Assembly (NCBI RefSeq): GCF_001746835.1
Contig: NZ_CP016094.1
Coordinates: 1,860,001-1,924,000 of the forward strand
From: Lacunisphaera limnophila
GTDB taxonomy: Bacteria; Verrucomicrobiota; Verrucomicrobiia; Opitutales; Opitutaceae
Length of the DNA: 64,000 bases
Direction: 5' to 3'
In this document: positions 1 through 64,000 of the stretch, one piece after another
How positions within the stretch are numbered: position 1 is the first letter of the stretch
Layout: each line of letters opens with the position of its first letter
Made by a program: the position numbers and the translations under genes
Notes under the pieces: generated by a model
Database searches by the model: none
The model's input: only the letters and a program-made list of their open reading frames with translations
Told to the model about the DNA's origin: nothing

Positions 1-3000
1 CGCAGGGTCGCCACGTCACCGGCATCGGCGGCCGCGCGGAGCCGGGCCCGGATTTCGGGGGGGAGCGGGCTTTCCCCACCGGCCGGCGCCGGGGCGGAGG
101 GCTGCCAGGTGAGGCCGAGCAGGCGGGTGAGTTGGTCGAGCAGCTGGGACTCGGCGAAGGGCTTGGGCAAAAAGTCGTTGGCGCCCGCCGCGGCGGCGGC
201 CGCGGCGTCATAGGTCAGCACCGAGGCGGAAGTCAGCACGATGGGCAGATCGGCGGTGGCGGCGCGGGCCCGCAGACGGCGGGTGAGCTCGAGACCGTCC
301 AGGCCGGGGAGTTTCACATCGAGGAAGGCGAGGTCCGGCGGCGGGAGTCCGTCCAGCGCGGCCAGGGCATCCTCGGCGCTGACAAAACGCGTGCAGTCAA
401 ACCCCAGCGGGGTGAGCAGGTCGGTCAGGACCGCGCGGTTGATCTCGTTGTCGTCCACGATCAGCACGCGCCGACGCGGGCCCTCATAACGGCCGGTGGG
501 ACCGAAGGGGGAACGGCTGGGGGTCGAGGGTGCGGTGGTGGCGGGCAGCAGGAGGGAAAAGTGAAAGCGGCTGCCGCGGCCGGGCTCGCTGTCGACCTGC
601 AGCCGGCCGCCGAGCAGTTCGACCAGGCGTTGGGTGATGACGAGGCCGAGGCCCGTGCCGGCTTCGCCCGCCGGCCGGCTGGCGGCCTGCTCGAAGGGTT
701 GGAAAAGGCGGGCCAGTTCCGCGGCGGTGAGGCCCACGCCGGTGTCGGCGACGGCGAAGTCCCAGCGGTCGCCGGTGACCCCGACCCGCAGGCTCACCGT
801 GCCCGTGCGGGTGAATTTCACGGCGTTGGAGAGCAGGTTGTCCAGCACCTGCCGGAGCTTCTGGGGATCACCCCGCACATAGCCTGACGCCTGGTCGGAG
901 GTGCCGAGGGAAAACCCCAGTCCCTTCAGGTGAGCCGCGGCCTCGTGCGCGGTGGCGAGCTCGCGTAGCAGCTGGCCGGGGTGGAACGGGGTGTCGTGGC
1001 GTTCGATCTTCCCCGCTTCGATCTTGGAGAAATCGAGCACCTCATTGATCAGGCGCAGCAGGTGCTGGCCGCTGGTCTGCACGATGCCGACGCGTTCGCG
1101 CTGTGGGCCGGTGACCGCCGGATCGCGCAGGAGGACCTGCGAGTAGCCGATGATGCCGTTGAGCGGCGTGCGCAGCTCATGGCTCATGTGGGCGAGGAAG
1201 ACGCTCTTGGCGCGGTTGGCCGTCTCCGCCTGATCGCGGGCGACGGCGAGCTCGGCCGTGCGGGCCTCGACGAGTTTCTCCAGCCGGCGTTGCTCGCGGC
1301 GCACCGCCCCCAGCCGCCAGCGGATGTACCCGACCACGAGGGCGAGGGCCAGCGCGACGTACCCGGCCAATGCGGCCGGCGAGCGGTGCCACGGCGGCGC
1401 CACGGTGAACGCATAGCGGGCGACCTCGCTCACGGTCCCCGTCGAGTCGATGGCCCGCGCCTCGAAGGTGAACGGGCCGCCCTCGAGGTTGGTGAAGTTC
1501 GTGCTCGGGGTGGCGGTCGGCTCCGACCAATGGTCGGAGTAGCCCATCAGGCGGGTCTGGTACCGCAGGCCGTCGAGCGCCCCGAAATGCGGGGCGGCGA
1601 GGTCGAAGTGGATGGGCTCGCGGGAAAACGCGAAGCGGGCCGGCGGACCCGCGGCGGCCAGCGGCTGGCTGCGGCCCTCGGCCGTGACGGAGCGCACCAG
1701 GGTTCGCCATGCCCGGACCGGGGTCGCGGGCAGGCCGAGATCGACGCGCACGGTGTTGTGGTAGCCTCGGGCCCAGAGCACGTCGCCCGCGGGCTGTTGT
1801 TCCACCCACATGACCGCCGCGCCACCGAAGCCAACCTCCTGTTGGGCCTCCGCGGACGCATCCCGCCACGCGAGGCGGCCATCGGGTTCACGGGTGAAGC
1901 GGCCGAGCGGGGGCGTGGCGACCAGCGTGTTGTCGGTGAAGGCCGAGGCCCAGGTGTCGCCGCCGCTGACGACGGTGGGCGTAAGCAGGGCCGGGGGCCG
2001 GCCCGGGACGACATAACGATCCTCAGGCACGAAGGTCCGCTGGGCCGCGTCAAAACGTCGGGCGCCCTTGTCGGTGAAGAACACTGTGCCGGCGTGACCG
2101 GGGCTCACCGTGGTCCAGACGATATTCTCCGGCAGGCCGTGGCCCCGGTGGTATTGCTCGTAGGTGGCCGTGCTCCAGTCGGTGATGTCTTCGGCGCCGG
2201 GCACGCGCCAGAAGCCGCGGCTGTAGGTGGCGAGCCACAGCGTGCCATCCTCCTCCAGCACGGCCGTGTGCGCGTCGCCCAGGTCGTAGCGCTCGGTCAG
2301 CATGCGCCAGCCGGATGAGTCATGCTGCACCACGATCAGTCCCGATCCCCCGGGCAGGTAGAAGCGGCCCGGATGCCGGCGGGAGGCGATGAGGCCGTAG
2401 CAGTTGTTGCGGGGGGTACGGACCACCAGTTCCCCCCGGCCGTCCTCGTCCGTGAGATACAGGCCATCCGTGCAGGCAATGAGCAGCTTTCCCTGGTAGG
2501 ACTCGAAGCCGAATATGTTGGTGATGTCGGCATTCAGGCGCTGGAGCTTGCCCCCGTGACCGAGCTGGTCGGGTGGCTCCAGGCGGTAGAGGCCGTCGTA
2601 GGTGCCGGCGTAAAGCCGGCCGGCGTGGCGGCCCCAGCTGTCGATGGTGCCCGGGGTGGGGCCGTTGGCGGCGTCGAAGACCGAGACATTGCCGGCGAGG
2701 GCGAAGCGCGCGGCGCCGGAATTGTAGCCGACCCAGAGGCCACCTTCGTCGTCCTCCGCCAAGCTGATGATCGAGTTGTCGGCCAGGCCGGAGGAGCGGT
2801 CGAGCAGCCGATGCGCGGAGAAGTCCGGCCGGAAAAGGCCGAGGCCCAGGCTGCTGGACCCCAGGGCGATGGTGCCGTCCCGCAGGGTTCGGATCGTATT
2901 CAGGCGGCCGCACTGGCGGATGAAGTTATTGAGGCGCTCGTTGGCGGGCGTGATCCCGCCGTCGGCCGGGTCGTAGATCCAGGCCCCGATGGTGCTGAAG

Positions 3001-3689
3001 CAAAGCAGGCTGCGGCCGTCCGCGAGCCGCGTCGCCTCCGTGCGCACGTTGTGCAGCAGGGCCGGGTCCTCGCTCAGGTTGACCAGGTGGTCGCCGTCGA
3101 TCCGGTACAGGCCTTGGCGCAGCACCTGGAAGAGGGGCGTGCCGCCCGTGGGCACCGGGACCAGCCGGGATCCGGTGCGGGGGTGGGCAAAAAACCGGAC
3201 CTCGCCCTCGCGCACCCGCACCAGGCCACGGGCGCTGGTGAAATAGACCCCATCCGGGGCCCGGTGGACAAACGTGGTGCGCCCCCAAGGCTTGGCCGCC
3301 TCGGGCAACTGCGGCAGCAACGACGCGTAATGCCAGCGGCCGTCAGCGGACTGGGTGAAATACCCGATCTCATCCATACCTCCGGACCACAGCCGGCCGT
3401 TGGCATCAGCCTCCAGTTGGAAGATATGCGCCGAGGGCGCGCGGTGGTGGGTCCAGCGGGCGCCGTCGAATTCGATGATGCCCTCCTGGTTGCCGAAGTA
3501 GATCAGGCCGTTCGGGCCATGCACGATGTCGTATACCTGGGGGTGGCCGCGGTATTCCGTCGGTCGGAAATCGCGGATCGAGGGCCGTCCAGCTTCCGGG
3601 TGGAAGATGCCCAGGTCGGCGACCCCGCGTGCCGGAAAGAGGGACAGTCCCGCTAAACAGGTCAGGAGAAGTACCCGGGGTGGCGACAT
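1..3689 (-). CDS. hybrid sensor histidine kinase/response regulator with beta-propeller sensor (C-terminus cut by window edge)
   Basis: I translated this by hand; about 1,229 codons are visible. The ATG at 3689-3687 begins a signal-like stretch ([20 protein letters not shown]). A long periplasmic region of two-component-propeller repeats follows (motifs such as [16 protein letters not shown] and [10 protein letters not shown]), then a Y_Y_Y-type domain and a membrane helix near residues 765-790. The cytoplasmic part has a HisKA box [12 protein letters not shown] with the phospho-acceptor His near residue 837. The HATPase_c boxes are [16 protein letters not shown] and GTGLGL. A receiver domain follows, with Asp near 1124 (FLDVKLPG) and the conserved Lys near 1176 (FLPKPF). 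Members of this class usually sense sugars or polymers and act on a nearby regulon; the ligand is not deducible. The gene is divergent from pepO. Whether an HPt or output domain follows lies outside the window. Confidence 0.9.
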
Positions 3690-3810
3690 GCGCCGGTTTT
3701 GTAGGTGGGGGTTTCCCGCCGGTCAAATCGCATCGCGGTCCCGACCCCCGCTTGGACCGCTCATCCTGACGGGATTGCTTCGCGTGTCATAATTTCTTGG
3801 TTGCTCACTT

Positions 3811-5856
3811 ATGAATCCCCTCCTGCGCAGCCTTTTCGCCGGGGCGGCCCTCAGCGCCGCCGTCTGTCTTTGCTCCACCGCCGCCGAACCCGCGCCGCCG
3901 CTGGCGGATCCGGGCTTCAGCGTCGACAAGATGGACCTGACGGCCGATCCCCGGGTTGATTTTGCCCGCTATGCCGCCGGTGGTTGGTACGCGCGCAACG
4001 AGATCCCCGCCGACAAGTCGCGGTGGGGCGGCTTCAACGAGCTGGCCGAGCAAAACTGGGCCAAGGTGCACGCGATCCTCGACGAGGTGGCCGCCGCGCC
4101 GGCCGAGCCGGGCACCAACCGGCAAAAAGTCGGGGACTTTTACCGCTCGGCCACCGATACCGCCACGATCAACGCCCGGGGTCTGAAACCGATCGAGGCC
4201 GATCTCGCCGCGATCGCCGCCAGCGCCTCGCTCGACGAACTCATGGCCGTCGCGGTCCGCATGCACCGCGGCCTCGGTGCGCCCTTTTGCGGCTTCGCCT
4301 ATTACGCCGATTTCAAGCAGAGCGACACCTACGGCTTCTATCTCTACCAGGGCGGCCTGAGCCTGCCGTCCAAGGAGTATTATTTCTCGGACAAGTTCGC
4401 GCGGGAGCGCTGGGAGTTCATCGGCCACGTGGCCAAGATGCTCGAGGTGGCCGGCACCCCCCGGGCCACCGCATACAAGGAGGCTGAGACCGTGTTTGCC
4501 CTCGAGAAGGCCATGGCCGAGAACGCCAAGCTTCCCGTCGAGCTGCGGGACCGCGTGGCCAACTATAACAAGATGCCCATCGCGGAGGCCGTCGCCGCCT
4601 ATCCGGGCTTCCCGTTGCCGGCGCTCGTCGCCGGACTCGGGGTGCCCGCCACCGTGACCGATATCATCGTCGGCCAGCCGAAGTTTATCGAGGCCCTGGG
4701 CCGGCTCCTGACCGAGCGTCCGCTGGATGACTGGAAGCTCTACGTCCGCTGGCAGCTCCTCAATGCGTCCGCCCCCTACCTGGCCGAGGATTTCGAAAAG
4801 GAAAACTTCCGCTTCTTCAGCACCGTGCTCAACGGCACGCCCGCGCAGGAACCGCGCTGGCAGCGGGCCGCCCGGCAGGTGGACACCTCGATCGGCGAGG
4901 CGGTCGGCCAGCTGTATGTGGAGAAACATTTCCCGCCCGCCGCGAAGGCCCGGATGATGGAGATGATCGACAACATCAAGGCGGTCTTCCGCGACCGGCT
5001 CGCCACCCTCGACTGGATGTCCGACGAGACGCGCCAGAAGGCACTCGCCAAGTTCGCCCGGTTCGAACCCATGATCGGCTACCCGGAGAAGTGGCGCGAC
5101 TACTCCGCCGTGGAGGTGCGCGCCGACGACTACCTCGGCAACGTGCAGCGCGCCGCCTTCGCCCAGTCGGACCGCGTGATCGGCCGCATCGGCCAGAAGG
5201 TGGACCGCGCCGAATGGAGCCTGACCCCGCAGACGGTGAACGCCTACTACTCCCCGGTCACCAACCAGATCGTCTTCCCCGCGGGCATCCTCCAACCGCC
5301 GTTCTTCGACTTCGCCCTGGACGACGCGGTGAACTACGGCGCCATCGGCGGCGTCATCGGCCACGAGATCACGCACGGCTTCGACGACCAGGGCCGGCGG
5401 TTCGATGCCGACGGCAATATGACCGACTGGTGGACGCCGGAGGACGCCAACCGCTTCCGCGAGCGCGCGCAGAAGCTGGTGGATCAGTACAACAGCTACC
5501 AGGCGCTCCCCGGCCTCGCCATCAACGGCCAGCTCTCGCTCGGTGAAAACATCGGGGACTTTGCCGGCACCACCATCGCCTACGAGGCGCTGCAGCGCTC
5601 GCTCCTGGGCAAGGAGAAGAAGCTGATCGACGGGTTTACCCCCGAGCAACGGTTCTATCTCTCCTGGACGCAGCAGTGGCGCACGAAGTTCCGCGACGAC
5701 GCCATGCGCCTGCAGGTCGCGCGCGGCCCGCACGCGCCGGGCAACTTCCGCGCCTTCGGCCCGCTGGTGAACCAGCAGACCTTCTTCGACGCCTTCGGCA
5801 TCAAGGAAGGCGACCCGATGTGGCGGAAGCCCGAGGATCGCGCCAAGATCTGGTAA
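3811..5856 (+). CDS. pepO: M13 family metallopeptidase (PepO/neprilysin-like)
   Basis: A 681-residue secreted zinc endopeptidase, full length for M13. The ATG opens a signal peptide (MNPLLRSLFAGAALSAAVCLC, Ala-rich end near residue 25). The N-terminal M13 domain has the typical NEIPADKSRWGGF segment. The C-terminal catalytic domain has NAYYSPVTNQIVFPAGILQ, the zinc motif HEITH at residues 518-522 and the third ligand Glu579 in GENIGD. The protein ends in Trp, as family members commonly do. A Cys near the end of the signal peptide could make it a lipoprotein, which would anchor it on the periplasmic side. The family cleaves oligopeptides. The gene stands alone and is followed by an intrinsic terminator. 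Confidence 0.95.
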   Translation: MNPLLRSLFAGAALSAAVCLCSTAAEPAPPLADPGFSVDKMDLTADPRVDFARYAAGGWYARNEIPADKSRWGGFNELAEQNWAKVHAILDEVAAAPAEPGTNRQKVGDFYRSATDTATINARGLKPIEADLAAIAASASLDELMAVAVRMHRGLGAPFCGFAYYADFKQSDTYGFYLYQGGLSLPSKEYYFSDKFARERWEFIGHVAKMLEVAGTPRATAYKEAETVFALEKAMAENAKLPVELRDRVANYNKMPIAEAVAAYPGFPLPALVAGLGVPATVTDIIVGQPKFIEALGRLLTERPLDDWKLYVRWQLLNASAPYLAEDFEKENFRFFSTVLNGTPAQEPRWQRAARQVDTSIGEAVGQLYVEKHFPPAAKARMMEMIDNIKAVFRDRLATLDWMSDETRQKALAKFARFEPMIGYPEKWRDYSAVEVRADDYLGNVQRAAFAQSDRVIGRIGQKVDRAEWSLTPQTVNAYYSPVTNQIVFPAGILQPPFFDFALDDAVNYGAIGGVIGHEITHGFDDQGRRFDADGNMTDWWTPEDANRFRERAQKLVDQYNSYQALPGLAINGQLSLGENIGDFAGTTIAYEALQRSLLGKEKKLIDGFTPEQRFYLSWTQQWRTKFRDDAMRLQVARGPHAPGNFRAFGPLVNQQTFFDAFGIKEGDPMWRKPEDRAKIW

Positions 5857-5879
5857 GTCGGCCTCGGCGTTAGATCCGA

Positions 5880-5907
5880 GCCCGCGCCAACCGGCGCGGG
5901 CTTTTTT
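5880..5907 (+). terminator. intrinsic terminator after pepO
   Basis: A perfect 9-bp stem (gcccgcgcc / ggcgcgggc) with a 4-base loop is followed by a run of seven T. It begins 23 bases after the pepO stop codon. Confidence 0.9.
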
Positions 5908-5956
5908 ATTTCCTTGGTATTGGAGTAGGGTCGTTACTTGCGACGACCTAACCCCT

Positions 5957-7942
5957 TCACTTCGGCTCCGCCGGTTTCGGCAACAGCCGGGCGACGGTCA
6001 CCAGGAGCACGACCACGACAAGGGCGAGCGCGCCCCAAAATGCGACGCCGCCCTGGAGCTGGCGCAGGACGCCGCGCCCGAAGCCTTCCGCGGCGACCTC
6101 CTCCGCGCCGAGGCGGGCCGGGCTGCGCGTGGCGGTGAGCAGCGCGCGCGCGACGAGGCTGAGATCGTAGCGTGGCGCGGCGCTCCGCGGGTTGCCGTAG
6201 GCCAGGGAAAAACCGTCGGTTGCGTCTGTCCGGAAAACCAACCGGACGACCGGATGATCGGCTTTCACGCCCGCGAGGACGAGGGCGGGGTTGTCGCCGT
6301 TGTCGGTCTCCAACCACAGCGTGGCGTTGCGCGGCCGGCCCGTGAGCTCGAACACACGCGTGGGTCGCGAGCCCGGTTCGGGCGTGCGGTGCCACGGGCC
6401 GGAGGCGAGGGTGATCTCTTGGGTGCGGCCGTCATCGCGGGTGACTTTTTCGTAGAGGCGGAACTCCCGCTGGAAGAGCGTGGTTTCGGTCGCCAGCGTG
6501 AGGCGCCGGAGGGGCAGGCCCGCGTGCGGAAGTTCCAGCCGCCAGATGCTGACGGTGGGGCGCTGCGGGTCGGGTGCCGGCGCGACGGTCAATGCCAGCG
6601 AGCGGGCGAGGGCGGGGCGTTCGAGCAGGTAGGGAATCTGTTGGCCGGCGCGGAGCAGGCGCAGGTCGGCGAGATCGCTGCGGGTGCCCGCGAGGGCCGC
6701 CGCATCGAGTTCGAGCTCCTGCACCCCGGGGCTGGCGAACTGCACCGGCTTGCGGCGCGTCCAGCCGGACGGATCGAGGGGCGCACCGGTGAGCGGCACG
6801 TCGGGCAACGGCGTCTCGGCGCGCGGTTGGTAACCCGGCATGGGCTCCAGCGGTCCCGGCGAGACGAGGGCACCGCCGGCCGAACGCAGGTCCCCGGCGA
6901 AGGCAGCGAGATCGTAGCGCGGGGCCTCGGCCTGCGGATTGCCGGTGAGGAGGCGGTGGGAACCGGCGCTGGCCGCCGGGAACAGCACGCGCACGGGATG
7001 GCGCCGCACTCGCAGTCCGGTCACGGACAGCGGGGGCGAATCGCCATTATGGATTTGCACCAGCAGCTCGTGCGTCTCCGGGGTGTGATTCAGCCGCACG
7101 TCGAGACGGGCGCGGGGCGGTGCCCCGTCCACGGCCACGCGGTAGATCATGCCCCCACCGACCAGGCGCTCGCCGGACTCGCCGTCGCGCACCTCGCGGA
7201 CCGCCACGGTCACGCGGCGCATGAAGACGGGTTCGGGCGTGTCGAACTCAAGTGTGGCCAGCGGCGCATGGCGGCCGGCGAGATCGACCGTCAGGAGCGT
7301 GGTGTCGGCGAATTCCTCGCGGGCGGTGATGCGGGCGCCGACGGGGAGGTTTTCCACGGCGGGGCCGGCCGACTGCAGCAACGAGGCGCCGGTGAAGGGC
7401 ACGGTGGTGCCGCGGACGGTGAGCCGGATCCAGCGCGCGGTGCGGTGACCGAGCGGGATGTCCAGTTTCTCCCCGCCCCACTGACGAAAGAGGGGCACGC
7501 CGTCCTCCACGACGGTCCACTCCTGCCGGTCGGAGGAAATCTCCACCTTGGCCGCCCTTAGAAAATAGGGATGCGGGGTGGCGAGCGTGACGGCGGCGAG
7601 GTGGCCCGCCAGGCCCGTGGCCAGGGTGATGACCGTGTCCCCGTCAAGCAGGCGTGTCTCGAACGCGGTGGCCGGGTAAAGGACCGCCGATGGCGCCGTC
7701 GGACGGTCCAGCAACAGGGCGGTCTCGCGTCCGTCCGGCCCCAGCACGCGGAGGTCGGCGAGGTCGGGCCGGGCGGCGTCGAAGGTCGCATCGGGCAGCG
7801 CCAGGCGCACGACGCCGGGCTCCTCGACAGTGAAGGACTGCTGGTACCGCCACTCGGTAGGCACGAGGGCTGCCGTGGCGGTGGCCACGGCGAGCGCGGC
7901 CGGCAAGGCGGCGTTACGAAGTGGGCGGAGGAGTCTTTTCAT
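5957..7942 (-). CDS. DUF3999 family protein
   Basis: A 661-residue exported protein. The start ATG at 7942 gives a basic, hydrophobic leader (MKRLLRPLRNAALPAALAVA); a longer reading to 8095 would only translate the neighbouring gene out of frame. Most of the chain is beta-rich and periplasmic, with repeated units of the form RTARWIRLTV and LARHAPLATLEFDT-like strands. One C-terminal membrane helix (VAFWGALALVVVVLLVTVA) is followed by a short basic-acidic tail. The gene overlaps the end of the DUF2339 gene by 29 bases. The two families are known to occur as neighbours, so they probably form one envelope complex. The function is not established. Confidence 0.85.
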   Translation of the reverse strand: MKRLLRPLRNAALPAALAVATATAALVPTEWRYQQSFTVEEPGVVRLALPDATFDAARPDLADLRVLGPDGRETALLLDRPTAPSAVLYPATAFETRLLDGDTVITLATGLAGHLAAVTLATPHPYFLRAAKVEISSDRQEWTVVEDGVPLFRQWGGEKLDIPLGHRTARWIRLTVRGTTVPFTGASLLQSAGPAVENLPVGARITAREEFADTTLLTVDLAGRHAPLATLEFDTPEPVFMRRVTVAVREVRDGESGERLVGGGMIYRVAVDGAPPRARLDVRLNHTPETHELLVQIHNGDSPPLSVTGLRVRRHPVRVLFPAASAGSHRLLTGNPQAEAPRYDLAAFAGDLRSAGGALVSPGPLEPMPGYQPRAETPLPDVPLTGAPLDPSGWTRRKPVQFASPGVQELELDAAALAGTRSDLADLRLLRAGQQIPYLLERPALARSLALTVAPAPDPQRPTVSIWRLELPHAGLPLRRLTLATETTLFQREFRLYEKVTRDDGRTQEITLASGPWHRTPEPGSRPTRVFELTGRPRNATLWLETDNGDNPALVLAGVKADHPVVRLVFRTDATDGFSLAYGNPRSAAPRYDLSLVARALLTATRSPARLGAEEVAAEGFGRGVLRQLQGGVAFWGALALVVVVLLVTVARLLPKPAEPK

Positions 7943-10900
7943 GGACGGGGAGGAACCGCTGGTAGGCGAAGGAGGCGAGGATCGCGATGACGGCCACGGC
8001 CATGAGCGCTCCGACGCGGTACAGGGCCTGCAGGCGCGCGAGGTCGTGGAAGAAGAGCTTGAAGAGCGCGACGCTGAGCAGGGCAATGGCGGCATAACGC
8101 GGGGCCCGCTGGCCTTTCCAGATGCCGGCGCCGAGGAGACCGAGGGCGAACAGCGCCCAGGCGATGGTATAGGTCATGTCGCGCGCGAAGCTGCCGCTGA
8201 ACTTGAAGGTCAGGGTGGCGGCCCCCGGGGTCGTGAAGAAGTCGGCGATCTGGATGTTGAGCAGCAGGAAGGCGAGGATCACGGCCAGGGTATTCAGCAA
8301 CGGCGGGGCGGTGATCCCCAGCACGCGCTCCCGCGGCGGCGCCAGCAGCCGGGCGCCGAGGAAGAGCGCGGCGATCACCAGGCTATAGGCGTAGAGGTAC
8401 CAGTTGAGGATCGGGGTGTCCCCGCGCACGTGGTAGGAGAAGACCGCGCCGTTCAGGGTGAGGCGCACGAAGGCCACGCCGAGCAGCACAACGCCGGTGG
8501 CCCGCAGGCCCGGATGCGGGAGGCGGTGAAATAGCCAGAGCAGTGCCACGCCTTCCAGCGCCCAGCCGATCGTGATCCACTGGCGCTCGAACTGCAGCGG
8601 AAAGATGAGCGTGATGAAGAACAGCGTCGCGCCGCCGAACCAGGCGAGCTGGTTGAGGCGCTTGGGGTTGTCAGCCGCACCGCCCTTCAGGATGGCCCCG
8701 AGGCTCAGGAGTGGCGGGACGGCGAATAGGGCTGGCAGCAAGCCCATGAATTCATTGGGGGAGGCGGTCGCGATCACGCGGTGCACGAGCGGAAAGTGCG
8801 CGATGCCGGCGAGCGCGGCCACGGCCCAGGGGCCGGTGCGGTCGGCGAAGGTGCTTTTGAACAGGAAAGGATAAACCGCGAAGACCGCGTAGAAGCCGAG
8901 ATACCAAAAGAGGGGCAGGGCCGGGGCGGCGGCGCTGAAGTGGCGCGAATGCCACGCGAACTCGAGCGCCGCGACGCCCGCCAAGGCGCAAAGCGGCAAC
9001 CAATCGATCCGCAGCAACCGGGCGAGACCGAGCGTCAGCGCCACGAGCAGCAGCGCCAGGCCGAAGATCATCGACGGGTCCGGCACGGCCAGCCGGGCGC
9101 TGGCCATGATCAGGAGCAGGAAGGGCAGGAGGGAGGAGAAAGCTGGCAACTGGGCCTGCACGTTGCCGAAGACTTGGTCCGTGGCAGCACCCGCGCCCGC
9201 CGGCAGGCGGTCGCCGAGGCGGCGGGCGAGCCAGAAGCTGGCGGCGAAGAAGAACACGGCAAAACCGCCGATGGCCAGCAGCAGCGTGAACGGCAGGTCG
9301 AGTCCGGCGGGGACGCGGAAGAGGCACAGGCCGGTGGCGATCAGGGTGAGCACCAACACGGCGGCGACGGAGGCGAGGGAGGCCGTGGCCACGGCGAGGC
9401 CGATGGCCAGCACGTCGATCAGCAGGATGGCCGGCCAGATCACGAAGGGCACGGCATCCAGCTGCCAGATGGGCAGCAGCAACAGGAGCAGCGTCAGCGG
9501 GGCGAACAGCTGGCTCCAGCCCGTGCCGCCTGCCTCGGGCCGCACCCGCTCCAGCCAGAGCGGGAACACGGTGTGCAGGCCGGCAAAGCCGAGATAGAAC
9601 GCCAGCGCCCAGGGCAACCGGGCATCGGTCAGGTGGCCACCGGTCCAGAGGCCGAGCAGGGCGAAGGCCGCCAGGCCGGCGAGGACGTGGATCCGGGGCA
9701 GAAAGTCATCGCGCCAGGCCAGGCTGAGCAGCGCCGCGTCCAGCAACAGCACGAAGCCGAGGTAGAGCGGGACCTGGCCGGCCACGGACGGGAAGCTGAG
9801 AAAGTACAGGGCGTAGGCGAAGCCGACGAGGGGCAGCGCGGCGGCGGTGAGTGAGAACGCGCGGGAGCGCAGGTCGCGGCGGCGCGCCAGCTCGGCGGCG
9901 GCGAGATAAAGCGCCGTGGAGCCGAGGCAGACGATCATGGCGACGGGGCTCTTCTCCGCGTTGAAGAACCGCCCGGTCCAGCCGAACAGCATCAACACGG
10001 TGCCCGCCGCGCCCATCGGCACCAGGTGGCGCCAGCCGGTGCGCAGGGCCACGGCAATCAGGCCGGCGTCCAGCAGGGCGAGATAACCAAACAGGCCGAC
10101 CGGGTTGTCCCGGCCGGTGGAAAGCAGCACCGGGGTCAGGAACCCGCCGAGCATGCCGAGGATGGCGACGACCTGGGCCGGCAGCCGCACAGCGAGGATG
10201 AAGGCCGTCGCGGTGATCAGTACCATGAGCAGGAAAGTCGGCACCGGCCCGAAGAATGCGAAGTGGTAGACCGAGTTGCAGGCGAAGGTCACCGCGTAGA
10301 GCGAGACCACGCCCGCCGCGATGAGCGTCTGCGCCGTGATGCGGTAGCGCTCGCGATCAAGCTTCAGGCCGCCGATGATCAGGCCCGCGCCGGTGAGGAA
10401 GCCGAGGGCCACGCGCACCTCGGGCGGGATGAGGTCATGCTCGAAGGAATATTTGACGAAGAACGCGACGCCCAGGAAGAGAGCGAGACCGCCGAGCCAG
10501 GCGAAGAGCTTTGCGCCCATGAACTGTTCCCAGTTGATCGCCGGCCGGTCGGGGGTGGCGGGCGGTACATACACCGGCACCGTGGGCCGGGTAGGTGCGG
10601 GGATGACCGGTGGCAGGAGAGGCGGCTCGATGACCGAGGGCGTAACGATGGGAGTGGAGGTCGCCGCCGCCGGCATGACGGGCACCGGCGCCACGACCAG
10701 CGGAGGTGGGGGCACGACGACCGCGGCCACGGCGGGGGCGGGCGCAACCGGTGGGGTGGGTTGGGGCGGGACCGCGGCCGGGGCCGGCGGGCGGGCGCGG
10801 AGATCCCGCAGTTCGTTTTCGGCGTACCCGAGGCGCTGCCGGAGCGAATCCACCTCCGCGTCATGGCCGCGGATCTTCAGGATCGTCCAGAGCGGGAGGA

Positions 10901-10952
10901 TGATCAGGGTGGCGACAAGATAGATCAGCAGGAGGATCAGCAGCGTTTCCAT
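7914..10952 (-). CDS. DUF2339 polytopic membrane protein
   Basis: A 1,012-residue integral membrane protein. An N-terminal membrane helix (LLILLLIYLVATLIILPLW) is followed by a short coiled coil (residues about 30-55) and a Pro/Ala/Val-rich linker to about residue 130. The DUF2339 signature segment WEQFMGAKLFAWLGGLALFL comes next, then a long array of more than twenty hydrophobic helices to the C-terminus. It is first in a two-gene operon with the DUF3999 gene, with overlapping ends. Length and architecture fit the family. No catalytic motif is visible and the role is unknown. Confidence 0.88.
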   Translation of the reverse strand: METLLILLLIYLVATLIILPLWTILKIRGHDAEVDSLRQRLGYAENELRDLRARPPAPAAVPPQPTPPVAPAPAVAAVVVPPPPLVVAPVPVMPAAATSTPIVTPSVIEPPLLPPVIPAPTRPTVPVYVPPATPDRPAINWEQFMGAKLFAWLGGLALFLGVAFFVKYSFEHDLIPPEVRVALGFLTGAGLIIGGLKLDRERYRITAQTLIAAGVVSLYAVTFACNSVYHFAFFGPVPTFLLMVLITATAFILAVRLPAQVVAILGMLGGFLTPVLLSTGRDNPVGLFGYLALLDAGLIAVALRTGWRHLVPMGAAGTVLMLFGWTGRFFNAEKSPVAMIVCLGSTALYLAAAELARRRDLRSRAFSLTAAALPLVGFAYALYFLSFPSVAGQVPLYLGFVLLLDAALLSLAWRDDFLPRIHVLAGLAAFALLGLWTGGHLTDARLPWALAFYLGFAGLHTVFPLWLERVRPEAGGTGWSQLFAPLTLLLLLLPIWQLDAVPFVIWPAILLIDVLAIGLAVATASLASVAAVLVLTLIATGLCLFRVPAGLDLPFTLLLAIGGFAVFFFAASFWLARRLGDRLPAGAGAATDQVFGNVQAQLPAFSSLLPFLLLIMASARLAVPDPSMIFGLALLLVALTLGLARLLRIDWLPLCALAGVAALEFAWHSRHFSAAAPALPLFWYLGFYAVFAVYPFLFKSTFADRTGPWAVAALAGIAHFPLVHRVIATASPNEFMGLLPALFAVPPLLSLGAILKGGAADNPKRLNQLAWFGGATLFFITLIFPLQFERQWITIGWALEGVALLWLFHRLPHPGLRATGVVLLGVAFVRLTLNGAVFSYHVRGDTPILNWYLYAYSLVIAALFLGARLLAPPRERVLGITAPPLLNTLAVILAFLLLNIQIADFFTTPGAATLTFKFSGSFARDMTYTIAWALFALGLLGAGIWKGQRAPRYAAIALLSVALFKLFFHDLARLQALYRVGALMAVAVIAILASFAYQRFLPVHEKTPPPTS

Positions 10953-11140
10953 GGGAGCGGGAGGTCGGCGCTCAGCATACCCGAAGCCGGGCGGGGACCG
11001 TTAATCGAATAAACTGATGCGGCCCATCGACCGGAAGGGTGGACCGGGGCGGCACGCGGAACGGGCGGTGAGGGAGTGGGTCCGTGACGGGGACACCAAA
11101 CCGCCGGCCCCACCGGCTGGCAAGCGCAGGCTCGGGACGC

Positions 11141-11169
11141 AAAAAAGGCGGGACCAGCGGCCCCGCCTT
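11141..11169 (-). terminator. intrinsic terminator of the CxxCH haem-protein gene
   Basis: Read on the minus strand, an 8-bp stem (aaggcggg / cccgcctt in plus-strand order, 11145-11152 with 11162-11169) ends in a T-run. It lies 20-48 bases past the stop codon at 11189. Confidence 0.85.
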
Positions 11170-11188
11170 GTTCCGTGGGTCGGTGCGC

Positions 11189-14100
11189 TTACCGGCCGCG
11201 CAAGGCGCGCAGCGTGGCCTGGCCGCGGGGCTTGGCCGGCTCGGTCAGGGAGGCGAGGCCCGCCACGAGGTCGCGGATTTCGGCCTTGGTCAGGACCAGG
11301 GCGGCGATCTCGGGCATCGCGGACGGGGCGGATTCAACCGACTTCACCTCGGCCGCGGGGATTTCCAGGGAATCCTGCTCCGCGGTCTTGAGCCGCACGC
11401 CGCGCGCGTCGCGCTGGAGGAGGGTGCCGACGATGCTCTCGCCGTTCTGGCGGGTGACCGAGACGATTTCAAAGCCCGCGGCAATCTTGGCACTGGGCTT
11501 GATGATCGACTCGAGCAGGTATTCGCGCGACTCGCGGGCACCGATCCCGGCCAGGTCCGGGCCGGCGTCGCCGCCACCGTATTCACCGATCCGGTGGCAG
11601 CGCATGCATTGCATGACCGGGTGGCTGGCGAAGATGGGGCGGCTTTTTACGGCATCGCCGCCCTCGAGAGCGACGCGGAACGGGGCGAGCGGATCGGGAT
11701 CCGCCGCCAACGCGGCCTCGCGGGTCGCGAGCACCTGCTTGATGCGCGGGTCGGCGCGGAGCGCGGCGGCGTCGAGCAGGTCCAGCTGGGCGGCGGCGGG
11801 AATCCGGCCGGCCGCCAGCAGTGTGAGCTGGGCGAGGAGGAGTTCGTCGGCGGCCGGATCCTTGGCGTCGCCCAGGGCGCGGAAGGCGGTCTGTTGTTCG
11901 CGCGTGGTGCCGCGTTCGACCAGGGCGGCGAGCACGGCCACGGCTTGGGCGGGTTGCAGGCGGCTGATCACGGGCAGGGCGGCGAGCCGGAGATCGGGCA
12001 GGTCGCTGGCAGCGGCCAACTGGGCGCTGGCCATCAGGCCGGGGGCGTCAAATCCGTCGAGTGCCTTGAGGGCGGCACTGCGCACGCTGGCGGACTGAGC
12101 GGGGTCGGCCACGACGGCGGTGAGGGCGGGGACCGCGTCCTTCAGGCCCAGCGAGCTGATCGCCTTGAGCGCGGCGAGTTGCACGCTGTCCGGTACGCTG
12201 GCACCGAAGAGGCCGTCGAGGACGGGGAGGAGGGCGGCGGTGGCGACTTCGGCCGGCCGGGTCTTCTCGGCGAGCGGCCGGTAGATGCCGACGAGCCGGT
12301 CGCGGGCGGGCGGGGCCGGCCAGAGGGAAAGCAGGACGAGCGCCTCCTCGCGGATCGCCGGCGAGCCGCCGCGGGCGGCGAAGGTCGCGAGGGCGGCGGC
12401 GTTCTCGGCGGTGCCGAGGCGGAAGTGGGCGTTGAGCGCGCGGAGCAGCACGGCTTCGTCGTTGATCCGCTGGCCGGTGAGACCGGCGAGCGCCGCGTAC
12501 GCGGCGGGGACGGGGGCGTCGTTGATGGCGAGGGCCGCCTCGCGGACGACCGCCGGTTCCCGGTCGGCGAGGAAGAGGGCGAGATGCGCGCTTTGCAGGC
12601 GGCGCAGGGCCAGCACGGCGGCCAGGCGAACCGGGGCGGAATCGTCTGAGGCGAGCGCCGCGAGCGCTTCGGTCGTCGCGCAGCGGGCGAGGCTGAGCGT
12701 GAGCGCGTGGCGCAGGGTGGCGTCGGTGTCGGCATTGGCGCGCACGGCGGCGATCAGAGCGGGCGTGGCGGCGGCCACCTGGATTTTGCCGAGCGCTTCG
12801 GCGGCGAAGAATTGCACGCGGAGCGACTCGTCCGCGAGCGCGGCGACAAGCGCATTGGCGGCCGCGGCGTCGCGGAGGTCACCGAGGGTCTTGGCGGCCT
12901 GGGCACGGATCTCGGGGTCGGCGTGCTGCAGCAGGGGACGCAGGACCGGCAACACGGCCGCATCCTGGCGGGCCAGCTGGCCGAGGCCCCACACGGCGTG
13001 GCGACGGGCGAGTTCGGAGGCGCCGCTCAGGGCGGTGGCGAACCGGGTCACGCCCGTGGTGCCGCGCTCGGCGAGGGTGTACTGGGCCTCGAGGCGCACG
13101 CGCCAGTCGGCGTGGGCGAGGAGAGCGGCCAGCTCATCGTCGGATTTCTTGGTGAAGTCCGAGCCGATGAGCGCCTGGATGGCCTTGAGCGCGGGATCGT
13201 TGGCGCGGGTCGGATCGGCGATCGTGTAGATGCGGCCTTTCTTGGATTTCGGCCAGCCCTCGGCCCAGTCGGAGTAGTAGAGTTTGCCGTCGGGACCGAA
13301 GCGGACGTCCGTCGGCAGCGCGCCGGTGAGGAAGGGCGCGGCGGTCTCGACCGCGTAGGAGGCACCGGCGGGTTTCAGTTTGTAGCTGAAGATGCCGGAG
13401 TTGGAGATCGCACCCTTGAAGTGCGTGATGAAAAGGTGGCCGGCGTACGCGGGGGTCAGGCCGGTGCCGGGGTAGTACGCGATGCCGGAGGGGCCGTCCT
13501 CGATGTTGCAGATCGGCGGGACCAGGTAAGCAGGCTGGCCGGCGTGGCGCGGGTGCCAGAGCTTCTCGGTGTTCCATGGGCCGGCGTTGCCGCGCGGGGC
13601 GAACTGGTAGCCGACGCGCCAGCCGCTGTCGCCGCCCTCGACGACGTGCACAAGGCGTTCCTCGTCGCCCTGGTCGGAGTCGTTGTCCCCGGTGAAGAGG
13701 TCGCCGAATTCGTTGAACGCGAGGGACTGCGGGTTGCGCAGGCCGTTGGCGAAGAGCTCGAGGCCGGAGCCGTCGGGCCAGCAGCGGAAGACTGCGCCGG
13801 TGTCGGGGGTTTCGACGCGGCCGCCTTCCTTGGTCGGCACGCTGGCGCCGCGGTCACCAATGGAGAAATAGATCCGGCCGTCGGGCCCGAGGGTGAGGCC
13901 GTGCAGGTCATGGCCGGTGAAATTAAAGCGCACGCCGAAGCCGCGGAAGACCTCGGTGCGGGTCTCGGCCTTATCCTTGCCCGTGAATTTCCAGAGGGCG
14001 GGGATGTTGGTGAACCAGACGTCGCCACGGTGGGCGAGGACGCCGGAAGCGACGCCGTCGAGCGGGCTGCGGAAGTTGTCGGCGTAGACGGAAGATTTGT

Positions 14101-14608
14101 CGGCGGTGCCGTCGCCGTCGCTGTCCTCGAGGAGGACGAGGCGCTCGGACTCGATCGAAAGTTGCTTCACGCCCTCCGGCCCGAAGTGCCGGGTGACGCT
14201 GGCCAGCCAGTCGTCCTGGTTGCGGTTGGCGAGGTCGTCCTCGAGGGTCCACATGTAGCCGCGGATATCGAGGGTGCTGGAGCCGTAGCGGTGGGTCTCG
14301 GAGACGAAGACCCGGCCCAGGGCGTCGAGGTTGAAAGCGACGGGGTTGCCGAACATCGGCTCGGCGGCCCAAAGGTGGGCGGTGAGGCCGGGGGGCAGCT
14401 GCATGCGCCCGAGGGCGAGGCGGGCCTCGTCGGAGGCGGCTTCGATCACCGGCTCGGGGCGGCGGTCCTCCGCGGCGAGTTGACCGCGGGCGGCGGTGGC
14501 GCCGCTGGTTTCAGCGGCGGCGAGCGTGGGGGCAAGGTTGAGGAGAGCCAGGACCAGGATGACGGGCATCAACCGGCTGGCAGCGGGGCGGGGTAGGCGT
14601 GGCAGCAT
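11189..14608 (-). CDS. PVC-type haem-binding CxxCH protein with HEAT repeats
   Basis: A 1,139-residue secreted protein with a signal peptide (residues 1-32, ending LAPTLAAAE). Residues about 65-460 form a sorbosone/glucose-dehydrogenase-like propeller of the PVC membrane-bound dehydrogenase type (segments FVSETHRYGSSTLDIRGY and FNEFGDLFTGDNDSDQGDE). Residues about 480-960 are Ala/Leu-rich HEAT repeats. The C-terminal cytochrome domain carries CMRCH at residues 1001-1005, where a c-type haem would be attached, followed by the typical ESIIKPSAKIAAGFE stretch. The family is greatly expanded in Planctomycetes and Verrucomicrobia and is thought to oxidise sugars or related polyols outside the cytoplasm. 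The substrate is unknown. The gene is monocistronic with its own terminator. Confidence 0.93.
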   Translation of the reverse strand: MLPRLPRPAASRLMPVILVLALLNLAPTLAAAETSGATAARGQLAAEDRRPEPVIEAASDEARLALGRMQLPPGLTAHLWAAEPMFGNPVAFNLDALGRVFVSETHRYGSSTLDIRGYMWTLEDDLANRNQDDWLASVTRHFGPEGVKQLSIESERLVLLEDSDGDGTADKSSVYADNFRSPLDGVASGVLAHRGDVWFTNIPALWKFTGKDKAETRTEVFRGFGVRFNFTGHDLHGLTLGPDGRIYFSIGDRGASVPTKEGGRVETPDTGAVFRCWPDGSGLELFANGLRNPQSLAFNEFGDLFTGDNDSDQGDEERLVHVVEGGDSGWRVGYQFAPRGNAGPWNTEKLWHPRHAGQPAYLVPPICNIEDGPSGIAYYPGTGLTPAYAGHLFITHFKGAISNSGIFSYKLKPAGASYAVETAAPFLTGALPTDVRFGPDGKLYYSDWAEGWPKSKKGRIYTIADPTRANDPALKAIQALIGSDFTKKSDDELAALLAHADWRVRLEAQYTLAERGTTGVTRFATALSGASELARRHAVWGLGQLARQDAAVLPVLRPLLQHADPEIRAQAAKTLGDLRDAAAANALVAALADESLRVQFFAAEALGKIQVAAATPALIAAVRANADTDATLRHALTLSLARCATTEALAALASDDSAPVRLAAVLALRRLQSAHLALFLADREPAVVREAALAINDAPVPAAYAALAGLTGQRINDEAVLLRALNAHFRLGTAENAAALATFAARGGSPAIREEALVLLSLWPAPPARDRLVGIYRPLAEKTRPAEVATAALLPVLDGLFGASVPDSVQLAALKAISSLGLKDAVPALTAVVADPAQSASVRSAALKALDGFDAPGLMASAQLAAASDLPDLRLAALPVISRLQPAQAVAVLAALVERGTTREQQTAFRALGDAKDPAADELLLAQLTLLAAGRIPAAAQLDLLDAAALRADPRIKQVLATREAALAADPDPLAPFRVALEGGDAVKSRPIFASHPVMQCMRCHRIGEYGGGDAGPDLAGIGARESREYLLESIIKPSAKIAAGFEIVSVTRQNGESIVGTLLQRDARGVRLKTAEQDSLEIPAAEVKSVESAPSAMPEIAALVLTKAEIRDLVAGLASLTEPAKPRGQATLRALRGR

Positions 14609-14737
14609 GCAGTCGCGAAAGCTAGGGCTCCGGCCTCGAATAGCAAGGGGCGGCGCGCGGGTTTTTCCGTCCTAAGAACGCGTGTTTCCGGGTGGAGATG
14701 GCTTGCCGCAGGTGGCCGGTTCCGGCGGGATGGCGCC

Positions 14738-15714
14738 ATGAGTTTCATCGTGTGGACGAACCATGTTTTCCGGCCCGAGGCCCTGGTGCTTTTCCGCGAG
14801 GCGCTGGCGGCGGGCGGGCACCGGTTGGTGGTTTCCCCAAGGCCAGCCCGATGGTGCTGGCGGCCGGCGGGGCTGACCCGACTCTTGAGGAGGCGGAGGT
14901 GGCGTTCGGCCAACCCGACATCGCACAGGCGATGGCCTGCCCGCGGCTCAAGTTCATCGAGCTGAGCTCGGCCGGCTACACCCGCTATGACCGGGGTGAT
15001 TTTCGCACCAACATGCAGGGGCGCGGCGTGGCCGTCACCAACGCCTCGCAGGTCTTCGCCGACCCGTGCGCCCAGCACGTGTTGGCGCAGATGCTGGCGC
15101 TGGAGCGCAACCTGCCGGTGCAACTGCGCAACCAGGATGGCCCGCGCGAATGGCGGTACCTCGAGGACCGCTTCACGAACGGCACCCTCACCCGCCGCCG
15201 CGTGCTCCTGCTGGGTTACGGTGCCATCGGGCGCCGGCTCGCCGCGCTGCTGCAGCCCTTCGGGACCCAGGTCTCCGCGTACCGGCGCACGCCGGGGGCG
15301 GAGGCGGGGGTGACGATGGTGGACGCAGCCGGCCTGCCCGCGGCCCTGGCGGCGGCGGACCATGTCGTGAACATCCTGCCCGATTCCCCGGCGACCACCG
15401 GCTGGATGTCGGCCGCGCGGTTTGCGCAGATGAAGCCCGGCGCGCGTTTCTACAACATTGGCCGGGGCACGACGGTGGACCAGCCGGCGCTGATCGCCGC
15501 GTTAATTTCAGGCCAGGTGGGGGCGGCCTACCTCGATGTGATGGATCCGGAGCCGCTGCCACCGACTCATCCGTTATGGTCCGCCCCAAACTGCTTCATC
15601 ACCTGTCACATCGGCGGCGGCACCCGGGACCAGGATGAAAACCTGGCGGCCCATTTCCTCGCCAACCTGGCGGCCTTCGGGCGTGGCGGGACGCTGACCG
15701 ACCGGATCATGTGA
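14738..15714 (+). pseudogene. D-2-hydroxyacid dehydrogenase, one-base frameshift near codon 33
   Basis: The N-terminus (MSFIVWTNHVFRPEALVLFR) is read from the ATG at 14738. The rest, from KASPMVLAAGG onward, is in the next frame. Inserting one C in the run at 14835-14838 would join them into a protein of about 325 residues. The remainder looks intact: a Rossmann motif GYGAIGRRLA, the catalytic Arg in NIGRG, Glu in DPEPLPP and His in CHIGGG. The family reduces 2-oxoacids with NAD(P)H. Because only one base in a C-run is affected and the rest shows no decay, this may be a sequencing error or a very recent mutation. If the base is really missing, translation from 14738 ends near 14965. Confidence 0.75.
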
Positions 15715-15973
15715 GCCGGGCGCCGGCGGGTCGACCGGGCTGGTCCACCCCGGCGCCGGGAACCTTGACGGGGTAAAAACGGTCTGGTTTCCCTTCACGC
15801 ACGGGGTCACCCGTCGGCTGCGCCCACCCCTGCTTTCCCCTCCACGCCAAATTCCGGGAATACTTTCACGGCCCCTGTCCTCCTATTGGTCCAATCCTTT
15901 CCTGCTGCCCGTGGCATGGTGCCGTCGTGGCGGTTTCGAAACCCAAAATCCAAAAATCCAAAATCCTGCTCCC
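15715..15973. promoter_or_regulatory. upstream region of the MNIO operon
   Basis: A 259-base gap that should hold the operon promoter. A GC-rich hairpin around a GGCGCC core lies at about 15719-15762. A GGAAT element (15857-15861) is followed 15 bases later by GTC (15877-15879). This resembles an ECF-sigma promoter, but the match is weak. A small dyad ATTGG-T-CCAAT lies at 15885-15895. Three copies of AAAATCC stand nearly head to tail at 15945-15966, just before the start codon. No clear Shine-Dalgarno sequence precedes the ATG at 15974. Confidence 0.3.
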
Positions 15974-16339
15974 ATGAACAAATCGAAGCGTCTCATCATC
16001 ACCGCGGCCGCCCTGGCCGGTCTCTATGCTGGCGGTCTCGCGGTCAAGGCCACCGCCGCCGAATCCGGCGCCACCACCCCGTCCGGCGAAAAGGCCAAGG
16101 ACGCTTGCAAGGGCAAGGACGGCTGTAAGGCCAAGGAAGGCAAGGATGGCTGCAAGGGTAAGGACGGTTGCAAGGCGAAAGAGGGCAAGGACGCCTGCAA
16201 GAGCAAGGATGGCTGCAAGGGCAAGGACACCTGCAAGAGCGCCGACGGCAAGGACACCTGCAAGGCCAAGGAAGGCTGCAAGGCGAAGGAAGGCTGCAAG
16301 AGCAAGGACGGCTGCAAGGCCGCCGAAGAGAAGAAGTGA
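15974..16339 (+). CDS. secreted Cys/Lys-repeat peptide, probable bufferin/HvfA-like RiPP metallophore precursor
   Basis: A 121-residue protein. Residues 1-29 form a Sec signal peptide (basic MNKSKR, hydrophobic core, ATAA-type end). The mature part is almost only K, G, D/E, A and C. It contains 11 cysteines at 45, 51, 60, 66, 75, 81, 87, 96, 102, 108 and 114, each in a K-[DE]-[GAT]-C-K unit, spaced 6 or 9 residues apart. The next genes encode a DUF692 (MNIO) oxidase and its DUF2063 partner. In known systems these convert Cys of short exported peptides (BufA, HvfA) into copper-binding heterocycles. By analogy these cysteines are the modification sites. That the peptide is modified and binds copper is inference. 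The repeat unit differs from the EGKCG unit I know for this class. Confidence 0.72.
   Translation: MNKSKRLIITAAALAGLYAGGLAVKATAAESGATTPSGEKAKDACKGKDGCKAKEGKDGCKGKDGCKAKEGKDACKSKDGCKGKDTCKSADGKDTCKAKEGCKAKEGCKSKDGCKAAEEKK
16098..16330 (+). repeat. in-frame tandem repeats encoding KDGCK units
   Basis: Imperfect 18-base and 27-base units around aaggacggctgcaag recur 11 times inside the precursor gene. All unit lengths are multiples of nine bases, so the frame and the Cys phase are kept. The pattern suggests growth by unequal exchange. Confidence 0.85.
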
Positions 16340-16386
16340 TTTCCGTCCGGCGATCCGCGATTTCCGCGGGCCGCCGTTGATTTTCC

Positions 16387-16450
16387 GGAGACCGGGCCCC
16401 GCGGCCCGGTCTCCGCTGGTTTGAGATGGAGCCCGCTCCGTGAGCGGGCT
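16387..16450 (+). promoter_or_regulatory. two strong hairpins between precursor and MNIO genes
   Basis: The first is a perfect 12-bp stem (16387-16398 with 16403-16414) and a 4-base loop. The second is a 9-bp stem (16430-16438 with 16442-16450) and a 3-base loop. Neither has a long T-run, so they are poor full terminators. They could partly block transcription or protect the upstream mRNA end, giving much more precursor than enzyme. The second hairpin also resembles the dispersed palindromes seen elsewhere in this window. Confidence 0.5.
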
Positions 16451-16501
16451 TAACCTGCCCGGAGGTCAGGTTCCACCTCCCCGAATTTCGTTTCCCCTGT
16501 C

Positions 16502-17386
16502 ATGCCCGCCAATCCTTACAACGGCTTCACCGACTACGGCATCGGCCTGGGGCTGCGCGTGCCGCACTACGACCACATCCTCGCGGAAAAACCGACGGTG
16601 GACTGGTTCGAGATCATCTCCGAGACCTTCATGGTGGAGGGCGGCCGGCCGCTGGAAGTGCTCGACCGCATCCTCGCCCAGTACCGGGTCGTCCAGCACG
16701 GCGTGTCGCTGTACTTCGGCTCGGCGGACAAGCCGGACCGCGCGCACCTGAAGAAGCTCAAGGCTCTCACGCAGCGCACGAAGACGCCCTGGCTTTCCGA
16801 CCACCTCTGCTGGGGCAGCGTGGATGGCACGTACTCGCACGACCTGCTGCCGATGCCGTACACCCTGGCCGCCGCGCGGCACACGGCCGAGAAGATCCGC
16901 ATGGTGCGCGATTACCTGGAGCTGCCGATTGCGGTCGAAAACGTCAGTTCCTACACCGAATTTCATGTCTCCGAGATGACCGAGTGGGAATTCCTCACCG
17001 AGGTTGTCGAGCGGGCCGACTGCGGAATCCTGCTCGACGTGAACAATATCTACGTCTCGTCCAAGAACCACGGCTTCGATCCCTATGAGTACGTGAACCA
17101 CGTGCCGCACCACCGCGTCGCGCAGATGCACATCGCCGGGCACACGAAATTCGAGAAGTACATCCTCGATACGCACGACCATCCCGTCCTCGACCCCGTG
17201 TGGCAGCTCTACGCCCACGCCATCCGGAAGTGCGGCGTGACCGCCACGCTCCTCGAGTGGGACGACAAGATCCCCTCTTTCCAAGAAGTCCACGACGAGG
17301 CCCTCAAGGCCAATCAGTTCATCGCCCAAGCCCGTGAAGCAAAAATCCCCCTCCCGCCGAAAACCCGCCGCACCCGCCCGCGTTGA
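16502..17386 (+). CDS. DUF692 multinuclear non-haem iron oxidase (MNIO), BufB/HvfB-like
   Basis: A 294-residue cytoplasmic TIM-barrel enzyme, the usual length for UPF0276/DUF692. Family motifs are all present: QHGVSLYFG (His66), WLSDHLCWG (Asp100, His101), AVENVSSY (Glu146, Asn147), LLDVNNIYVSSKNHGFD (Asp179, Asn181), MHIAGH (His210, His214), DTHDHPV (His225-His227 region) and EWDDKIP (Glu252). These supply the multi-iron site. Relatives (MbnB, HvfB, BufB) oxidise Cys residues of a peptide substrate, often with a partner protein. The substrate here is probably the Cys-repeat peptide encoded 162 bases upstream. The ATG at 16502 fits the conserved N-terminus; no strong Shine-Dalgarno is visible. 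The partner gene begins inside its 3' end. Confidence 0.92.
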   Translation: MPANPYNGFTDYGIGLGLRVPHYDHILAEKPTVDWFEIISETFMVEGGRPLEVLDRILAQYRVVQHGVSLYFGSADKPDRAHLKKLKALTQRTKTPWLSDHLCWGSVDGTYSHDLLPMPYTLAAARHTAEKIRMVRDYLELPIAVENVSSYTEFHVSEMTEWEFLTEVVERADCGILLDVNNIYVSSKNHGFDPYEYVNHVPHHRVAQMHIAGHTKFEKYILDTHDHPVLDPVWQLYAHAIRKCGVTATLLEWDDKIPSFQEVHDEALKANQFIAQAREAKIPLPPKTRRTRPR

Positions 17387-18278
17387 TTCCTCGCGCGACC
17401 TGGCCGGCCTGCAGCGGGCCGTCTGGGGGCTCGTGTCCCAGCCGCTCACGGCGCGCAACCGCATGCGGCCGCGCACGCCCGGGGGCCGGTCCACCGCGGC
17501 GGTGGCGGGGGAGATCGCGAAGCCCAACGACCGGCTGACCGCCTTCGAGCGCCTCGAGATCTACAACCGCATGTATTGGTTCCGCGTGCTCGACAGCCTG
17601 GCTGAGGACTGCCCGGGCCTGCGCGCCGTGCTTGGCGAGCGGAAATTCCTGCGCCTGGCCGAGGCTTACCTACAGCGATATCCCTCGCGTTCGTACACGC
17701 TCCGGAACCTGCCGGCCCGCCTGGAGCGGTTCATCCGCGAGGAGCCGCAATGGACCAAGCCGCACACCGCGCTCTGCCGCGATCTCGCCCGCTTCGAGTG
17801 GGCGCAGGTGGAGGTGTACGACGGGGCCACGTTGCCGCGCTTCACGGTGGAGGATCTCCGCGGGGCCAACCCCGCGAGACTCCGCCTGGCGCTCCAGCCC
17901 TATCTCCAGCTGCTGCTGCTCGACTATCCGGTGGATGACTTCCTGATCGCCATCAAGAAACGCGAGGCGCTCCTCCGCGGGGACGCGAGCAATGCCCCGA
18001 CGGGGGTGCGGACGACGAAGAAGGTCCGGATTCCGCGGCCGAAGCGCCAGCGCTGTGCCGTGGCGGTGCACCGGCTGGATGGACGGATTTATTTCAAGCG
18101 GCTCGAGCCCGCCGCCTGCCAGGTGCTGCTCGCCCTCCGCGCCGGCCGGCCGCTCGCCGCCGCGCTGGCAGCGGGCCTGCCGGCCCGGTCCCGGCAATCC
18201 GGCGAAGCGCTCGCCGCGCAGGTGCAGGGCTGGTTCACCACGTGGATGCAGCTCGGGTGGTTCTGCCGGCGGACCTAG
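17334..18278 (+). CDS. DUF2063 family MNIO partner protein (BufC/HvfC-like)
   Basis: A 314-residue protein. After a basic N-terminus (MKQKSPSRRKPAAPAR), residues about 22-130 match the DUF2063 putative DNA-binding domain (DLAGLQRAVWGLVSQPL, LTAFERLEIYNRMYWFRVLDSLAEDCPGL). The rest forms a second, less conserved domain ending in a Trp-rich helix. In methanobactin and bufferin-type loci the protein next to the MNIO binds the precursor and is needed for modification. That role is inferred here from position. The GTG start at 17334 lies 53 bases inside the MNIO gene, implying coupled translation. A later start near 17386 is possible but would remove only the basic tail. Confidence 0.82.
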   Translation: MKQKSPSRRKPAAPARVDSSRDLAGLQRAVWGLVSQPLTARNRMRPRTPGGRSTAAVAGEIAKPNDRLTAFERLEIYNRMYWFRVLDSLAEDCPGLRAVLGERKFLRLAEAYLQRYPSRSYTLRNLPARLERFIREEPQWTKPHTALCRDLARFEWAQVEVYDGATLPRFTVEDLRGANPARLRLALQPYLQLLLLDYPVDDFLIAIKKREALLRGDASNAPTGVRTTKKVRIPRPKRQRCAVAVHRLDGRIYFKRLEPAACQVLLALRAGRPLAAALAAGLPARSRQSGEALAAQVQGWFTTWMQLGWFCRRT

Positions 18279-18285
18279 GGAGTAG

Positions 18286-18334
18286 GCGGCGGGCTGGCTC
18301 ACGCCACGGTCGTGGCGCCAGTGAGCTGGCCGCC
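18286..18334. repeat. REP-like imperfect palindrome
   Basis: Arms ggcgg...ccgcc enclose ctggctcac / gtgagctgg and an inner perfect gccacg-gt-cgtggc. There is no T-run. It lies between the DUF2063 and doxX genes and is similar in style to palindromes at 18864-18924, 24347-24397 and 43509-43560. Confidence 0.6.
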
Positions 18335-18390
18335 CACGGGTGAGGGAATAATGGCGCGGATCAACGCTCTCATTCACACTCATCACACCC

Positions 18391-18852
18391 ATGCACCTTC
18401 GTCCCTTGCTCGCCAAGTTTGATACCGCCGCCGCTTATCTCCAATCGCCGCTGCTGCTCGCCCTCCGCCTCTACTGGGGCTGGCAGTTCGCGCAGACCGG
18501 TTGGGGCAAGCTCATGAACCTCGACCGCACGGCGGGGTTCTTTGCCTCGCTCGACATCCCCCTGCCCAAGCTCAACGCCGTGATGGCCGGCGGCACCGAG
18601 TGCCTGGGCGGCGTTTTGCTTTTGCTCGGGCTCTTCGCCCGCCCGGCCGCAGTTCCGTTGATCTTCACCATGCTCGTGGCTTACGGGACGGCCGATCGTG
18701 ACGCCTTGAACGCCATCGTCAGCAATCCCGACGAATTCGTCACCGCCGCCCCGTTCCTGTTCCTGCTGGCCTCGCTCATCGTACTGGCGTTCGGGCCCGG
18801 CAAGCTCTCGCTCGACGCGATGCTAGGCAAGGGCGGCGGGGCCTCGAAATAA
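18391..18852 (+). CDS. DoxX family membrane protein
   Basis: A 153-residue protein with four predicted membrane helices and the DoxX-type start (LLALRLYWGWQFAQTGWGKL). The family is loosely linked to redox and thiol chemistry, and DoxX genes often accompany DUF692/DUF2063/bufferin-type operons. It is last in this collinear group, 112 bases after the DUF2063 gene, with a palindrome between. It probably belongs to the same operon, but a separate promoter cannot be excluded. A direct role in electron supply or copper handling is conjecture. Confidence 0.85.
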   Translation: MHLRPLLAKFDTAAAYLQSPLLLALRLYWGWQFAQTGWGKLMNLDRTAGFFASLDIPLPKLNAVMAGGTECLGGVLLLLGLFARPAAVPLIFTMLVAYGTADRDALNAIVSNPDEFVTAAPFLFLLASLIVLAFGPGKLSLDAMLGKGGGASK

Positions 18853-18863
18853 ACCAAGGCATC

Positions 18864-18924
18864 GCGGGCGGGGTCGCCCGCGCTCTGCGATTGCGGGAAT
18901 GGAGCCACGGCGACCTCGCCGTGG
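18864..18924. repeat. paired palindromes between convergent genes
   Basis: There are two hairpins: gcgggcg-gggt-cgcccgc (18864-18881), and a perfect 9-bp stem ccacggcga-cc-tcgccgtgg (18905-18924). Neither has a T-tract. They lie between the convergent doxX and GYF-domain genes and may be REP elements or a weak two-way terminator. Confidence 0.55.
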
Positions 18925-18931
18925 TCCGGCG

Positions 18932-19915
18932 TCACGCCTGCGGCCGGAAGAGGTCCTCGTAGGCGTACAGCAGCGCGCCGAAGAACAGCGGGATGGTGAA
19001 CACCACGCCGATACCGAGGCCGATAAGGCCCAGCATGCCCAGGATGCCCGCGCAGATGAGCAGGAAAAACATGCTGAACCAGCGCCGGGTGATGACGCGG
19101 CGGCTGACCTCCAGGGCGGTCCACGGCGAGAGTCCCTGATCGATCACCAGCGCGTAGGCCAGGATCCACGAGACGCTCAGGTACACCATCGGGATGACAC
19201 CGACGGCCATCCAGCCCAGGGCGAGCCCGCTCATGACCGGCATTTCAAAATTCTCGGGGGTCGCGCTGAGCCCGGCCTGGAACAGGGCGATAAACAGCGG
19301 GCCGAAGAAGACGGCCATCACGACAAACGAAACGACGTTCAGGATGAGCCCGGTGAGCATCAGCGGCACGAAGGCCTTGGAGAAGCCGGCGAAGACATCG
19401 CCGACATCGCGCGGCTCGCCGCGGATCTTGCCGATATAGAAATAATAGATGCCGCCGGTGAAGACGCCGGTGAGCAGCAGGCTGCAGATGAAGCCCACGA
19501 GCGGGATCATGTTGGCCACGAATTGGACGATGAGCGCCAGCAGCGTGATGCCGACCAGCGGCAGGAAATTGCTTTTCCACAGTTCGAAGCTGCGGGAAAG
19601 GCAGCTGAACAGGTCGAAGGCCGCGGCCTGACCGGCCAGCCGCGCGGAGATCTCCGCCGGCGTGCCCGCCAGGGGGGCCGGGCCAGCCGCGGGCGCGAAG
19701 GCCGGGGCGGTGACGGGAGGTTCGCCGGGCCCCGCCGGGGTGGGGGTGGGGGCGCCGCCGAACTCGGGGAAGTCGCCCAGGGTCTGCCAGACCGTGCCGT
19801 CAGCGCGGCGGGCCTTCGTGGCGAGGTTGGCGCGACCGCCGAGGATCCATTCCTTGACCTTGGCTTCCGCCACCGGGCCGTATTCCTTCCCGTCTGCTCC
19901 GAGGATGGTGAACAT
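18932..19915 (-). CDS. GYF_2 domain membrane protein
   Basis: A 327-residue protein. Residues 1-50 look like a GYF_2 domain (MFTILGADGKEYGPVAEAKV, WILGGRANLATKARRADG, WQTLGDFPEF), a peptide-binding fold common at the start of bacterial membrane proteins. A Pro/Ala linker (about 55-95) leads to roughly six membrane helices from residue 110 to the end. The membrane half resembles DUF975/DUF4013-like proteins with no known activity. The gene is convergent with doxX and follows the rsgA gene on the same strand 81 bases away. Confidence 0.75.
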   Translation of the reverse strand: MFTILGADGKEYGPVAEAKVKEWILGGRANLATKARRADGTVWQTLGDFPEFGGAPTPTPAGPGEPPVTAPAFAPAAGPAPLAGTPAEISARLAGQAAAFDLFSCLSRSFELWKSNFLPLVGITLLALIVQFVANMIPLVGFICSLLLTGVFTGGIYYFYIGKIRGEPRDVGDVFAGFSKAFVPLMLTGLILNVVSFVVMAVFFGPLFIALFQAGLSATPENFEMPVMSGLALGWMAVGVIPMVYLSVSWILAYALVIDQGLSPWTALEVSRRVITRRWFSMFFLLICAGILGMLGLIGLGIGVVFTIPLFFGALLYAYEDLFRPQA

Positions 19916-19996
19916 AGTGGTCGCAGTCTGCGGGGACGGGGCGGAAGGTCAACGTTGGCGTGGCGACCCGCGCTCCGGTGCGCCGTGGGTAAACTC

Positions 19997-21076
19997 TCAC
20001 TCGTCGCCGGACTTCTCCCGCACCCGCTGCCGCAGCGCCTTGGTGAGCTTTTTGAAGTCGGTCTTCTGTCGGCGCGACGCATCGGGGTTTACCCGACGGA
20101 TCTCGTGGGCCGTGGTGCGCTGCATGCGCAGGTAGGTCTGCCAGCGCACCGGCTCGAGCGAGCCGTCGGCCAGCGCGGCGCGCACGGCGCAGCCGGGCTC
20201 GACGGTGTGCGCGCAGTCGCGGAATTTGCAGCGGGCGGCGACGGCGGCCACGTCGCCGAAGGCGGCGTCGATCCCGGCGGCGGCGTCCCACGGCGAGAGT
20301 TCGCGCATGCCGGGGGTGTCGATCACGATCACGCCGGAGGGGGCGACGATCAGCTCGCGCTGGGTGGTCGTGTGCCGGCCCTTGTTGTCCGGCCCGCGCA
20401 CCTCCTGGGTGTCCTGCAGGTATTCGCCGACGAGCCGGTTGATGAGGGTGGATTTGCCGACGCCGGAAGAGCCGAGCAGGGCGACGGTGCGGCCGGGCTG
20501 CAGGTAGGGCTGCAGGGCCTTGAGGCCGCGGCGGGTCTGCGCACTGATGACATGGATGGGCACGTCGCGGCAGACCGCGGCCAACTCGGCGAGGATGCCG
20601 GCCGTGTCCTCGTTGAGGTCGACCTTGTTGAGCAGCACAACCGGCTCGGCGCCGCTGGCCCACGCGGCGGCCAGGTAACGCTCGAGGCGGTGCAGGTTGT
20701 AATTTCCATCCAGCGCGCTCACAAGGAACACGATGTCGATGTTGGCCGCGACCACCTGCTCGTGGTCCTGGTCACCGGCGGCCTTGCGCGAGAAGCAGGT
20801 GCGGCGCGGCAGCACGGCGTGGATGCCGGCCCGGGTGTCGTCGCCGGACTGCGGGATGATCGCCACCCAGTCGCCGATGGCGGGGTAGTCGGCGGCGGTG
20901 CGGGCGTCGTGGATGAACTTGCCCGTGCATTCGCCCAGCCGGGCGCCCTCCGCGCCGGTGACCTCAAAGAAGCCCTTCAGCTCCAGGGTGACGCGCGCGG
21001 GCACGGCGCCGGCGGCGGCATGAGGGGCGAAGGCGGCGGCGCAGGCGTCGTTCCAGCCAAGTTGGGCGAGGGTCAC
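19997..21076 (-). CDS. rsgA: ribosome small subunit-dependent GTPase RsgA
   Basis: A 359-residue circularly permuted GTPase that checks 30S subunit maturation. The order G4 (NKVDL), G1 (GSSGVGKST), G3 (DTPGMREL) is the permuted order of the family. The N-terminal OB fold precedes it. The C-terminal zinc motif is CKFRDCAHTVEPGC. The C-terminus is very basic (KKLTKALRQRVREKSGDE), suitable for rRNA contact. I choose the GTG at 21076; an in-frame extension to 21292 is low-complexity and reads into the promoter region of tonB. Confidence 0.93.
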   Translation of the reverse strand: MTLAQLGWNDACAAAFAPHAAAGAVPARVTLELKGFFEVTGAEGARLGECTGKFIHDARTAADYPAIGDWVAIIPQSGDDTRAGIHAVLPRRTCFSRKAAGDQDHEQVVAANIDIVFLVSALDGNYNLHRLERYLAAAWASGAEPVVLLNKVDLNEDTAGILAELAAVCRDVPIHVISAQTRRGLKALQPYLQPGRTVALLGSSGVGKSTLINRLVGEYLQDTQEVRGPDNKGRHTTTQRELIVAPSGVIVIDTPGMRELSPWDAAAGIDAAFGDVAAVAARCKFRDCAHTVEPGCAVRAALADGSLEPVRWQTYLRMQRTTAHEIRRVNPDASRRQKTDFKKLTKALRQRVREKSGDE

Positions 21077-21216
21077 GGCGCGAGGTTGCCAGCGTCGGCC
21101 GGGCGGGGGCAACGCTACGTTTGCCCGCGCCGCGACGGGGGGGTGGGGGTCAAGGCGCGGTGAGCTTACCGCAAGGGATGCGAAGGCAAATGCCCCAAAC
21201 GGCCGCACTATAGGGT

Positions 21217-22026
21217 ATGCCCCAATTGTCCCACGCCATTGAGGGTCGGACACACCCCTCGTCCACCCCTCGCCCCACCCCGCTTCCCCCACGCGCCTCC
21301 CCGCGGTCCGGTCCGCCGGATGAGCCCGGCTTGTGGAAATACCCCGGTGTTGCCCGCTCGGGCAGCCTCGTCCTCATGTCGGTCCTGGTCTCGGCCGGCC
21401 TGCATGCCCTCGTGCTGCTGGGCTTCAACCACCGCGCGCCGCCGCCTCCCCCCGTGATCGTCGATGACGGCCCGCTGATCCAGATGGTCATGCCGGACAT
21501 CGAGGAGGAGGAGGAAAAGCCCGTCGAGACCCTCGACGACATGGTGGAGGCCGACGCCCCCGCGATTTCCGTCCCCATGCTGGTCGACGTCCCGACAATC
21601 GTCCCGGTGGACGCCTTCGTGCAGCCGCTCGACTTTACCCCGGTGGTGACGGTGGACCCCAATTCCGTGCGCATGTCCGCGATCCCGGTCAACATCGCAC
21701 GCGGCAGCGGCACGGGCGAGAAGCTGGGCAAGATCTTCGACATTTCGCAGCTCGACCGCCAGCCGCAGGCTGTCTTCCAGCCGGCCCCGGTGTTCCCGGT
21801 GGACCTGAAGAGCACCTACTCCGAATCGGCGGTCACGATGGAATTCATCATCAACACCAAGGGTGAGGTCCTCATGCCCCGCGCCGTGGCCAGCCAGCAC
21901 CGGCGCTTTGAGGAGGCCGCCATCGCCGGCCTCCTGAAGTGGAAGTTCAAACCCGGCGCCAAGGGCGGCAGGCCGGTCAACACGCGCACGCAGATCACGA
22001 TCAAGTTCCGGGTGCTGAAAGACTGA
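21217..22026 (+). CDS. TonB family energy transducer
   Basis: A 269-residue inner-membrane protein. A Pro-rich N-terminal tail of about 45 residues precedes one membrane helix (GSLVLMSVLVSAGLHALVLL). An acidic/proline periplasmic linker follows, and then a TonB C-terminal domain (VTMEFIINTKGEVLMPRAVA, AAIAGLLKWKFKPG). TonB proteins carry proton-motive energy to outer-membrane receptors. The TonB-dependent receptor at 28611-30710 is a possible client, though not adjacent. No ExbB/ExbD genes are in the window. The long cytoplasmic tail is unusual, and a later start cannot be excluded. Confidence 0.85.
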   Translation: MPQLSHAIEGRTHPSSTPRPTPLPPRASPRSGPPDEPGLWKYPGVARSGSLVLMSVLVSAGLHALVLLGFNHRAPPPPPVIVDDGPLIQMVMPDIEEEEEKPVETLDDMVEADAPAISVPMLVDVPTIVPVDAFVQPLDFTPVVTVDPNSVRMSAIPVNIARGSGTGEKLGKIFDISQLDRQPQAVFQPAPVFPVDLKSTYSESAVTMEFIINTKGEVLMPRAVASQHRRFEEAAIAGLLKWKFKPGAKGGRPVNTRTQITIKFRVLKD

Positions 22027-22052
22027 GCACCACTTGGCGGCAGCCAGCCGGC

Positions 22053-22349
22053 TCAGGCCGGGGCGGCGACCGGCAGGGGGCGCCAGAGCAACGCGGTGTG
22101 CCCGACGGCGCCGACGCACAGGCACGGCGCCGCTTGCTCCACGGTGGTGGTGAGCGCCGCGCGTTCATGGCGGTCCTGCCCCCCGGTGAAACGCAGTTTC
22201 ACGAGCTCATGCGTGGCGAACTGCCGGTTCAACTCGGTCAGGAACGCCGGGCTGACGCCGTCTTTGCCCAGCCACGCGCCGTCGGCCATAGTCTGGCCGA
22301 GGCCGCGCAGCTTGGTCTTTTCAGCACCGGTGAGGGAGGGAAGGGTCAT
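22053..22349 (-). CDS. YhbY/CRM-domain RNA-binding protein
   Basis: A 98-residue protein, the normal size of a single CRM domain. Signature segments are LTGAEKTKLRGLGQTM, LGKDGVSPAFLTEL and the basic H-E-L-V-K-L-R-F strand. The family associates with the 50S ribosomal subunit precursor. The ATG at 22349 is preferred; an upstream GTG at 22367 would add six residues. It lies downstream of the rsuA gene on the same strand, so two RNA-related functions sit together. Confidence 0.82.
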   Translation of the reverse strand: MTLPSLTGAEKTKLRGLGQTMADGAWLGKDGVSPAFLTELNRQFATHELVKLRFTGGQDRHERAALTTTVEQAAPCLCVGAVGHTALLWRPLPVAAPA

Positions 22350-22410
22350 GGGGGGCAACTTGGCCACGGATTGCGCGGATGGTCACGGTTAAAACCGCCG
22401 TGCGCGGGAT

Positions 22411-23109
22411 TTACTCGCGGGCGAACTCTCCCAGCGGGAGTTCGCGCCAGTGACCCGCGGGCAGGTCGCCCAGGTCCAGATGACCGAAACGCGTGCGGTG
22501 CAGCGTGAGCACCTCGGCCCCCTGGCTGCCGAACATCCGGCGCACCTGATGATACCGGCCCTCGGTGAGCGTCAGCGCGGCGGCGCGGGGACCGAGGACG
22601 TCCAGCTGCGCCGGGGCGCAGGGCGTCGACTCGTCTGGCAACACGAGGGTGCCCGCGGCAAAGAGTTCCCTGAGGCCGGCCGGCAGGTCGGTGGCGAGGG
22701 TGGCGTGATAGACCTTGGGGACCTTGTGCTTGGGTGAGGTCAACCGGTGGACGAGGTCGCTTTGGTCGGTGAGGAGCAGGAGGCCGCTGGTGTCCTTGTC
22801 GAGCCGACCGATCGAGGTGACCAGCGGGTTGCGCGCACGCCAGCGCGGCGGGAGCAGGGAGTAGACGTTCGGGCCCTCCCGCTCGTCGTGCGAGCAGACG
22901 AGGCCCACGGGTTTGTGCAGCAGGAGCAGCAGACCGTCGGGGTGGTCAAGCGGTTCCCCGTCCACGCGAACCGCGGTTGCGTCCGCCTTGGCGCCAAAGT
23001 CCTTTTCGATTTTGCCCGCGACCGTCACCCGACCCGCCCGGATCCACTCGCGGGCTTCCCGGCGGGAGCAGTAGCCGAGGTTGGCAAGGAGCTGGTCGAG
23101 ACGGCGCAT
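22411..23109 (-). CDS. RsuA-family rRNA pseudouridine synthase
   Basis: A 232-residue enzyme. The N-terminal S4 RNA-binding domain (MRRLDQLLANLGYCSRREA) is followed by the pseudouridine synthase domain with the catalytic motif GRLDKDTSGLLLLT; the Asp forms the covalent intermediate. The conserved C-terminal motif is EGRYHQVRRMF. The family modifies 16S rRNA (RsuA) or 23S rRNA (RluB/E/F). Length and sequence suggest the RsuA branch, which isomerises U516, but this needs a tree. Confidence 0.9.
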   Translation of the reverse strand: MRRLDQLLANLGYCSRREAREWIRAGRVTVAGKIEKDFGAKADATAVRVDGEPLDHPDGLLLLLHKPVGLVCSHDEREGPNVYSLLPPRWRARNPLVTSIGRLDKDTSGLLLLTDQSDLVHRLTSPKHKVPKVYHATLATDLPAGLRELFAAGTLVLPDESTPCAPAQLDVLGPRAAALTLTEGRYHQVRRMFGSQGAEVLTLHRTRFGHLDLGDLPAGHWRELPLGEFARE

Positions 23110-23218
23110 GGGGGTGCATTAGCCATGAAACGCGGGGAAAAGCCATGCAAAGAATATCGCCCCATTTTTGTGCCTTTCCGCGACGCTTTGTGGTTTTTCA
23201 TCCGTAGTTTTAGAACCC

Positions 23219-24319
23219 ATGCGCTGGATACTCCTTTCCCTGACGGCGGTCGTGACCCTGGCCTCGACCCTGAACGTCGTGCGCGCCCCCGACTCGACCC
23301 TGGGGTGGAAGCTGGCGCTGGTCGTCGGTGAGTTCGGACACTGGTTGGTGCTGGTGCCCCTGGCCCTGGCCGGGGTGGCCGGTTGGACCACCACCGGTTC
23401 CTGGCGGCTGGCGATCCTGGGCGCTTGCGCGCTGGCCGTTGCCGCCCTGGTGCGGCCGGCGGTCAGTGCCGCCCGGCTTACGGACCGCTTTGACTGGGTG
23501 CGGCTCTACCGGCTGGGTGCGGACCCGCGCGGATCGGTGCGCCCGGAGGTTTATGCGCGGCCGGGCGGACAGGCGATGAAACTGGATTTTTATGCGCCGA
23601 CGCTGCGCAAGGATACCACGCGCCGTCCGCCGTGCCTCGTCGTGATCCATGGCGGGGGGTGGGATAGTGGCGACAATACGCAGCTCACGGCCTGGAACCA
23701 CCGGTGGGCGGCCCGCGGCTGGGCGGTGGCGGCCCTGAATTACCGGCTGGCACCGGTGCATCCTTGGCCGGCGGCCCGTGACGATGTGCGTGCGGCTATT
23801 GCCTGGTTGAAAGCGAACGCAGACCGCCTCGGGCTCGACCCGGACCGAGTGGTGATTCTCGGCCGGTCGGCCGGCGGACAGATCGCGACGGCGGTCGCCT
23901 ACTGCGAAACCGACCCGGCGGTGCGCGGGGTGATCGCGTTGTACGCTCCCCATGACATGACTTTCGCCTGGGGCGTGTCACGGGAGGACGATGCCTTGAA
24001 TTCGGTCAAATTGATGCGCCAGTATTTGGGCGGCCCGCCCGATACCCCCGAGCGGATTGCGCTTTATGAATCCGCCAGCGGACAGCAGCTGGCGGGGAGG
24101 CATTCACCGCCGACGTTGCTCGTACACGGCTACCCCGACCGGCTCGTCTGGTATCGGCACAGCCGGCGGCTGGCGGCACGGCTGGAGGAACTCGGGGTGC
24201 CGCACACGCACGTCGAGCTGCCGTGGGCGACGCATGCCTTCGACTACAATCCCGATGGGCCGGGTGGCCAGGTGGCGGATGCGGCGATCACGGAATTTCT
24301 CGATCGGGTCGGCCGGTAG
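23219..24319 (+). CDS. alpha/beta hydrolase with N-terminal membrane anchor
   Basis: A 366-residue protein. Three hydrophobic segments occupy residues 1-100. The esterase/lipase domain of the hormone-sensitive lipase or carboxylesterase type follows. It shows the oxyanion motif HGGGW, the nucleophile elbow GRSAGGQ (Ser), a likely acid in GYPDRLVWY and the His in WATHAFDY. It probably hydrolyses small esters at the membrane. The ATG at 23219 is preferred because it gives a basic-hydrophobic start. The gene is divergent from the RsuA-like gene. Confidence 0.85.
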   Translation: MRWILLSLTAVVTLASTLNVVRAPDSTLGWKLALVVGEFGHWLVLVPLALAGVAGWTTTGSWRLAILGACALAVAALVRPAVSAARLTDRFDWVRLYRLGADPRGSVRPEVYARPGGQAMKLDFYAPTLRKDTTRRPPCLVVIHGGGWDSGDNTQLTAWNHRWAARGWAVAALNYRLAPVHPWPAARDDVRAAIAWLKANADRLGLDPDRVVILGRSAGGQIATAVAYCETDPAVRGVIALYAPHDMTFAWGVSREDDALNSVKLMRQYLGGPPDTPERIALYESASGQQLAGRHSPPTLLVHGYPDRLVWYRHSRRLAARLEELGVPHTHVELPWATHAFDYNPDGPGGQVADAAITEFLDRVGR

Positions 24320-24346
24320 ACGGATGACGGCGCGGCGGTCGCGGTG

Positions 24347-24397
24347 CCACGGCGGGGTCCATCCTTCGCCAGGCCTACGGACGGCAGGCTGCCGTGG
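24347..24397. repeat. REP-like palindrome
   Basis: Arms ccacggc (24347-24353) and gccgtgg (24391-24397) flank a partly self-complementary core. It lies between the convergent hydrolase and lactonase genes and shares the ccacggc/gccgtgg arms with the palindrome at 18905-18924. Confidence 0.5.
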
Positions 24398-24414
24398 CTC
24401 CAGAAAGAAAAAGG

Positions 24415-25449
24415 CTACCGGCCCGCACCCTTGACCTTGGTGCGCACGCGCAGGAGGGCCTCGTCGGCGGTCATGTAGAACGTCATGTGGTCGGCGTCGC
24501 CGAAGGCGCAGTTGGCCGTGGCGCGACCGGTGAGGATCGAGCCGAGGTGTTTGCCCTCGGGGCTGAGGATGAGCACGCCGCCGGGTCCGGTGGTCCACAC
24601 GTTGCCGTGCTCGTCCACCTTCAGCCCATCAAAGGCGCCGCGGCGACCCTGCTTCATCAGGGCGCTGCCATCGAAGAAAATCCGGCTGGAGGCGACGGTG
24701 CCGTCGGCGTTGAGCGCGTAGGCCTTGATCCAGGGTTCCTGGCCCTCGCTGCTGGCGACGTAGACGGTTTTCTCATCGACGGATAGCGCGACCCCGTTGG
24801 GGCGGTGCAACTCGCGGGCGATGACGGTGAGCTGGCCATCGGTGCCGAGGCGGAAAACACCTTGGAAAGGAATCTCCTGCTTGAGGTCACCCGGCAGGCC
24901 GTAGGGCGGGTCGGTGAAGAACAGGTTGCCCGCGCGGTCGAAGCAGAGGTCGTTCGGGCTGCTGAAGCGGCTGCCCTCGAAGCGATCCACCACGGTCTCA
25001 AAGCTCTTACCGTCGGCGGCGAGACGGGCAACGCGGCGGTCGCCGTGCTGGCAGAGCGTCAGCCGGCCTGCTGGGTCGAGCGTGAGGCCGTTGGAGCCGC
25101 GCTCGCGGCCATTGTATTGGGTGCCGGTGAAGCCGCTCGGTTCGAGGAAAACGGAGATACCTTCGCCGTCCTTCCAGCGGTAGACGCGGTTCTCGGGCAC
25201 GTCGCTGAAAAGCAGGGCGCCCTGGGCCGGCACCCAGATGGGGCCCTCCGACCAGTTGAAGCCGGAGGCGAGGTGCTCGATGACGACATCGGCGGCAAGG
25301 AGCGCGTCGAGGGCCGGGTCCAGCCGCTCGATGGTGGCCTTGGCATCCTTGGGGTAAGGTGCGGCGGACGAGGTGATCGGGGCGGGGGCGGCGGTGAGCA
25401 TGACGGCGGCGGTGGTGAACGAGGCCAGGACAACGGGGGGTAGTTTCAT
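24415..25449 (-). CDS. SMP-30/gluconolactonase family protein, exported
   Basis: A 344-residue six-bladed propeller with a signal peptide (MKLPPVVLASFTTAAVMLTA). Family segments are FNWSEGPIWVP, NGLTLDPAGRLTLCQHGDRRV, FSSPNDLCFDRAGNLFFTDPPYG and RPNGVALSVDEKTVYV. These supply the divalent-metal site residues (Glu in SEGP, Asn in SPND and RPNG). Relatives hydrolyse aldonolactones. The substrate is not defined. The ATG at 25449 is chosen over a longer in-frame start because the signal peptide begins there. Confidence 0.87.
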   Translation of the reverse strand: MKLPPVVLASFTTAAVMLTAAPAPITSSAAPYPKDAKATIERLDPALDALLAADVVIEHLASGFNWSEGPIWVPAQGALLFSDVPENRVYRWKDGEGISVFLEPSGFTGTQYNGRERGSNGLTLDPAGRLTLCQHGDRRVARLAADGKSFETVVDRFEGSRFSSPNDLCFDRAGNLFFTDPPYGLPGDLKQEIPFQGVFRLGTDGQLTVIARELHRPNGVALSVDEKTVYVASSEGQEPWIKAYALNADGTVASSRIFFDGSALMKQGRRGAFDGLKVDEHGNVWTTGPGGVLILSPEGKHLGSILTGRATANCAFGDADHMTFYMTADEALLRVRTKVKGAGR

Positions 25450-25531
25450 GGGGTGGGGATGCGCCGATGATGCATCATTCGGCGGGCCGCGCAAGCGGGA
25501 GGCGCGTCACGCGCGCGGCCCGCTTGCCTTG

Positions 25532-25572
25532 GACATTCTAAGGAAGAGGCTTGCTTCCTGCCTTAGAATGTC
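25532..25572. promoter_or_regulatory. 41-base dyad, probable PadR operator
   Basis: Perfect 12-bp inverted arms gacattctaagg (25532-25543) and ccttagaatgtc (25561-25572) flank a 17-base centre. The centre itself has aaggaag/cttcct symmetry. The dyad ends 12 bases before the padR start codon, so it overlaps the likely promoter. PadR proteins commonly bind such dyads to repress their own operon. Binding is inferred. Confidence 0.7.
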
Positions 25573-25584
25573 TAGGTATAGGGC

Positions 25585-25914
25585 ATGGCCGCCAAATCCG
25601 ACCTCCTCCAGGGCACCCTCGACATGCTGGTGCTCCGCGTCCTCAGCCGCGGCGAACTGCACGGTTGGGGTATCACCCAGAAGCTCGAGCAGCTCTCCCG
25701 GAGCGCGCTCCAGGTGGACGAGGGCTCGCTCTATCCTTCGCTTTACCGGATGGAGGAGAAGGGCTGGATCGAGGCCGAGTGGAAGCTGACCGAGAAGAAC
25801 CGGCGGGCGAAATACTACACGCTGACCCGCGCCGGCCGCAAACAGCTGGAGGTGGAGCAGGCCGGCTGGGACCGCATGACGGCGATCATCGCCCAGGTGA
25901 TGCAGGGGGCCTGA
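25585..25914 (+). CDS. PadR family transcriptional regulator
   Basis: A 109-residue regulator, the short PadR form. It has a winged helix-turn-helix ([42 protein letters not shown]) and a wing with [13 protein letters not shown]. It is encoded just after a large dyad and 23 bases before a permease gene, a linkage seen often with orphan MacB/ADOP permeases. It probably represses this two-gene operon. There is almost no leader between the dyad and the ATG. Confidence 0.93.
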
Positions 25915-25937
25915 GGTTAAGGGAAGGAGATCCAAAC

Positions 25938-28580
25938 ATGAAATTCTTCCGCAAACTCCGCGCGCTCTTGCGCAAAAGCCAGCTCGAGGCCGACATGGCC
26001 GAGGAGATGCGGTTTCACCTCGAACAACGCGCGGCGGACCATGCGGCCGACGGCCTGCCGCCCGAAGAGGCGCGTTACGCGGCGCAGCGCCGCTTCGGCA
26101 ACGTGGCGAGCCTGCAGGAGCAGGCGCGGGAGGGGCGGGGGTGGCGTGGGCTGGAAAATTTCCTGATGGATCTGCGGCTGGGCGGGCGGTCACTGCTGAA
26201 ATCCCCCGGCTTCACCCTCGCCGCCGGCCTCACGCTGGCGCTGGGCATCGGGGCCAACACCGCCATGTTCAGTGTGCTGAACGGCATCATGCTGAAGCCG
26301 CTGCCGTATGCGGAGAACGCGCGGTTGGAGAGCATCCATCGCGTCACGGCCCATGATCCCGAGGGCGAGTTCTCGGTCGCCGACTTCCTCGATTTGCAGC
26401 GCGCGGCGGGCGGCTACGGCGAGGTCGCCGCCTTTGCCGGGGGCGATGTCAGCCTCGCGGAATCCGGCCAACCGGCCGAGCTGGCCGACGCCATCCGGAT
26501 CACGCCGAATTTCTTTTCGCTGCTCGGGTTCCGCCCGCAGGCCGGCCGCGATTTCCGGACGGATGAAGCCGTGCCCGGACAGGATCGCATTCTCATCATC
26601 AGCGAGCGGTGCTGGCAAAAACGCTTCGGTGGCCGGGCCGACATCATCGGCCGCACCGTCCGCGTGGACGGGGAACCGCACGAGATCGTCGGCGTGCTGC
26701 CGGCCACGTTCAACGACTGGCGTCATCTCGGCTGGGTTGACCTGTTCCGGCCGCTCGCTTTCGCCGGGGACAAGCCGGCCGACCGGCGGAGCGAGGAACT
26801 GACCCTCATCGGCCGGCGGGCGGCCGGGGTGTCCGCCGAGGACGCCGCGGCCTTCATCGCCGCCTTCGGGGCTCGGCTCGCGGCGGATTTACCGGCGATC
26901 CACGCCGGGACTTCGTGGCGCTCCACTTCTCTTCACGCCACGGCCGTGGGCCGGAGCGGACCCTCGTCGCTGGCGATGCTGATCGGTTTGTCCGGCTTTG
27001 TGCTGCTGATCGCCTGTTCCAATCTGGCGAATCTCCTCCTCGCGCGCACGATGGCCCGCGCGCGGGAGTTCGCGGTGCGCGCGGCCATGGGGGCTTCCCG
27101 GGTCCAACTGCTGCGCCCGCTGATTGCCGAGTCGCTACTACTGGCGGCGGCAGGCGGCAGCGGCGCGCTGCTCGTCGCCGTGTGGGTGCGCGACTGGCTC
27201 GCCCTCCGCTCCACGGGCGACAACGGCGAGCAGGTTTTCTTCGCCCTGGACGGCCGCGTGCTCGGCTGGGCGCTGGCGGCCTCCCTCGCCACGGTGCTCG
27301 CCTTCGGGCTGGCGCCCGCGCTGTTCGCCCTGCGGCTCGATCTGAACGGCACGCTGAAAAGCGCGGCGCGCGGCGCGACGGGCGGTCGCGGGCATCAGCG
27401 TTTCCGCAGTTTTCTCATCGTCGGCCAGTTTGCCCTCGCGATGGTGCTGTTGGCGGGCGCCGCCCTTTTTATCCGCGGGCTCGACGACCTGAACCACCGG
27501 CGCGCCGGCTGGAGTTCCGAGCAACTCGTCACCGGGAACTTCGTGCTCCCGGCGGCTGGTTACGGCGACGCGGCCAAAATCACCGCCTTCCACCGGCTCG
27601 CGGTGGAACGCCTCGAGGGGTTGCCCGGGGTCGCCTCGGCCAGCCTCTCGACCGTTGCGCCGTTCTTCCGCTGGTCGGACTCGCGCCGCTTTGTGGTCGC
27701 CGGGCGCGACCTGCCACCCCGCGGCCAGGAACCGGCCGCCGTGGTCAATTGCATTACGCCCCGCTATTTTGAAACCGTCGGCACCCGCCTGCTCGCGGGC
27801 CGGGCCTTTGGCGGGCAGGACACCGCCGCCGCCCCGATCGTTTTCATCATCAACCAGGCCATGGCGACGGGCTTGTTCGGAGCCGAGGATCCGATCGGTC
27901 GCCGGCTCGCGCAAGCCGGGGGCGACACGCTGGTGTGGGGCGAGATCGTCGGTGTCGTGGCCGACGTGAAATCCATCTCCCCCGACCCGGGCCCGGTGGA
28001 CTACCAGGTGTACCAGCCCATGGCGCAGGAGCCGGGCCTGGCCTGCGAGCTCACGGTGCGCGTGGCCGAGGGGGCGCCCGCGGTGCTCCTCGATGCCATC
28101 CGTACCACGGTCACCGGGCTCGATCCCGACCTGCCGCTGCGCAAGCTCCAGACCGCGGACGCCCGGATCAATCGGGCCAATTACCAGCTCGGGGTCCTGC
28201 GCGACATGCTCACCGGTTTCGCCCTGCTGGGCCTGGGTCTGGCCTGTCTCGGGGTTTACGGCGTCATCGCGCGCACCATGGCGCAGCGCACGGGCGAGTT
28301 CGCCATCCGGCTCGCCCTGGGCGCGAGCGTGCGGGACATCACGCGCATCGTGCTGGGCAACGGCATCAAGCTGGCGCTGCTGGGCTCGGCCGTCGGGCTG
28401 CTGGGCGCCTTCGGGGTCGCGCGGCTCATCGCCACCGGGTTTCCGGGTATGCAGCTGAACAGCCTGCCGGTGCTCGTCGGTGCCACCCTCTTGTTGACGG
28501 CGGTCGCGCTGCTCGCCTGCTGGCTGCCGGCGCGGCGAGCGGGCCGGATTGATCCCATGCTCGCGCTACGGGCGGAGTGA
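25938..28580 (+). CDS. MacB/ADOP-type ABC permease without its own ATPase
   Basis: An 880-residue membrane protein. Residues 1-70 form the acidic helical cap typical of ADOP permeases ([29 protein letters not shown]). Two FtsX/MacB permease halves follow. The first starts [20 protein letters not shown] with a MacB_PCD periplasmic domain, and the second ends [21 protein letters not shown] strong Shine-Dalgarno (ggaaggaga, 25922-25930) supports the ATG at 25938. No ATPase gene is nearby, as is usual for these orphan permeases. The transported substrate is unknown. Confidence 0.92.
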
Positions 28581-28610
28581 AGCCGTGCCGGTCCCCCGCC
28601 GGCCGGGCTC

Positions 28611-30710
28611 TCACCACGCGCAGCGCACGCCGCCGAGCACGAGGCGCGGGGTGCCGGTGTTCACCAGGCCGTCGGCGCTGCGGCCGGTCTCGATGCGTTC
28701 GTCGGTGAGGTTCTCGGCATTGAGGAATAACTCCACCTTTTCGGTGAGCTGATAACTCGCGCCGAGATCGACGATCAGCGCGGCTCCGAGGCGCAGCAGG
28801 TTTTCGTCGTCCTCGAACTGCCGGCCCAGGAAACGCACGCGCGGGGTGAGGGTGACAGCCCGGGCCGGGGACCAGGACGCCCCGAAGGCGGCGACGTGCT
28901 GCGGTACCTGGGCGAGGCGCCGGCCGGCGAGGGCCGGGGCGGCGCGGGCCACGCGTACGGTGGCATCGTTGTACAGGTAGTCGGCGGTGAGCGAGAGGGC
29001 GGCGGCCGGCGTCCATCGGGCCCAAAGCTCGAGGCCCTGCACGCGCGTGCGGTCGAGGTTCAGCCGCTGGCGGCCGAGCCCGCCGGCCGGCACGAAGCCA
29101 ACGATAGGGAAGGAGCCGGGGCCGCGGTGGAGCGTGACGTTGCCGACGGCGTCACGCAGGTCATTCCAGAATACGGCCGCGCCGAGGGCGAGGGTGGGGC
29201 TGGCGTAGTCGACGCCGAGCTCGGCGCTGGTGGCGCGCTCGGTGGCCAGAGCGGCGTTGGCCTCAGTGATCACATTGCCGACGCGGAACGGGCGGTAGAG
29301 TTCGTTGAGCGTGGGGCGGCGGAAGGCATGCTGCGCGGCAGCGCGCACGCGCCAACCGGGGGCGGCGGCCCACACCAGGCCGGCGCTGGGGGAGAATTCC
29401 ACGCCGTCGCGGTCGGCGTAGGTGTCGTGGCGCAGGACGTTGCCGGTGGCGCGCTCGGTCTCGCGGCGGTGGCCGGCGAGTTCGCGCCAGGCATCGAGCC
29501 GGCCGCCGAGGGTTGCGCGAAGACCGGGGGCAAGCGCACGTTCGTGCAGGGCGAAGAGTCCGGCGATTTCCTGCGTGCCGCCCGCGACACGCTCGCGGGT
29601 AAAAGCGCCGGCGCTGTAGGTATAATGTTCGCGGGTCTCACCGCGCACGCGGCGCCAGTCGAGGCCGGCGCTGGTGCGGGCGTCGGGCGTGCTCTTCCAG
29701 ACGCCCGTCCACGCCGCCCCGTATGCGGTGGCGGGCACGGCAAACTGGTTGCTGGCGGGGGTCTCGGCGGTGCGGGTGGGGTTGACCGAGCTGAAGGTGC
29801 TGGCGAACGACTGGTCCTGCGCGTAGGCGAGGGCCTCCCACGCGAAATCGGCGCCCGGTTGCCGGGCGAGGCTCACCGAGGCAAAATCCTCGCGGGATGA
29901 GTTTTGTTGGTAGGGCGTGCCGTTGTTCCGGTCCTCGTCGTAGGTGCGGGCGGTCACGCTGAGCTGGGTGCCCGGCGAAATTTCCTGCCGCCAGCGGCCG
30001 GCGAACCAGCGGTGCTCGCTGGCGGCGGGCCGGTCAATCGCCCCGCGATCCTCGGGGGTGACGAGATGGAATCCATCCGTCGCGAAATCGCGGGCCGAAA
30101 ACTGGAAGGTGCCGGCCCCCACGGGCTGGTTGACGACGACCTCGGCGCGGTGGGTCGCGAAGGAACCACCCGCGACCGCGAGCCGCCCGGCGGGAATTCC
30201 CCTTGATGAGTCACGTGTTGGCGCGGTCTCGGTGAGCAGCTGCACGATGCCACCCAAGGCGGCGTTGCCCCAGGCGGTGGCGCCGCCGCCGCGCACGACC
30301 TCGGCGCCGGCGAGGGCCTCGCGGGGCACCTTGCTCCACGCCACCCAGCCACCGAAGGGATCGTTGAGGGGCACGCCGTCGAGCAACACGAGCGAGCGGC
30401 TGGCGCCGCTGGGTCCCAGCCCGCGCAGCGACACGCCCTGCGCGGTGGGATTGGCGGAGAGGCTGTCGCTACGGCGGAACAGGCTGAAGCCCGGCACGGC
30501 GCGCAGCGCCCCATCGGGGGTGGCGGCCGGGCTGGCGCGCAGCTGGTCGCCGGAAAGGAGCGCGACGGAGAACGGCACCTGATCCGGGGCCTCGGCCGTG
30601 CGGGCGGCGCTGATGACCACCGTCGGCAGCACGATCGTCTGGGCGGCCAGCGGGAGCCCGCCGGCGAGGGCGAGCAACAGGAGAACGGGCCGGAGCGGGG
30701 CGGAAGGCAT
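28611..30710 (-). CDS. TonB-dependent outer-membrane receptor
   Basis: A 699-residue receptor. The signal peptide (MPSAPLRPVLLLLALAGGLP) ends near LAAQ. The plug domain has VISAARTAEAPDQVPFSVAL and GPSGASRSLVLLDGVPLNDP, then EVVRGGGATAWGNAALGGIV. The remaining ~520 residues form the 22-strand barrel. The overall pattern is closest to BtuB/colicin I-type receptors, so cobalamin, siderophore or a metal chelate are possible substrates. The ATG at 30710 is chosen; longer in-frame reading would run antisense through the next gene. The C-terminus ends in Trp, as aromatic ends are usual for BAM substrates. Confidence 0.92.
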   Translation of the reverse strand: MPSAPLRPVLLLLALAGGLPLAAQTIVLPTVVISAARTAEAPDQVPFSVALLSGDQLRASPAATPDGALRAVPGFSLFRRSDSLSANPTAQGVSLRGLGPSGASRSLVLLDGVPLNDPFGGWVAWSKVPREALAGAEVVRGGGATAWGNAALGGIVQLLTETAPTRDSSRGIPAGRLAVAGGSFATHRAEVVVNQPVGAGTFQFSARDFATDGFHLVTPEDRGAIDRPAASEHRWFAGRWRQEISPGTQLSVTARTYDEDRNNGTPYQQNSSREDFASVSLARQPGADFAWEALAYAQDQSFASTFSSVNPTRTAETPASNQFAVPATAYGAAWTGVWKSTPDARTSAGLDWRRVRGETREHYTYSAGAFTRERVAGGTQEIAGLFALHERALAPGLRATLGGRLDAWRELAGHRRETERATGNVLRHDTYADRDGVEFSPSAGLVWAAAPGWRVRAAAQHAFRRPTLNELYRPFRVGNVITEANAALATERATSAELGVDYASPTLALGAAVFWNDLRDAVGNVTLHRGPGSFPIVGFVPAGGLGRQRLNLDRTRVQGLELWARWTPAAALSLTADYLYNDATVRVARAAPALAGRRLAQVPQHVAAFGASWSPARAVTLTPRVRFLGRQFEDDENLLRLGAALIVDLGASYQLTEKVELFLNAENLTDERIETGRSADGLVNTGTPRLVLGGVRCAW

Positions 30711-30822
30711 GCGTGCCGGCAACCTGCCCGGTATCGCGGCCGTGGCAAGTGCGGGCCGGGCCGGACCGGGATGAATAAATAGGCTCGCCTCGGCCCCGGC
30801 GTTGCGGGATGGCTGTCGTCCT

Positions 30823-32481
30823 ATGTCCAACTGGGAATACAAGATCATCAGCAGCGGCAAGGGTGGCTTCGCGAGCCCGGCGCTGATGGAGAAATTTCTG
30901 AACGACCTCGGGCAGGAAAACTGGGAGATCATCAGCTTCCACCAACCCGCCGACAACGCACTGGCCTTCCACGGCCTCGCGCGCCGCTCCACGCAAAAGG
31001 ACTGGACGCTGGAGGACGCCGCCAAGGCGGCCGCCCGCGCCGAGGCCGACAAGCTCCGCGCGGAGTTCGAAGCCAAGTTCAAGGCCGGCGCCGGCCAGGC
31101 CGCGCCGGAGGAACCGGGCGAGACCTTCCTCGCCGATGAAAAAACCGTCGCCGGCGGTGATCTCCGCCGCCTCCGCGACACCTCGCGCGACGACGACCTC
31201 GACGCCCCCGAGGCCGAGGAGGGCGCCGCGCCGAAGGACGAGTGGGACAAGCTCGCCGAGGAAGACGAGCTGCCGACCTTCTTCGATGCCCTGCGCCCGC
31301 ACATGCGGCGCAACCAGCGCGGCCCCGGCATGAGCGTGGGCCTCGATATGCTCGCCAAGAAATGGTCGCTCGACGAGTCCGACCTCAAGACCGCGCTCGT
31401 GGAGTGCGGCCTGCAGATCCCCGCCGACGAGAACGCCAAGCCCGTCTACGCCGAGTACGAGGGCGAACTCTACTGGGTGAACATCAACCGCCGCGGCGAG
31501 ATCTGGATCAACCTGCGGGACAAGCCGCAGCCCGTCTTCCGCGTCGTTCAGGCCAAGCGCCTGGAAGGCCAGGACGAGCCCGCCGCGCCAGAAGCGGCCG
31601 GGATTGAAAATGGGGGCGGGAATTTGCCTCCCGACGGATCAGGCTCCGATAATTTCTCCGGCCAGCAGGCTTTCGTCCCCCGCGAGCAGCGGCCGCAAAA
31701 CCAGCCGCGGCACGAGCACCCGCAGGAGCCGCGCGGCCCGAAGACCTTCCTCGACAAGATCCGCGGCATGATGCGGCGCAACCGCCGGGGCCACGGCATG
31801 TCGGGCAGTTTCCAATACCTCACCAAGGCCCTGAAGACGGACGAGGCCGGTTTGCTGGCGCAGCTGGGCGAACACGGCTTGGCGCTCGTCGAGGGCGGCC
31901 AGCCGGTCGAGACCGTCGCCGGCGACTTCACCTACTGGCTCAACAAGAACCAGCGCGGCGAAATCTGGATCAACGCGGAGCTCAAGCGGAAGGACCGTGG
32001 CCCGAGGACGGAAAACCCGGTTTCGCCCGGCCCTGATGCGGCGAGCGGCGAACCGCAACCGGCGGGGGCGGTGGAAGCACCGGCTCCTGGCGCCGAGGGC
32101 GCGGCCCCCGGGGCTTCGTCCACGGAGACCCCGGCGCAACCGTCACCGGGCGAGACGAACCCGGCGCCCGTTGCGACGCTCCCGCCCGAGAACACCCTCA
32201 CCGCGGTCCGCCTCCTCATGGAGCCGAAGAAGCGCGGCGAGGGCGTGACCGCCCTCGTGAGCGAACTCGCGACCAAGCTGGAGAAGACTTCCGAGGTCAT
32301 GGCCACGGTGCTGGCCGCGGCGGGCCTGACGCCGCCGGACTCCCCGAAGGGCAAACCGACCTTCGCCGAGCACGGCGGCGAGCTCTACTGGCTCAACGTG
32401 AGCGCCAAGGGCGAGCTGTGGCTCAACGCCAAGCCGGTGGCCGCCACCAAGAAAGCCCGCGGGAAGAAATCCGCGGAATAA
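30823..32481 (+). CDS. DUF4177-like protein with three ~78-residue repeats, function unknown
   Basis: A 552-residue soluble, charged protein that I do not recognise as a named family. Residues 1-55 (MSNWEYKIISSGKGGF, FLNDLGQENWEIISFH) look like a DUF4177 domain. Three divergent copies of one unit follow, separated by Pro/Ala/Glu-rich linkers, near residues 163-240, 312-388 and 462-540. Each unit starts with a basic helix (MRRNQRGPGMS, MRRNRRGHGMS, MEPKKRGEGVT). A helical middle with a conserved [CAH]GL comes next, and each unit ends with a beta hairpin (ELYWVNINRRGEIWIN, FTYWLNKNQRGEIWIN, ELYWLNVSAKGELWLN). The layout suggests a nucleic-acid or protein scaffold. The gene is divergent from the TonB receptor gene. 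Confidence 0.8.
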   Translation: MSNWEYKIISSGKGGFASPALMEKFLNDLGQENWEIISFHQPADNALAFHGLARRSTQKDWTLEDAAKAAARAEADKLRAEFEAKFKAGAGQAAPEEPGETFLADEKTVAGGDLRRLRDTSRDDDLDAPEAEEGAAPKDEWDKLAEEDELPTFFDALRPHMRRNQRGPGMSVGLDMLAKKWSLDESDLKTALVECGLQIPADENAKPVYAEYEGELYWVNINRRGEIWINLRDKPQPVFRVVQAKRLEGQDEPAAPEAAGIENGGGNLPPDGSGSDNFSGQQAFVPREQRPQNQPRHEHPQEPRGPKTFLDKIRGMMRRNRRGHGMSGSFQYLTKALKTDEAGLLAQLGEHGLALVEGGQPVETVAGDFTYWLNKNQRGEIWINAELKRKDRGPRTENPVSPGPDAASGEPQPAGAVEAPAPGAEGAAPGASSTETPAQPSPGETNPAPVATLPPENTLTAVRLLMEPKKRGEGVTALVSELATKLEKTSEVMATVLAAAGLTPPDSPKGKPTFAEHGGELYWLNVSAKGELWLNAKPVAATKKARGKKSAE

Positions 32482-32509
32482 GGGGCGCCGTTCACGCCGG
32501 CCCGGCCGG

Positions 32510-34111
32510 CTAGAACGGCGCGATCGTGCCCTGATAGAAGGGCGCGAGCGCGGCGAGCTGGTCGGCGATGAGCCGGTCGGGGCGGCAACGGGGCAGCTTG
32601 CTCGCGCTGGAGACCTTGCCCTGCTCGTGCGCCCAGCGCTCAAACAGGCCGGGCATCACGAGACGGATCAAGGGGAGGCCGAGCGCACCGGACGCCCGCC
32701 GCTGCGCATAGTCGGGATGGTGGTGGCAGAGCTCGGCGTCGAGTTCGGGGGCCAGCACATTGGCCATCGGGGTGCGCATCGAGTGCGTGCGCAGCTCGAT
32801 CCACCACTCGTGGACCTGCGCCTTCTGGCCGGCGCCTAGTCGCTGGGCATAGGGCGCGACATGGAACGAGATCGGCGCCCAGCCATTGCGTTGGCAGACG
32901 GCCTGCAACGCCGCCAGCAGGTCGCGCTCCGTGAGGCGTTCGCCCTGGGCATTGAGCCGGAAGCCGGTGCGACCGACCACCTGCAGCCGCGGCGGATTGA
33001 CGGACACGAAGCGCACGATGTCGTGGGTGACGCAGCGGCAAAGCCCGGCCGGCGTGGTGATCACCGGTACATAATCGACTCCGGTCCGGATCCCCTCGAG
33101 GGGGACGCAAGGCGTGCCCGTCAGGTCGGGTCCGACCTCGCCGGAGGCGGGCAGGGGCAAGAATTCGAAGAACACACCGGCATCCGCGATCAGCCGCAAG
33201 GCGGCCGGACTGGCCTCGTCTTGCGCGGCGAAAACGCCCTCGGCGGAAAGGTAAACCTCGTGCAGCCGCGGCTTGGGTCCCAGGGCGGCGCGCAGCGCCT
33301 CGGTGAACAGGCCGGTGGGGGCGCCCGCATGCAGGCAGCACTCAAGGTTGGGCCAGAGGGTGGCGAGCGGCGCGGTGGGTTCGGTGCCGCCGGCGTCCGC
33401 CCGCACCTGGTCGGCCAGGGCGCAGAGTCGGTCCGGGGTGCCGGCGACCAGGGTGACATTGAGGGCGCGCATCGCCGCGACCGTGGCGGCGAGCTTGTCG
33501 GGCCCGTCGGGCAGCACGGCCACCTCGCCGGGCGGGGAGCGCAAGTTGGCTTCGGCCCAAGCGGAGACACAGAGCGTTAACAAACCGTCGAGGCTGGTGC
33601 GGTACCGGCCTTGGTTCTCGGCGACGGCGATGCTGGCGCCGAGGTGCAGGTGCCGGCCGAGGAACACGCGGGTGTGCCCGGCGCGGCGGGCGTAGTGAAA
33701 CAGGGCATCGCGCAGGCCCAGGCAGAAATGGTCGAGCACCGCCTCGGGCGCGGGCAGAAGGAGGGGCGACGGGCCGGTCGTCCCGGCGGTCTCGACAAAC
33801 AAGGGGCAGCGTCCCGGCAGGAGCACGTCGGTCTCGCCGGCGGCCATGCGCGTGATGAAGGGCTGGAACCCGCTAAGCGTCCGGAGCGGGACCTGGGCGC
33901 AAAACTGCGCGTAAGTCAGGGTGGCGGCCAGCCCGTGGGCGCGGCCGAATTCCGTGCGGGCGGACTGGGCCACGAGCCGCGCGAAGGCCTGGTGCTGGGC
34001 ACGGAGGTCGTGGTCGCGCCGCTTGAGCCGGCGGGCGAACCCGGCCACGCGCAGACCAGCCCAAAGGGTGACGAGAAAGCGAGGCGCCAGCGTCATGCGT
34101 GGCGTGACCAT
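32510..34111 (-). CDS. GH3 auxin-responsive promoter family protein (acyl-adenylating)
   Basis: A 533-residue protein of the GH3 branch of the ANL adenylation superfamily. It shows the ATP/AMP-binding motif ETAGTTG, a second nucleotide segment (YLSAEGVFAAQDE) and a C-terminal domain with HEWWIEL. Plant GH3 enzymes conjugate hormones to amino acids. Bacterial members are uncharacterised and probably also activate a carboxylate. The start at 34111 (MVTPRMTLAPRFL) is preferred; an ATG at 34096 is also possible. A longer N-terminus to 34243 is low-complexity. The gene is convergent with the repeat protein, only 28 bases apart. Confidence 0.85.
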   Translation of the reverse strand: MVTPRMTLAPRFLVTLWAGLRVAGFARRLKRRDHDLRAQHQAFARLVAQSARTEFGRAHGLAATLTYAQFCAQVPLRTLSGFQPFITRMAAGETDVLLPGRCPLFVETAGTTGPSPLLLPAPEAVLDHFCLGLRDALFHYARRAGHTRVFLGRHLHLGASIAVAENQGRYRTSLDGLLTLCVSAWAEANLRSPPGEVAVLPDGPDKLAATVAAMRALNVTLVAGTPDRLCALADQVRADAGGTEPTAPLATLWPNLECCLHAGAPTGLFTEALRAALGPKPRLHEVYLSAEGVFAAQDEASPAALRLIADAGVFFEFLPLPASGEVGPDLTGTPCVPLEGIRTGVDYVPVITTPAGLCRCVTHDIVRFVSVNPPRLQVVGRTGFRLNAQGERLTERDLLAALQAVCQRNGWAPISFHVAPYAQRLGAGQKAQVHEWWIELRTHSMRTPMANVLAPELDAELCHHHPDYAQRRASGALGLPLIRLVMPGLFERWAHEQGKVSSASKLPRCRPDRLIADQLAALAPFYQGTIAPF

Positions 34112-34236
34112 GGACGGCGGCGGGCGGGAGGTCACTGGGATTCTGGGGGCAGGGTGAATTTTCCCGCCGGACCCGGGTGGGGCCGCGCCCGTGGTATTGG
34201 ATTGCCGGGCGGGCGGTTCGGGTCGAAAACCCGCCT

Positions 34237-34980
34237 GTGCCATCGCTGCCCCCCGTCATTTTCGAGGATGAGAGCCTCATCGCGTTCGACAAACCGAGCG
34301 GGTTGCTCATCGCCCCGGACCGGTGGGACAAGACGCGGGTCAACCTGATGGGGCTGGTGCACGACCAGCTGGGCCACGGGGTGGCCAACGTGCACCGGAT
34401 CGACGCCGACACGAGCGGCCTGGTGCTTTGCGCCAAGACCAAGCCGGCCCTGGATTTTCTCAGCGGGCAATTCCAATCGAAGACCGTGGCGAAGGTCTAT
34501 GAGGCGCTCACCGCCGGGCTGCCGGCGCAGGATGAGTTCGAGGTGGACCTCGTGTTGAAGGAGGATGACGCGAAGCCCGGACGGATGTGCGTGGTGAAGA
34601 AGCACGGCAAGGCGAGTGTCACGGCGTTCACGGTCCGCGCGCGGTTTCCGCAGCCGGCGGGGCGGCCGGCCTTTGCCCATCTCGAGTGCCGGCCGCAGAC
34701 CGGCCGCACCCACCAGATCCGCGTGCACCTGGCGGCGACCGGCACGCCGATCCTCAACGATCCTTTCTACGGCAACGAGACCCGGCTGCTGCTCTCCGAT
34801 CTCAAGCGCGGGTACAAGGGACGCGCCGACGAGCGTCCCCTCATCGCCCGGCTCGCCCTGCATGCTGCGGCGTTGACCTTCACCCACCCGGTCACGCGCG
34901 AGAAAATGACCCTGGCCGCCCCGTTGCCGCAGGATTTCGCCGTGGCGTTGAAATATCTCCAGAAGTTTGCCCGGCGCTGA
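34237..34980 (+). CDS. RluA-family pseudouridine synthase
   Basis: A 247-residue enzyme without an S4 domain. It has FDKPSGLLIAP, the catalytic motif HRIDADTSGLVL with the nucleophilic Asp, and LECRPQTGRTHQIRVHLAA. This is the RluA/RluC/TruC branch, which modifies rRNA or tRNA uridines; the exact site cannot be read from the sequence. I choose the GTG at 34237, directly before the conserved beginning. An ATG at 34177 would add 20 residues that overlap the divergent promoter area. Confidence 0.87.
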   Translation: MPSLPPVIFEDESLIAFDKPSGLLIAPDRWDKTRVNLMGLVHDQLGHGVANVHRIDADTSGLVLCAKTKPALDFLSGQFQSKTVAKVYEALTAGLPAQDEFEVDLVLKEDDAKPGRMCVVKKHGKASVTAFTVRARFPQPAGRPAFAHLECRPQTGRTHQIRVHLAATGTPILNDPFYGNETRLLLSDLKRGYKGRADERPLIARLALHAAALTFTHPVTREKMTLAAPLPQDFAVALKYLQKFARR

Positions 34981-35040
34981 CGGCATATTACAGTTGTCCG
35001 GCCCCGTCCGAGGGGGTATCACATTCGCCTTCAGCCCGCG

Positions 35041-35676
35041 ATGAATGCCTATCCCGTCCCTTCGCTCAACCCGTGGTTTCCTCCGGCCGCCACCGATGCG
35101 CCCGCGCCCCGGCCGCTGCGGGCCATCGGCGTGATCGGCACGGGGCGCACGGCCACGGGGATCGCCCACTGGTGCGCCGTCCGCGGCTTCGGGGTGATTC
35201 TGCAGGACAACGAGCCGGCGGCCCTGACGCGCGCGGTTGAGGTGATCCGCGGCCTGTTCCGCGAGATGGAGGCGCGCAACGAGATCACACACGCGGCCGC
35301 GCACAAGGCCATGGGCGGGATCGGCATCACGACCGGCCTGGAGGACATGGAATTTTGCGACATGCTGGTCGACACCCTGCTGGAGGATGCGGAGACCAAG
35401 CGCACCCGGTTCACTGAGCTGGCGCGGGTCATGCCCCCCGAGAGCATCCTGGCGGCGGGGGCCTCGGTGGCCGGCCTGGAGGAGCTCGTGGCGGTGACGG
35501 CCACACCCGAGCGGCTCATCGGCCTGCAGTTTTTTGATCCGGTCCACGAAAGCACGCAGGTGCAGGTGGTCATCGGCTCGCGGACCGCGCGGGCGACGGC
35601 GGAAAGCGTGCTCGGCTTCATCGCCGCGCTGGACAAGCGGGCCATGCTCCAGGGCGCCCCGCGCCCCCCGGCTTGA
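35041..35676 (+). CDS. stand-alone 3-hydroxyacyl-CoA dehydrogenase NAD-binding domain
   Basis: A 211-residue protein that matches only the 3HCDH_N Rossmann half. The glycine motif is GTGRTATGIA where the family has GxGxMGxGI. The active-site region reads FFDPVHEST, keeping the His but with Asp where Asn is normal. The helical C-terminal 3HCDH domain needed for dimerisation and activity is absent, and I see no remnant of it before the next gene 62 bases on. It may be an NAD-binding sensor, a degenerate enzyme or a partner of the downstream dehydrogenase. Function is uncertain. Confidence 0.75.
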   Translation: MNAYPVPSLNPWFPPAATDAPAPRPLRAIGVIGTGRTATGIAHWCAVRGFGVILQDNEPAALTRAVEVIRGLFREMEARNEITHAAAHKAMGGIGITTGLEDMEFCDMLVDTLLEDAETKRTRFTELARVMPPESILAAGASVAGLEELVAVTATPERLIGLQFFDPVHESTQVQVVIGSRTARATAESVLGFIAALDKRAMLQGAPRPPA

Positions 35677-35738
35677 GGCGTCGAGAAATGCATTGCAGTC
35701 CGGGACCGATTCCCGGCTAATTTCGACCACACCCGCCC

Positions 35739-38700
35739 ATGGCCCAGGTCGCGACCCTCAACAAAGAACAGAAGCGCCACCTGCTGGTGACGATGCTCGA
35801 GAGCCGTCTCGGCGATCTGCGCGAGGAGAGCCTTAACCGTCAGGGCAAGGGGCACTTCCACGTTTCCGGCCGCGGGCATGAAGGCCTGGCCGCCGTGGGC
35901 GTGCAGTTGCGGCAGGGCGACTTTGTCGTGCCGTACTACCGTGATCGCGGCATGTGCATGGGGCGGGGGATGACCACCCGGCACCTCGCCCTCGAGTATT
36001 TTGCCAAGCGCGATTCCGCCTCCCGCGGCCGGATGATGCCGTCGCACTATTGCTCCCGCGAACTCAACATCGTGAGCGTGCCCACCCCGACCGGCTCCCA
36101 GCTGGTGCCGGCGTGCGGTATCGCCTGGGGCCTGCAGCTGGACCAGAAGGACGGCGTGGTGGTGACCTCGATCGGCGATGCCGCGACCCGGCAGGGTGAT
36201 TTCTACGAGGCCCTCAGCATCGCCCTGGAGCGGAAGCTGCCGGTGCTGCTCATCGTGGAGGACAACGCCTACGGCATCTCGACCCCCACGCACCACACCA
36301 ATCCGCTGGTGCTGCAGGCGGTGAACCCGGCCCAGTGGCAGGTGGTGGATGGCGCCGACCCGCTCGCGGTGCACGCGGCGACGCAGGAGGCGCTGGCGCG
36401 CATCCGCGGGGGCGGCGGACCGGTCTTCCTGTGGGTCAAGGTGGAGCGGCTCTCGAGCCACACGAGCTCCGACGACCACACGCTCTACCGTTCCAAGGAG
36501 GCCATCGCCGCGCTGGAGCAGCGTGATCCGATCCGCGCGCTCAAGGCGCGGATGCTGCAGGATGGCGAGCTGACCGAGAAGGAATTTGAGAAGATTGAGG
36601 CCGACCTGAAGGAGAAGGTGCGGCTCGACTACGCCGCGGCCGAGAAGGCCGAGAACCCCCGCGCCGACGAGCTGCTGATCGAGTCGGTCGGGCCGCTGCC
36701 CGAGGTGACCGCGGAACTCTTTAAGCCCGGCAAGTACCGCATGGGCGACCTGATCAACCGCACGCTGCGCGCCGGGCTCGACGCCGATCCCGCGCGGATG
36801 ATCTTCGGCGAGGATGTCGAGGATCCCAAGGGCGGTGTCTTCCGGCTCACCCAGAAACTCTCGACGGATTTCCCGGCGCAGGTGTTCAACTCCCCGCTGG
36901 CCGAGTCCACCATCATCGGCCTCGCCGGCGGTCTCGCGCTCTACGGCCGGCGCCCGGTCTTCGAGATCCAGTTCATTGATTTCATCTACCCGGGCTTCAA
37001 CCAGCTGGTCTCCAACCTGGCCAACCTGCGCTGGCGCACGAACGGCGAGTGGAAGGTGCCGGCGGTCTTCTACGCCCCCTACGGCGCCTACCTGCCGGGC
37101 GGCTCGCTCTGGCACTCCCAGGCCAACGAGTCGGTCTTTGCGCATTTCCCCGGCATCAACATCATCATCCCGTCCACGCCCGAGGACGCCGCCGGCCTGC
37201 TCTGGACCGCGATGCACGCCGAGGACATCACCCTGTTCCTGCTGCCCAAGCACATGCTCTGGGCCGAGCGGGAAACGGCGGTGCCCGTCGCTGCGATCCC
37301 CTTCGGCGTGGCCCGCCATTGCACCGAGGGCTCCGCGCTCACGCTCGTGGCCTGGGGCAACACCGTCGAGAAAGCGCACGAGGCGCTCGCCCTGCTGGGG
37401 GAGCCGGGAGCCGTCGAGCTCCTCGACCTGCGTTCTGTCGTGCCGTGGGACAAGGCCGCGGTGGAGGAATCCGTCCGCAAGACCGGCCGCCTGGTCATCG
37501 TGCAGGAGGACACGGAAAACTGTTCCGTCGGCCAGATGATCATCAGCCACCTCCTGGCCCAGCCCGGGATCTGGGCGGCGCTGAAGGCCCCGCCCGTACT
37601 CGTGTCGAAGGGTAACGTGATGATCGGCTACAATCCCATCTACGAGTACGCCGCGCTGCCCGACGGGCCGCGCATCGTCGAGGCCCTGCGCCGCACGCTC
37701 GCGATCGACGTGGCCCGCGGCGAGGAACTGGCCGGGCTGGCCGCTGCCGCGCCCCTGGCCGTCGAACCCACGGGCCACGCGGCGGCACCGGCGGCCGACC
37801 CCCACGCCCATGCCCCGCAGAGCACGGTGGTGGCCGGCACGAACGACATCATCGTACGGGTGCCGATCATGGGCGAGGGCCTGCGCTCCGCCCGCGTCGT
37901 CGCGCTCAACAAGAAGCCCGGCGACCCGGTGAAACACGACGAGGTGCTGTGCGAGCTCGAGACGGACAAAGCCGTCTACCCCGTGGAGGCGTCGTTTGCC
38001 GGCACCTTCAAGGCGTGGTCCATCAAGCTCGAGGAAACCGTGCTGATCGGGCAGGCGATCGCGCAGGTCACCGGTGACGCCGCGAGCGTGGCCGGACTGG
38101 CGATCGAGGCGCCCGTGACGAAGGCGGCGGCCGCCCCCTCCGCTCCCACCACCCGCGGCGCGGCCGCCGCGGCCCCGGTCGCGCCGGCTCCGGCGTCCCC
38201 CCTTATGCAAGGCCAAGTCCGTCCGCCCGCCCTTTCCCCCGCGATCACCAAGCGGCTCGACACGGTCGTGCCCGCCAATCTGCTGATGGACTGCCGCTGG
38301 GAGCCGATCCGCCTCGCGCGCGAGGCGGCCAAGGCCAAACACGGCAAGGCTGCGGCCTCGCCGTCGTCGATGATGGCCTGGTGCGTGACGCGCACGATGG
38401 AGCTGCACGCCGGTTTCCGTCGCGTGGTGAACAAGGACGGGGTGATCCACGAGCTGGGCGATTTCGACCTCGGCGTCGCCGTGGCGTTGGACGGTGACCG
38501 GCTCGGCACCGCGGCCATCACTGCCGCCAATAAACTAGCTTGGGCCGATTTTGTCACCGCATACAACCGAGCGGTCGAGGAGACCCGCGGGGGCAAATTG
38601 GTGGAGGTCCAGGCGCCTCTGAACATCAGCAGCCTCGGGGCCTTCGGCGTCGAGAATGCCACGCCGATCGTGGTGCCGCCGGCCATGAGCACGCTCTTCA

Positions 38701-38867
38701 TCGGTTCCGCCCACGAGAAGATGGTGAAGGACGGCGGCATCGTCTACCCGATGGAAGTCGTGACGCTGTCCCTCACGTTTGACCACCGCGTGGTCAACGG
38801 CGCGGGGGCCGCCGCGTTCATGATGGAGTTGAAGCGGCAGTTCGAGACCTTCGCACTGCCCGCCTGA
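35739..38867 (+). CDS. single-chain 2-oxoacid dehydrogenase: E1alpha-E1beta-lipoyl-E2 fusion
   Basis: A 1,042-residue protein joining three enzymes. Residues about 1-320 are E1alpha, with the thiamine diphosphate motif GDAATRQGDFYEAL...EDNAYGIS. Residues about 330-690 are E1beta (MIFGEDVEDPKGGVF, FEIQFIDFIYPGFNQL). Residues about 710-785 are a lipoyl domain with Lys744 in ETDKA. After a Pro/Ala linker, residues about 815-1042 are the E2 acyltransferase domain. The peripheral subunit-binding domain between lipoyl and catalytic parts is not evident. The E2 motif reads DHRVVNG (His1016, Asn1020) where most have DHRxxDG. The E1 type resembles branched-chain 2-oxoacid dehydrogenases. An E3 gene is not in the window. 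Confidence 0.9.
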   Translation: MAQVATLNKEQKRHLLVTMLESRLGDLREESLNRQGKGHFHVSGRGHEGLAAVGVQLRQGDFVVPYYRDRGMCMGRGMTTRHLALEYFAKRDSASRGRMMPSHYCSRELNIVSVPTPTGSQLVPACGIAWGLQLDQKDGVVVTSIGDAATRQGDFYEALSIALERKLPVLLIVEDNAYGISTPTHHTNPLVLQAVNPAQWQVVDGADPLAVHAATQEALARIRGGGGPVFLWVKVERLSSHTSSDDHTLYRSKEAIAALEQRDPIRALKARMLQDGELTEKEFEKIEADLKEKVRLDYAAAEKAENPRADELLIESVGPLPEVTAELFKPGKYRMGDLINRTLRAGLDADPARMIFGEDVEDPKGGVFRLTQKLSTDFPAQVFNSPLAESTIIGLAGGLALYGRRPVFEIQFIDFIYPGFNQLVSNLANLRWRTNGEWKVPAVFYAPYGAYLPGGSLWHSQANESVFAHFPGINIIIPSTPEDAAGLLWTAMHAEDITLFLLPKHMLWAERETAVPVAAIPFGVARHCTEGSALTLVAWGNTVEKAHEALALLGEPGAVELLDLRSVVPWDKAAVEESVRKTGRLVIVQEDTENCSVGQMIISHLLAQPGIWAALKAPPVLVSKGNVMIGYNPIYEYAALPDGPRIVEALRRTLAIDVARGEELAGLAAAAPLAVEPTGHAAAPAADPHAHAPQSTVVAGTNDIIVRVPIMGEGLRSARVVALNKKPGDPVKHDEVLCELETDKAVYPVEASFAGTFKAWSIKLEETVLIGQAIAQVTGDAASVAGLAIEAPVTKAAAAPSAPTTRGAAAAAPVAPAPASPLMQGQVRPPALSPAITKRLDTVVPANLLMDCRWEPIRLAREAAKAKHGKAAASPSSMMAWCVTRTMELHAGFRRVVNKDGVIHELGDFDLGVAVALDGDRLGTAAITAANKLAWADFVTAYNRAVEETRGGKLVEVQAPLNISSLGAFGVENATPIVVPPAMSTLFIGSAHEKMVKDGGIVYPMEVVTLSLTFDHRVVNGAGAAAFMMELKRQFETFALPA

Positions 38868-38922
38868 GCGCCGGTCCGGCGGCTTGCGGAAGCCCGGGTT
38901 TTTGGCATGGTGACGGCACCCC

Positions 38923-40041
38923 ATGAACTCCACGCCTGCCCCCCGTCCCGTTACCCGTCGTCAGTTTCTCGGCCGCGTCTCGGCCGCCAGCGCGCTCGCC
39001 TTGGCGCCGCGCTCCTTGTTCGCCCAGGCCGCCGCCGGCCGGAAACTCGGCGTCGCGCTCGTTGGCCTCGGTGGCTACAGCACCGGCCAGCTCGGGCCGG
39101 CGCTCCGGCTCACGTCGCATTGTCAGCTGACCGGCGTGGTGACGGGCTCGGTCGAGAAAGGGAAGAAGTGGGCCGCCGACTACGGTTTTCCGGAAACCAG
39201 CATCTATGATTACAGCACGATGGCGCGGCTGGCGGACAACCCGGCGATCGACATCGTCTATGTGGTCACCCCCAACGGCCTGCATGCCGAGCACGCGATC
39301 GCGGCGGCGCAGGCGGGCAAGCACGTGATCTGCGAGAAGCCGATGGCCAACACCGTGGCGGACTGCGATGCGATCATCGCGGCCTGCCAGAAGGCGGGGG
39401 TGCGGCTGGGCATTGGCTACCGGCTGCACTATGATCCCACCCACGCGGAACTGCGCCGGCTCGCGCGCACGCAGGAGTTCGGGCCGTTCCTGAAGATGGA
39501 CGGCGGCTTCGGTTTCACCATGGGCCGCTCGCAATGGCGGGCGCAGAAAAAATTGGCGGGCGGCGGTCCGCTGATGGATCTCGGCGTCTATGTTCTCCAG
39601 GAGGCGCTGATGGCCAGTGGCGAGGTCCCGCCGGTTGCGCTGACGGCGCGCGAGCTGCCGAAACTGCGGCCGGAGTTCTTCGTGGATGTGGAGGAGACGA
39701 TCGAGTGGACGCTCGAGTTTGCCAACGGCGCCCGGGCCACGGGCTGGACCAGCTACAACGCCAACCGGAACGATTTCCGGGCCGAGGCGAAGGATGGTTG
39801 GTATGAGATCAGCTCCGCCTACGGTTACAAGGGGCAGAAGGCCGTGACGAGCCGCGGCCCGGTCACGGTGACGCCGCCGGCCAGCCAGCAGGCCCTGCAG
39901 ATGGACGCCTTTGCGCGCGACGTACTCGACGGCACGCCCAGTTTGGTCCCGGGCGAGATGGGCCGACGCGACATGGTGATGGTGGAGGCGATCTACGCCT
40001 CGGCCGCCGCGGGTGGGAAGCGCGTGGAACTTAAGTTCTGA
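38923..40041 (+). CDS. Gfo/Idh/MocA oxidoreductase with Tat signal
   Basis: A 372-residue exported NAD(P)-dependent oxidoreductase. The twin-arginine signal is TRRQFLGRVSAASALAL. The Rossmann domain begins VALVGLGGYSTGQL, and the catalytic EKP motif is in ICEKPMANTVADCD. The C-terminal domain carries GGGPLMDLGVYVLQEALMA. It resembles glucose-fructose oxidoreductase, where the cofactor is folded in before Tat export. The substrate is probably a sugar or sugar acid; the specific reaction is unknown. The convergent downstream gene has a terminator between them. Confidence 0.92.
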   Translation: MNSTPAPRPVTRRQFLGRVSAASALALAPRSLFAQAAAGRKLGVALVGLGGYSTGQLGPALRLTSHCQLTGVVTGSVEKGKKWAADYGFPETSIYDYSTMARLADNPAIDIVYVVTPNGLHAEHAIAAAQAGKHVICEKPMANTVADCDAIIAACQKAGVRLGIGYRLHYDPTHAELRRLARTQEFGPFLKMDGGFGFTMGRSQWRAQKKLAGGGPLMDLGVYVLQEALMASGEVPPVALTARELPKLRPEFFVDVEETIEWTLEFANGARATGWTSYNANRNDFRAEAKDGWYEISSAYGYKGQKAVTSRGPVTVTPPASQQALQMDAFARDVLDGTPSLVPGEMGRRDMVMVEAIYASAAAGGKRVELKF

Positions 40042-40067
40042 GCCGTCCTACCCGGGGAGCGGCCAAT

Positions 40068-40097
40068 AAAAAACCGGGCGGAGGAATCCGCCCGGTT
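40068..40097 (-). terminator. intrinsic terminator of the duplicated PEP-CTERM gene
   Basis: A perfect 11-bp stem (40072-40082 with 40087-40097) and a GGAA loop. On the minus strand it is followed by a T-run (TTTTTTAT), so it ends the gene at 40124-40909. On the plus strand there is no T-run. Confidence 0.85.
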
Positions 40098-40123
40098 GGA
40101 TGCCGAGGAGACAGGGCTCCGGC

Positions 40124-40909
40124 TCAGGCGGCCGCACGCCGCCGGCGCCACACCACAAGCCCCAGGGCACCAAGACCGGCAAACATCGCGTAGGTCGAGG
40201 GCTCGGGGACAGCGGAGACACGGGTGAGCGTGAAGCTCTCGATGCTCATGGTGTTGCCGGAAACCGCAACATTGAGAGGGGCACCATGGGAGAAGCCCCA
40301 TTGGCCGTTGCTGTTGACCAAGGTGGCGGCGGAGAAGGCATCCGTGGTCGGATTCCAGGTATAGGTGCCGCGCTCCATGCCGTTTGTGCCGTTGGCGGCA
40401 TCGGCTACATTCTCGCTCTCCGCATGAAAATAGATGCCGTTGTCGAGAAACACGAGGACCCCCGTGCCGGCAGCGGTCGGTGTCGCGGTATTGCCAAACG
40501 CCCAGGCTCCCACGATGGCCGATGAGGTGGGCTGCACGCGGGTGAGCGTGAAGCTATCGATGGTCATGGTGTTGCCGGAAACCGCCACGTTGGGCGGGAC
40601 ACCATGGGATAGTCCCCATTGCCCATTGCTGTTGACCAGGGTGGTGGCGGTGAAGGCGTCCGTGGTGGAGTTCCAAGTATACGTGCCGCGCTCCATGCCG
40701 TTTGTGCCGTTGGCGGCATCGGCGACGTTCTCGCTTTCAATATGAAAATACACGCCGTTGTCGAGAAACACGAGGACGCCCGTGCCGGCGGAGGACGGGG
40801 TCACGGTATTGCCAAAGGACCATGCTCCAACGATGGCCTGGGCCGAGGCGGAGCAAACGGTCAGCAGCGCGAAGGCGGCCGCCCGGAATAAGGATGCGTG
40901 GAATTTCAT
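40124..40909 (-). CDS. PEP-CTERM protein with tandem-duplicated domain
   Basis: A 261-residue secreted protein. The signal peptide is residues 1-24 (ending SASAQ). Residues 25-125 and 131-231 are two copies of one domain with about 87 of 101 residues identical. Each begins AIVGAW and contains VLVFLDNG and ENVADAANGTNGMERGTYTW. The C-terminus is a PEP-CTERM signal: VPEPSTY, a hydrophobic stretch and RRRRAAA. PEP-CTERM proteins are processed by exosortase and reach the surface or matrix. No exosortase gene is in this window. The domain itself is unnamed as far as I can tell. Confidence 0.87.
   Translation of the reverse strand: MKFHASLFRAAAFALLTVCSASAQAIVGAWSFGNTVTPSSAGTGVLVFLDNGVYFHIESENVADAANGTNGMERGTYTWNSTTDAFTATTLVNSNGQWGLSHGVPPNVAVSGNTMTIDSFTLTRVQPTSSAIVGAWAFGNTATPTAAGTGVLVFLDNGIYFHAESENVADAANGTNGMERGTYTWNPTTDAFSAATLVNSNGQWGFSHGAPLNVAVSGNTMSIESFTLTRVSAVPEPSTYAMFAGLGALGLVVWRRRRAAA
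40217..40837 (-). repeat. 318-base tandem duplication inside the PEP-CTERM gene
   Basis: The two units, 40535-40837 and 40217-40519, are in the same frame and nearly identical over long stretches (for example the segment coding NVADAANGTNGMERGTYTWN). The 318-base period keeps the frame. The similarity at DNA level suggests a recent duplication. Confidence 0.88.
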
Positions 40910-41084
40910 TAGGGAGGAGATAGTTAAAAAATGGCGCGGTGGATTTTCCGGTCAAGAATCAGCCCGGCTTTTCACTAGGGAAATCCCTGAAATTTACCCA
41001 GGGCTCGGCGCCGGTTCGGACTGCTATCCCAAAAACCGTACGCATGGAGGCGTCCGGCCTTGGACATTGGCATAAGGCTTCCGC

Positions 41085-41918
41085 TCAGACGACGATCTGG
41101 CGGCGGCGCCAGGCCGCGAGGCCGAGGGCGCCGAGGCCGGCGAGCATGGCGTAGGTTGACGGCTCGGGGATGGCCTGAATCTGGAAGCTGACGGCGGTGG
41201 CGTACGCGGCGAAGCCGAAGGCGCCGGGGATGGTGATCTCATCATCGGTGTCGGCGCGGTGGATGAAGATCAACTCGGCATTGTAAGTCTGGCCGTTGAC
41301 GAAGGCGTTGGAGGGAATCAGGAAAGAGTTGGTGTCGGCGCCGGGGTTGGACTGTTGGTCGTAGGTGCCGCCGATGCCGGGGGTGAAATCCACATAGAGC
41401 TCGACGTTGTCGTAGGGGAACGCATCCCCAAAGGCATTAAAATTCAGGGTGTACGGGGAGGAGGCGTCGACCTGCAGTTTGCCGCCGGACCAGGTGCCGC
41501 CGCTGATCCAAGGCGTGCTCGGGAAGAGATCGCCGGAGAGGCTGAGGCTCGTCACCGTGACCGGGCCACCAGCAGTGGCGATGTTCATTGAGAACGCGCC
41601 GGTATAGGCGGCGTTGAGCGCGGTGGTATCGGCATAGCCGATAGACTCGAAATTCCGGAAGATACCCACGGAGGGGAGAGACTGGGGGCTGCTCGCGCTA
41701 CCGGCGTGCGTGAGGGTGTAGGCGCCGCTCAAGCCGGTGCCCTCGACAAAGGCTGAGAACGTGTAGGGATCCGAGATCAGGCTTGGGGCGGACGAGCTCG
41801 TTTGCTCGTAATCTTTGGTGTAGGCGAAGCCGTAGCCGTCAATACTCTGGGCCTGAAGGGCGGGAAAGGCCAGCAGCGCGAAGGCGGCGGTCAGGAGGAG
41901 GGATGCGCGGAATTTCAT
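41085..41918 (-). CDS. PEP-CTERM protein
   Basis: A 277-residue secreted protein. The signal peptide MKFRASLLLTAAFALLAFPA closely resembles that of the neighbouring PEP-CTERM gene. The middle is a Ser/Thr/Gly-rich, beta-type domain of no recognised family. The C-terminal sorting signal is IPEPSTYAMLAGLGALGLAAWRRR. The ATG at 41918 matches the neighbour's start. Shared ends suggest the two adjacent genes descend from one sorting cassette with different cargo domains. Confidence 0.85.
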   Translation of the reverse strand: MKFRASLLLTAAFALLAFPALQAQSIDGYGFAYTKDYEQTSSSAPSLISDPYTFSAFVEGTGLSGAYTLTHAGSASSPQSLPSVGIFRNFESIGYADTTALNAAYTGAFSMNIATAGGPVTVTSLSLSGDLFPSTPWISGGTWSGGKLQVDASSPYTLNFNAFGDAFPYDNVELYVDFTPGIGGTYDQQSNPGADTNSFLIPSNAFVNGQTYNAELIFIHRADTDDEITIPGAFGFAAYATAVSFQIQAIPEPSTYAMLAGLGALGLAAWRRRQIVV

Positions 41919-42026
41919 GAGTAGGTTGGGAGCGCAACCAGTCAGGCCCACCGGCGTTTTCCGGTCAAGGCCCACCCCTGTCATCCTGCAGGGGAATATC
42001 CTAGGCGCGTCGGGCGCGGATCCCGC

Positions 42027-43424
<1,398 letters not shown>

Positions 43425-43508
43425 GGGGCGAATATTTTAAGGGACCATTGGCCACAAAAAGCGCGAAAAACGCAAAGGCAGAATCCGGCGCTAAGACGGT
43501 CGGCTGCG

Positions 43509-43560
43509 GCTGAGCCGCGGCCCAGCAGGAGCTGGGCCCTCCGCCAGCTGCTGGGTCAGC
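43509..43560. repeat. REP-like palindrome
   Basis: Outer arms gctga/tcagc enclose an inner perfect 8-bp stem ggcccagc-agga-gctgggcc (43519-43538). It lies in the 149-base gap between asnS and the M14 peptidase gene. No T-run follows on either strand. Confidence 0.5.
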
Positions 43561-43573
43561 GTCTAGCCTGCAA

Positions 43574-45400
43574 TCACCGCTCGATGCCGACGGGGTAGAG
43601 CAGGTAGCGGTCGTCTTGGAATTTCGTCCGCTCGTAGAACCACTGCAGGCGGGCCGCCGGATTTTGGGCAAAGGCCGGTTCCGCCGCCAGCTTGGCTTCG
43701 AACTCGGCTTTCAGCGCCGGATCGTCGGCGAGCATCTGTTCGGCCAGCGGGGCGATGACGTAGCCTTCGATGTATTCGGTGCGCTGCAGGATCTCGTTGA
43801 AGAAGCCCCACGCGAGCAGCGAGTCATGCGCCGCGGGTTCGAGCAGCACGATGGCGAGATCCCCCAGCGGCTGGTCGGTGGGCACGCGGACGGAGCCGGC
43901 CGGAAAGGTTTCCGTGCGGGTCTCTCGCCGGACGTCGGTGCGGAGGGTGTAGCGCGTCTCAAACACGTGAAAGCCGCCGGACGGCTGCGGCTTGGCCCCG
44001 GTGAGCCGGCACATTTCCAGGCTGACGGTGCGCGCCTCGGTCAGGGTCTCGAACCCGATGCCGTGGAGTTTCAAGCGGGCGATGACTTCCGGCTTGGTCA
44101 CGGGAACCCAGTAGGCCCGGGGGCGCGCGAGGAAGAGGCCCGCCTTGCTGCCGCGCACCGGCACGCCCGGGAGGAGCTGCGGACGGCCCAGCCAGCGGAT
44201 CTCCTTCGCGCCCGACGCCGGGGAGACATACTCTTCATACGCGACCCCGAGCACATCCATCGCGGTGGTCGGGTCGGCGTCGGTCCAGTTGACCGGAACC
44301 TGTTCCGGCCGGGTTGCGCGGTCGGCGGCGATCGCGGCTTGCAGTTCGGGGCCGTGCTCGCCGAGCGCGCGGAGCGCAGATTCGAGAAACACATAGGTGC
44401 CGAGCACGCGCTGGCGGTAGGGCTTGAGTGAGTGGGTCTCGAGCAGCACCGCCGGCAGGTGGCGCAGGTCGCCATACCCCGTGGAGAAACGCGGGGCGCC
44501 GTTGCCAATGCTGATGCCCCCGGACGGTTCGCGACCGTTCACCGGCTCGTAGTAGGGGCCGGGGATGTGGCCGCCCTGCACCAGGGCGGTGTCGGTGGCC
44601 GGGCGGAACCGGCGGTTGAGCCACGCGGCGATGCCCGGGGAGTAGGCCGGAGCGCCTTCGCCCCAGCCCTCGAAGGCGTAGGTGATATCGTACTGGTGAT
44701 CGAGGCCGTCGGTGACGTGCAGGTCGAGGTAGAGCGCGGGGTCGGCCGCGCGCAGCAGCCCGATCATCGCCTGCATCTCGGGCGCGTCGGCCTTCATGTA
44801 GTCGCGGTTGAGGTTCAGGTTCTGGGCCGTGGTGCGCCAACCCTGGTGGACGGGGCCGCGCTGGTTGGGCCGGTTCCACGCCGAGCGGTGCTCGTGGCCG
44901 TCAGCGTTGAAGACGGGGACGAGGACGAAGTTCGCGTGGGCCAGCAGCGTGGCTTTGCCGCCGAACGCGAGGTCCCGCAGCAGCATCAGGCCGGCGTCCT
45001 TGCCATCGATCTCGCCGGAGTGGATGCCGGCCTGGGCGAGCAGGGTGGGCCGGCCGTTGGCCGCGAGGGTGGCCACCGTGCTCGCGCCCTCCTGGCTGGC
45101 GAGGACGACGTAGAGCGGCCGGCCCGCGGCGGTCCGCCCGAATTCCTGCAGGTGCAGGAGCGGGGTGGCGGCGCAGAGTTTTTGCAGCCACGCGAGGGTC
45201 TCGTCGTAGTCCGGCGAGTCGGTGAGTCCGGTGCGCTCGGACGGCGTGATCCACGGATGGTCCGGCGGAGCGATCAGCGCCTCGCTGGCGCCCTGCCACG
45301 GGAGGACGGGAGGCAGAAAAGCCTGCGGATCCTCGGCCCGGGTGAGAGGCAGAAGGAGGCAGAGGAGGAGGGCAGGGGCGTTGAGCCGGCAGGGAGACAT
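43574..45400 (-). CDS. M14 family metallocarboxypeptidase
   Basis: A 608-residue exported zinc carboxypeptidase. The signal peptide starts MSPCRLNAPALLLCLLLP. The M14 domain has the zinc pair His and Glu in AGIHSGEIDGKD, the third zinc His in YLDLHVTDG, a substrate-binding NLNRDYMK stretch and the catalytic Glu region PAVLLETHSLKPY. A C-terminal domain of about 240 residues follows. Family enzymes of this layout are often annotated as peptidase M14 with unknown substrate. The ATG at 45400 is chosen; a longer in-frame reading runs antisense through the cupin gene. Confidence 0.9.
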   Translation of the reverse strand: MSPCRLNAPALLLCLLLPLTRAEDPQAFLPPVLPWQGASEALIAPPDHPWITPSERTGLTDSPDYDETLAWLQKLCAATPLLHLQEFGRTAAGRPLYVVLASQEGASTVATLAANGRPTLLAQAGIHSGEIDGKDAGLMLLRDLAFGGKATLLAHANFVLVPVFNADGHEHRSAWNRPNQRGPVHQGWRTTAQNLNLNRDYMKADAPEMQAMIGLLRAADPALYLDLHVTDGLDHQYDITYAFEGWGEGAPAYSPGIAAWLNRRFRPATDTALVQGGHIPGPYYEPVNGREPSGGISIGNGAPRFSTGYGDLRHLPAVLLETHSLKPYRQRVLGTYVFLESALRALGEHGPELQAAIAADRATRPEQVPVNWTDADPTTAMDVLGVAYEEYVSPASGAKEIRWLGRPQLLPGVPVRGSKAGLFLARPRAYWVPVTKPEVIARLKLHGIGFETLTEARTVSLEMCRLTGAKPQPSGGFHVFETRYTLRTDVRRETRTETFPAGSVRVPTDQPLGDLAIVLLEPAAHDSLLAWGFFNEILQRTEYIEGYVIAPLAEQMLADDPALKAEFEAKLAAEPAFAQNPAARLQWFYERTKFQDDRYLLYPVGIER

Positions 45401-45532
45401 CCGGGCAGCTTGGAGGACTCTGGTCCGGTGGCAACCGGACAGCGGCCGCAGTAGTGCACCTATTTTGTCGGGACCTGCCCAGATGCCATTTGCATCGGGG
45501 CGCAGACAGGCGACGATGGGGTTACCCCTCCC

Positions 45533-46360
45533 ATGCGTACCCCCCTGCGTTGGTGCCTGATCCTCCTTATGTTGTCCCTGCCCTTGGCTGCCGCCGAACC
45601 TGCCCCGCTCGGCTCCACCGTCTTCACCTGGGAGAGCCTGGCCGTGCACGCCACCGGGGTCGGCGAGCGCCGGGATGTCGCCCGGAATCCGACGGCGACG
45701 ATGCAGGAGTTTGAGTGTCACATCAGCACTCTGAACCCCGCCCTCGCGTCGCACCCCCCGCATACGCACCCGCAGGAAGAGATCATCATCCTGCGCGACG
45801 GCGAGCTGGACGTGCACATCAACGGCACCCAGACGCGCGTCGGGCCGGGCGCGCTGTTCTTCTTTGCGGCGAACGACCCGCACGCGGTGCAGAATCGCGG
45901 GGATAAGCCCGCGACGTATTTCGTCTTCAATTTCTCCAGCGCGACCACGACCCGGCTGCGCGGCCAGGCCCCGCTGCCCGCGGATCCCGGTCGCCTCGGC
46001 TCGCGTATTTTTCAGTGGGATGAACTGGTGGCCGTGCCCACCAAGGCCGGGGAGCGGCGCGACGTGATCGATCTGCCCACCGCCACGCTCGCCAACTACG
46101 AGTGTCACGTCACGACCATCGGCCCGGGCCTCGCACCCCATGCGCCGCACCGCCATCCCGACGAGGAGGTGTTGCTGCTCAAGGAGGGCCAGCTCGACGT
46201 GACGATCAACGGGGTGACCACCCGGGCCACGCCCGGGTCCATCGTGTTCGTCTCCTCGGGGGACGAGCACGGCTGGAAAAATACCGGGGCCACGCCGGCG
46301 ACGTACTACGTCATGCGGATCCGGACCGAGGCGACGCCGGCCGCGTTGGCGATGAAATGA
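45533..46360 (+). CDS. exported bicupin
   Basis: A 275-residue protein with a signal peptide (ending LPLAAAEP) and two cupin domains of about 110 residues. The first has HPPHTHPQEEIIILRDGELDV and DPHAVQN, the second HAPHRHPDEEVLLLKEGQLDV and DEHGWKN. Each keeps the metal-binding HxH...E...H set. The halves are clearly homologous, so it arose by duplication. The reaction is not deducible. Confidence 0.85.
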   Translation: MRTPLRWCLILLMLSLPLAAAEPAPLGSTVFTWESLAVHATGVGERRDVARNPTATMQEFECHISTLNPALASHPPHTHPQEEIIILRDGELDVHINGTQTRVGPGALFFFAANDPHAVQNRGDKPATYFVFNFSSATTTRLRGQAPLPADPGRLGSRIFQWDELVAVPTKAGERRDVIDLPTATLANYECHVTTIGPGLAPHAPHRHPDEEVLLLKEGQLDVTINGVTTRATPGSIVFVSSGDEHGWKNTGATPATYYVMRIRTEATPAALAMK

Positions 46361-46505
46361 GAGAGGGGTTGTTTCGCCGCTGAGCGTCTTTGCTTTTTCC
46401 GGGTGGCGGCTTGCAGGGGGCGAAGGGGCGGGTAAGGTGGCGGCACCCCCTTCCGGCCCGCCCGCGGGACCGGTTTCACCCCATCGTTATCCCGTTCTCT
46501 CTGCC

Positions 46506-47279
46506 ATGAATTCTTCCCGTGTGCTCCTCGCCGCCGCCCTGGCGGCCGTCTGTTTCATCCCCACCCAGGCCGCCATCGGCCTCGGGGCCAAGCCCCCGGC
46601 CGGCGCCGACGTCATCCTCGACGGCACCCGCGCCACGCTCGATGAGAAATGGACCTATTGGGAAGGACCACGTTTCGGGTCGGCGCTGCCGATCAAGTGG
46701 CGCATCGTGGAGGATCCGGTGGACGGCGGCACGGCCGTGCAGACCCACGATCCGGCCGCGGCCGGCGGCAAGTACGGCGCCGCGGACATCATCACCCGGC
46801 GCGAATACCGCGATTTCCGGCTGCATATCGAGTTCCTCGTCATGGGCCCCGGCGGCAACAGCGGCGTCTACCTGCAGAACCGTTATGAGATCCAGATCTG
46901 TGACGGGGACAAAACCAAGCACGGCATGGGCGCGGTGATCAACGAGACGGAGTCGCCCTATCATCTGTACAAGGGGCTCGGCCAATGGAACAGCTACGAT
47001 CTCGTGTTTCGGGCCGCGCGCTTCGAGGGCGGCCGGCGGGTGGAGCCGGCGCGGGTGACGATGTATTTCAACGGGGTGAAGGTGCACCACGAACAGGCGA
47101 TCAACCAGGTCTGGGGCGGACCCAACTCCGGCCTCGACGGGGGCAATGACGGCGGCAAGGGCATCACCGACGTGCCCGGCCCGCTGAAGCTCCAGGCGGA
47201 GGGCCATGACGTGCGCTACCGCAACGCCTGGATCCAGGAATTGGATCTCGGCGCGGGCGGCACGGATTTCGCGGACTGA
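46506..47279 (+). CDS. DUF1080 (3-keto-disaccharide hydrolase-like) protein
   Basis: A 257-residue secreted protein. The signal peptide runs MNSSRVLLAAALAAVCFIPT to about QAAIG. The DUF1080 concanavalin-like domain follows, with YRDFRLHIEFLV, GGNSGVYLQNRYEIQI and LGQWNSYDLVFRA. The family is abundant in Verrucomicrobia and Planctomycetes, and some members hydrolyse 3-keto-glucosides. It may work with the Gfo/Idh/MocA-type oxidoreductase encoded 6 kb away, but this is only suggestive. Confidence 0.9.
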   Translation: MNSSRVLLAAALAAVCFIPTQAAIGLGAKPPAGADVILDGTRATLDEKWTYWEGPRFGSALPIKWRIVEDPVDGGTAVQTHDPAAAGGKYGAADIITRREYRDFRLHIEFLVMGPGGNSGVYLQNRYEIQICDGDKTKHGMGAVINETESPYHLYKGLGQWNSYDLVFRAARFEGGRRVEPARVTMYFNGVKVHHEQAINQVWGGPNSGLDGGNDGGKGITDVPGPLKLQAEGHDVRYRNAWIQELDLGAGGTDFAD

Positions 47280-47362
47280 GCCGCGCCGCCGGCCGCCGGT
47301 CTACAGTCGGACCGAAACCGCCGTTGACCCGGCGGCGGACTGTGCATTCGGTCGGGTACCCC

Positions 47363-48286
47363 ATGCGAGCCCCACGCAGCGTGCCATTGCTGGCCATCCT
47401 GGCCTTGTTGCCTTGCGTCCGCGCGGCTGAAACCGGCGGCGGGCTGCCGCCCACCCCGAGCCGCGCCTGGGTGCAGGCGCTCTTCGATTCCTGGCGGGCC
47501 CCCGTGCCGCCGCGGCACTTGGGCGGCAACCTCTACTATGTCGGGGCCAGCGGGGTGAGTGCCTGGCTCATCACCACGCCCGCGGGGCACATCCTGCTGG
47601 ACACGGGATTTGAGGACACGGTGCCGATCATCGTGCGCGGGGTGGAGCAACTCGGATTCAAGGTCACGGACATCCGGCTGATCCTGAGCAGCCATGCGCA
47701 CATCGACCACACGGGTGGGCACGCGCTGATGAAGCGGACCACCGGGGCCGAGGTTGTGGCCAGCGCGGCCGACGCGCGCGTGCTCGAATCGGGCGGGGCG
47801 GATGACTTTTTGGTCTGGCCGAAGGACACGCTCCTCTACGCCCCGGTGCCAGTGGACCGGATCATCGCCGACGGGGACACGGTCACGCTCGGCGGCACGA
47901 CGCTCACGGCCCACCTCACCCCCGGGCACACGCGGGGGGCGACGACCTGGACGATGGAGCTGGCGGACGGCGGCCGCAGTTACCAGGTGGTCTTCTTCAG
48001 CAGCGCGTCGATCAACGCCGGCACGCGTCTGCTCGGCAATGCCGCCTACCCGGGGATCGTAGCCGACCTGGAGCAGACGCTGGCCACGCTGAAGGCGCTG
48101 CCTTGCGACCTCTACCTCGCGCCGCACGGCGGCCAGTTCGCCATGGCGGACAAGTTCGCCCGGCTCGACCGGGGCGAGGGCGTCGCTGCCCTCGTGGACC
48201 CCGCGGGCTGGCGCGAACTCATCGCCGGGGCGGAACGGAGCTTCCGCGATCAGCTCGCCCGCGAACAAGCCCTCGCCCAACCATGA
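47363..48286 (+). CDS. subclass B3-like metallo-beta-lactamase
   Basis: A 307-residue exported hydrolase with a signal peptide (MRAPRSVPLLAILALLPCVRA). The zinc motif is HAHIDH: His111, His113, Asp115 and His116. His189 (TPGHTRG) and His255 (APHGG) complete both metal sites. There is no Cys in the HTRG region, which fits subclass B3 rather than B1/B2. The WLITTPAGHILLDTGFE start is typical of B3 enzymes. Activity on beta-lactams is inferred; related folds also act on lactones. The stop codon overlaps the start of a sugar-symporter gene (ATGA), so the two are coupled. Confidence 0.87.
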   Translation: MRAPRSVPLLAILALLPCVRAAETGGGLPPTPSRAWVQALFDSWRAPVPPRHLGGNLYYVGASGVSAWLITTPAGHILLDTGFEDTVPIIVRGVEQLGFKVTDIRLILSSHAHIDHTGGHALMKRTTGAEVVASAADARVLESGGADDFLVWPKDTLLYAPVPVDRIIADGDTVTLGGTTLTAHLTPGHTRGATTWTMELADGGRSYQVVFFSSASINAGTRLLGNAAYPGIVADLEQTLATLKALPCDLYLAPHGGQFAMADKFARLDRGEGVAALVDPAGWRELIAGAERSFRDQLAREQALAQP

Positions 48287-49695
48287 GCACCGCGCCAACC
48301 ACCCCCGACCGGGACCAGGGCCTCAAGACCCGCGAATACATCGGCTACGCCCTCGGCGACACGGCCTCGAATTTCTTTTTCCAGACCTTCAACATTTTCC
48401 TGACCTACTACTACGTCGACGTGTGGGGGATCCCGGCGGCGGTGCTATTGTGGATGATGCCGATCGTGCGGCTCGTGGGCGCGTTGGACGACCCCATCAT
48501 CGGGCTGATCGCTGACCGCACGCAGTCGCGGTGGGGGAAGTTCCGGCCCTATCTGCTCTTCGGCGCGATCCCTTATGGCATCTGCGGCTACCTCGTGTTC
48601 GCCGGGCCCGACCTGGGGTCGCAGGGCAAGGTGGTCTACGCCTATGTCACCTACGCGCTGATGCTGCTGAGCTACTCGGTGATCAACGTGCCCTACTCAT
48701 CGCTGCTGGGCGTCATCAGCCCGTCGTCGCGCACGCGCACGGTGGCGTCGAGCTTCCGCTTCGTCGGGGCCTTTGGCGGTGCGTTCCTGATCTCCCTGCT
48801 GGTCCGGCCGCTCGTGAAGCACCTGGGCGCCGGCAACGAGATGCAGGGCTTCCAGCTGACGATGGCGATCTTCGCGGTGCTGTCGGTGCTCATGTTCTGG
48901 ACGACGTTCGCCACGACCAAGGAGCGGGTGACGCCGCCGCCCTCGCAGAAGACGAACGTCCGCGAGGAGCTGCGCGAGCTGTTCCGCAACTGGCCCTGGG
49001 TCACGCTGCTCATCGCCTCGGTCTTTTCCACGACCTTTGTCGCCCTGCGCTCGGGCAGCACGCTGTTCTATTTCAAGTATGTCGCCGGCGACGACGGCGC
49101 CCCGATCCTGTTCGGGCAGTTCGACCGCAGCACGGTATTTCTCGCCTCAGGCGCACTGGCGCAGGTGGCGGGCACGGCGATGCTGGGCGTCCTCGCCCGC
49201 CGCGTGGACAAGAAGTACGCGGCGACCGTCCTGAGTGCGATCACGGGGCTCTGCTTCCTGGCCTTCTTTTTTCTGCCGCCGGACCGTTTTGGCCTGCTGC
49301 TGGCCCTCAATGCGCTCGGTTATCTGTGCATGGGGCCGACCTCCGCGCTGACTTGGGCCCTGTACGGGGACGTGGCCGACTACGGGGAGTGGAAGTACGG
49401 CCGGCGCTCGACCGGACTGGTCTACTCGGCCTCGCTCTTCTCGATCAAGACCGGGATCATGTTCGGCGGCTACCTGCTGCCGCTCTTCCTCGACCGCTTC
49501 GGCTTCGTGCGCAACGCGACCCAGACGGCCACGGCGATCCTCGGCATCACCCTGGCGTTCTCCATCGTGCCGGGTGTCTTCGCCCTCCTGAAGGCCGTAG
49601 CGCTGTGGGTCTACCCGCTGGACCAGCGGCGCGTGGACGAGATTGAAAGCGAGCTGGCCGCCCGCCGGGCGGCGCCGGCCGCGCCGGCGGCCTGA
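48283..49695 (+). CDS. GPH-type sugar/cation symporter (MFS)
   Basis: A 470-residue transporter with about 12 membrane helices. The GPH family marks are present: YALGDTASNFFFQTFNIFLTYY at the start, LDDPIIGLIADRTQSRWGKFRPY and YGDVADYGEWKYGRRSTGLVYSA. Relatives import glycosides, pentosides or hexuronides with Na+ or H+. It overlaps the metallo-beta-lactamase gene by four bases, an unusual operon partner. Confidence 0.92.
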   Translation: MSTAPTTPDRDQGLKTREYIGYALGDTASNFFFQTFNIFLTYYYVDVWGIPAAVLLWMMPIVRLVGALDDPIIGLIADRTQSRWGKFRPYLLFGAIPYGICGYLVFAGPDLGSQGKVVYAYVTYALMLLSYSVINVPYSSLLGVISPSSRTRTVASSFRFVGAFGGAFLISLLVRPLVKHLGAGNEMQGFQLTMAIFAVLSVLMFWTTFATTKERVTPPPSQKTNVREELRELFRNWPWVTLLIASVFSTTFVALRSGSTLFYFKYVAGDDGAPILFGQFDRSTVFLASGALAQVAGTAMLGVLARRVDKKYAATVLSAITGLCFLAFFFLPPDRFGLLLALNALGYLCMGPTSALTWALYGDVADYGEWKYGRRSTGLVYSASLFSIKTGIMFGGYLLPLFLDRFGFVRNATQTATAILGITLAFSIVPGVFALLKAVALWVYPLDQRRVDEIESELAARRAAPAAPAA

Positions 49696-49714
49696 CCTGC
49701 CGCGCGGCGAGGTG

Positions 49715-49798
49715 TGCCCGGGGTGGGACTCGAACCCACACTCCTTTGCAGGCCACGGATTTTAAGTCCGATGCGTATACCAATTCCGCCACCCGGGC
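49715..49798 (-). tRNA. tRNA-Leu (anticodon UAA)
   Basis: An 84-base tRNA on the minus strand. The acceptor stem is GCCCGGG paired with CCCGGGC, the D-arm is GCGGAATTGGTATACGC, and the anticodon loop CTTAAAA sits within CGGACTTAAAATCCG. A long class II variable arm precedes the T-arm GTGGGTTCGAGTCCCAC. The 3' CCA is not encoded (CACC follows the discriminator A). Confidence 0.95.
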
Positions 49799-49909
49799 GA
49801 GGTTTGGGATTGCCGAAACAGGATTGCGGAATGAAGTGGGCCCCGTGGCAAGAGTCTTCCCCATGCCGTCATCACGGTCGCGCCCGGTCGCGGCGGTCCG
49901 TTTGCACGC

Positions 49910-50488
49910 ATGAAGATCGGTTTCCTGGGCGGCAGTTTTGACCCGGTCCATTTCGGCCACCTGATCGCGGCGCAGGATGTCTATGAACAGTTCAAATTCG
50001 ACCGGCTGTTCCTGGTGCCGGCGGCACAGGCGCCCTTGAAGCCGAATGACGTGCAGTCCTCCGTGGAGGACCGGCTGGCCATGCTGCAGGCCGCCTGCGA
50101 GTGGGACCGGCGCTTTGAGATCGCGGACTACGAGCTGCGCAAGGGCGGCGTGAGCTACACCATCGACTCCGTGCGGCATTTCCGGGCCCAGTTTCCCGAC
50201 GACGAGCTGCATTGGGTCATCGGCGGCGACCAGCTGCCCCTTTTGCACAAGTGGAAGGAGATCGAGGAGCTGGCGCGGGAGGTGAAGTTCATCTTCCTCG
50301 AGCGGCCGCGTCATCCGGACAAGCCGCACGTCGACATCCCCGGGCTCCGGCTGCAGCGTTGCGACGGCCACCTGATCGAGATCAGCTCCAGCGAACTGCG
50401 CCAGCGCGTCAAAGAGGGGCGCTCCCTGCACTATTTCTGCCCGCAGAAAGTAATCGCCTATATCGAAAGCCGGCAGCTTTATCGCTGA
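49910..50488 (+). CDS. nadD: nicotinate-nucleotide adenylyltransferase
   Basis: A 192-residue enzyme of NAD synthesis that joins ATP and nicotinate mononucleotide. It has the nucleotidyltransferase motif GGSFDPVHFGH at residues 7-17, WVIGGDQLPLLHKW in the middle and the ISSSELRQRV motif near the end. The length is normal. It is directly followed by rsfS (6 bases), an arrangement common in bacteria. Confidence 0.95.
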   Translation: MKIGFLGGSFDPVHFGHLIAAQDVYEQFKFDRLFLVPAAQAPLKPNDVQSSVEDRLAMLQAACEWDRRFEIADYELRKGGVSYTIDSVRHFRAQFPDDELHWVIGGDQLPLLHKWKEIEELAREVKFIFLERPRHPDKPHVDIPGLRLQRCDGHLIEISSSELRQRVKEGRSLHYFCPQKVIAYIESRQLYR

Positions 50489-50494
50489 GACCCG

Positions 50495-50980
50495 ATGAAA
50501 CCCAAATCCACCCGCAAGCCCGCCACCGCCAAGCCGGCCAAGGTCGTCAAGGCCGCCAAACCGGCCAAAACCGTCAAGACCGTCAAGGTCGCCAAACCGG
50601 CCAAGGCCAAGGTTGCCCGCAAGACGAGCCCGACGCTCGGCCTGTTGAAACTGATCGTGTCGGCCCTGGACGGCAAGAAGGCGGACCACCTGCGCGTGCT
50701 GGATGTGAGCGAGCAATCGAGCATCACCGATTTTCTGGTGTTGGCCAACGGCACCTCCGAGCCCCACCTGCGCGCCCTGCGCGTCGAGTTGGAGAAGGTG
50801 CTTGATGCCGAGAAAGCGAGGATACTGGGCATGGATGCCACCCAAGGCAGCGGCTGGATCGTCGTGGACGCCTTCGAGGTCATGGTGCATCTTTTTACCC
50901 CCGAAAACCGCGATAAGTACCGGATGGAGACCCTTTGGCGAGATGCCACCGAAGTTCCTGTCAGTCAGCTTATAAGCTAA
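50495..50980 (+). CDS. rsfS: ribosomal silencing factor RsfS with basic N-terminal tail
   Basis: A 161-residue protein. Residues 47-161 are the RsfS/Iojap domain (ALDGKKADHLRVLDVSEQSS, ITDFLVLANGTSEPHLRAL, VVDAFEVMVHLFTPENRDKY), which binds ribosomal protein uL14 and blocks subunit joining. Residues 1-46 are an added Lys/Ala/Pro/Val tail (repeats of KPAK and KTVK), absent from standard RsfS of about 105-120 residues. The tail may bind rRNA. It follows nadD in one operon. Confidence 0.9.
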   Translation: MKPKSTRKPATAKPAKVVKAAKPAKTVKTVKVAKPAKAKVARKTSPTLGLLKLIVSALDGKKADHLRVLDVSEQSSITDFLVLANGTSEPHLRALRVELEKVLDAEKARILGMDATQGSGWIVVDAFEVMVHLFTPENRDKYRMETLWRDATEVPVSQLIS

Positions 50981-51090
50981 TTTTAGGCGCGGCTTTTCCT
51001 GCGGGGAGGGTGGGGCCAAAGTAACCTGATACATCAGGCCATCGCGCGAGGGTGATTACATATTTTACTATCCCTTTAAAGAGTTAACCC

Positions 51091-51119
51091 TTGTCACTCC
51101 CGTCCCGGTTTCGTCTGAT
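51091..51119 (+). promoter_or_regulatory. putative promoter of the pilin gene
   Basis: TTGTCA (51091-51096), a 17-base spacer and TCTGAT (51114-51119) fit a sigma-70-type promoter moderately well. The transcript would start about 50 bases before the ATG at 51177. A small perfect dyad GCACA-TAC-TGTGC lies just downstream at 51131-51143. No clear Shine-Dalgarno is seen. The rest of the 196-base gap is relatively AT-rich with nothing else evident. Confidence 0.4.
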
Positions 51120-51176
51120 GCAAACCTCTCGCACATACTGTGCGGGTCTCGTACATAACCAGAATAAATCCATAAT

Positions 51177-51524
51177 ATGAATACTCGTTCCACCAAGGGC
51201 TTCACCCTCGTCGAAATCATGATCGTCGTGGTCATCATCGGCCTCCTGGCCGCCATGGCCATTCCGGCCTTCCAGAAGGTCCGTCAGTCCTCCCAGGACA
51301 AGGCCGTGTTGAACAACGCGCGCCAGCTGTCCGCCGCTGCCGACCAGTACTACCTGGAGAACGGTGTCTCCACGGTCGCTTCGAGCAACCTCGTTGGCTC
51401 CGGTGCCTACGTCAAGGCCATCAACACGGTTGCCGGCGAGACCTATCCGGCCGGTTACTCGCAGGGCATCACCATCACGATCCTGTCGGTCGCTGGTGCT
51501 CGCACGATCACCTACGCCCCGTAA
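51177..51524 (+). CDS. type IV pilin-like protein
   Basis: A 115-residue prepilin. The short basic leader MNTRSTKG is cut before FTLVEIMIVVVIIGLLAAMA, the standard N-methylation and assembly helix with Glu5. The small globular part contains NNARQLSAAADQYYLENG, typical of type II pseudopilins and Verrucomicrobial pilins. There is no disulfide loop. It has a plausible own promoter and a strong terminator, so it is probably highly expressed as the main pilin. No assembly ATPase or platform gene is in the window. Confidence 0.93.
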   Translation: MNTRSTKGFTLVEIMIVVVIIGLLAAMAIPAFQKVRQSSQDKAVLNNARQLSAAADQYYLENGVSTVASSNLVGSGAYVKAINTVAGETYPAGYSQGITITILSVAGARTITYAP

Positions 51525-51550
51525 TTCGGGCTGGGTCCAAAACTTCAAGA

Positions 51551-51578
51551 GCCGTCCCGCAAGGGGCGGCTTTTTTTT
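51551..51578 (+). terminator. intrinsic terminator after the pilin gene
   Basis: An 8-bp stem (gccgtccc / ggggcggc, one G-T pair) with a GCAA loop is followed by eight T. It lies 26 bases after the stop codon. Confidence 0.93.
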
Positions 51579-51662
51579 GCCCGGATGACGCGGTCTCCGC
51601 CACCCCGGAGGCAGAATCGAGCTTTTGTTTTACGCCGGCCCTGTCCATTTTCACCCCGCCCT

Positions 51663-53516
51663 ATGAAAACCCTTCGAGCGTTGATCGCGGACCGGTGGCT
51701 GCAGCTGTTCCTCCTCAGCGCCGTGGCGGCCGTCGTCCTGGGTTTTTTCACGCTGAGCGACGAGCTCGCGATGCGCGTCGTGATTTATGGCGGGTACTGG
51801 GTGATGCTCGGGTTGGTGGTGCTCTTCGCGCGTAGCCTCTGGCGGCTCGGTCCGCCGGATCCGGCGGCCTGGGTGGCCGCGCCCCGCTGGCCGATCGCCC
51901 TGATTCTGGGCTGCGGGACGCTCCTGCTCGTGCATGAAGCCTATGGGTTCAAGATCCTGATGGATGAGGCCATGCTCCTCGGCACCTCGATGAGCATGCA
52001 TTTTGACAAGATGGCGCTCGTCCCGATGCGGGGCCACGACATCCAGGGGGCGTTCCAGATCATGGGCGGCGAGTTGGACAAGCGGCCGCTACTTCATCCT
52101 TTTCTGCTGTCGGTCCTGCACGACCTGACGGGTTACCGGCCGGAAAATGCCTTCGTGCTCAATACCGGTCTGACCTTTGTCCTGCTGACCCTGGCCTATG
52201 ACGCCGGGCGCCGGATCGCGGGCCGGGCCGCGGGCGCACTGACGGTACTCCTGCTCACCAGCCTGCCGCTCCTCGCGCAAAACGCGACGGGCGGAGGTTT
52301 TGAAATTTTGAATCTCGTGATGATCCTGGCGAGCCTGCTGCTGGGCATGCGGGCGTTGGAACAGCGCGACGGCCGGTCGCTGGAGGCGCTCCTGCTGGCC
52401 GGCATCCTGCTGGCCAGCACGCGTTATGAATCCGTGCTGTTTCTGCTGCCAGTCGGCCTGGTGATCCTGCGGGTATGGTGGGTCGAGCAGCGTCCGGTGC
52501 TGACCCCCGTGCTGGTACTGGGACCGCTCCTGCTGGTGCCTTATGCCCTGCACAACCGGGTTTTCAGCGCCCGCACCACCGCGTGGGAACTGGCGAGCAA
52601 GCCGGGTTTTGAGCGCCCCTTTGACCCGGCCTACCTGCCCGACAACCTGGCGCATGCGCTGAATTTTTTCTTCGACGCCAGCGGCGAGCAATCCAACTCC
52701 CTGGTGATCGCCGTCCTCGGCTTTCTGGCGGCGCCGTTTTTCGCCCTGTGGGTGTACAAGACCCTGCGTAGTCTGCGCACCGCGGTCCCCGCCCGCGCGG
52801 CCCTGGCCGTCTTTTCCCTGGGCTTCGCCGCCCACACGCTCCTGCTCCTCTGTTATTTCTGGGGCAAGTTCGACGACCCCGTGATCCGGCGGCTGAGCCT
52901 GCCGCTCAATCTCGGCCTCGTGCTCGCCGTGGTGGGCGCCGCCGCCGGCTTTGGGGCGGGCCCGCGGATCTGGCGGGGACTGGCCCTGCTGACCGGGGTG
53001 GGGACCTTCGTTTTTTCCATCCCGGTGATGGCCCGGCATGATTACTCGCTCGATTATTATGTCGGTCGGGAGATGGAGTGGCGGCGAGACTTCATCGCCG
53101 CCCATCCGCTGAAGGATTATCTCTTCATCGATAACAACAGCATCATGTGGATCACCCATCTCGTCTCGGCCACGCCCTTCACGCAGGCCCTGCACCGGAA
53201 AGACGTCATTCTCTTCAACCAGCGCAACCGGGTCTTCTCGGCCATCTATGTCTTCCAGCGGCTGAGGGTCGACCCTGTCTCGGGCGGGCTGAGTCTGGAG
53301 CCCGACGAGGATCTCGGGCCGGACTACCAACTTGAGCCGGTGATCGAGCAACGGTTCACTCCGTTTACCGTGAGTCGCATCAGCCGGGTGGTGGCGATCG
53401 CGGACGGCCCGGCCAGCCCGCCGGTCGTGGCCGGCCCCGGGCCCGTCCTCACGGCCGAGGAACGGGAGAAGGTCCGGCAGCAGTATCTCGAGGAGTTCAT
53501 CAAACAGCTGCCCTGA
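51663..53516 (+). CDS. GT-C-type membrane protein, probable glycosyltransferase (paralogue 1)
   Basis: A 617-residue protein with about 11-13 membrane helices. A short periplasmic loop after the second or third helix holds an acidic pair (ILMDEAMLLGTSMSMH), as in GT-C lipid-sugar-dependent glycosyltransferases. KRPLLHPFLLSVLHDLTGYR and LPLLAQNATGGGFEILNL follow. A soluble C-terminal part ends in a charged helix (EEREKVRQQYLEEFIKQLP). The next gene is a clear paralogue. The sugar and acceptor are unknown. The nearby pilin makes pilin glycosylation possible, but this is guesswork. Confidence 0.72.
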   Translation: MKTLRALIADRWLQLFLLSAVAAVVLGFFTLSDELAMRVVIYGGYWVMLGLVVLFARSLWRLGPPDPAAWVAAPRWPIALILGCGTLLLVHEAYGFKILMDEAMLLGTSMSMHFDKMALVPMRGHDIQGAFQIMGGELDKRPLLHPFLLSVLHDLTGYRPENAFVLNTGLTFVLLTLAYDAGRRIAGRAAGALTVLLLTSLPLLAQNATGGGFEILNLVMILASLLLGMRALEQRDGRSLEALLLAGILLASTRYESVLFLLPVGLVILRVWWVEQRPVLTPVLVLGPLLLVPYALHNRVFSARTTAWELASKPGFERPFDPAYLPDNLAHALNFFFDASGEQSNSLVIAVLGFLAAPFFALWVYKTLRSLRTAVPARAALAVFSLGFAAHTLLLLCYFWGKFDDPVIRRLSLPLNLGLVLAVVGAAAGFGAGPRIWRGLALLTGVGTFVFSIPVMARHDYSLDYYVGREMEWRRDFIAAHPLKDYLFIDNNSIMWITHLVSATPFTQALHRKDVILFNQRNRVFSAIYVFQRLRVDPVSGGLSLEPDEDLGPDYQLEPVIEQRFTPFTVSRISRVVAIADGPASPPVVAGPGPVLTAEEREKVRQQYLEEFIKQLP

Positions 53517-53518
53517 CC

Positions 53519-55297
53519 ATGGAATTCCGCCGAACTGCCCTTGCGGCCTGGCTGAGCCGGCCGGAGTCGCGCCTCGCCGCGCTGGGCTTGAGCGCGGTCG
53601 CCGCGGTCTGGTGGGGGTTTGTCGGCGTGGGCGTGCGGCCGGCGGAGCAGTTCCTCATGCGCGGCGGATACCATGTGATGACGCTGACCTTCGGGCTCTG
53701 GTTGTTCGCGCTGGCCCGGCTTTGGCGTGAGCGCGGGCCGGAGGCCCTGGCCTGGCCGGTGCGCGAACGGCTTCCCGCCCTCGCCCTGATCGCCGTGTGC
53801 TGCACCGTCGCCCTCGTGCACGAGAACTTCCGGAGCAAGATCCTCTACGACGAGTACGTGCTGCAATCCACCGCCTTCAACATGCACTACTTCCGGGATG
53901 TCGGCGTGATGGTGCGCGGTTACGACCTCCTCGGGACCTTTGTCTCGTTGGACAACTACCTCGACAAGCGGCCGTACTTTTATCCCTACCTGATCTCCCT
54001 GGTGCACGGGCTGTCGGGGTATCGTCCGGCCAACGCGATTGCCGTCAACGTGCTGTTGCTGCCCGTTTGCCTCGGGCTGGCCTACTGGCTGGGTCGCGGC
54101 CTGGCCGGCTGGCGCGGGGGCCTGCTTGCGGCGGGTCTCCTCGGCACGCTGCCGCTGCTGGCCCAGAATGCCACCGGGTCCGGGATGGAGCTCACCAACC
54201 TCACCATGCTGCTCGCCTGCGTCGTGCTGGCCGGGGCGTGGCTGGAGCGGCCGGACGAGACGCGGCTCACGGCCTTCGTGCTGGCCGGGGTGCTGCTGAC
54301 GCAATGCCGATATGAGTCCGCGCTCTACGTCGTGGCCGTGGTGGCGGTGGTGCTGGCTGGCTGGTGGCGGGCGCGGCGCTGCGTGGTCGCCTGGCCCGTC
54401 GTGGTGGCCCCGCTGCTGCTGATGCCGGTGGCCTGGCACCAGCGGGTGCTGTCGGCCAGTCCCGTGCTGTGGGAGATGAAGGCGGATCAGGTGAGCCGCT
54501 TCGGCCTGGAGTACCTCGAGGGGAACCTGCGGGGCGTGATCGGACATCTGTTTTCGTGGAACACGCAGCAGGCCAATTCCCCGCTGCTCTCCGTGCTGGG
54601 AATCGCGGCCCTGCTCTGGGTTGCCGCCTGGCTGGTCTGGCGCGGGCTGCGGGGTCCCCGGGCGGTCGCCGCCCGGCACCTGCCCTGGCTGTTGTTCGGT
54701 GCCGTGATCTGCGCCAACACCGCGTTGATCCAGTTCTATTTCTGGGGTTCGTTGTCCGATCCCATGGCAGCCCGCTTCGGCCTGCCGTTGTGCGTGCTGC
54801 TGGCCTTCGCGGTCGTGTTTCTGGCGCGTTGGCTTGACCGGCGCCTGCCCGCCACGCCCTGGCTGCTGGCGCTGCTGGCGGTGGCGTTTCTCGGCTTCGC
54901 GCTGCCGCGGCAGGCGCGCCACCACTATTCGAACTTGGGCAATGACGAGATCGAGTGGGAGCGTCGCTTTGTGGCGGACCGGGCCCCGGTCAGCCGCCTC
55001 ATCATCACGAACAAGTCCTCGCTCCCCTGGCTGATGGAGCAGACCCCTTCCATCCTGCTGCCGCGTGCGCGAATCCTGGAGGACCGCCTGCGGCTGCACC
55101 TGGCCCGGCGGACCTTCGGGGAGATCCTTGTCATGCAGTCGCTGCGACCGACGAACGCCCGCGGCGGCCACCAGCTCGTGCCCGAGGAGGAGCTGCCGCC
55201 GGGCTTTGCCCTCGAGTTCATCACGGAGAAGCGCTTCGGCACCAAGATCGCCCGCATCAGCCGGCTGGTCGCCGTGACGAAAGGAGGCGAGGGATGA
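53519..55297 (+). CDS. GT-C-type membrane protein, probable glycosyltransferase (paralogue 2)
   Basis: A 592-residue polytopic protein parallel to its upstream neighbour. The shared elements are the loop ILYDEYVLQSTAFNMHYFR, DKRPYFYPYLISLVHGLSGYR, LPLLAQNATGSGMELTNL and RYESALY. The ATG lies just 2 bases after the upstream stop, so the two are translationally coupled. The C-terminus lacks the charged tail of paralogue 1. Tandem duplication followed by divergence is likely. Confidence 0.72.
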   Translation: MEFRRTALAAWLSRPESRLAALGLSAVAAVWWGFVGVGVRPAEQFLMRGGYHVMTLTFGLWLFALARLWRERGPEALAWPVRERLPALALIAVCCTVALVHENFRSKILYDEYVLQSTAFNMHYFRDVGVMVRGYDLLGTFVSLDNYLDKRPYFYPYLISLVHGLSGYRPANAIAVNVLLLPVCLGLAYWLGRGLAGWRGGLLAAGLLGTLPLLAQNATGSGMELTNLTMLLACVVLAGAWLERPDETRLTAFVLAGVLLTQCRYESALYVVAVVAVVLAGWWRARRCVVAWPVVVAPLLLMPVAWHQRVLSASPVLWEMKADQVSRFGLEYLEGNLRGVIGHLFSWNTQQANSPLLSVLGIAALLWVAAWLVWRGLRGPRAVAARHLPWLLFGAVICANTALIQFYFWGSLSDPMAARFGLPLCVLLAFAVVFLARWLDRRLPATPWLLALLAVAFLGFALPRQARHHYSNLGNDEIEWERRFVADRAPVSRLIITNKSSLPWLMEQTPSILLPRARILEDRLRLHLARRTFGEILVMQSLRPTNARGGHQLVPEEELPPGFALEFITEKRFGTKIARISRLVAVTKGGEG

Positions 55298-56052
55298 GCG
55301 AAGCGGAGCAAACCTACGATCTGGCCCATCTCGGGGGCAGCGCCGTCAAGTGGCGTGATTCCGCCGCCTTGCGGGCCGTCTATGGCGACATCCTGCGGGG
55401 CATGCAGGCCGCCTGCGGGCCGGGCCCGACGCTGGAAATCGGCTCTGGCATCGGGGTGGCGCGCGAGGTGTGTCCCGACTGGGTGCTGAGCGACGTCGTG
55501 GCCACGCCCCATGTCAGCCGCGCGGTGTCGGCCTACGAGATTCCGGCGGAGGCCTGGGGCAACATCGTGGCGTTCGACGTGCTCCATCACCTGCGCGAGC
55601 CGCTGCGGTTCTTTGCCAGTGCGGCCGACGCGTTGCGGCCCGGCGGCCGCATCGTGCTGACCGAACCGGCCGGCACGCCGGGCGGCTGCCTGTTCTACCG
55701 GTTGTTTCATCCCGAGCCCTGTCTGCCGGCGGAGATCATCCCGCCCTACAGCTTTGCCGCGGATGAGGACGGCTTGTTTGCGAACATGGGCATGGCGCAT
55801 GCGCTTTTCGGCCGGGAGCGGATCCGGTTTGCGCGGATCCTGCAGGACTTCGGCCTGCGGGTGGTGACGGTGCGTTACCGTGATCTGCTGGCCTATCCGG
55901 CCACCGGAGGTTTTTCCCGGCCGGCGCTCCTGCCTGCTCCTGTGCTGCGCGGGATGCTCACGCTCGAGTCGGCCTTGCCGCAGGCGATGCTGCGTCTGCT
56001 CGCTCTCCGCATGCTCGTGGTGCTGGAGCGTGCTCCGACTAAGTCCGCGTAA
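55294..56052 (+). CDS. class I SAM-dependent methyltransferase
   Basis: A 252-residue protein. The SAM-binding motif is LEIGSGIGVAREV, then NIVAFDVLHHLREPLRFFAS and LRPGGRIVLTEPAG. The start ATG overlaps the upstream stop (ATGA) and has a good Shine-Dalgarno (aaaggagg). It is therefore the third gene of the operon with the two GT-C-type proteins. It may methylate a glycan or its lipid carrier; the substrate is not evident. Confidence 0.87.
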   Translation: MSEAEQTYDLAHLGGSAVKWRDSAALRAVYGDILRGMQAACGPGPTLEIGSGIGVAREVCPDWVLSDVVATPHVSRAVSAYEIPAEAWGNIVAFDVLHHLREPLRFFASAADALRPGGRIVLTEPAGTPGGCLFYRLFHPEPCLPAEIIPPYSFAADEDGLFANMGMAHALFGRERIRFARILQDFGLRVVTVRYRDLLAYPATGGFSRPALLPAPVLRGMLTLESALPQAMLRLLALRMLVVLERAPTKSA

Positions 56053-56157
56053 CGCGGCGCGGGCTCGCGTTCGGAAGGCGCTTCGAATGTCGCGGGAATT
56101 TCCGTCGACCTCCCTCAACAGAGGCGGCTGATCGCGGACGCACGAATGACTGGCTGG

Positions 56158-58158
56158 TCAGGCCACGAGATGCGATGGCTTCCGGCGCAGCAGCAGGCCG
56201 ACCACACCGAGGCCGAGGAGCGAGAGCAACAAACCGGGCCACAGTCCGCGCGGGTGAAAATCCAACACCACCTCATGCCGCCCGGCGGGGACCGGCACGG
56301 CCCGCATCCACCCATTGGCGGGTACGACCGCCACCGGCATGCCGTCGACCCGGGCCACCCAACCGGGATACCAGGGTTCGGCCAGCACCAGCAGGGCGGG
56401 GGCGGAGGATTCGGTCGTGAGGGCGAGGTGCTGGTTGCGATACTGATGGATTTGCGCGGAGCCGACCGGTGTGCCTGAAGCCGGGGTCAGCGCGTGGGCC
56501 GCGGACTCGATCAAGGCCTGGCGATGATAGTCGTGCCCCGCCGCGATCTGGCGCAGGGCCGCGCGCCAGTCCGCGACCGTCAAGGTCTGATGGGTGAGGT
56601 AGGCCCGGGGTCCGGCGGGGTCCGCGAAACGCACATGTCCGGTGGAGGGATCGACGGTGAGGGAGAGGCTGAAGCAGGCCGCCCAGGGGTGCAGCGCCGG
56701 GAGCAGCTCGTCGCGGATCTCCGCCCGGTGAAAGGTGGGGAGCGGCTGGCCGGCCAGCAGGTAAAGCGCGTGCCAGGTGCGGGCCAGGGCCGGGTTGTTG
56801 AAACCGGTCAGGGTGGAGACTCCGGCCTGGGCGCCGGCGTTGGCGCGCAGCAAGGAACGGGGGAGCGCGGCGCGGGGCCACGCGCCGTCGCGCGGCATGC
56901 CTTCGGCGGCCAGATCCTCGCGGATCCGCTGTTCATGGGCCGGGGGTGGCGGCACGGCGTAGAGCCGTCCCTGCCAGCCGAGTCCGCCCACGAGGATCAC
57001 GCCTTGGAGCGCGAGCAGGCCGCCCAAGGCCGTGCGGGACAGCTGGTGCGTCTCGCGTTGCCGCTGCAGCCACCAGGCCGCGAGCAGGATCAACGGCAGG
57101 GCGCTGCCGAGGAAATAGCGGCTGGGGTAGCGCAGCGCGCCGAAGCCGGGCAGCGCGTCAGTGAGCCAGGGCAGCAGCGGGGTGTGGTTGCCCGCCGCGA
57201 GTAACAACCCGAGCGCGGCCCCGGCTGCCAGGCCGCGGACGTTGCGCTCGCGCGGCAGGTAGGCGAGGGCGGCGCCGGCGGCGAGAATCACGACGAGGCC
57301 GACATGGAAATTGGCCTCCACGTTGGAGGACGAGAGCAGGCCGGGCGGCAGCAGCAGCGCGAGCCAATCCTCCCCCCGGGCACCGTACAACGTGGCGAAC
57401 AAGGCGTCGTGCGCGGGCCGGTTGCCTTCCTGCAGCAGCTCGAGAAAAGGCAGCAATTGCACGGCCACGAGGGCCGCGGCGAGCACGCCACCCGCGATGC
57501 CTGCGAGCAGCAGGCGGCTCCCCTCGCGCCACGAGGTCACGCGGCCGGCGACCACGGCCGCCAGCGGAATGAGTCCGTGCCAGAGAATCTGGGGACTGCC
57601 GGCCACGTAACCCAGGGCCAGCCAGAGGGCGAAGTGGGCCACGCTGCGGGGCCCGGGTTCATCCTGCAGGCGCAGAGCGGCGCGCCAAATCCAGGGCAGC
57701 AGGCAGAGCACACAAAAAACCTGCAGCTGTCCGGTTTGGAGCCGAGCGAGCACCGCACCCGAGAGGGCGTAACCGAGACCGACGGCCCAGGCCAGGCCAG
57801 GACCGAGGCCGCACTGCGCGGCCAAACGCCGGCCGCCCTCGAGGGCGAGGACCAGGTGCAGCCAGACGGTAGCCAAAATTCCGCCCGTCACCCCCAGGGG
57901 CAGGACCAGCCAGGTGGCCGGATAAAGCACCGCGGTCTCGACATCCGCGAAAAAGGGGCGCCCGAGGGCGACGTGGGGATTCCACCACGGCCATTCGCCC
58001 TGCAGGACCATGGCGCGGAAATCGTGCCGGTAGCACTCGTGCATCAAGTTCGCATCGTACCCGGTGAGGGGACCCGCGGGCAGCAGGCACAACGTGGCGG
58101 TGAGACCCGCGGCCACGACGAGGCTGATCAAGGGCAGCTGTTGCCACCGCGTCGTCAT
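56158..58158 (-). CDS. YfhO-like polytopic membrane protein
   Basis: A 666-residue protein with about 12 membrane helices and a C-terminal periplasmic beta domain. The YfhO-type features are the loop PLTGYDANLMHECYRHDF, WPWWNPHVALGRPFFAD, ALRYPSRYFLG and the end pattern VLAEPWYPGWVARVDG followed by VPAGRHEVVLDFHP, then a last helix. YfhO proteins take part in glycosylation of teichoic acids or other envelope polymers in some bacteria. The start overlaps the stop of the GT39-like gene by four bases (ATGA). Confidence 0.85.
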   Translation of the reverse strand: MTTRWQQLPLISLVVAAGLTATLCLLPAGPLTGYDANLMHECYRHDFRAMVLQGEWPWWNPHVALGRPFFADVETAVLYPATWLVLPLGVTGGILATVWLHLVLALEGGRRLAAQCGLGPGLAWAVGLGYALSGAVLARLQTGQLQVFCVLCLLPWIWRAALRLQDEPGPRSVAHFALWLALGYVAGSPQILWHGLIPLAAVVAGRVTSWREGSRLLLAGIAGGVLAAALVAVQLLPFLELLQEGNRPAHDALFATLYGARGEDWLALLLPPGLLSSSNVEANFHVGLVVILAAGAALAYLPRERNVRGLAAGAALGLLLAAGNHTPLLPWLTDALPGFGALRYPSRYFLGSALPLILLAAWWLQRQRETHQLSRTALGGLLALQGVILVGGLGWQGRLYAVPPPPAHEQRIREDLAAEGMPRDGAWPRAALPRSLLRANAGAQAGVSTLTGFNNPALARTWHALYLLAGQPLPTFHRAEIRDELLPALHPWAACFSLSLTVDPSTGHVRFADPAGPRAYLTHQTLTVADWRAALRQIAAGHDYHRQALIESAAHALTPASGTPVGSAQIHQYRNQHLALTTESSAPALLVLAEPWYPGWVARVDGMPVAVVPANGWMRAVPVPAGRHEVVLDFHPRGLWPGLLLSLLGLGVVGLLLRRKPSHLVA

Positions 58159-60212
58159 GGGAGGGGGCCGGCCGCCGCTTCAATCGCCCGACCCAGGTCG
58201 CGGGCCGACCCGTGCAGAACGCGGTCGAGCTCGGCCTGGTCCAGCCGGAAGATGAGGATCGAATAACCGATCATAGCTTCGGGCCGGCGCACGCGCAGGT
58301 AGTGACACAAACGAGCGAAACGCAGTTGCTCATACTGATCCCACGCCTGGTTCCATTCCGCGGCGGTCAGATCGTTGATCGGCGCCGCGGCCGGATCCAG
58401 TGGTCCGTTCAGGCTCTCGAACACGCCGGCGAGGGCCCGGAATTTCTGGTAGCGTTCTTCCTGGGCGGGCGTCCAGGGCCCGCGGATGCCCATGTAGACG
58501 TGCTGCAGCATGGTGGCGCTGATCGCGTAGAGCCCGGGTTCCAGCCGATGCCACGGACGCCGGATCCGAAAGCCGTGGATCATCGGCATTCTCACCGCCT
58601 GGATGCCGTAGTAGTCCGGTTCCGCGGTGCCGAAATAGGAGAGATGCAGTCTTTCCTGCGGCCGATGGTTTTCCTCCAGCCAGCGCTTCAGGCCGGGCAG
58701 GTCCTGGCCCCAGTCGAGGGAGCTGTCCACGAGGTGGTGGTAACCCTGGGCCGGCCCGCCGACGATCGGACTGAAATAGGCGAGGTAGTGGGGATGCACG
58801 GCGCGCAGGTCCGCGACCTGCCAGCCGGCCAGCAGCGCCGCGAGGCCGGTCATCAGCCAACCGCCCGCGCGGTTGCTCCGCCAGGCGCGGACGATCATCC
58901 AGCCGATCACCCCCGTGGCGACATACAGCACCGGATACGTGGGCAGGATGTGCCGGTGGCCGATGTTGAGGTGGCTGGCGAGGGAGATGCCCCAGTACGT
59001 GGCGAACAACACCAGCAGGGGCAGGACCCGCCGGAGCTGGAACCCGAGCGCGCGGATCCCGCGTTCCCGGGCCCACAGGGCCAGCCCGGCCGCGGCGGCG
59101 GTGACCGCGACGAGCAGCGCCGGGGTGGTCTTGTAGAGAAAGGCCTTGGGGAAAAACGAGACCCAGCCGAAGATGCTGTAGTCGCCATCGAGGAACGCCC
59201 CGCGGGCCTCGGCGTGCTTCAGCACGAACATCAGCCCGTAGAGGAATCCCTCCGGGAGCAGGCGCCAGTCCCGGCAGAGTGACACCACCGCCGCCTTCAG
59301 GCCGCCGAAGGAGAGGACATAGTCCCAGGCCAGGTTGAACTCACCGGCCGGCAGCGCGGGATTGAAGGCGGAGTACCGGAAACCAAAGGCGGCCCAAATG
59401 ATGAGGAAAGCCGCGAGGCCATGGGTCAGGAGCGAAAAGCCGAACGGCCGCCACCGCAGGCGCGGGGCGGAGCGGGAAACGAGCAGTGCCGCGACGGTCA
59501 GCAGGCCGAACAGCGGGGGCAGCAGCACGGCGGAAAACTTGGCCACGCAGGCCAGGCCGAAGGTGACCGCACTCAGCGCGAGCACGCGGCGCCGCGGATC
59601 GTGCAGGTGCCACCACCAGGCGGAGACCGCGGCGAGGAGGAAAAAGGCCATCGCCATGTCCGAGGTGGCGAGTCCGCTGTGGGCCAGCAGGGTCGGGCAG
59701 GTGGCGCCGAAGACGAGGGCAACCAAAGCCCCGGCCGGACCGAAAAGGTGCCAGGCCCAGTACGGGACCAACAGCAGCACCGCCGCGCCGAACAACGCGT
59801 TCATCGCGCGGGCGCCCGTCAGCATCCGGGCGGGATTGTTGCCGGCCCCGAAGAAAAAACGGTGGCCGGTCTGCCAGACATTGGACTCCCTCCAGTTGGG
59901 ATCCTGCAGATCCGGGTAGGTGGCGCCCATGATCACGGCGGGCAGCGCCTGCCAGCGCTGCGGCAGATTGCCGTTCTCCGGGTGCATCCGATAATCGTTG
60001 TAGCGGTTGAAGGTGTAGCCGCCGGTGAGGTGCGCCAGCTCGTCGGCGGTGTTGGACTTGTCCCGCATGGCCCAGGAGGCGAGGACGGCATGCCCGAGTG
60101 CGAACAGCAGGGCCGTGCAGATAAGCCAGCGGGGTGGAAGCGGTGGGCGGGAAGGCGGCAAGGGTGAAACCGGATGGATGGAGTGCAGTATGGACACTTT
60201 CCCACCCGGCAC
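58155..60212 (-). CDS. GT39/ArnT-like membrane glycosyltransferase
   Basis: A 685-residue polytopic protein of the dolichyl/undecaprenyl-phosphate-sugar mannosyltransferase type. The first periplasmic loop carries the acidic motif TADELAHLTGGY, and HLNIGHRHILPTYP lies in a later loop, both typical of bacterial family members. The C-terminal region has DSSLDWGQDLPGLKRWL. It probably moves a sugar from a polyprenyl phosphate to an exported acceptor. It starts with GTG at 60212; another GTG five codons later is possible. It is coupled to the YfhO-like gene. Confidence 0.83.
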   Translation of the reverse strand: MPGGKVSILHSIHPVSPLPPSRPPLPPRWLICTALLFALGHAVLASWAMRDKSNTADELAHLTGGYTFNRYNDYRMHPENGNLPQRWQALPAVIMGATYPDLQDPNWRESNVWQTGHRFFFGAGNNPARMLTGARAMNALFGAAVLLLVPYWAWHLFGPAGALVALVFGATCPTLLAHSGLATSDMAMAFFLLAAVSAWWWHLHDPRRRVLALSAVTFGLACVAKFSAVLLPPLFGLLTVAALLVSRSAPRLRWRPFGFSLLTHGLAAFLIIWAAFGFRYSAFNPALPAGEFNLAWDYVLSFGGLKAAVVSLCRDWRLLPEGFLYGLMFVLKHAEARGAFLDGDYSIFGWVSFFPKAFLYKTTPALLVAVTAAAAGLALWARERGIRALGFQLRRVLPLLVLFATYWGISLASHLNIGHRHILPTYPVLYVATGVIGWMIVRAWRSNRAGGWLMTGLAALLAGWQVADLRAVHPHYLAYFSPIVGGPAQGYHHLVDSSLDWGQDLPGLKRWLEENHRPQERLHLSYFGTAEPDYYGIQAVRMPMIHGFRIRRPWHRLEPGLYAISATMLQHVYMGIRGPWTPAQEERYQKFRALAGVFESLNGPLDPAAAPINDLTAAEWNQAWDQYEQLRFARLCHYLRVRRPEAMIGYSILIFRLDQAELDRVLHGSARDLGRAIEAAAGPLP

Positions 60213-60233
60213 ACAACCTCCCGCTCACGTCAC

Positions 60234-60968
60234 ATGAATGCCGAGGAATATGCCAACATGCAGCGGATGGAGGCGACGCACTGGTATTACGCCGGCAAGC
60301 GGGAGATCGTCCGCGCCTGGCTCCGGCGGGCCGGCCCGCCCCGGGCGGAGCAGGTGCTGCTCGACTGCGGCGCGGGCACGGGACGTTTCGCCGAGGAAAT
60401 GGCGGCGTCGTGCCGCGTCCTGGTGCTGGATGACCACGAGGAGGCGCTGCGGCTGTTGCGGGAAAAATTCCGGCCGGAGCAGATCCTCAGCCTCGCGGGG
60501 GACCGGGTGCCGTTGCCGGACGGTTCGCTGGATTACGTCACCGCCCTGGATGTGTTGGAGCACACCCCGGACGACCGGGCGGTCGTGGACGGTTTTCACC
60601 GGCTGCTCAAGCCGGGTGGGTCGGCGGTGGTCACGGTCCCGGCCAGCATGGCGCTGTGGAGCGACTGGGACGAGGTGTTGCACCACTTCCGGCGTTATTC
60701 CCGGCCGCAGCTGCAGGCGCTCTTTCCGCCGGCGCAGTGGGAGATCCTGCACGTGAATTACACGAACGTGACCGTCTATCCGGTGGTCTGGCTGCTGCGC
60801 AAATGGCGGCGGTGGTTTCCCGCCGCGGCCGGCGCCGCGCGCGCGGAGGACCGACTGCCGTCGCCGCTGGTCAACCGGTTGTTGCGCTGGCAATTCGTGA
60901 CGCTGGCCTCGTGGCGCTGGCCGCTGCCGTTTGGCGTGAGCCTGTTGCTGGTGGCGCGTCGGCGCTGA
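60234..60968 (+). CDS. class I SAM-dependent methyltransferase
   Basis: A 244-residue protein. The N-terminus has MNAEEYANMQRMEATHWYYA, the pattern seen in methyltransferases of glycan clusters. The SAM motif is LLDCGAGTGRFAEEM, then DYVTALDVLEHTPDDRAVVD and LLKPGGSAVVTVPA. A basic, aromatic C-terminal stretch may touch the membrane. The gene diverges from the GT39-like gene and converges with the next gene, 12 bases from its stop. Confidence 0.87.
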   Translation: MNAEEYANMQRMEATHWYYAGKREIVRAWLRRAGPPRAEQVLLDCGAGTGRFAEEMAASCRVLVLDDHEEALRLLREKFRPEQILSLAGDRVPLPDGSLDYVTALDVLEHTPDDRAVVDGFHRLLKPGGSAVVTVPASMALWSDWDEVLHHFRRYSRPQLQALFPPAQWEILHVNYTNVTVYPVVWLLRKWRRWFPAAAGAARAEDRLPSPLVNRLLRWQFVTLASWRWPLPFGVSLLLVARRR

Positions 60969-60980
60969 AGCGCGCCGCGG

Positions 60981-63209
60981 TCAGAACACGGATTCGCTCA
61001 GAACCGTGCCGGCCTGGTCCAGGCCGACGAGCACGAGGGAGTAAGGGTGGGAAAGATCCGGCCGCGTGGAGCAGTAGAGGTGCACGCGGTAGAGACCGGC
61101 GAGATCGTGAGTGAGCGGCAGCCCGATCAGCGGCCCCAGTGAGCGGCCCTGGCGATCGATCGGTTCGAGGAAGATCCGCGAGGTGGTGGGCGTGTAGGTG
61201 GCCTGGACCAGCCACGGGGCGATGACCTCCTGCAGCTGGAAGGAGGCCGGCCGTCCTTGCAGCGCGAGGTTGGTGCGCAGCAGGGTGGAGAATTCGACGG
61301 GGGCGGTGGGGTCGTCCGCCACCAGCATCTCCGCCAGCCCAAACGGGGCGGCGTCCGAATCCTTCGGCACGAGGAATTGGAAATGCCCGTAGCGCAGGAG
61401 CGGCCGGTAGGCTTTGTCCAGCTGCGGCCGGAGCGGGCCGCGGGACGGCACGCGTTGTTTCAGCAGGTAGTCGTCGAAACCGTCATTGCTGATGATCGCG
61501 TTTCGCGGGGTGGCCTGCAGGCGGTCGATGATCCGTTGCTGCGCGGCATCATCCAGCAACCAGAACCAGTGCGTGGCATTTTGCGCCGTGGGGGTGGCGA
61601 CCCCGCTCCACAGGTTGTAGCTGTACATCCCGGGATAGGAGAACAGCACATCGGCGTGGATCGCGGCGTTCAGGGTCATCAGCCGCAGGGTGAGGCGGGC
61701 GTTGTCGCCCGGCCGGATATCCTCGGCCCCGGGCAGGTCGATCGGCTTCGCGTCATGGTAACGCTGCCAGCCGGTTTGCAGCAGCAGACCGAGCTGGCCC
61801 AACCCGACCGCGAGGAGCAGGACCCACGCGGAGACCGGCAGGCGCGCCAGACGGCGCGGGGCATATCCGGCGAGCACTGGCCACGAGTCGTTGAGACCCC
61901 AGGCAAAGAGGGGCAGGAGCAGGAACGAGCCCCATCCCATCTGGCTGCCGGCGACCGGAAAGGCGTGCAGCACCTGGGGCAGGGCGAGGGTGGTCGCCAG
62001 GAAGAGCGCGGCGGAGGCGTTCGCCGACGCGGGGGCGTCGCGGCGCAGCGGAATCAGAAAAACCGGCAGCAGGGGCAGGCTCCACATCAGGAAACGGCTC
62101 ACCCCCGTGAGGGTGGACCATTGGCCCGCATGCCAGACAAAGCAGGCGACCGCGAGCAGCCGGCCCGCCAGCGCCAACCGGCGGGTGAGCTCGCTCACCC
62201 GGCCCTGGCTGCGCAGCTCCAAACCCGCGCGGAAGACCAGGCCACCACCCAGGGCCGCGGCCAGCCAGCCGGCGGCGGGCCAGGTCAGACCGACGAGAAA
62301 ACTGGCCGGGTGTTGCAACGGGGCGAGCACCACGGCGTGAAACAGTGCGGCCGGCGGCGTCCCACGCAGCGCCATGACGGCGGTCACCGCGGCCACGGTG
62401 AGCAGGAAGGCGGTGATGGTCGCGAACCAGAGGCGGACCGGCAGGAGGCCGAGGGCGGAGGGACGTTGCAACCACAGCACCCCGGCGAGCGCGAGGGTCA
62501 TGTGCACCGCAAACGTCAGGACCCACGGCTCGCCGAGCCGGGACCCCATCAGGCCCCAGGGGACGGCGAGCAGGCCGGCGGTGGCGGCCAGCCGCGCGAG
62601 CCGGCGGATCGGCGCCGGCCACGCCGTTAGGAAGAGCAGGCCGCCCCCGGCGCCGGCCAGGAATAAAAGGCCGATATTGATTTTGGTGAGCAGCAGCAGG
62701 GCGCCGGTCAGGCCGAGCACCGCCCCGAGCACATGCCACCGGGCTTGGTGCAGGCTGGTCACGGCGACCAGGGTGGCGAGCGCCAGCATGACGGAGATCA
62801 GGCCGCCGGGATGGGAGGGCTCGGCACTCATTTGCCAGAGCAGCCCGAAGGTGATGAGGCCGGTCGCGAGCGCGGCCAGCCGCGAACCGCAGAGCCGGCC
62901 GGCGATTAAGCCGCCGGCGAGGGCGCAACCCACCCAGTGCAACGCCGTCAGGCCGCGGCCGAAGTCATGGGACAGCGTACTCGCGCCGATCGTCCCGGCC
63001 AGCCAATGGTACAGGTAGGGCCAGGGGCCGTATTGGGAAAAAATCTCGGTGTACAGCCGGCCGCCGGCGATGAACTGCTGGTAGGTGATGAGCACATAGC
63101 CTTCATCATCGTAGAGCATGAACGTGGTGTTGAGGAGCAGGTAGGCGGCGACGAGGAGCACCGCCCCGAGGGCCGGCCAGAGCAGGCGCCACCACCCCGG
63201 CCGGCTCAT
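60981..63209 (-). CDS. GT-C-like polytopic membrane protein
   Basis: A 742-residue protein with about 12 membrane helices in the first 500 residues and a soluble C-terminal domain. The first periplasmic loop has FMLYDDEGYVLITYQQFIAG, with the acidic cluster DDE as in GT-C enzymes, and IFSQYGPWPYLYHWLAG follows. It overlaps the GT2 gene by four bases (ATGA), so the sugar-lipid made by that enzyme may be its donor. The specific function is unknown. Confidence 0.72.
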   Translation of the reverse strand: MSRPGWWRLLWPALGAVLLVAAYLLLNTTFMLYDDEGYVLITYQQFIAGGRLYTEIFSQYGPWPYLYHWLAGTIGASTLSHDFGRGLTALHWVGCALAGGLIAGRLCGSRLAALATGLITFGLLWQMSAEPSHPGGLISVMLALATLVAVTSLHQARWHVLGAVLGLTGALLLLTKINIGLLFLAGAGGGLLFLTAWPAPIRRLARLAATAGLLAVPWGLMGSRLGEPWVLTFAVHMTLALAGVLWLQRPSALGLLPVRLWFATITAFLLTVAAVTAVMALRGTPPAALFHAVVLAPLQHPASFLVGLTWPAAGWLAAALGGGLVFRAGLELRSQGRVSELTRRLALAGRLLAVACFVWHAGQWSTLTGVSRFLMWSLPLLPVFLIPLRRDAPASANASAALFLATTLALPQVLHAFPVAGSQMGWGSFLLLPLFAWGLNDSWPVLAGYAPRRLARLPVSAWVLLLAVGLGQLGLLLQTGWQRYHDAKPIDLPGAEDIRPGDNARLTLRLMTLNAAIHADVLFSYPGMYSYNLWSGVATPTAQNATHWFWLLDDAAQQRIIDRLQATPRNAIISNDGFDDYLLKQRVPSRGPLRPQLDKAYRPLLRYGHFQFLVPKDSDAAPFGLAEMLVADDPTAPVEFSTLLRTNLALQGRPASFQLQEVIAPWLVQATYTPTTSRIFLEPIDRQGRSLGPLIGLPLTHDLAGLYRVHLYCSTRPDLSHPYSLVLVGLDQAGTVLSESVF

Positions 63210-64000
63210 GGCCGGCCGGCGGACCGCCGCACGATGAAGAGCGGGCGTTGCTTCGCCTCGTCGTAGATCCGACCAAGGTATTCGCCGAGGATGCCGATGC
63301 CGATCAGCTGCACGCCCCCGAGGAAAAGCACCAGCGTCACCAGGGTGGTGAAACCGGTTTGGGCGATCTCGATCCCCAGCAGCCGGCGCACGATGAAAAA
63401 CACGCCGATGGAGAAACCGAGCCCGCTGATGATCATGCCGGTGTAGGTGAGCAGGCGCAGGGGCAGGCGGGAGAAGCTGAAGACGCCGTCGAGGGCGTAG
63501 CGCACGAGTTTCGGAAACGTCTGGCCGGGCTCGCCCGCGGCGCGCTCCTGCCGGTCGTAGGTGACGTCACCCGTGGTGAAGCCGACCCAGGTGCGCAGGC
63601 CGGGGAAAAAGCGATGGCGTTCCGGCAGCTGGTTCAGGGCGTCCACCGCATCGCGGCTCATGAGCCCGAAGGTGCCGGTGTTGGCCTCCACGGGAAAATC
63701 ACTCAGCCGGCCGAAGAGTCCGTGAAAGACATCCATGCCGATCCGGCGCAGGCCGGTTTCCTGCCGGGTGCGGCGGACGGCCCGCACGACCTCGGCCCCT
63801 TCGCGCCAGCGGGCGACGAGCGCCGGCAGCAGTTCCGGCGGATCCTGCAGGTCGGCATCCATCGTGATGATCGCATCGCCGGTGGCGTGGGCCAGCCCGG
63901 CGGCGAGCGCCGCCTGGAAGCCGAAGTTGCGGGTCAATTCCAGCAATTCGAAACGCGGGTCCTTCCCCGCCTGTTGCCGCACGAGCTCGGCCGTGCGGTC
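63206..64000 (-). CDS. GT2 polyprenyl-phosphate glycosyltransferase (N-terminus cut by window edge)
   Basis: A DPM1/ArnC/GtrB-type enzyme; about 265 residues are visible and the start lies beyond position 64000. The reading frame is open to the edge (DRTAELVRQQAGK). The metal motif is MDADLQDPPEL, and the acceptor region has NTGTFGLMSRDAVDAL. Two C-terminal membrane helices precede the basic tail IYDEAKQRPLFIVRR. The family makes polyprenyl-phosphate sugars used by GT-C transferases on the outer side of the membrane, matching its coupled neighbour. Confidence 0.92.
   Translation of the reverse strand, partial: DRTAELVRQQAGKDPRFELLELTRNFGFQAALAAGLAHATGDAIITMDADLQDPPELLPALVARWREGAEVVRAVRRTRQETGLRRIGMDVFHGLFGRLSDFPVEANTGTFGLMSRDAVDALNQLPERHRFFPGLRTWVGFTTGDVTYDRQERAAGEPGQTFPKLVRYALDGVFSFSRLPLRLLTYTGMIISGLGFSIGVFFIVRRLLGIEIAQTGFTTLVTLVLFLGGVQLIGIGILGEYLGRIYDEAKQRPLFIVRRSAGRP

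Follow-up and report, generated by a model that had tools for sequence, protein, structure and literature searches.

A bufferin-type operon with a coreless Cys-Lys repeat precursor and a predicted ECF-type promoter in Lacunisphaera limnophila

Described bufferin systems and architecture of the locus

The closest described system to the locus analysed here is the Buf2 bufferin, in which BufA2 precursors occur with BufB2 and BufC2, and an Asp following the catalytic Asp is a published trait of such Cys-Lys MNIO enzymes. A second group comprises the EGKCG precursors (HvfA/oxazolin, fontiphorin, gonophorin and bulbicupramide), which combine an MNIO and a DUF2063 partner with exported or leader-led tandem repeats carrying repeated modification sites. 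In Caulobacter (sigma-F, Buf1) and Haemophilus influenzae (RpoE2), an ECF sigma factor governs an MNIO operon, DoxX and a periplasmic repair reductase, namely msrAB and mtsZ in Haemophilus and CC2748/YedY in Caulobacter, which we take to be the methionine-sulfoxide reductase MsrP. According to PMC12452194, Buf2 ranks second in size among the precursor groups, and sigma-factor and NrsF genes occur in clusters of Buf1 but were not found in those of Buf2; no account of Buf2 regulation was found in the literature cited here.

Within the 64,000-nucleotide window of the L. limnophila genome, four collinear reading frames on the + strand (15974-18852) encode, in order, a precursor, an MNIO, a DUF2063 partner and a DoxX protein (Table 1). 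Coordinates and Pfam matches bore out the collinear set of a preliminary description of this DNA, which had listed a signal-peptide protein with 11 Cys followed by DUF692, DUF2063 and DoxX proteins. In kind the system is already known, belonging to the bufferin operon type and sharing with Buf2 its gene order behind a Sec-type precursor, its Cys-Lys sites, a homologous precursor and an MNIO whose catalytic Asp is followed by another Asp.

Table 1. Features of the bufferin-type locus and of the candidate sigma factor gene
Feature	Position	Strand	Description
ECF-type promoter of bufA	15857..15886	+	GGAATA-N17-CTCCTAT, ~88 nt upstream of start codon
Precursor gene, bufA-like	15974..16339	+	ATG start, 121 aa, 11 Cys, hydrophobic N-terminus
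Precursor signal peptide	15974..16060	+	Sec-type, ~29 aa, no lipobox, read by eye
Cys-Lys repeat array	16106..16318	+	Mostly C-K-x-K-(D/E)-x units
Hairpin in precursor-MNIO gap	16386..16415	+	13-bp, perfect, GC-rich, terminator/attenuator-like; strong stem, weak T-tract in window
Second hairpin, ahead of MNIO gene	16430..16450	+	9-bp
MNIO maturase, bufB-like	16502..17386	+	294 aa, PF05114 355 bits (cut-off 25)
DUF2063 partner, bufC-like	17334..18278	+	PME-type 1, C-terminal RRE-like domain, PF09836 53.7 (cut-off 27.2)
Second ECF-type promoter, upstream of doxX	18345..18373	+	GGAATA-N16-CTCTCAT, motif search
DoxX-family membrane protein	18391..18852	+	PF07681 78.8 bits (cut-off 23.6)
ECF sigma factor gene	C1:37826-38371		

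The MNIO scored 341.3 bits against the BufB profile NF050167 (cut-off 310) and carries the Asp254-Asp255 pair within an EWDD motif that is kept in 24/24 family MNIOs, whereas H. somni 3bww has RDF at this place. Together with Lys after 11/11 Cys of the precursor, this pair places the locus among the Cys-Lys captophorins. Across 109 distinct loci, read from precursor reading frames, Asp was present in 93 of the 100 in which at least half of the Cys are followed by Lys versus 4 of the 9 others (Fisher p 7e-4, not corrected for kinship); the exceptions were seven Cys-Lys loci with Ala, Ser or Asn and the four other loci with Asp. EGKCG systems differ in having Lys-Cys-Gly units and, in the HvfA/EGKCG type, Phe after the catalytic Asp, against the Cys-Lys sites and EWDD enzyme of this locus; of the motifs tested on the fontiphorin enzyme, those in which a charged residue follows Cys were left unprocessed (PMC13097082).

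With DUF2063 and an RRE-like C-terminal domain the partner belongs to PME-type 1; its gene shares 53 nt with the end of the MNIO gene, provided that the GTG start is correct. Its AlphaFold2 model (pLDDT 90.8) retrieved 8hi7 (E 1.4e-5) and 3dee (E 9.7e-5) in Foldseek, and the modelled fold is of the TglI/NGO1945 type; the NGO1945_C match at the C-terminus (15.8, cut-off 27) and the HvfC match (51 bits, cut-off 142) were both below threshold, and the DoxX protein likewise fell short with HvfX profile NF050144 (73.4, cut-off 80). Membership of the MNIO superfamily and a weak MbnB match (36.6 bits) would allow a methanobactin-like secreted chalkophore for copper uptake, a reading we regard as scarcely credible given that this score lies far below the cut-off of 325, outside the methanobactin class, that the partner has no MbnC match at E up to 1, that the precursor bears a Sec-type signal rather than a leader and that the predicted regulon described below resembles stress repair.

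The preliminary description had named the absence of the peptide gene beside the MNIO of relatives, combined with a lack of co-transcription, as grounds for rejection; instead, an orthologous precursor lies directly upstream of the MNIO in 24/24 same-family loci of the first family search and beside it in 5/6 further loci of a second same-family set. The exception (L030) is of the same family and has a BufB-type MNIO with EWDA instead of EWDD, a different kind of Cys-containing ORF occupying the precursor position. The precursor was present in 25/95 genomes, 24 of which also encode a bufferin-type MNIO; in the twenty-fifth the match holds one stop and lies 208 nt from the contig end. Because adjacency is complete in the 24 loci and the window precursor is under purifying selection (dN/dS 0.17-0.23 versus three relatives), the arrangement is more than chance. 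In 104 loci, with seven contigs entered twice in these counts, a partner homologue was found in 103 and a doxX homologue went undetected in 23, some loci being cut. An upstream D-2-hydroxyacid dehydrogenase, considered as an operon member, had a homologue in only 25 of these 104 loci and was taken as synteny.

Precursor ancestry and the Cys-Lys array

The BufA2 profile NF050166 (cut-off 60 bits) gave no match to the window precursor at E up to 1, and matched 21 of the 24 orthologues, the window being counted among them, at E up to 0.01; seven relatives scanned singly reached 34-51 bits, all below the cut-off. A profile built from ten canonical six-Cys relatives recovered the window precursor at E 4e-15 in the 4.2-Mb genome, with a contribution from the signal region, and the next genome place stood at E 0.19, so that the precursor was the sole significant place. 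The profile search proposed in the preliminary description thus failed with the BufA2 profile and succeeded with that of the six-Cys relatives. As a profile of six-Cys precursors alone finds it, the window precursor is, on sequence evidence, a coreless, repeat-expanded descendant of BufA2 within the Cys-Lys bufferin class, and graded intermediates exist between six-Cys and coreless precursors. The signal region MNKSTRLIITAAAxAGLYAG is conserved among relatives' precursors. What had been suggested as a possible new bufferin-like metallophore therefore stands as a bufferin-type operon with an exported multi-Cys precursor, and falls as an unrelated new precursor. PF10048 (Buf1, DUF2282) was absent from the Pfam matches with E no higher than 1; the precursor sequence contains no EGKCG repeats, which sets it apart from the HvfA/EGKCG type.

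The window precursor differs from BufA2 in its array of 11 Cys, spaced by 6 or 9 residues. It holds none of the BufA2 cores (pattern C..KN.C.G.GGC, derived here from relatives), compared with two in each of 11 six-Cys relatives, and so has neither the 6 or 12 Cys nor the core of the Buf_6/12Cys type. The view that it has many more sites than known peptides was overtaken by published precursors, with up to 58 Cys in the EGKCG family and 12 in Buf2 (PMC12452194). At the DNA level the array forms overlapping tandem-repeat rows with periods from 9 to 81 bp, including 18, 27, 45 and 63; Cys counts range from 6 to 14 among the 24 family loci, and precursors with 6 and 11 Cys were found beside nearly identical enzymes. 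Coreless arrays occur in 5/24 loci; their label changes twice along the MNIO tree, while a single clade, as expected from one origin, was not rejected (AU p 0.417). Weak Pfam and NCBIfam collagen/SclB matches, every one under its cut-off, had raised a collagen-like adhesin, and were dismissed because repeat composition produces them.

Loss of the core in these five loci could instead reflect decay, with the BufA2 core lost by drift and a functionless array left behind, but this is most improbable where coreless pairs show dN/dS of 0.07-0.23, Lys follows Cys at 11/11, 10/10, 10/10, 9/9 and 10/11 sites, and the promoter motif is retained. Alternatively, the precursor might act unmodified as a metallothionein-like Cys/Lys protein while the neighbouring MNIO serves another substrate; the missing core and BufA2 match would fit, as would the disordered, low-confidence structure model (pLDDT 46). 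We consider this improbable, since no other MNIO was found in the 4.2-Mb genome, no second precursor appeared at E below 0.19 with the six-Cys-relative profile, precursor and MNIO adjoin in 24/24 loci, all Cys stand in Cys-Lys context and EWDD is present in all 24 enzymes.

Predicted ECF-type regulon and transcript continuity

A predicted ECF-type promoter, GGAATA-N16/17-CTC, precedes bufA in 24/24 loci (L001-L024; gap of 16-17 nt) and is a new element of the system, distinguishing the window operon, with its predicted msrA/msrB regulon, from described Buf2 operons. The strict motif occurs at four sites in the 4.2-Mb genome and the relaxed motif at six, with none in either reversed control. 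The six sites precede the ECF gene, bufA, doxX, genes for an exported MsrA (204.5 bits) and an exported MsrB (183.5 bits), and one for an unknown exported protein. In relatives, the motif was found at 16/16 located ECF genes (all of one genus; 11/27 loci could not be anchored) and at 14/17 located msrB orthologues (chance ~0.013 each), the three without it belonging to genomes with no ECF match. The relaxed motif stood at 9/10 located doxX genes in L001-L024, and at 3/14 in L059-L089 (missing at 11/14), the doxX start being impossible to locate in 31/55 loci.

The ECF sigma factor presumably uses this motif. One genome holds bufA-bufB-bufC-doxX-ECF-antisigma contiguously; another has the bufferin MNIO and motifs, yet no ECF match at 1e-20, and the ECF gene also occurs in 9/23 genomes without a bufferin MNIO. 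Compared with the Caulobacter and Haemophilus regulons, the operon here is of Buf2 class, its motif differs from the Caulobacter promoter GTAACC-N16-CGAA, and it has a different anti-sigma-like protein, with no NrsF match in this genome. Reading the acidobacterial promoter as a loose Caulobacter motif fitted only 1/28 and was rejected; separately, a TGTAACC followed by CTC/GTC was noticed in several.

Hairpins with a T-tract lie between bufA and bufB in 17/24 loci (shuffles: mean 0.3, maximum 2), the window not being among the 17, and the window intergenic region folds with z -5.2. A scan for sigma-70 promoters found none and left the bufA-bufB hairpin unflagged as a terminator, and an Rfam search returned a single match, judged chance. 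Because of this terminator-like hairpin and the separate promoter predicted for doxX, co-transcription of the operon appears not to be simple.

Proposed function and significance

The best reading is an ECF-controlled bufferin for envelope copper and oxidant stress, with an evolvable number of sites, and we consider it probable that the locus is a Cys-Lys captophorin operon working throughout by the ECF, attenuation and thiooxazole mechanism outlined here. Its gene content, enzyme and partner families, BufA2 homology, all-Cys-Lys array and promoter motif with its sites are supported by the sequence analyses, and from them we infer Cys modification to thiooxazoles, its stoichiometry and order, copper binding and an inducing signal. 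An envelope-stress ECF sigma factor would turn on the precursor gene, with doxX, msrA and msrB activated by it separately; the hairpin 3' of the precursor gene would halt much of the transcript, and we propose that substrate is therefore made in excess over enzyme. The partner would grip the N-terminal signal region and pass Cys-Lys units serially to the MNIO, whose Asp255 would touch the Lys following each Cys, each Cys losing four hydrogens and yielding a 5-thiooxazole that offers a soft sulfur ligand. Exported through Sec, the product would be a flexible, positively charged periplasmic chain able to take up soft metals, copper foremost, at as many as 11 sites; it would curb oxidation driven by copper, with MsrA and MsrB seeing to methionine repair. 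Of the copper storage or buffering originally suggested, periplasmic buffering within an envelope-stress response is favoured and storage is less likely, because the predicted regulon holds exported MsrA, exported MsrB and DoxX.

The same predicted regulon of MsrA, MsrB, DoxX and the ECF gene would also suit a primary role in oxidant defence, with the thiol/thiooxazole polymer as a sacrificial periplasmic scavenger (e.g. of hypochlorite or peroxide) and metal secondary; in PMC7907618, H. influenzae RpoE2 governs msrAB together with a DoxX/DUF2063 cluster, and the gene for RpoE2 is itself responsive to HOCl and H2O2. This seems unlikely, though less so than the other alternatives, as the available portions of the literature link such peptides to copper (PMC12452194, PMC13097082), report induction of a related (DUF2282) operon promoter by copper and gold (PMC5413113) and connect a similar ECF regulon with heavy metal (PMC3511200). 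It overlaps with the copper-buffering reading, and the probabilities of the two are not exclusive; copper and oxidant roles may both hold, and induction may be by an oxidant instead of copper.

We tentatively propose, at somewhat less than even confidence, that metallophore capacity is a tandem-repeat trait in which slippage of 18/27-bp units adds or removes sites, some lineages having discarded the BufA2 core for an unfolded poly-site chain, with a dedicated ECF regulon coupling soft-metal buffering to export-side MsrA/MsrB repair. The six-site predicted regulon (Buf2 operon, MsrA, MsrB, DoxX) would parallel those of Caulobacter (Buf1) and Haemophilus (EGKCG), thereby suggesting one recurring metallophore job, the handling of envelope copper/oxidant stress, which becomes testable through this regulon. 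The coreless all-Cys-Lys array would also part site chemistry from the BufA2 core, and would provide a natural substrate for probing iterative MNIO processing and the Asp-Lys specificity rule.

The four-gene locus and its predicted maturation proteins

The precursor, MNIO, DUF2063 partner and DoxX genes are genuine, collinear on one strand and open, and one MNIO was found in the single-contig 4.2-Mb genome. The precursor begins at 15974 with MNKSKRLIITAAALAGLYAGGLAVKATAA, a Sec-like signal by eye, and the 92 residues after the putative signal include 27 Lys and 11 Cys (calculated pI 9.0). The named records closest to the locus were Opitutaceae and other Verrucomicrobiota MAGs, among them Oleiharenicola sp. 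(MNIO 85% identical) and a Verrucomicrobiota MAG (94%).

The MNIO cleared the BufB equivalog cut-off (341.3 vs 310) and scored under the cut-offs of the HvfB, ApyH, ChrH and MbnB profiles. The partner protein matched DUF2063 above cut-off and scored under that of HvfC; its predicted model (pLDDT 90.8) matches TglI in 8hi7 and 8hci and NGO1945 in 3dee, and no other PDB entry reached E 0.001. DoxX gave a clear Pfam match and fell narrowly below the HvfX cut-off. What the preliminary description proposed as a possibly new metallophore belongs to a kind of system already known, the bufferins or captophorins.

Precursor diversity and enzyme matching

PF05114 matched in 26 of the 95 genomes searched. 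Strong bufferin-type MNIOs were present at 24 loci of a single family, the window included (L001-L024), and all 24 carried a precursor with a related N-terminus directly upstream; the remaining four matches (L025-L028), distant or fragmentary, were excluded from these counts and had no such precursor. A precursor profile matched 25 of the 95 genomes, namely the 24 bufferin-MNIO genomes and G036, where a contig ends 208 nt from the match, which contains one internal stop. In a wider search of 387 genomes, six more same-family loci were inspected and five had a related precursor (L029, L041, L042, L052, L056). The sixth, L030, had none; its MNIO has Ala after the catalytic Asp, and the adjoining 237-aa ORF contains HGCAGGNSCANLGGC and, by eye, has a Tat-like signal at its start.

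Canonical six-Cys precursors (Cys gaps 6,6,7,6,6), with two C..KN.C.G.GGC cores, accounted for 11 of the 24 loci, and eight others combined cores with extra Cys. The remaining five, at the window, L005, L018, L020 and L021, were coreless. Across 80 named loci, a precursor was found at 73 (six had none, one was spurious), comprising 59 with at least one core, eight acidobacterial four-Cys forms, one degenerate form and five coreless poly-Cys-Lys arrays (L005 and L020 again, Candidatus Didemnitutus, Cephaloticoccus and an Opitutia MAG). Further coreless arrays occurred at L029, L052 and L056, and at L035 outside the family. According to PMC12452194, signal-peptide precursors that adjoin MNIO genes and fit no class number in the hundreds, with 1-18 Cys each; this type could be among them.

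A profile built from only ten six-Cys relatives recovered the window gene at E 4e-15, with the second-best place at E 0.19. The BufA2 profile matched 21 of the 24 orthologues and not the window precursor. In the 11 six-Cys relatives, Lys follows Cys1 and Cys4 in 11/11, Cys3 in 4/11 and Cys6 in 0/11, indicating that coreless arrays retain the Cys-Lys type of cysteine and discard the other. The account of Buf1 in PMC12452194 suggests, by analogy, that the discarded cysteines would be structural, forming disulfides. L019, a six-Cys form, was placed among extra-Cys-plus-core loci in the tree, and its enzyme is nearly identical to that of L017 (tree path about 0.03), yet the precursors have 6 and 11 Cys respectively, a sign of rapid repeat change. 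Judged from dN/dS of 0.07-0.23 in four coreless pairs, the coreless genes are under constraint.

Other precursor forms were also observed. Precursors at the f30 loci L044, L049, L051 and L054 (2.2-2.5 Mb genomes) are very short: they have just two Cys-Lys units and end in SCWC, SSWC or SCC. The four-Cys BufA2 relatives of Acidobacteria (L103, L109, L110, L116, L118, L124, L125, L133) have GGG in place of the first core GGC, or have lost that GGC.

The motif EWDD occurs in the window MNIO and throughout L001-L024, and RDF in 3bww; EWDD supplies the Asp, next to the catalytic one, that has been published for Cys-Lys enzymes. Among 109 distinct loci, Asp followed the catalytic Asp in 93/100 with Cys-Lys-type precursors vs 4/9 others (Fisher p 7e-4, uncorrected for kinship, with exceptions in both directions). 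At the f29 loci L055, L057 and L058, Gly replaces this Asp in the bufferin-type MNIO, and the signal-peptide precursors upstream have highly charged repeats with Cys then Pro (mostly DDCPGKDK-like, DDCPDKDK in L058), a possible further substrate class.

A predicted ECF regulon and the intergenic hairpin

GGAATA was present in 47 of 89 distinct upstream regions, where shuffles predict 3.8, and in 24/24 upstream regions of L001-L024, each with CTC 16 or 17 nt further. The strict pattern gave four sites in the window's genome against 0.56 expected from window base composition (Poisson P 0.003); strict and relaxed reversed controls each gave 0. Summed strict sites numbered 72 vs 14 reversed in 37 same-family genomes and 50 vs 33 in 20 genomes from other families of the order, so the signal belongs chiefly to the family, and elsewhere many individual sites may be chance occurrences.

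Features of the locus and predicted regulon
Feature	Position	Strand	Promoter pattern
bufA-like precursor gene	window 15974-16339	+	strict
MNIO gene	window 16502-17386	+	
DUF2063 partner gene	window 17334-18278	+	
doxX	window 18391-18852	+	strict
Exported MsrB gene			strict, gene 7 nt downstream
Exported 283-aa protein gene	L147:3358-4209 (G000:C1:2153857 onward)		strict
ECF sigma gene	G000 C1:37826-38371	-	relaxed
Exported MsrA gene			relaxed, gene 6 nt downstream
Anti-sigma-like membrane protein gene, after ECF gene	L205:1587-2324		
GGCAxGGTGCC-like inverted repeat	window 15913-15923		

The ECF gene was traced through the motif in relatives; the motif was present at 16/16 located orthologues, all of the same genus (11/27 loci could not be anchored). 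Among 38 genomes searched, the ECF gene (E up to 1e-20) occurred in 14/15 bearing MNIO vs 9/23 others, and in G024 the ECF gene comes directly after doxX, with an anti-sigma-like gene behind it. Of 18 same-family MsrB loci taken, 17 were anchored, with the relaxed motif at 14 and the strict at seven; G002, G005 and G007 lacked both the relaxed motif and the ECF gene, while G008 had the motif despite no ECF match. The anti-sigma-like protein, weakly similar to DUF3379, has one apparent membrane segment and, beyond it in the presumed periplasmic part, two conserved Cys (in the five copies found among 20 loci), making it a possible sensor. For the exported 283-aa protein, neither Pfam (E up to 0.01) nor NCBIfam (E up to 0.001) gave a match.

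PMC12452194 reports sigma genes in Buf1 clusters and none in Buf2 clusters, and PMC3511200 and PMC7907618 describe ECF regulons of Caulobacter and Haemophilus that unite MNIO operons with DoxX and other reductases of the periplasm. A literature search covering few subscription papers found no publication on Opitutaceae bufferins or such a Buf2 regulon. Upstream of acidobacterial bufA2 (L097, L109, L116, L118, L123, L125, L129, L137), TGTAACC is followed after ~16 nt by CTC or GTC, perhaps another ECF-type promoter.

The inverted repeat, downstream of the predicted promoter and ahead of the start of bufA, is kept in several relatives and is possibly a leader hairpin or operator. In the bufA-bufB gap, a stem of 8 bp or more followed by a T-rich tail was found in 17/24 loci, which are kin rather than independent (shuffle mean 0.3); the window stem is a perfect 13 bp with a T-poor tail. 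Partial termination after bufA would leave the precursor in excess.
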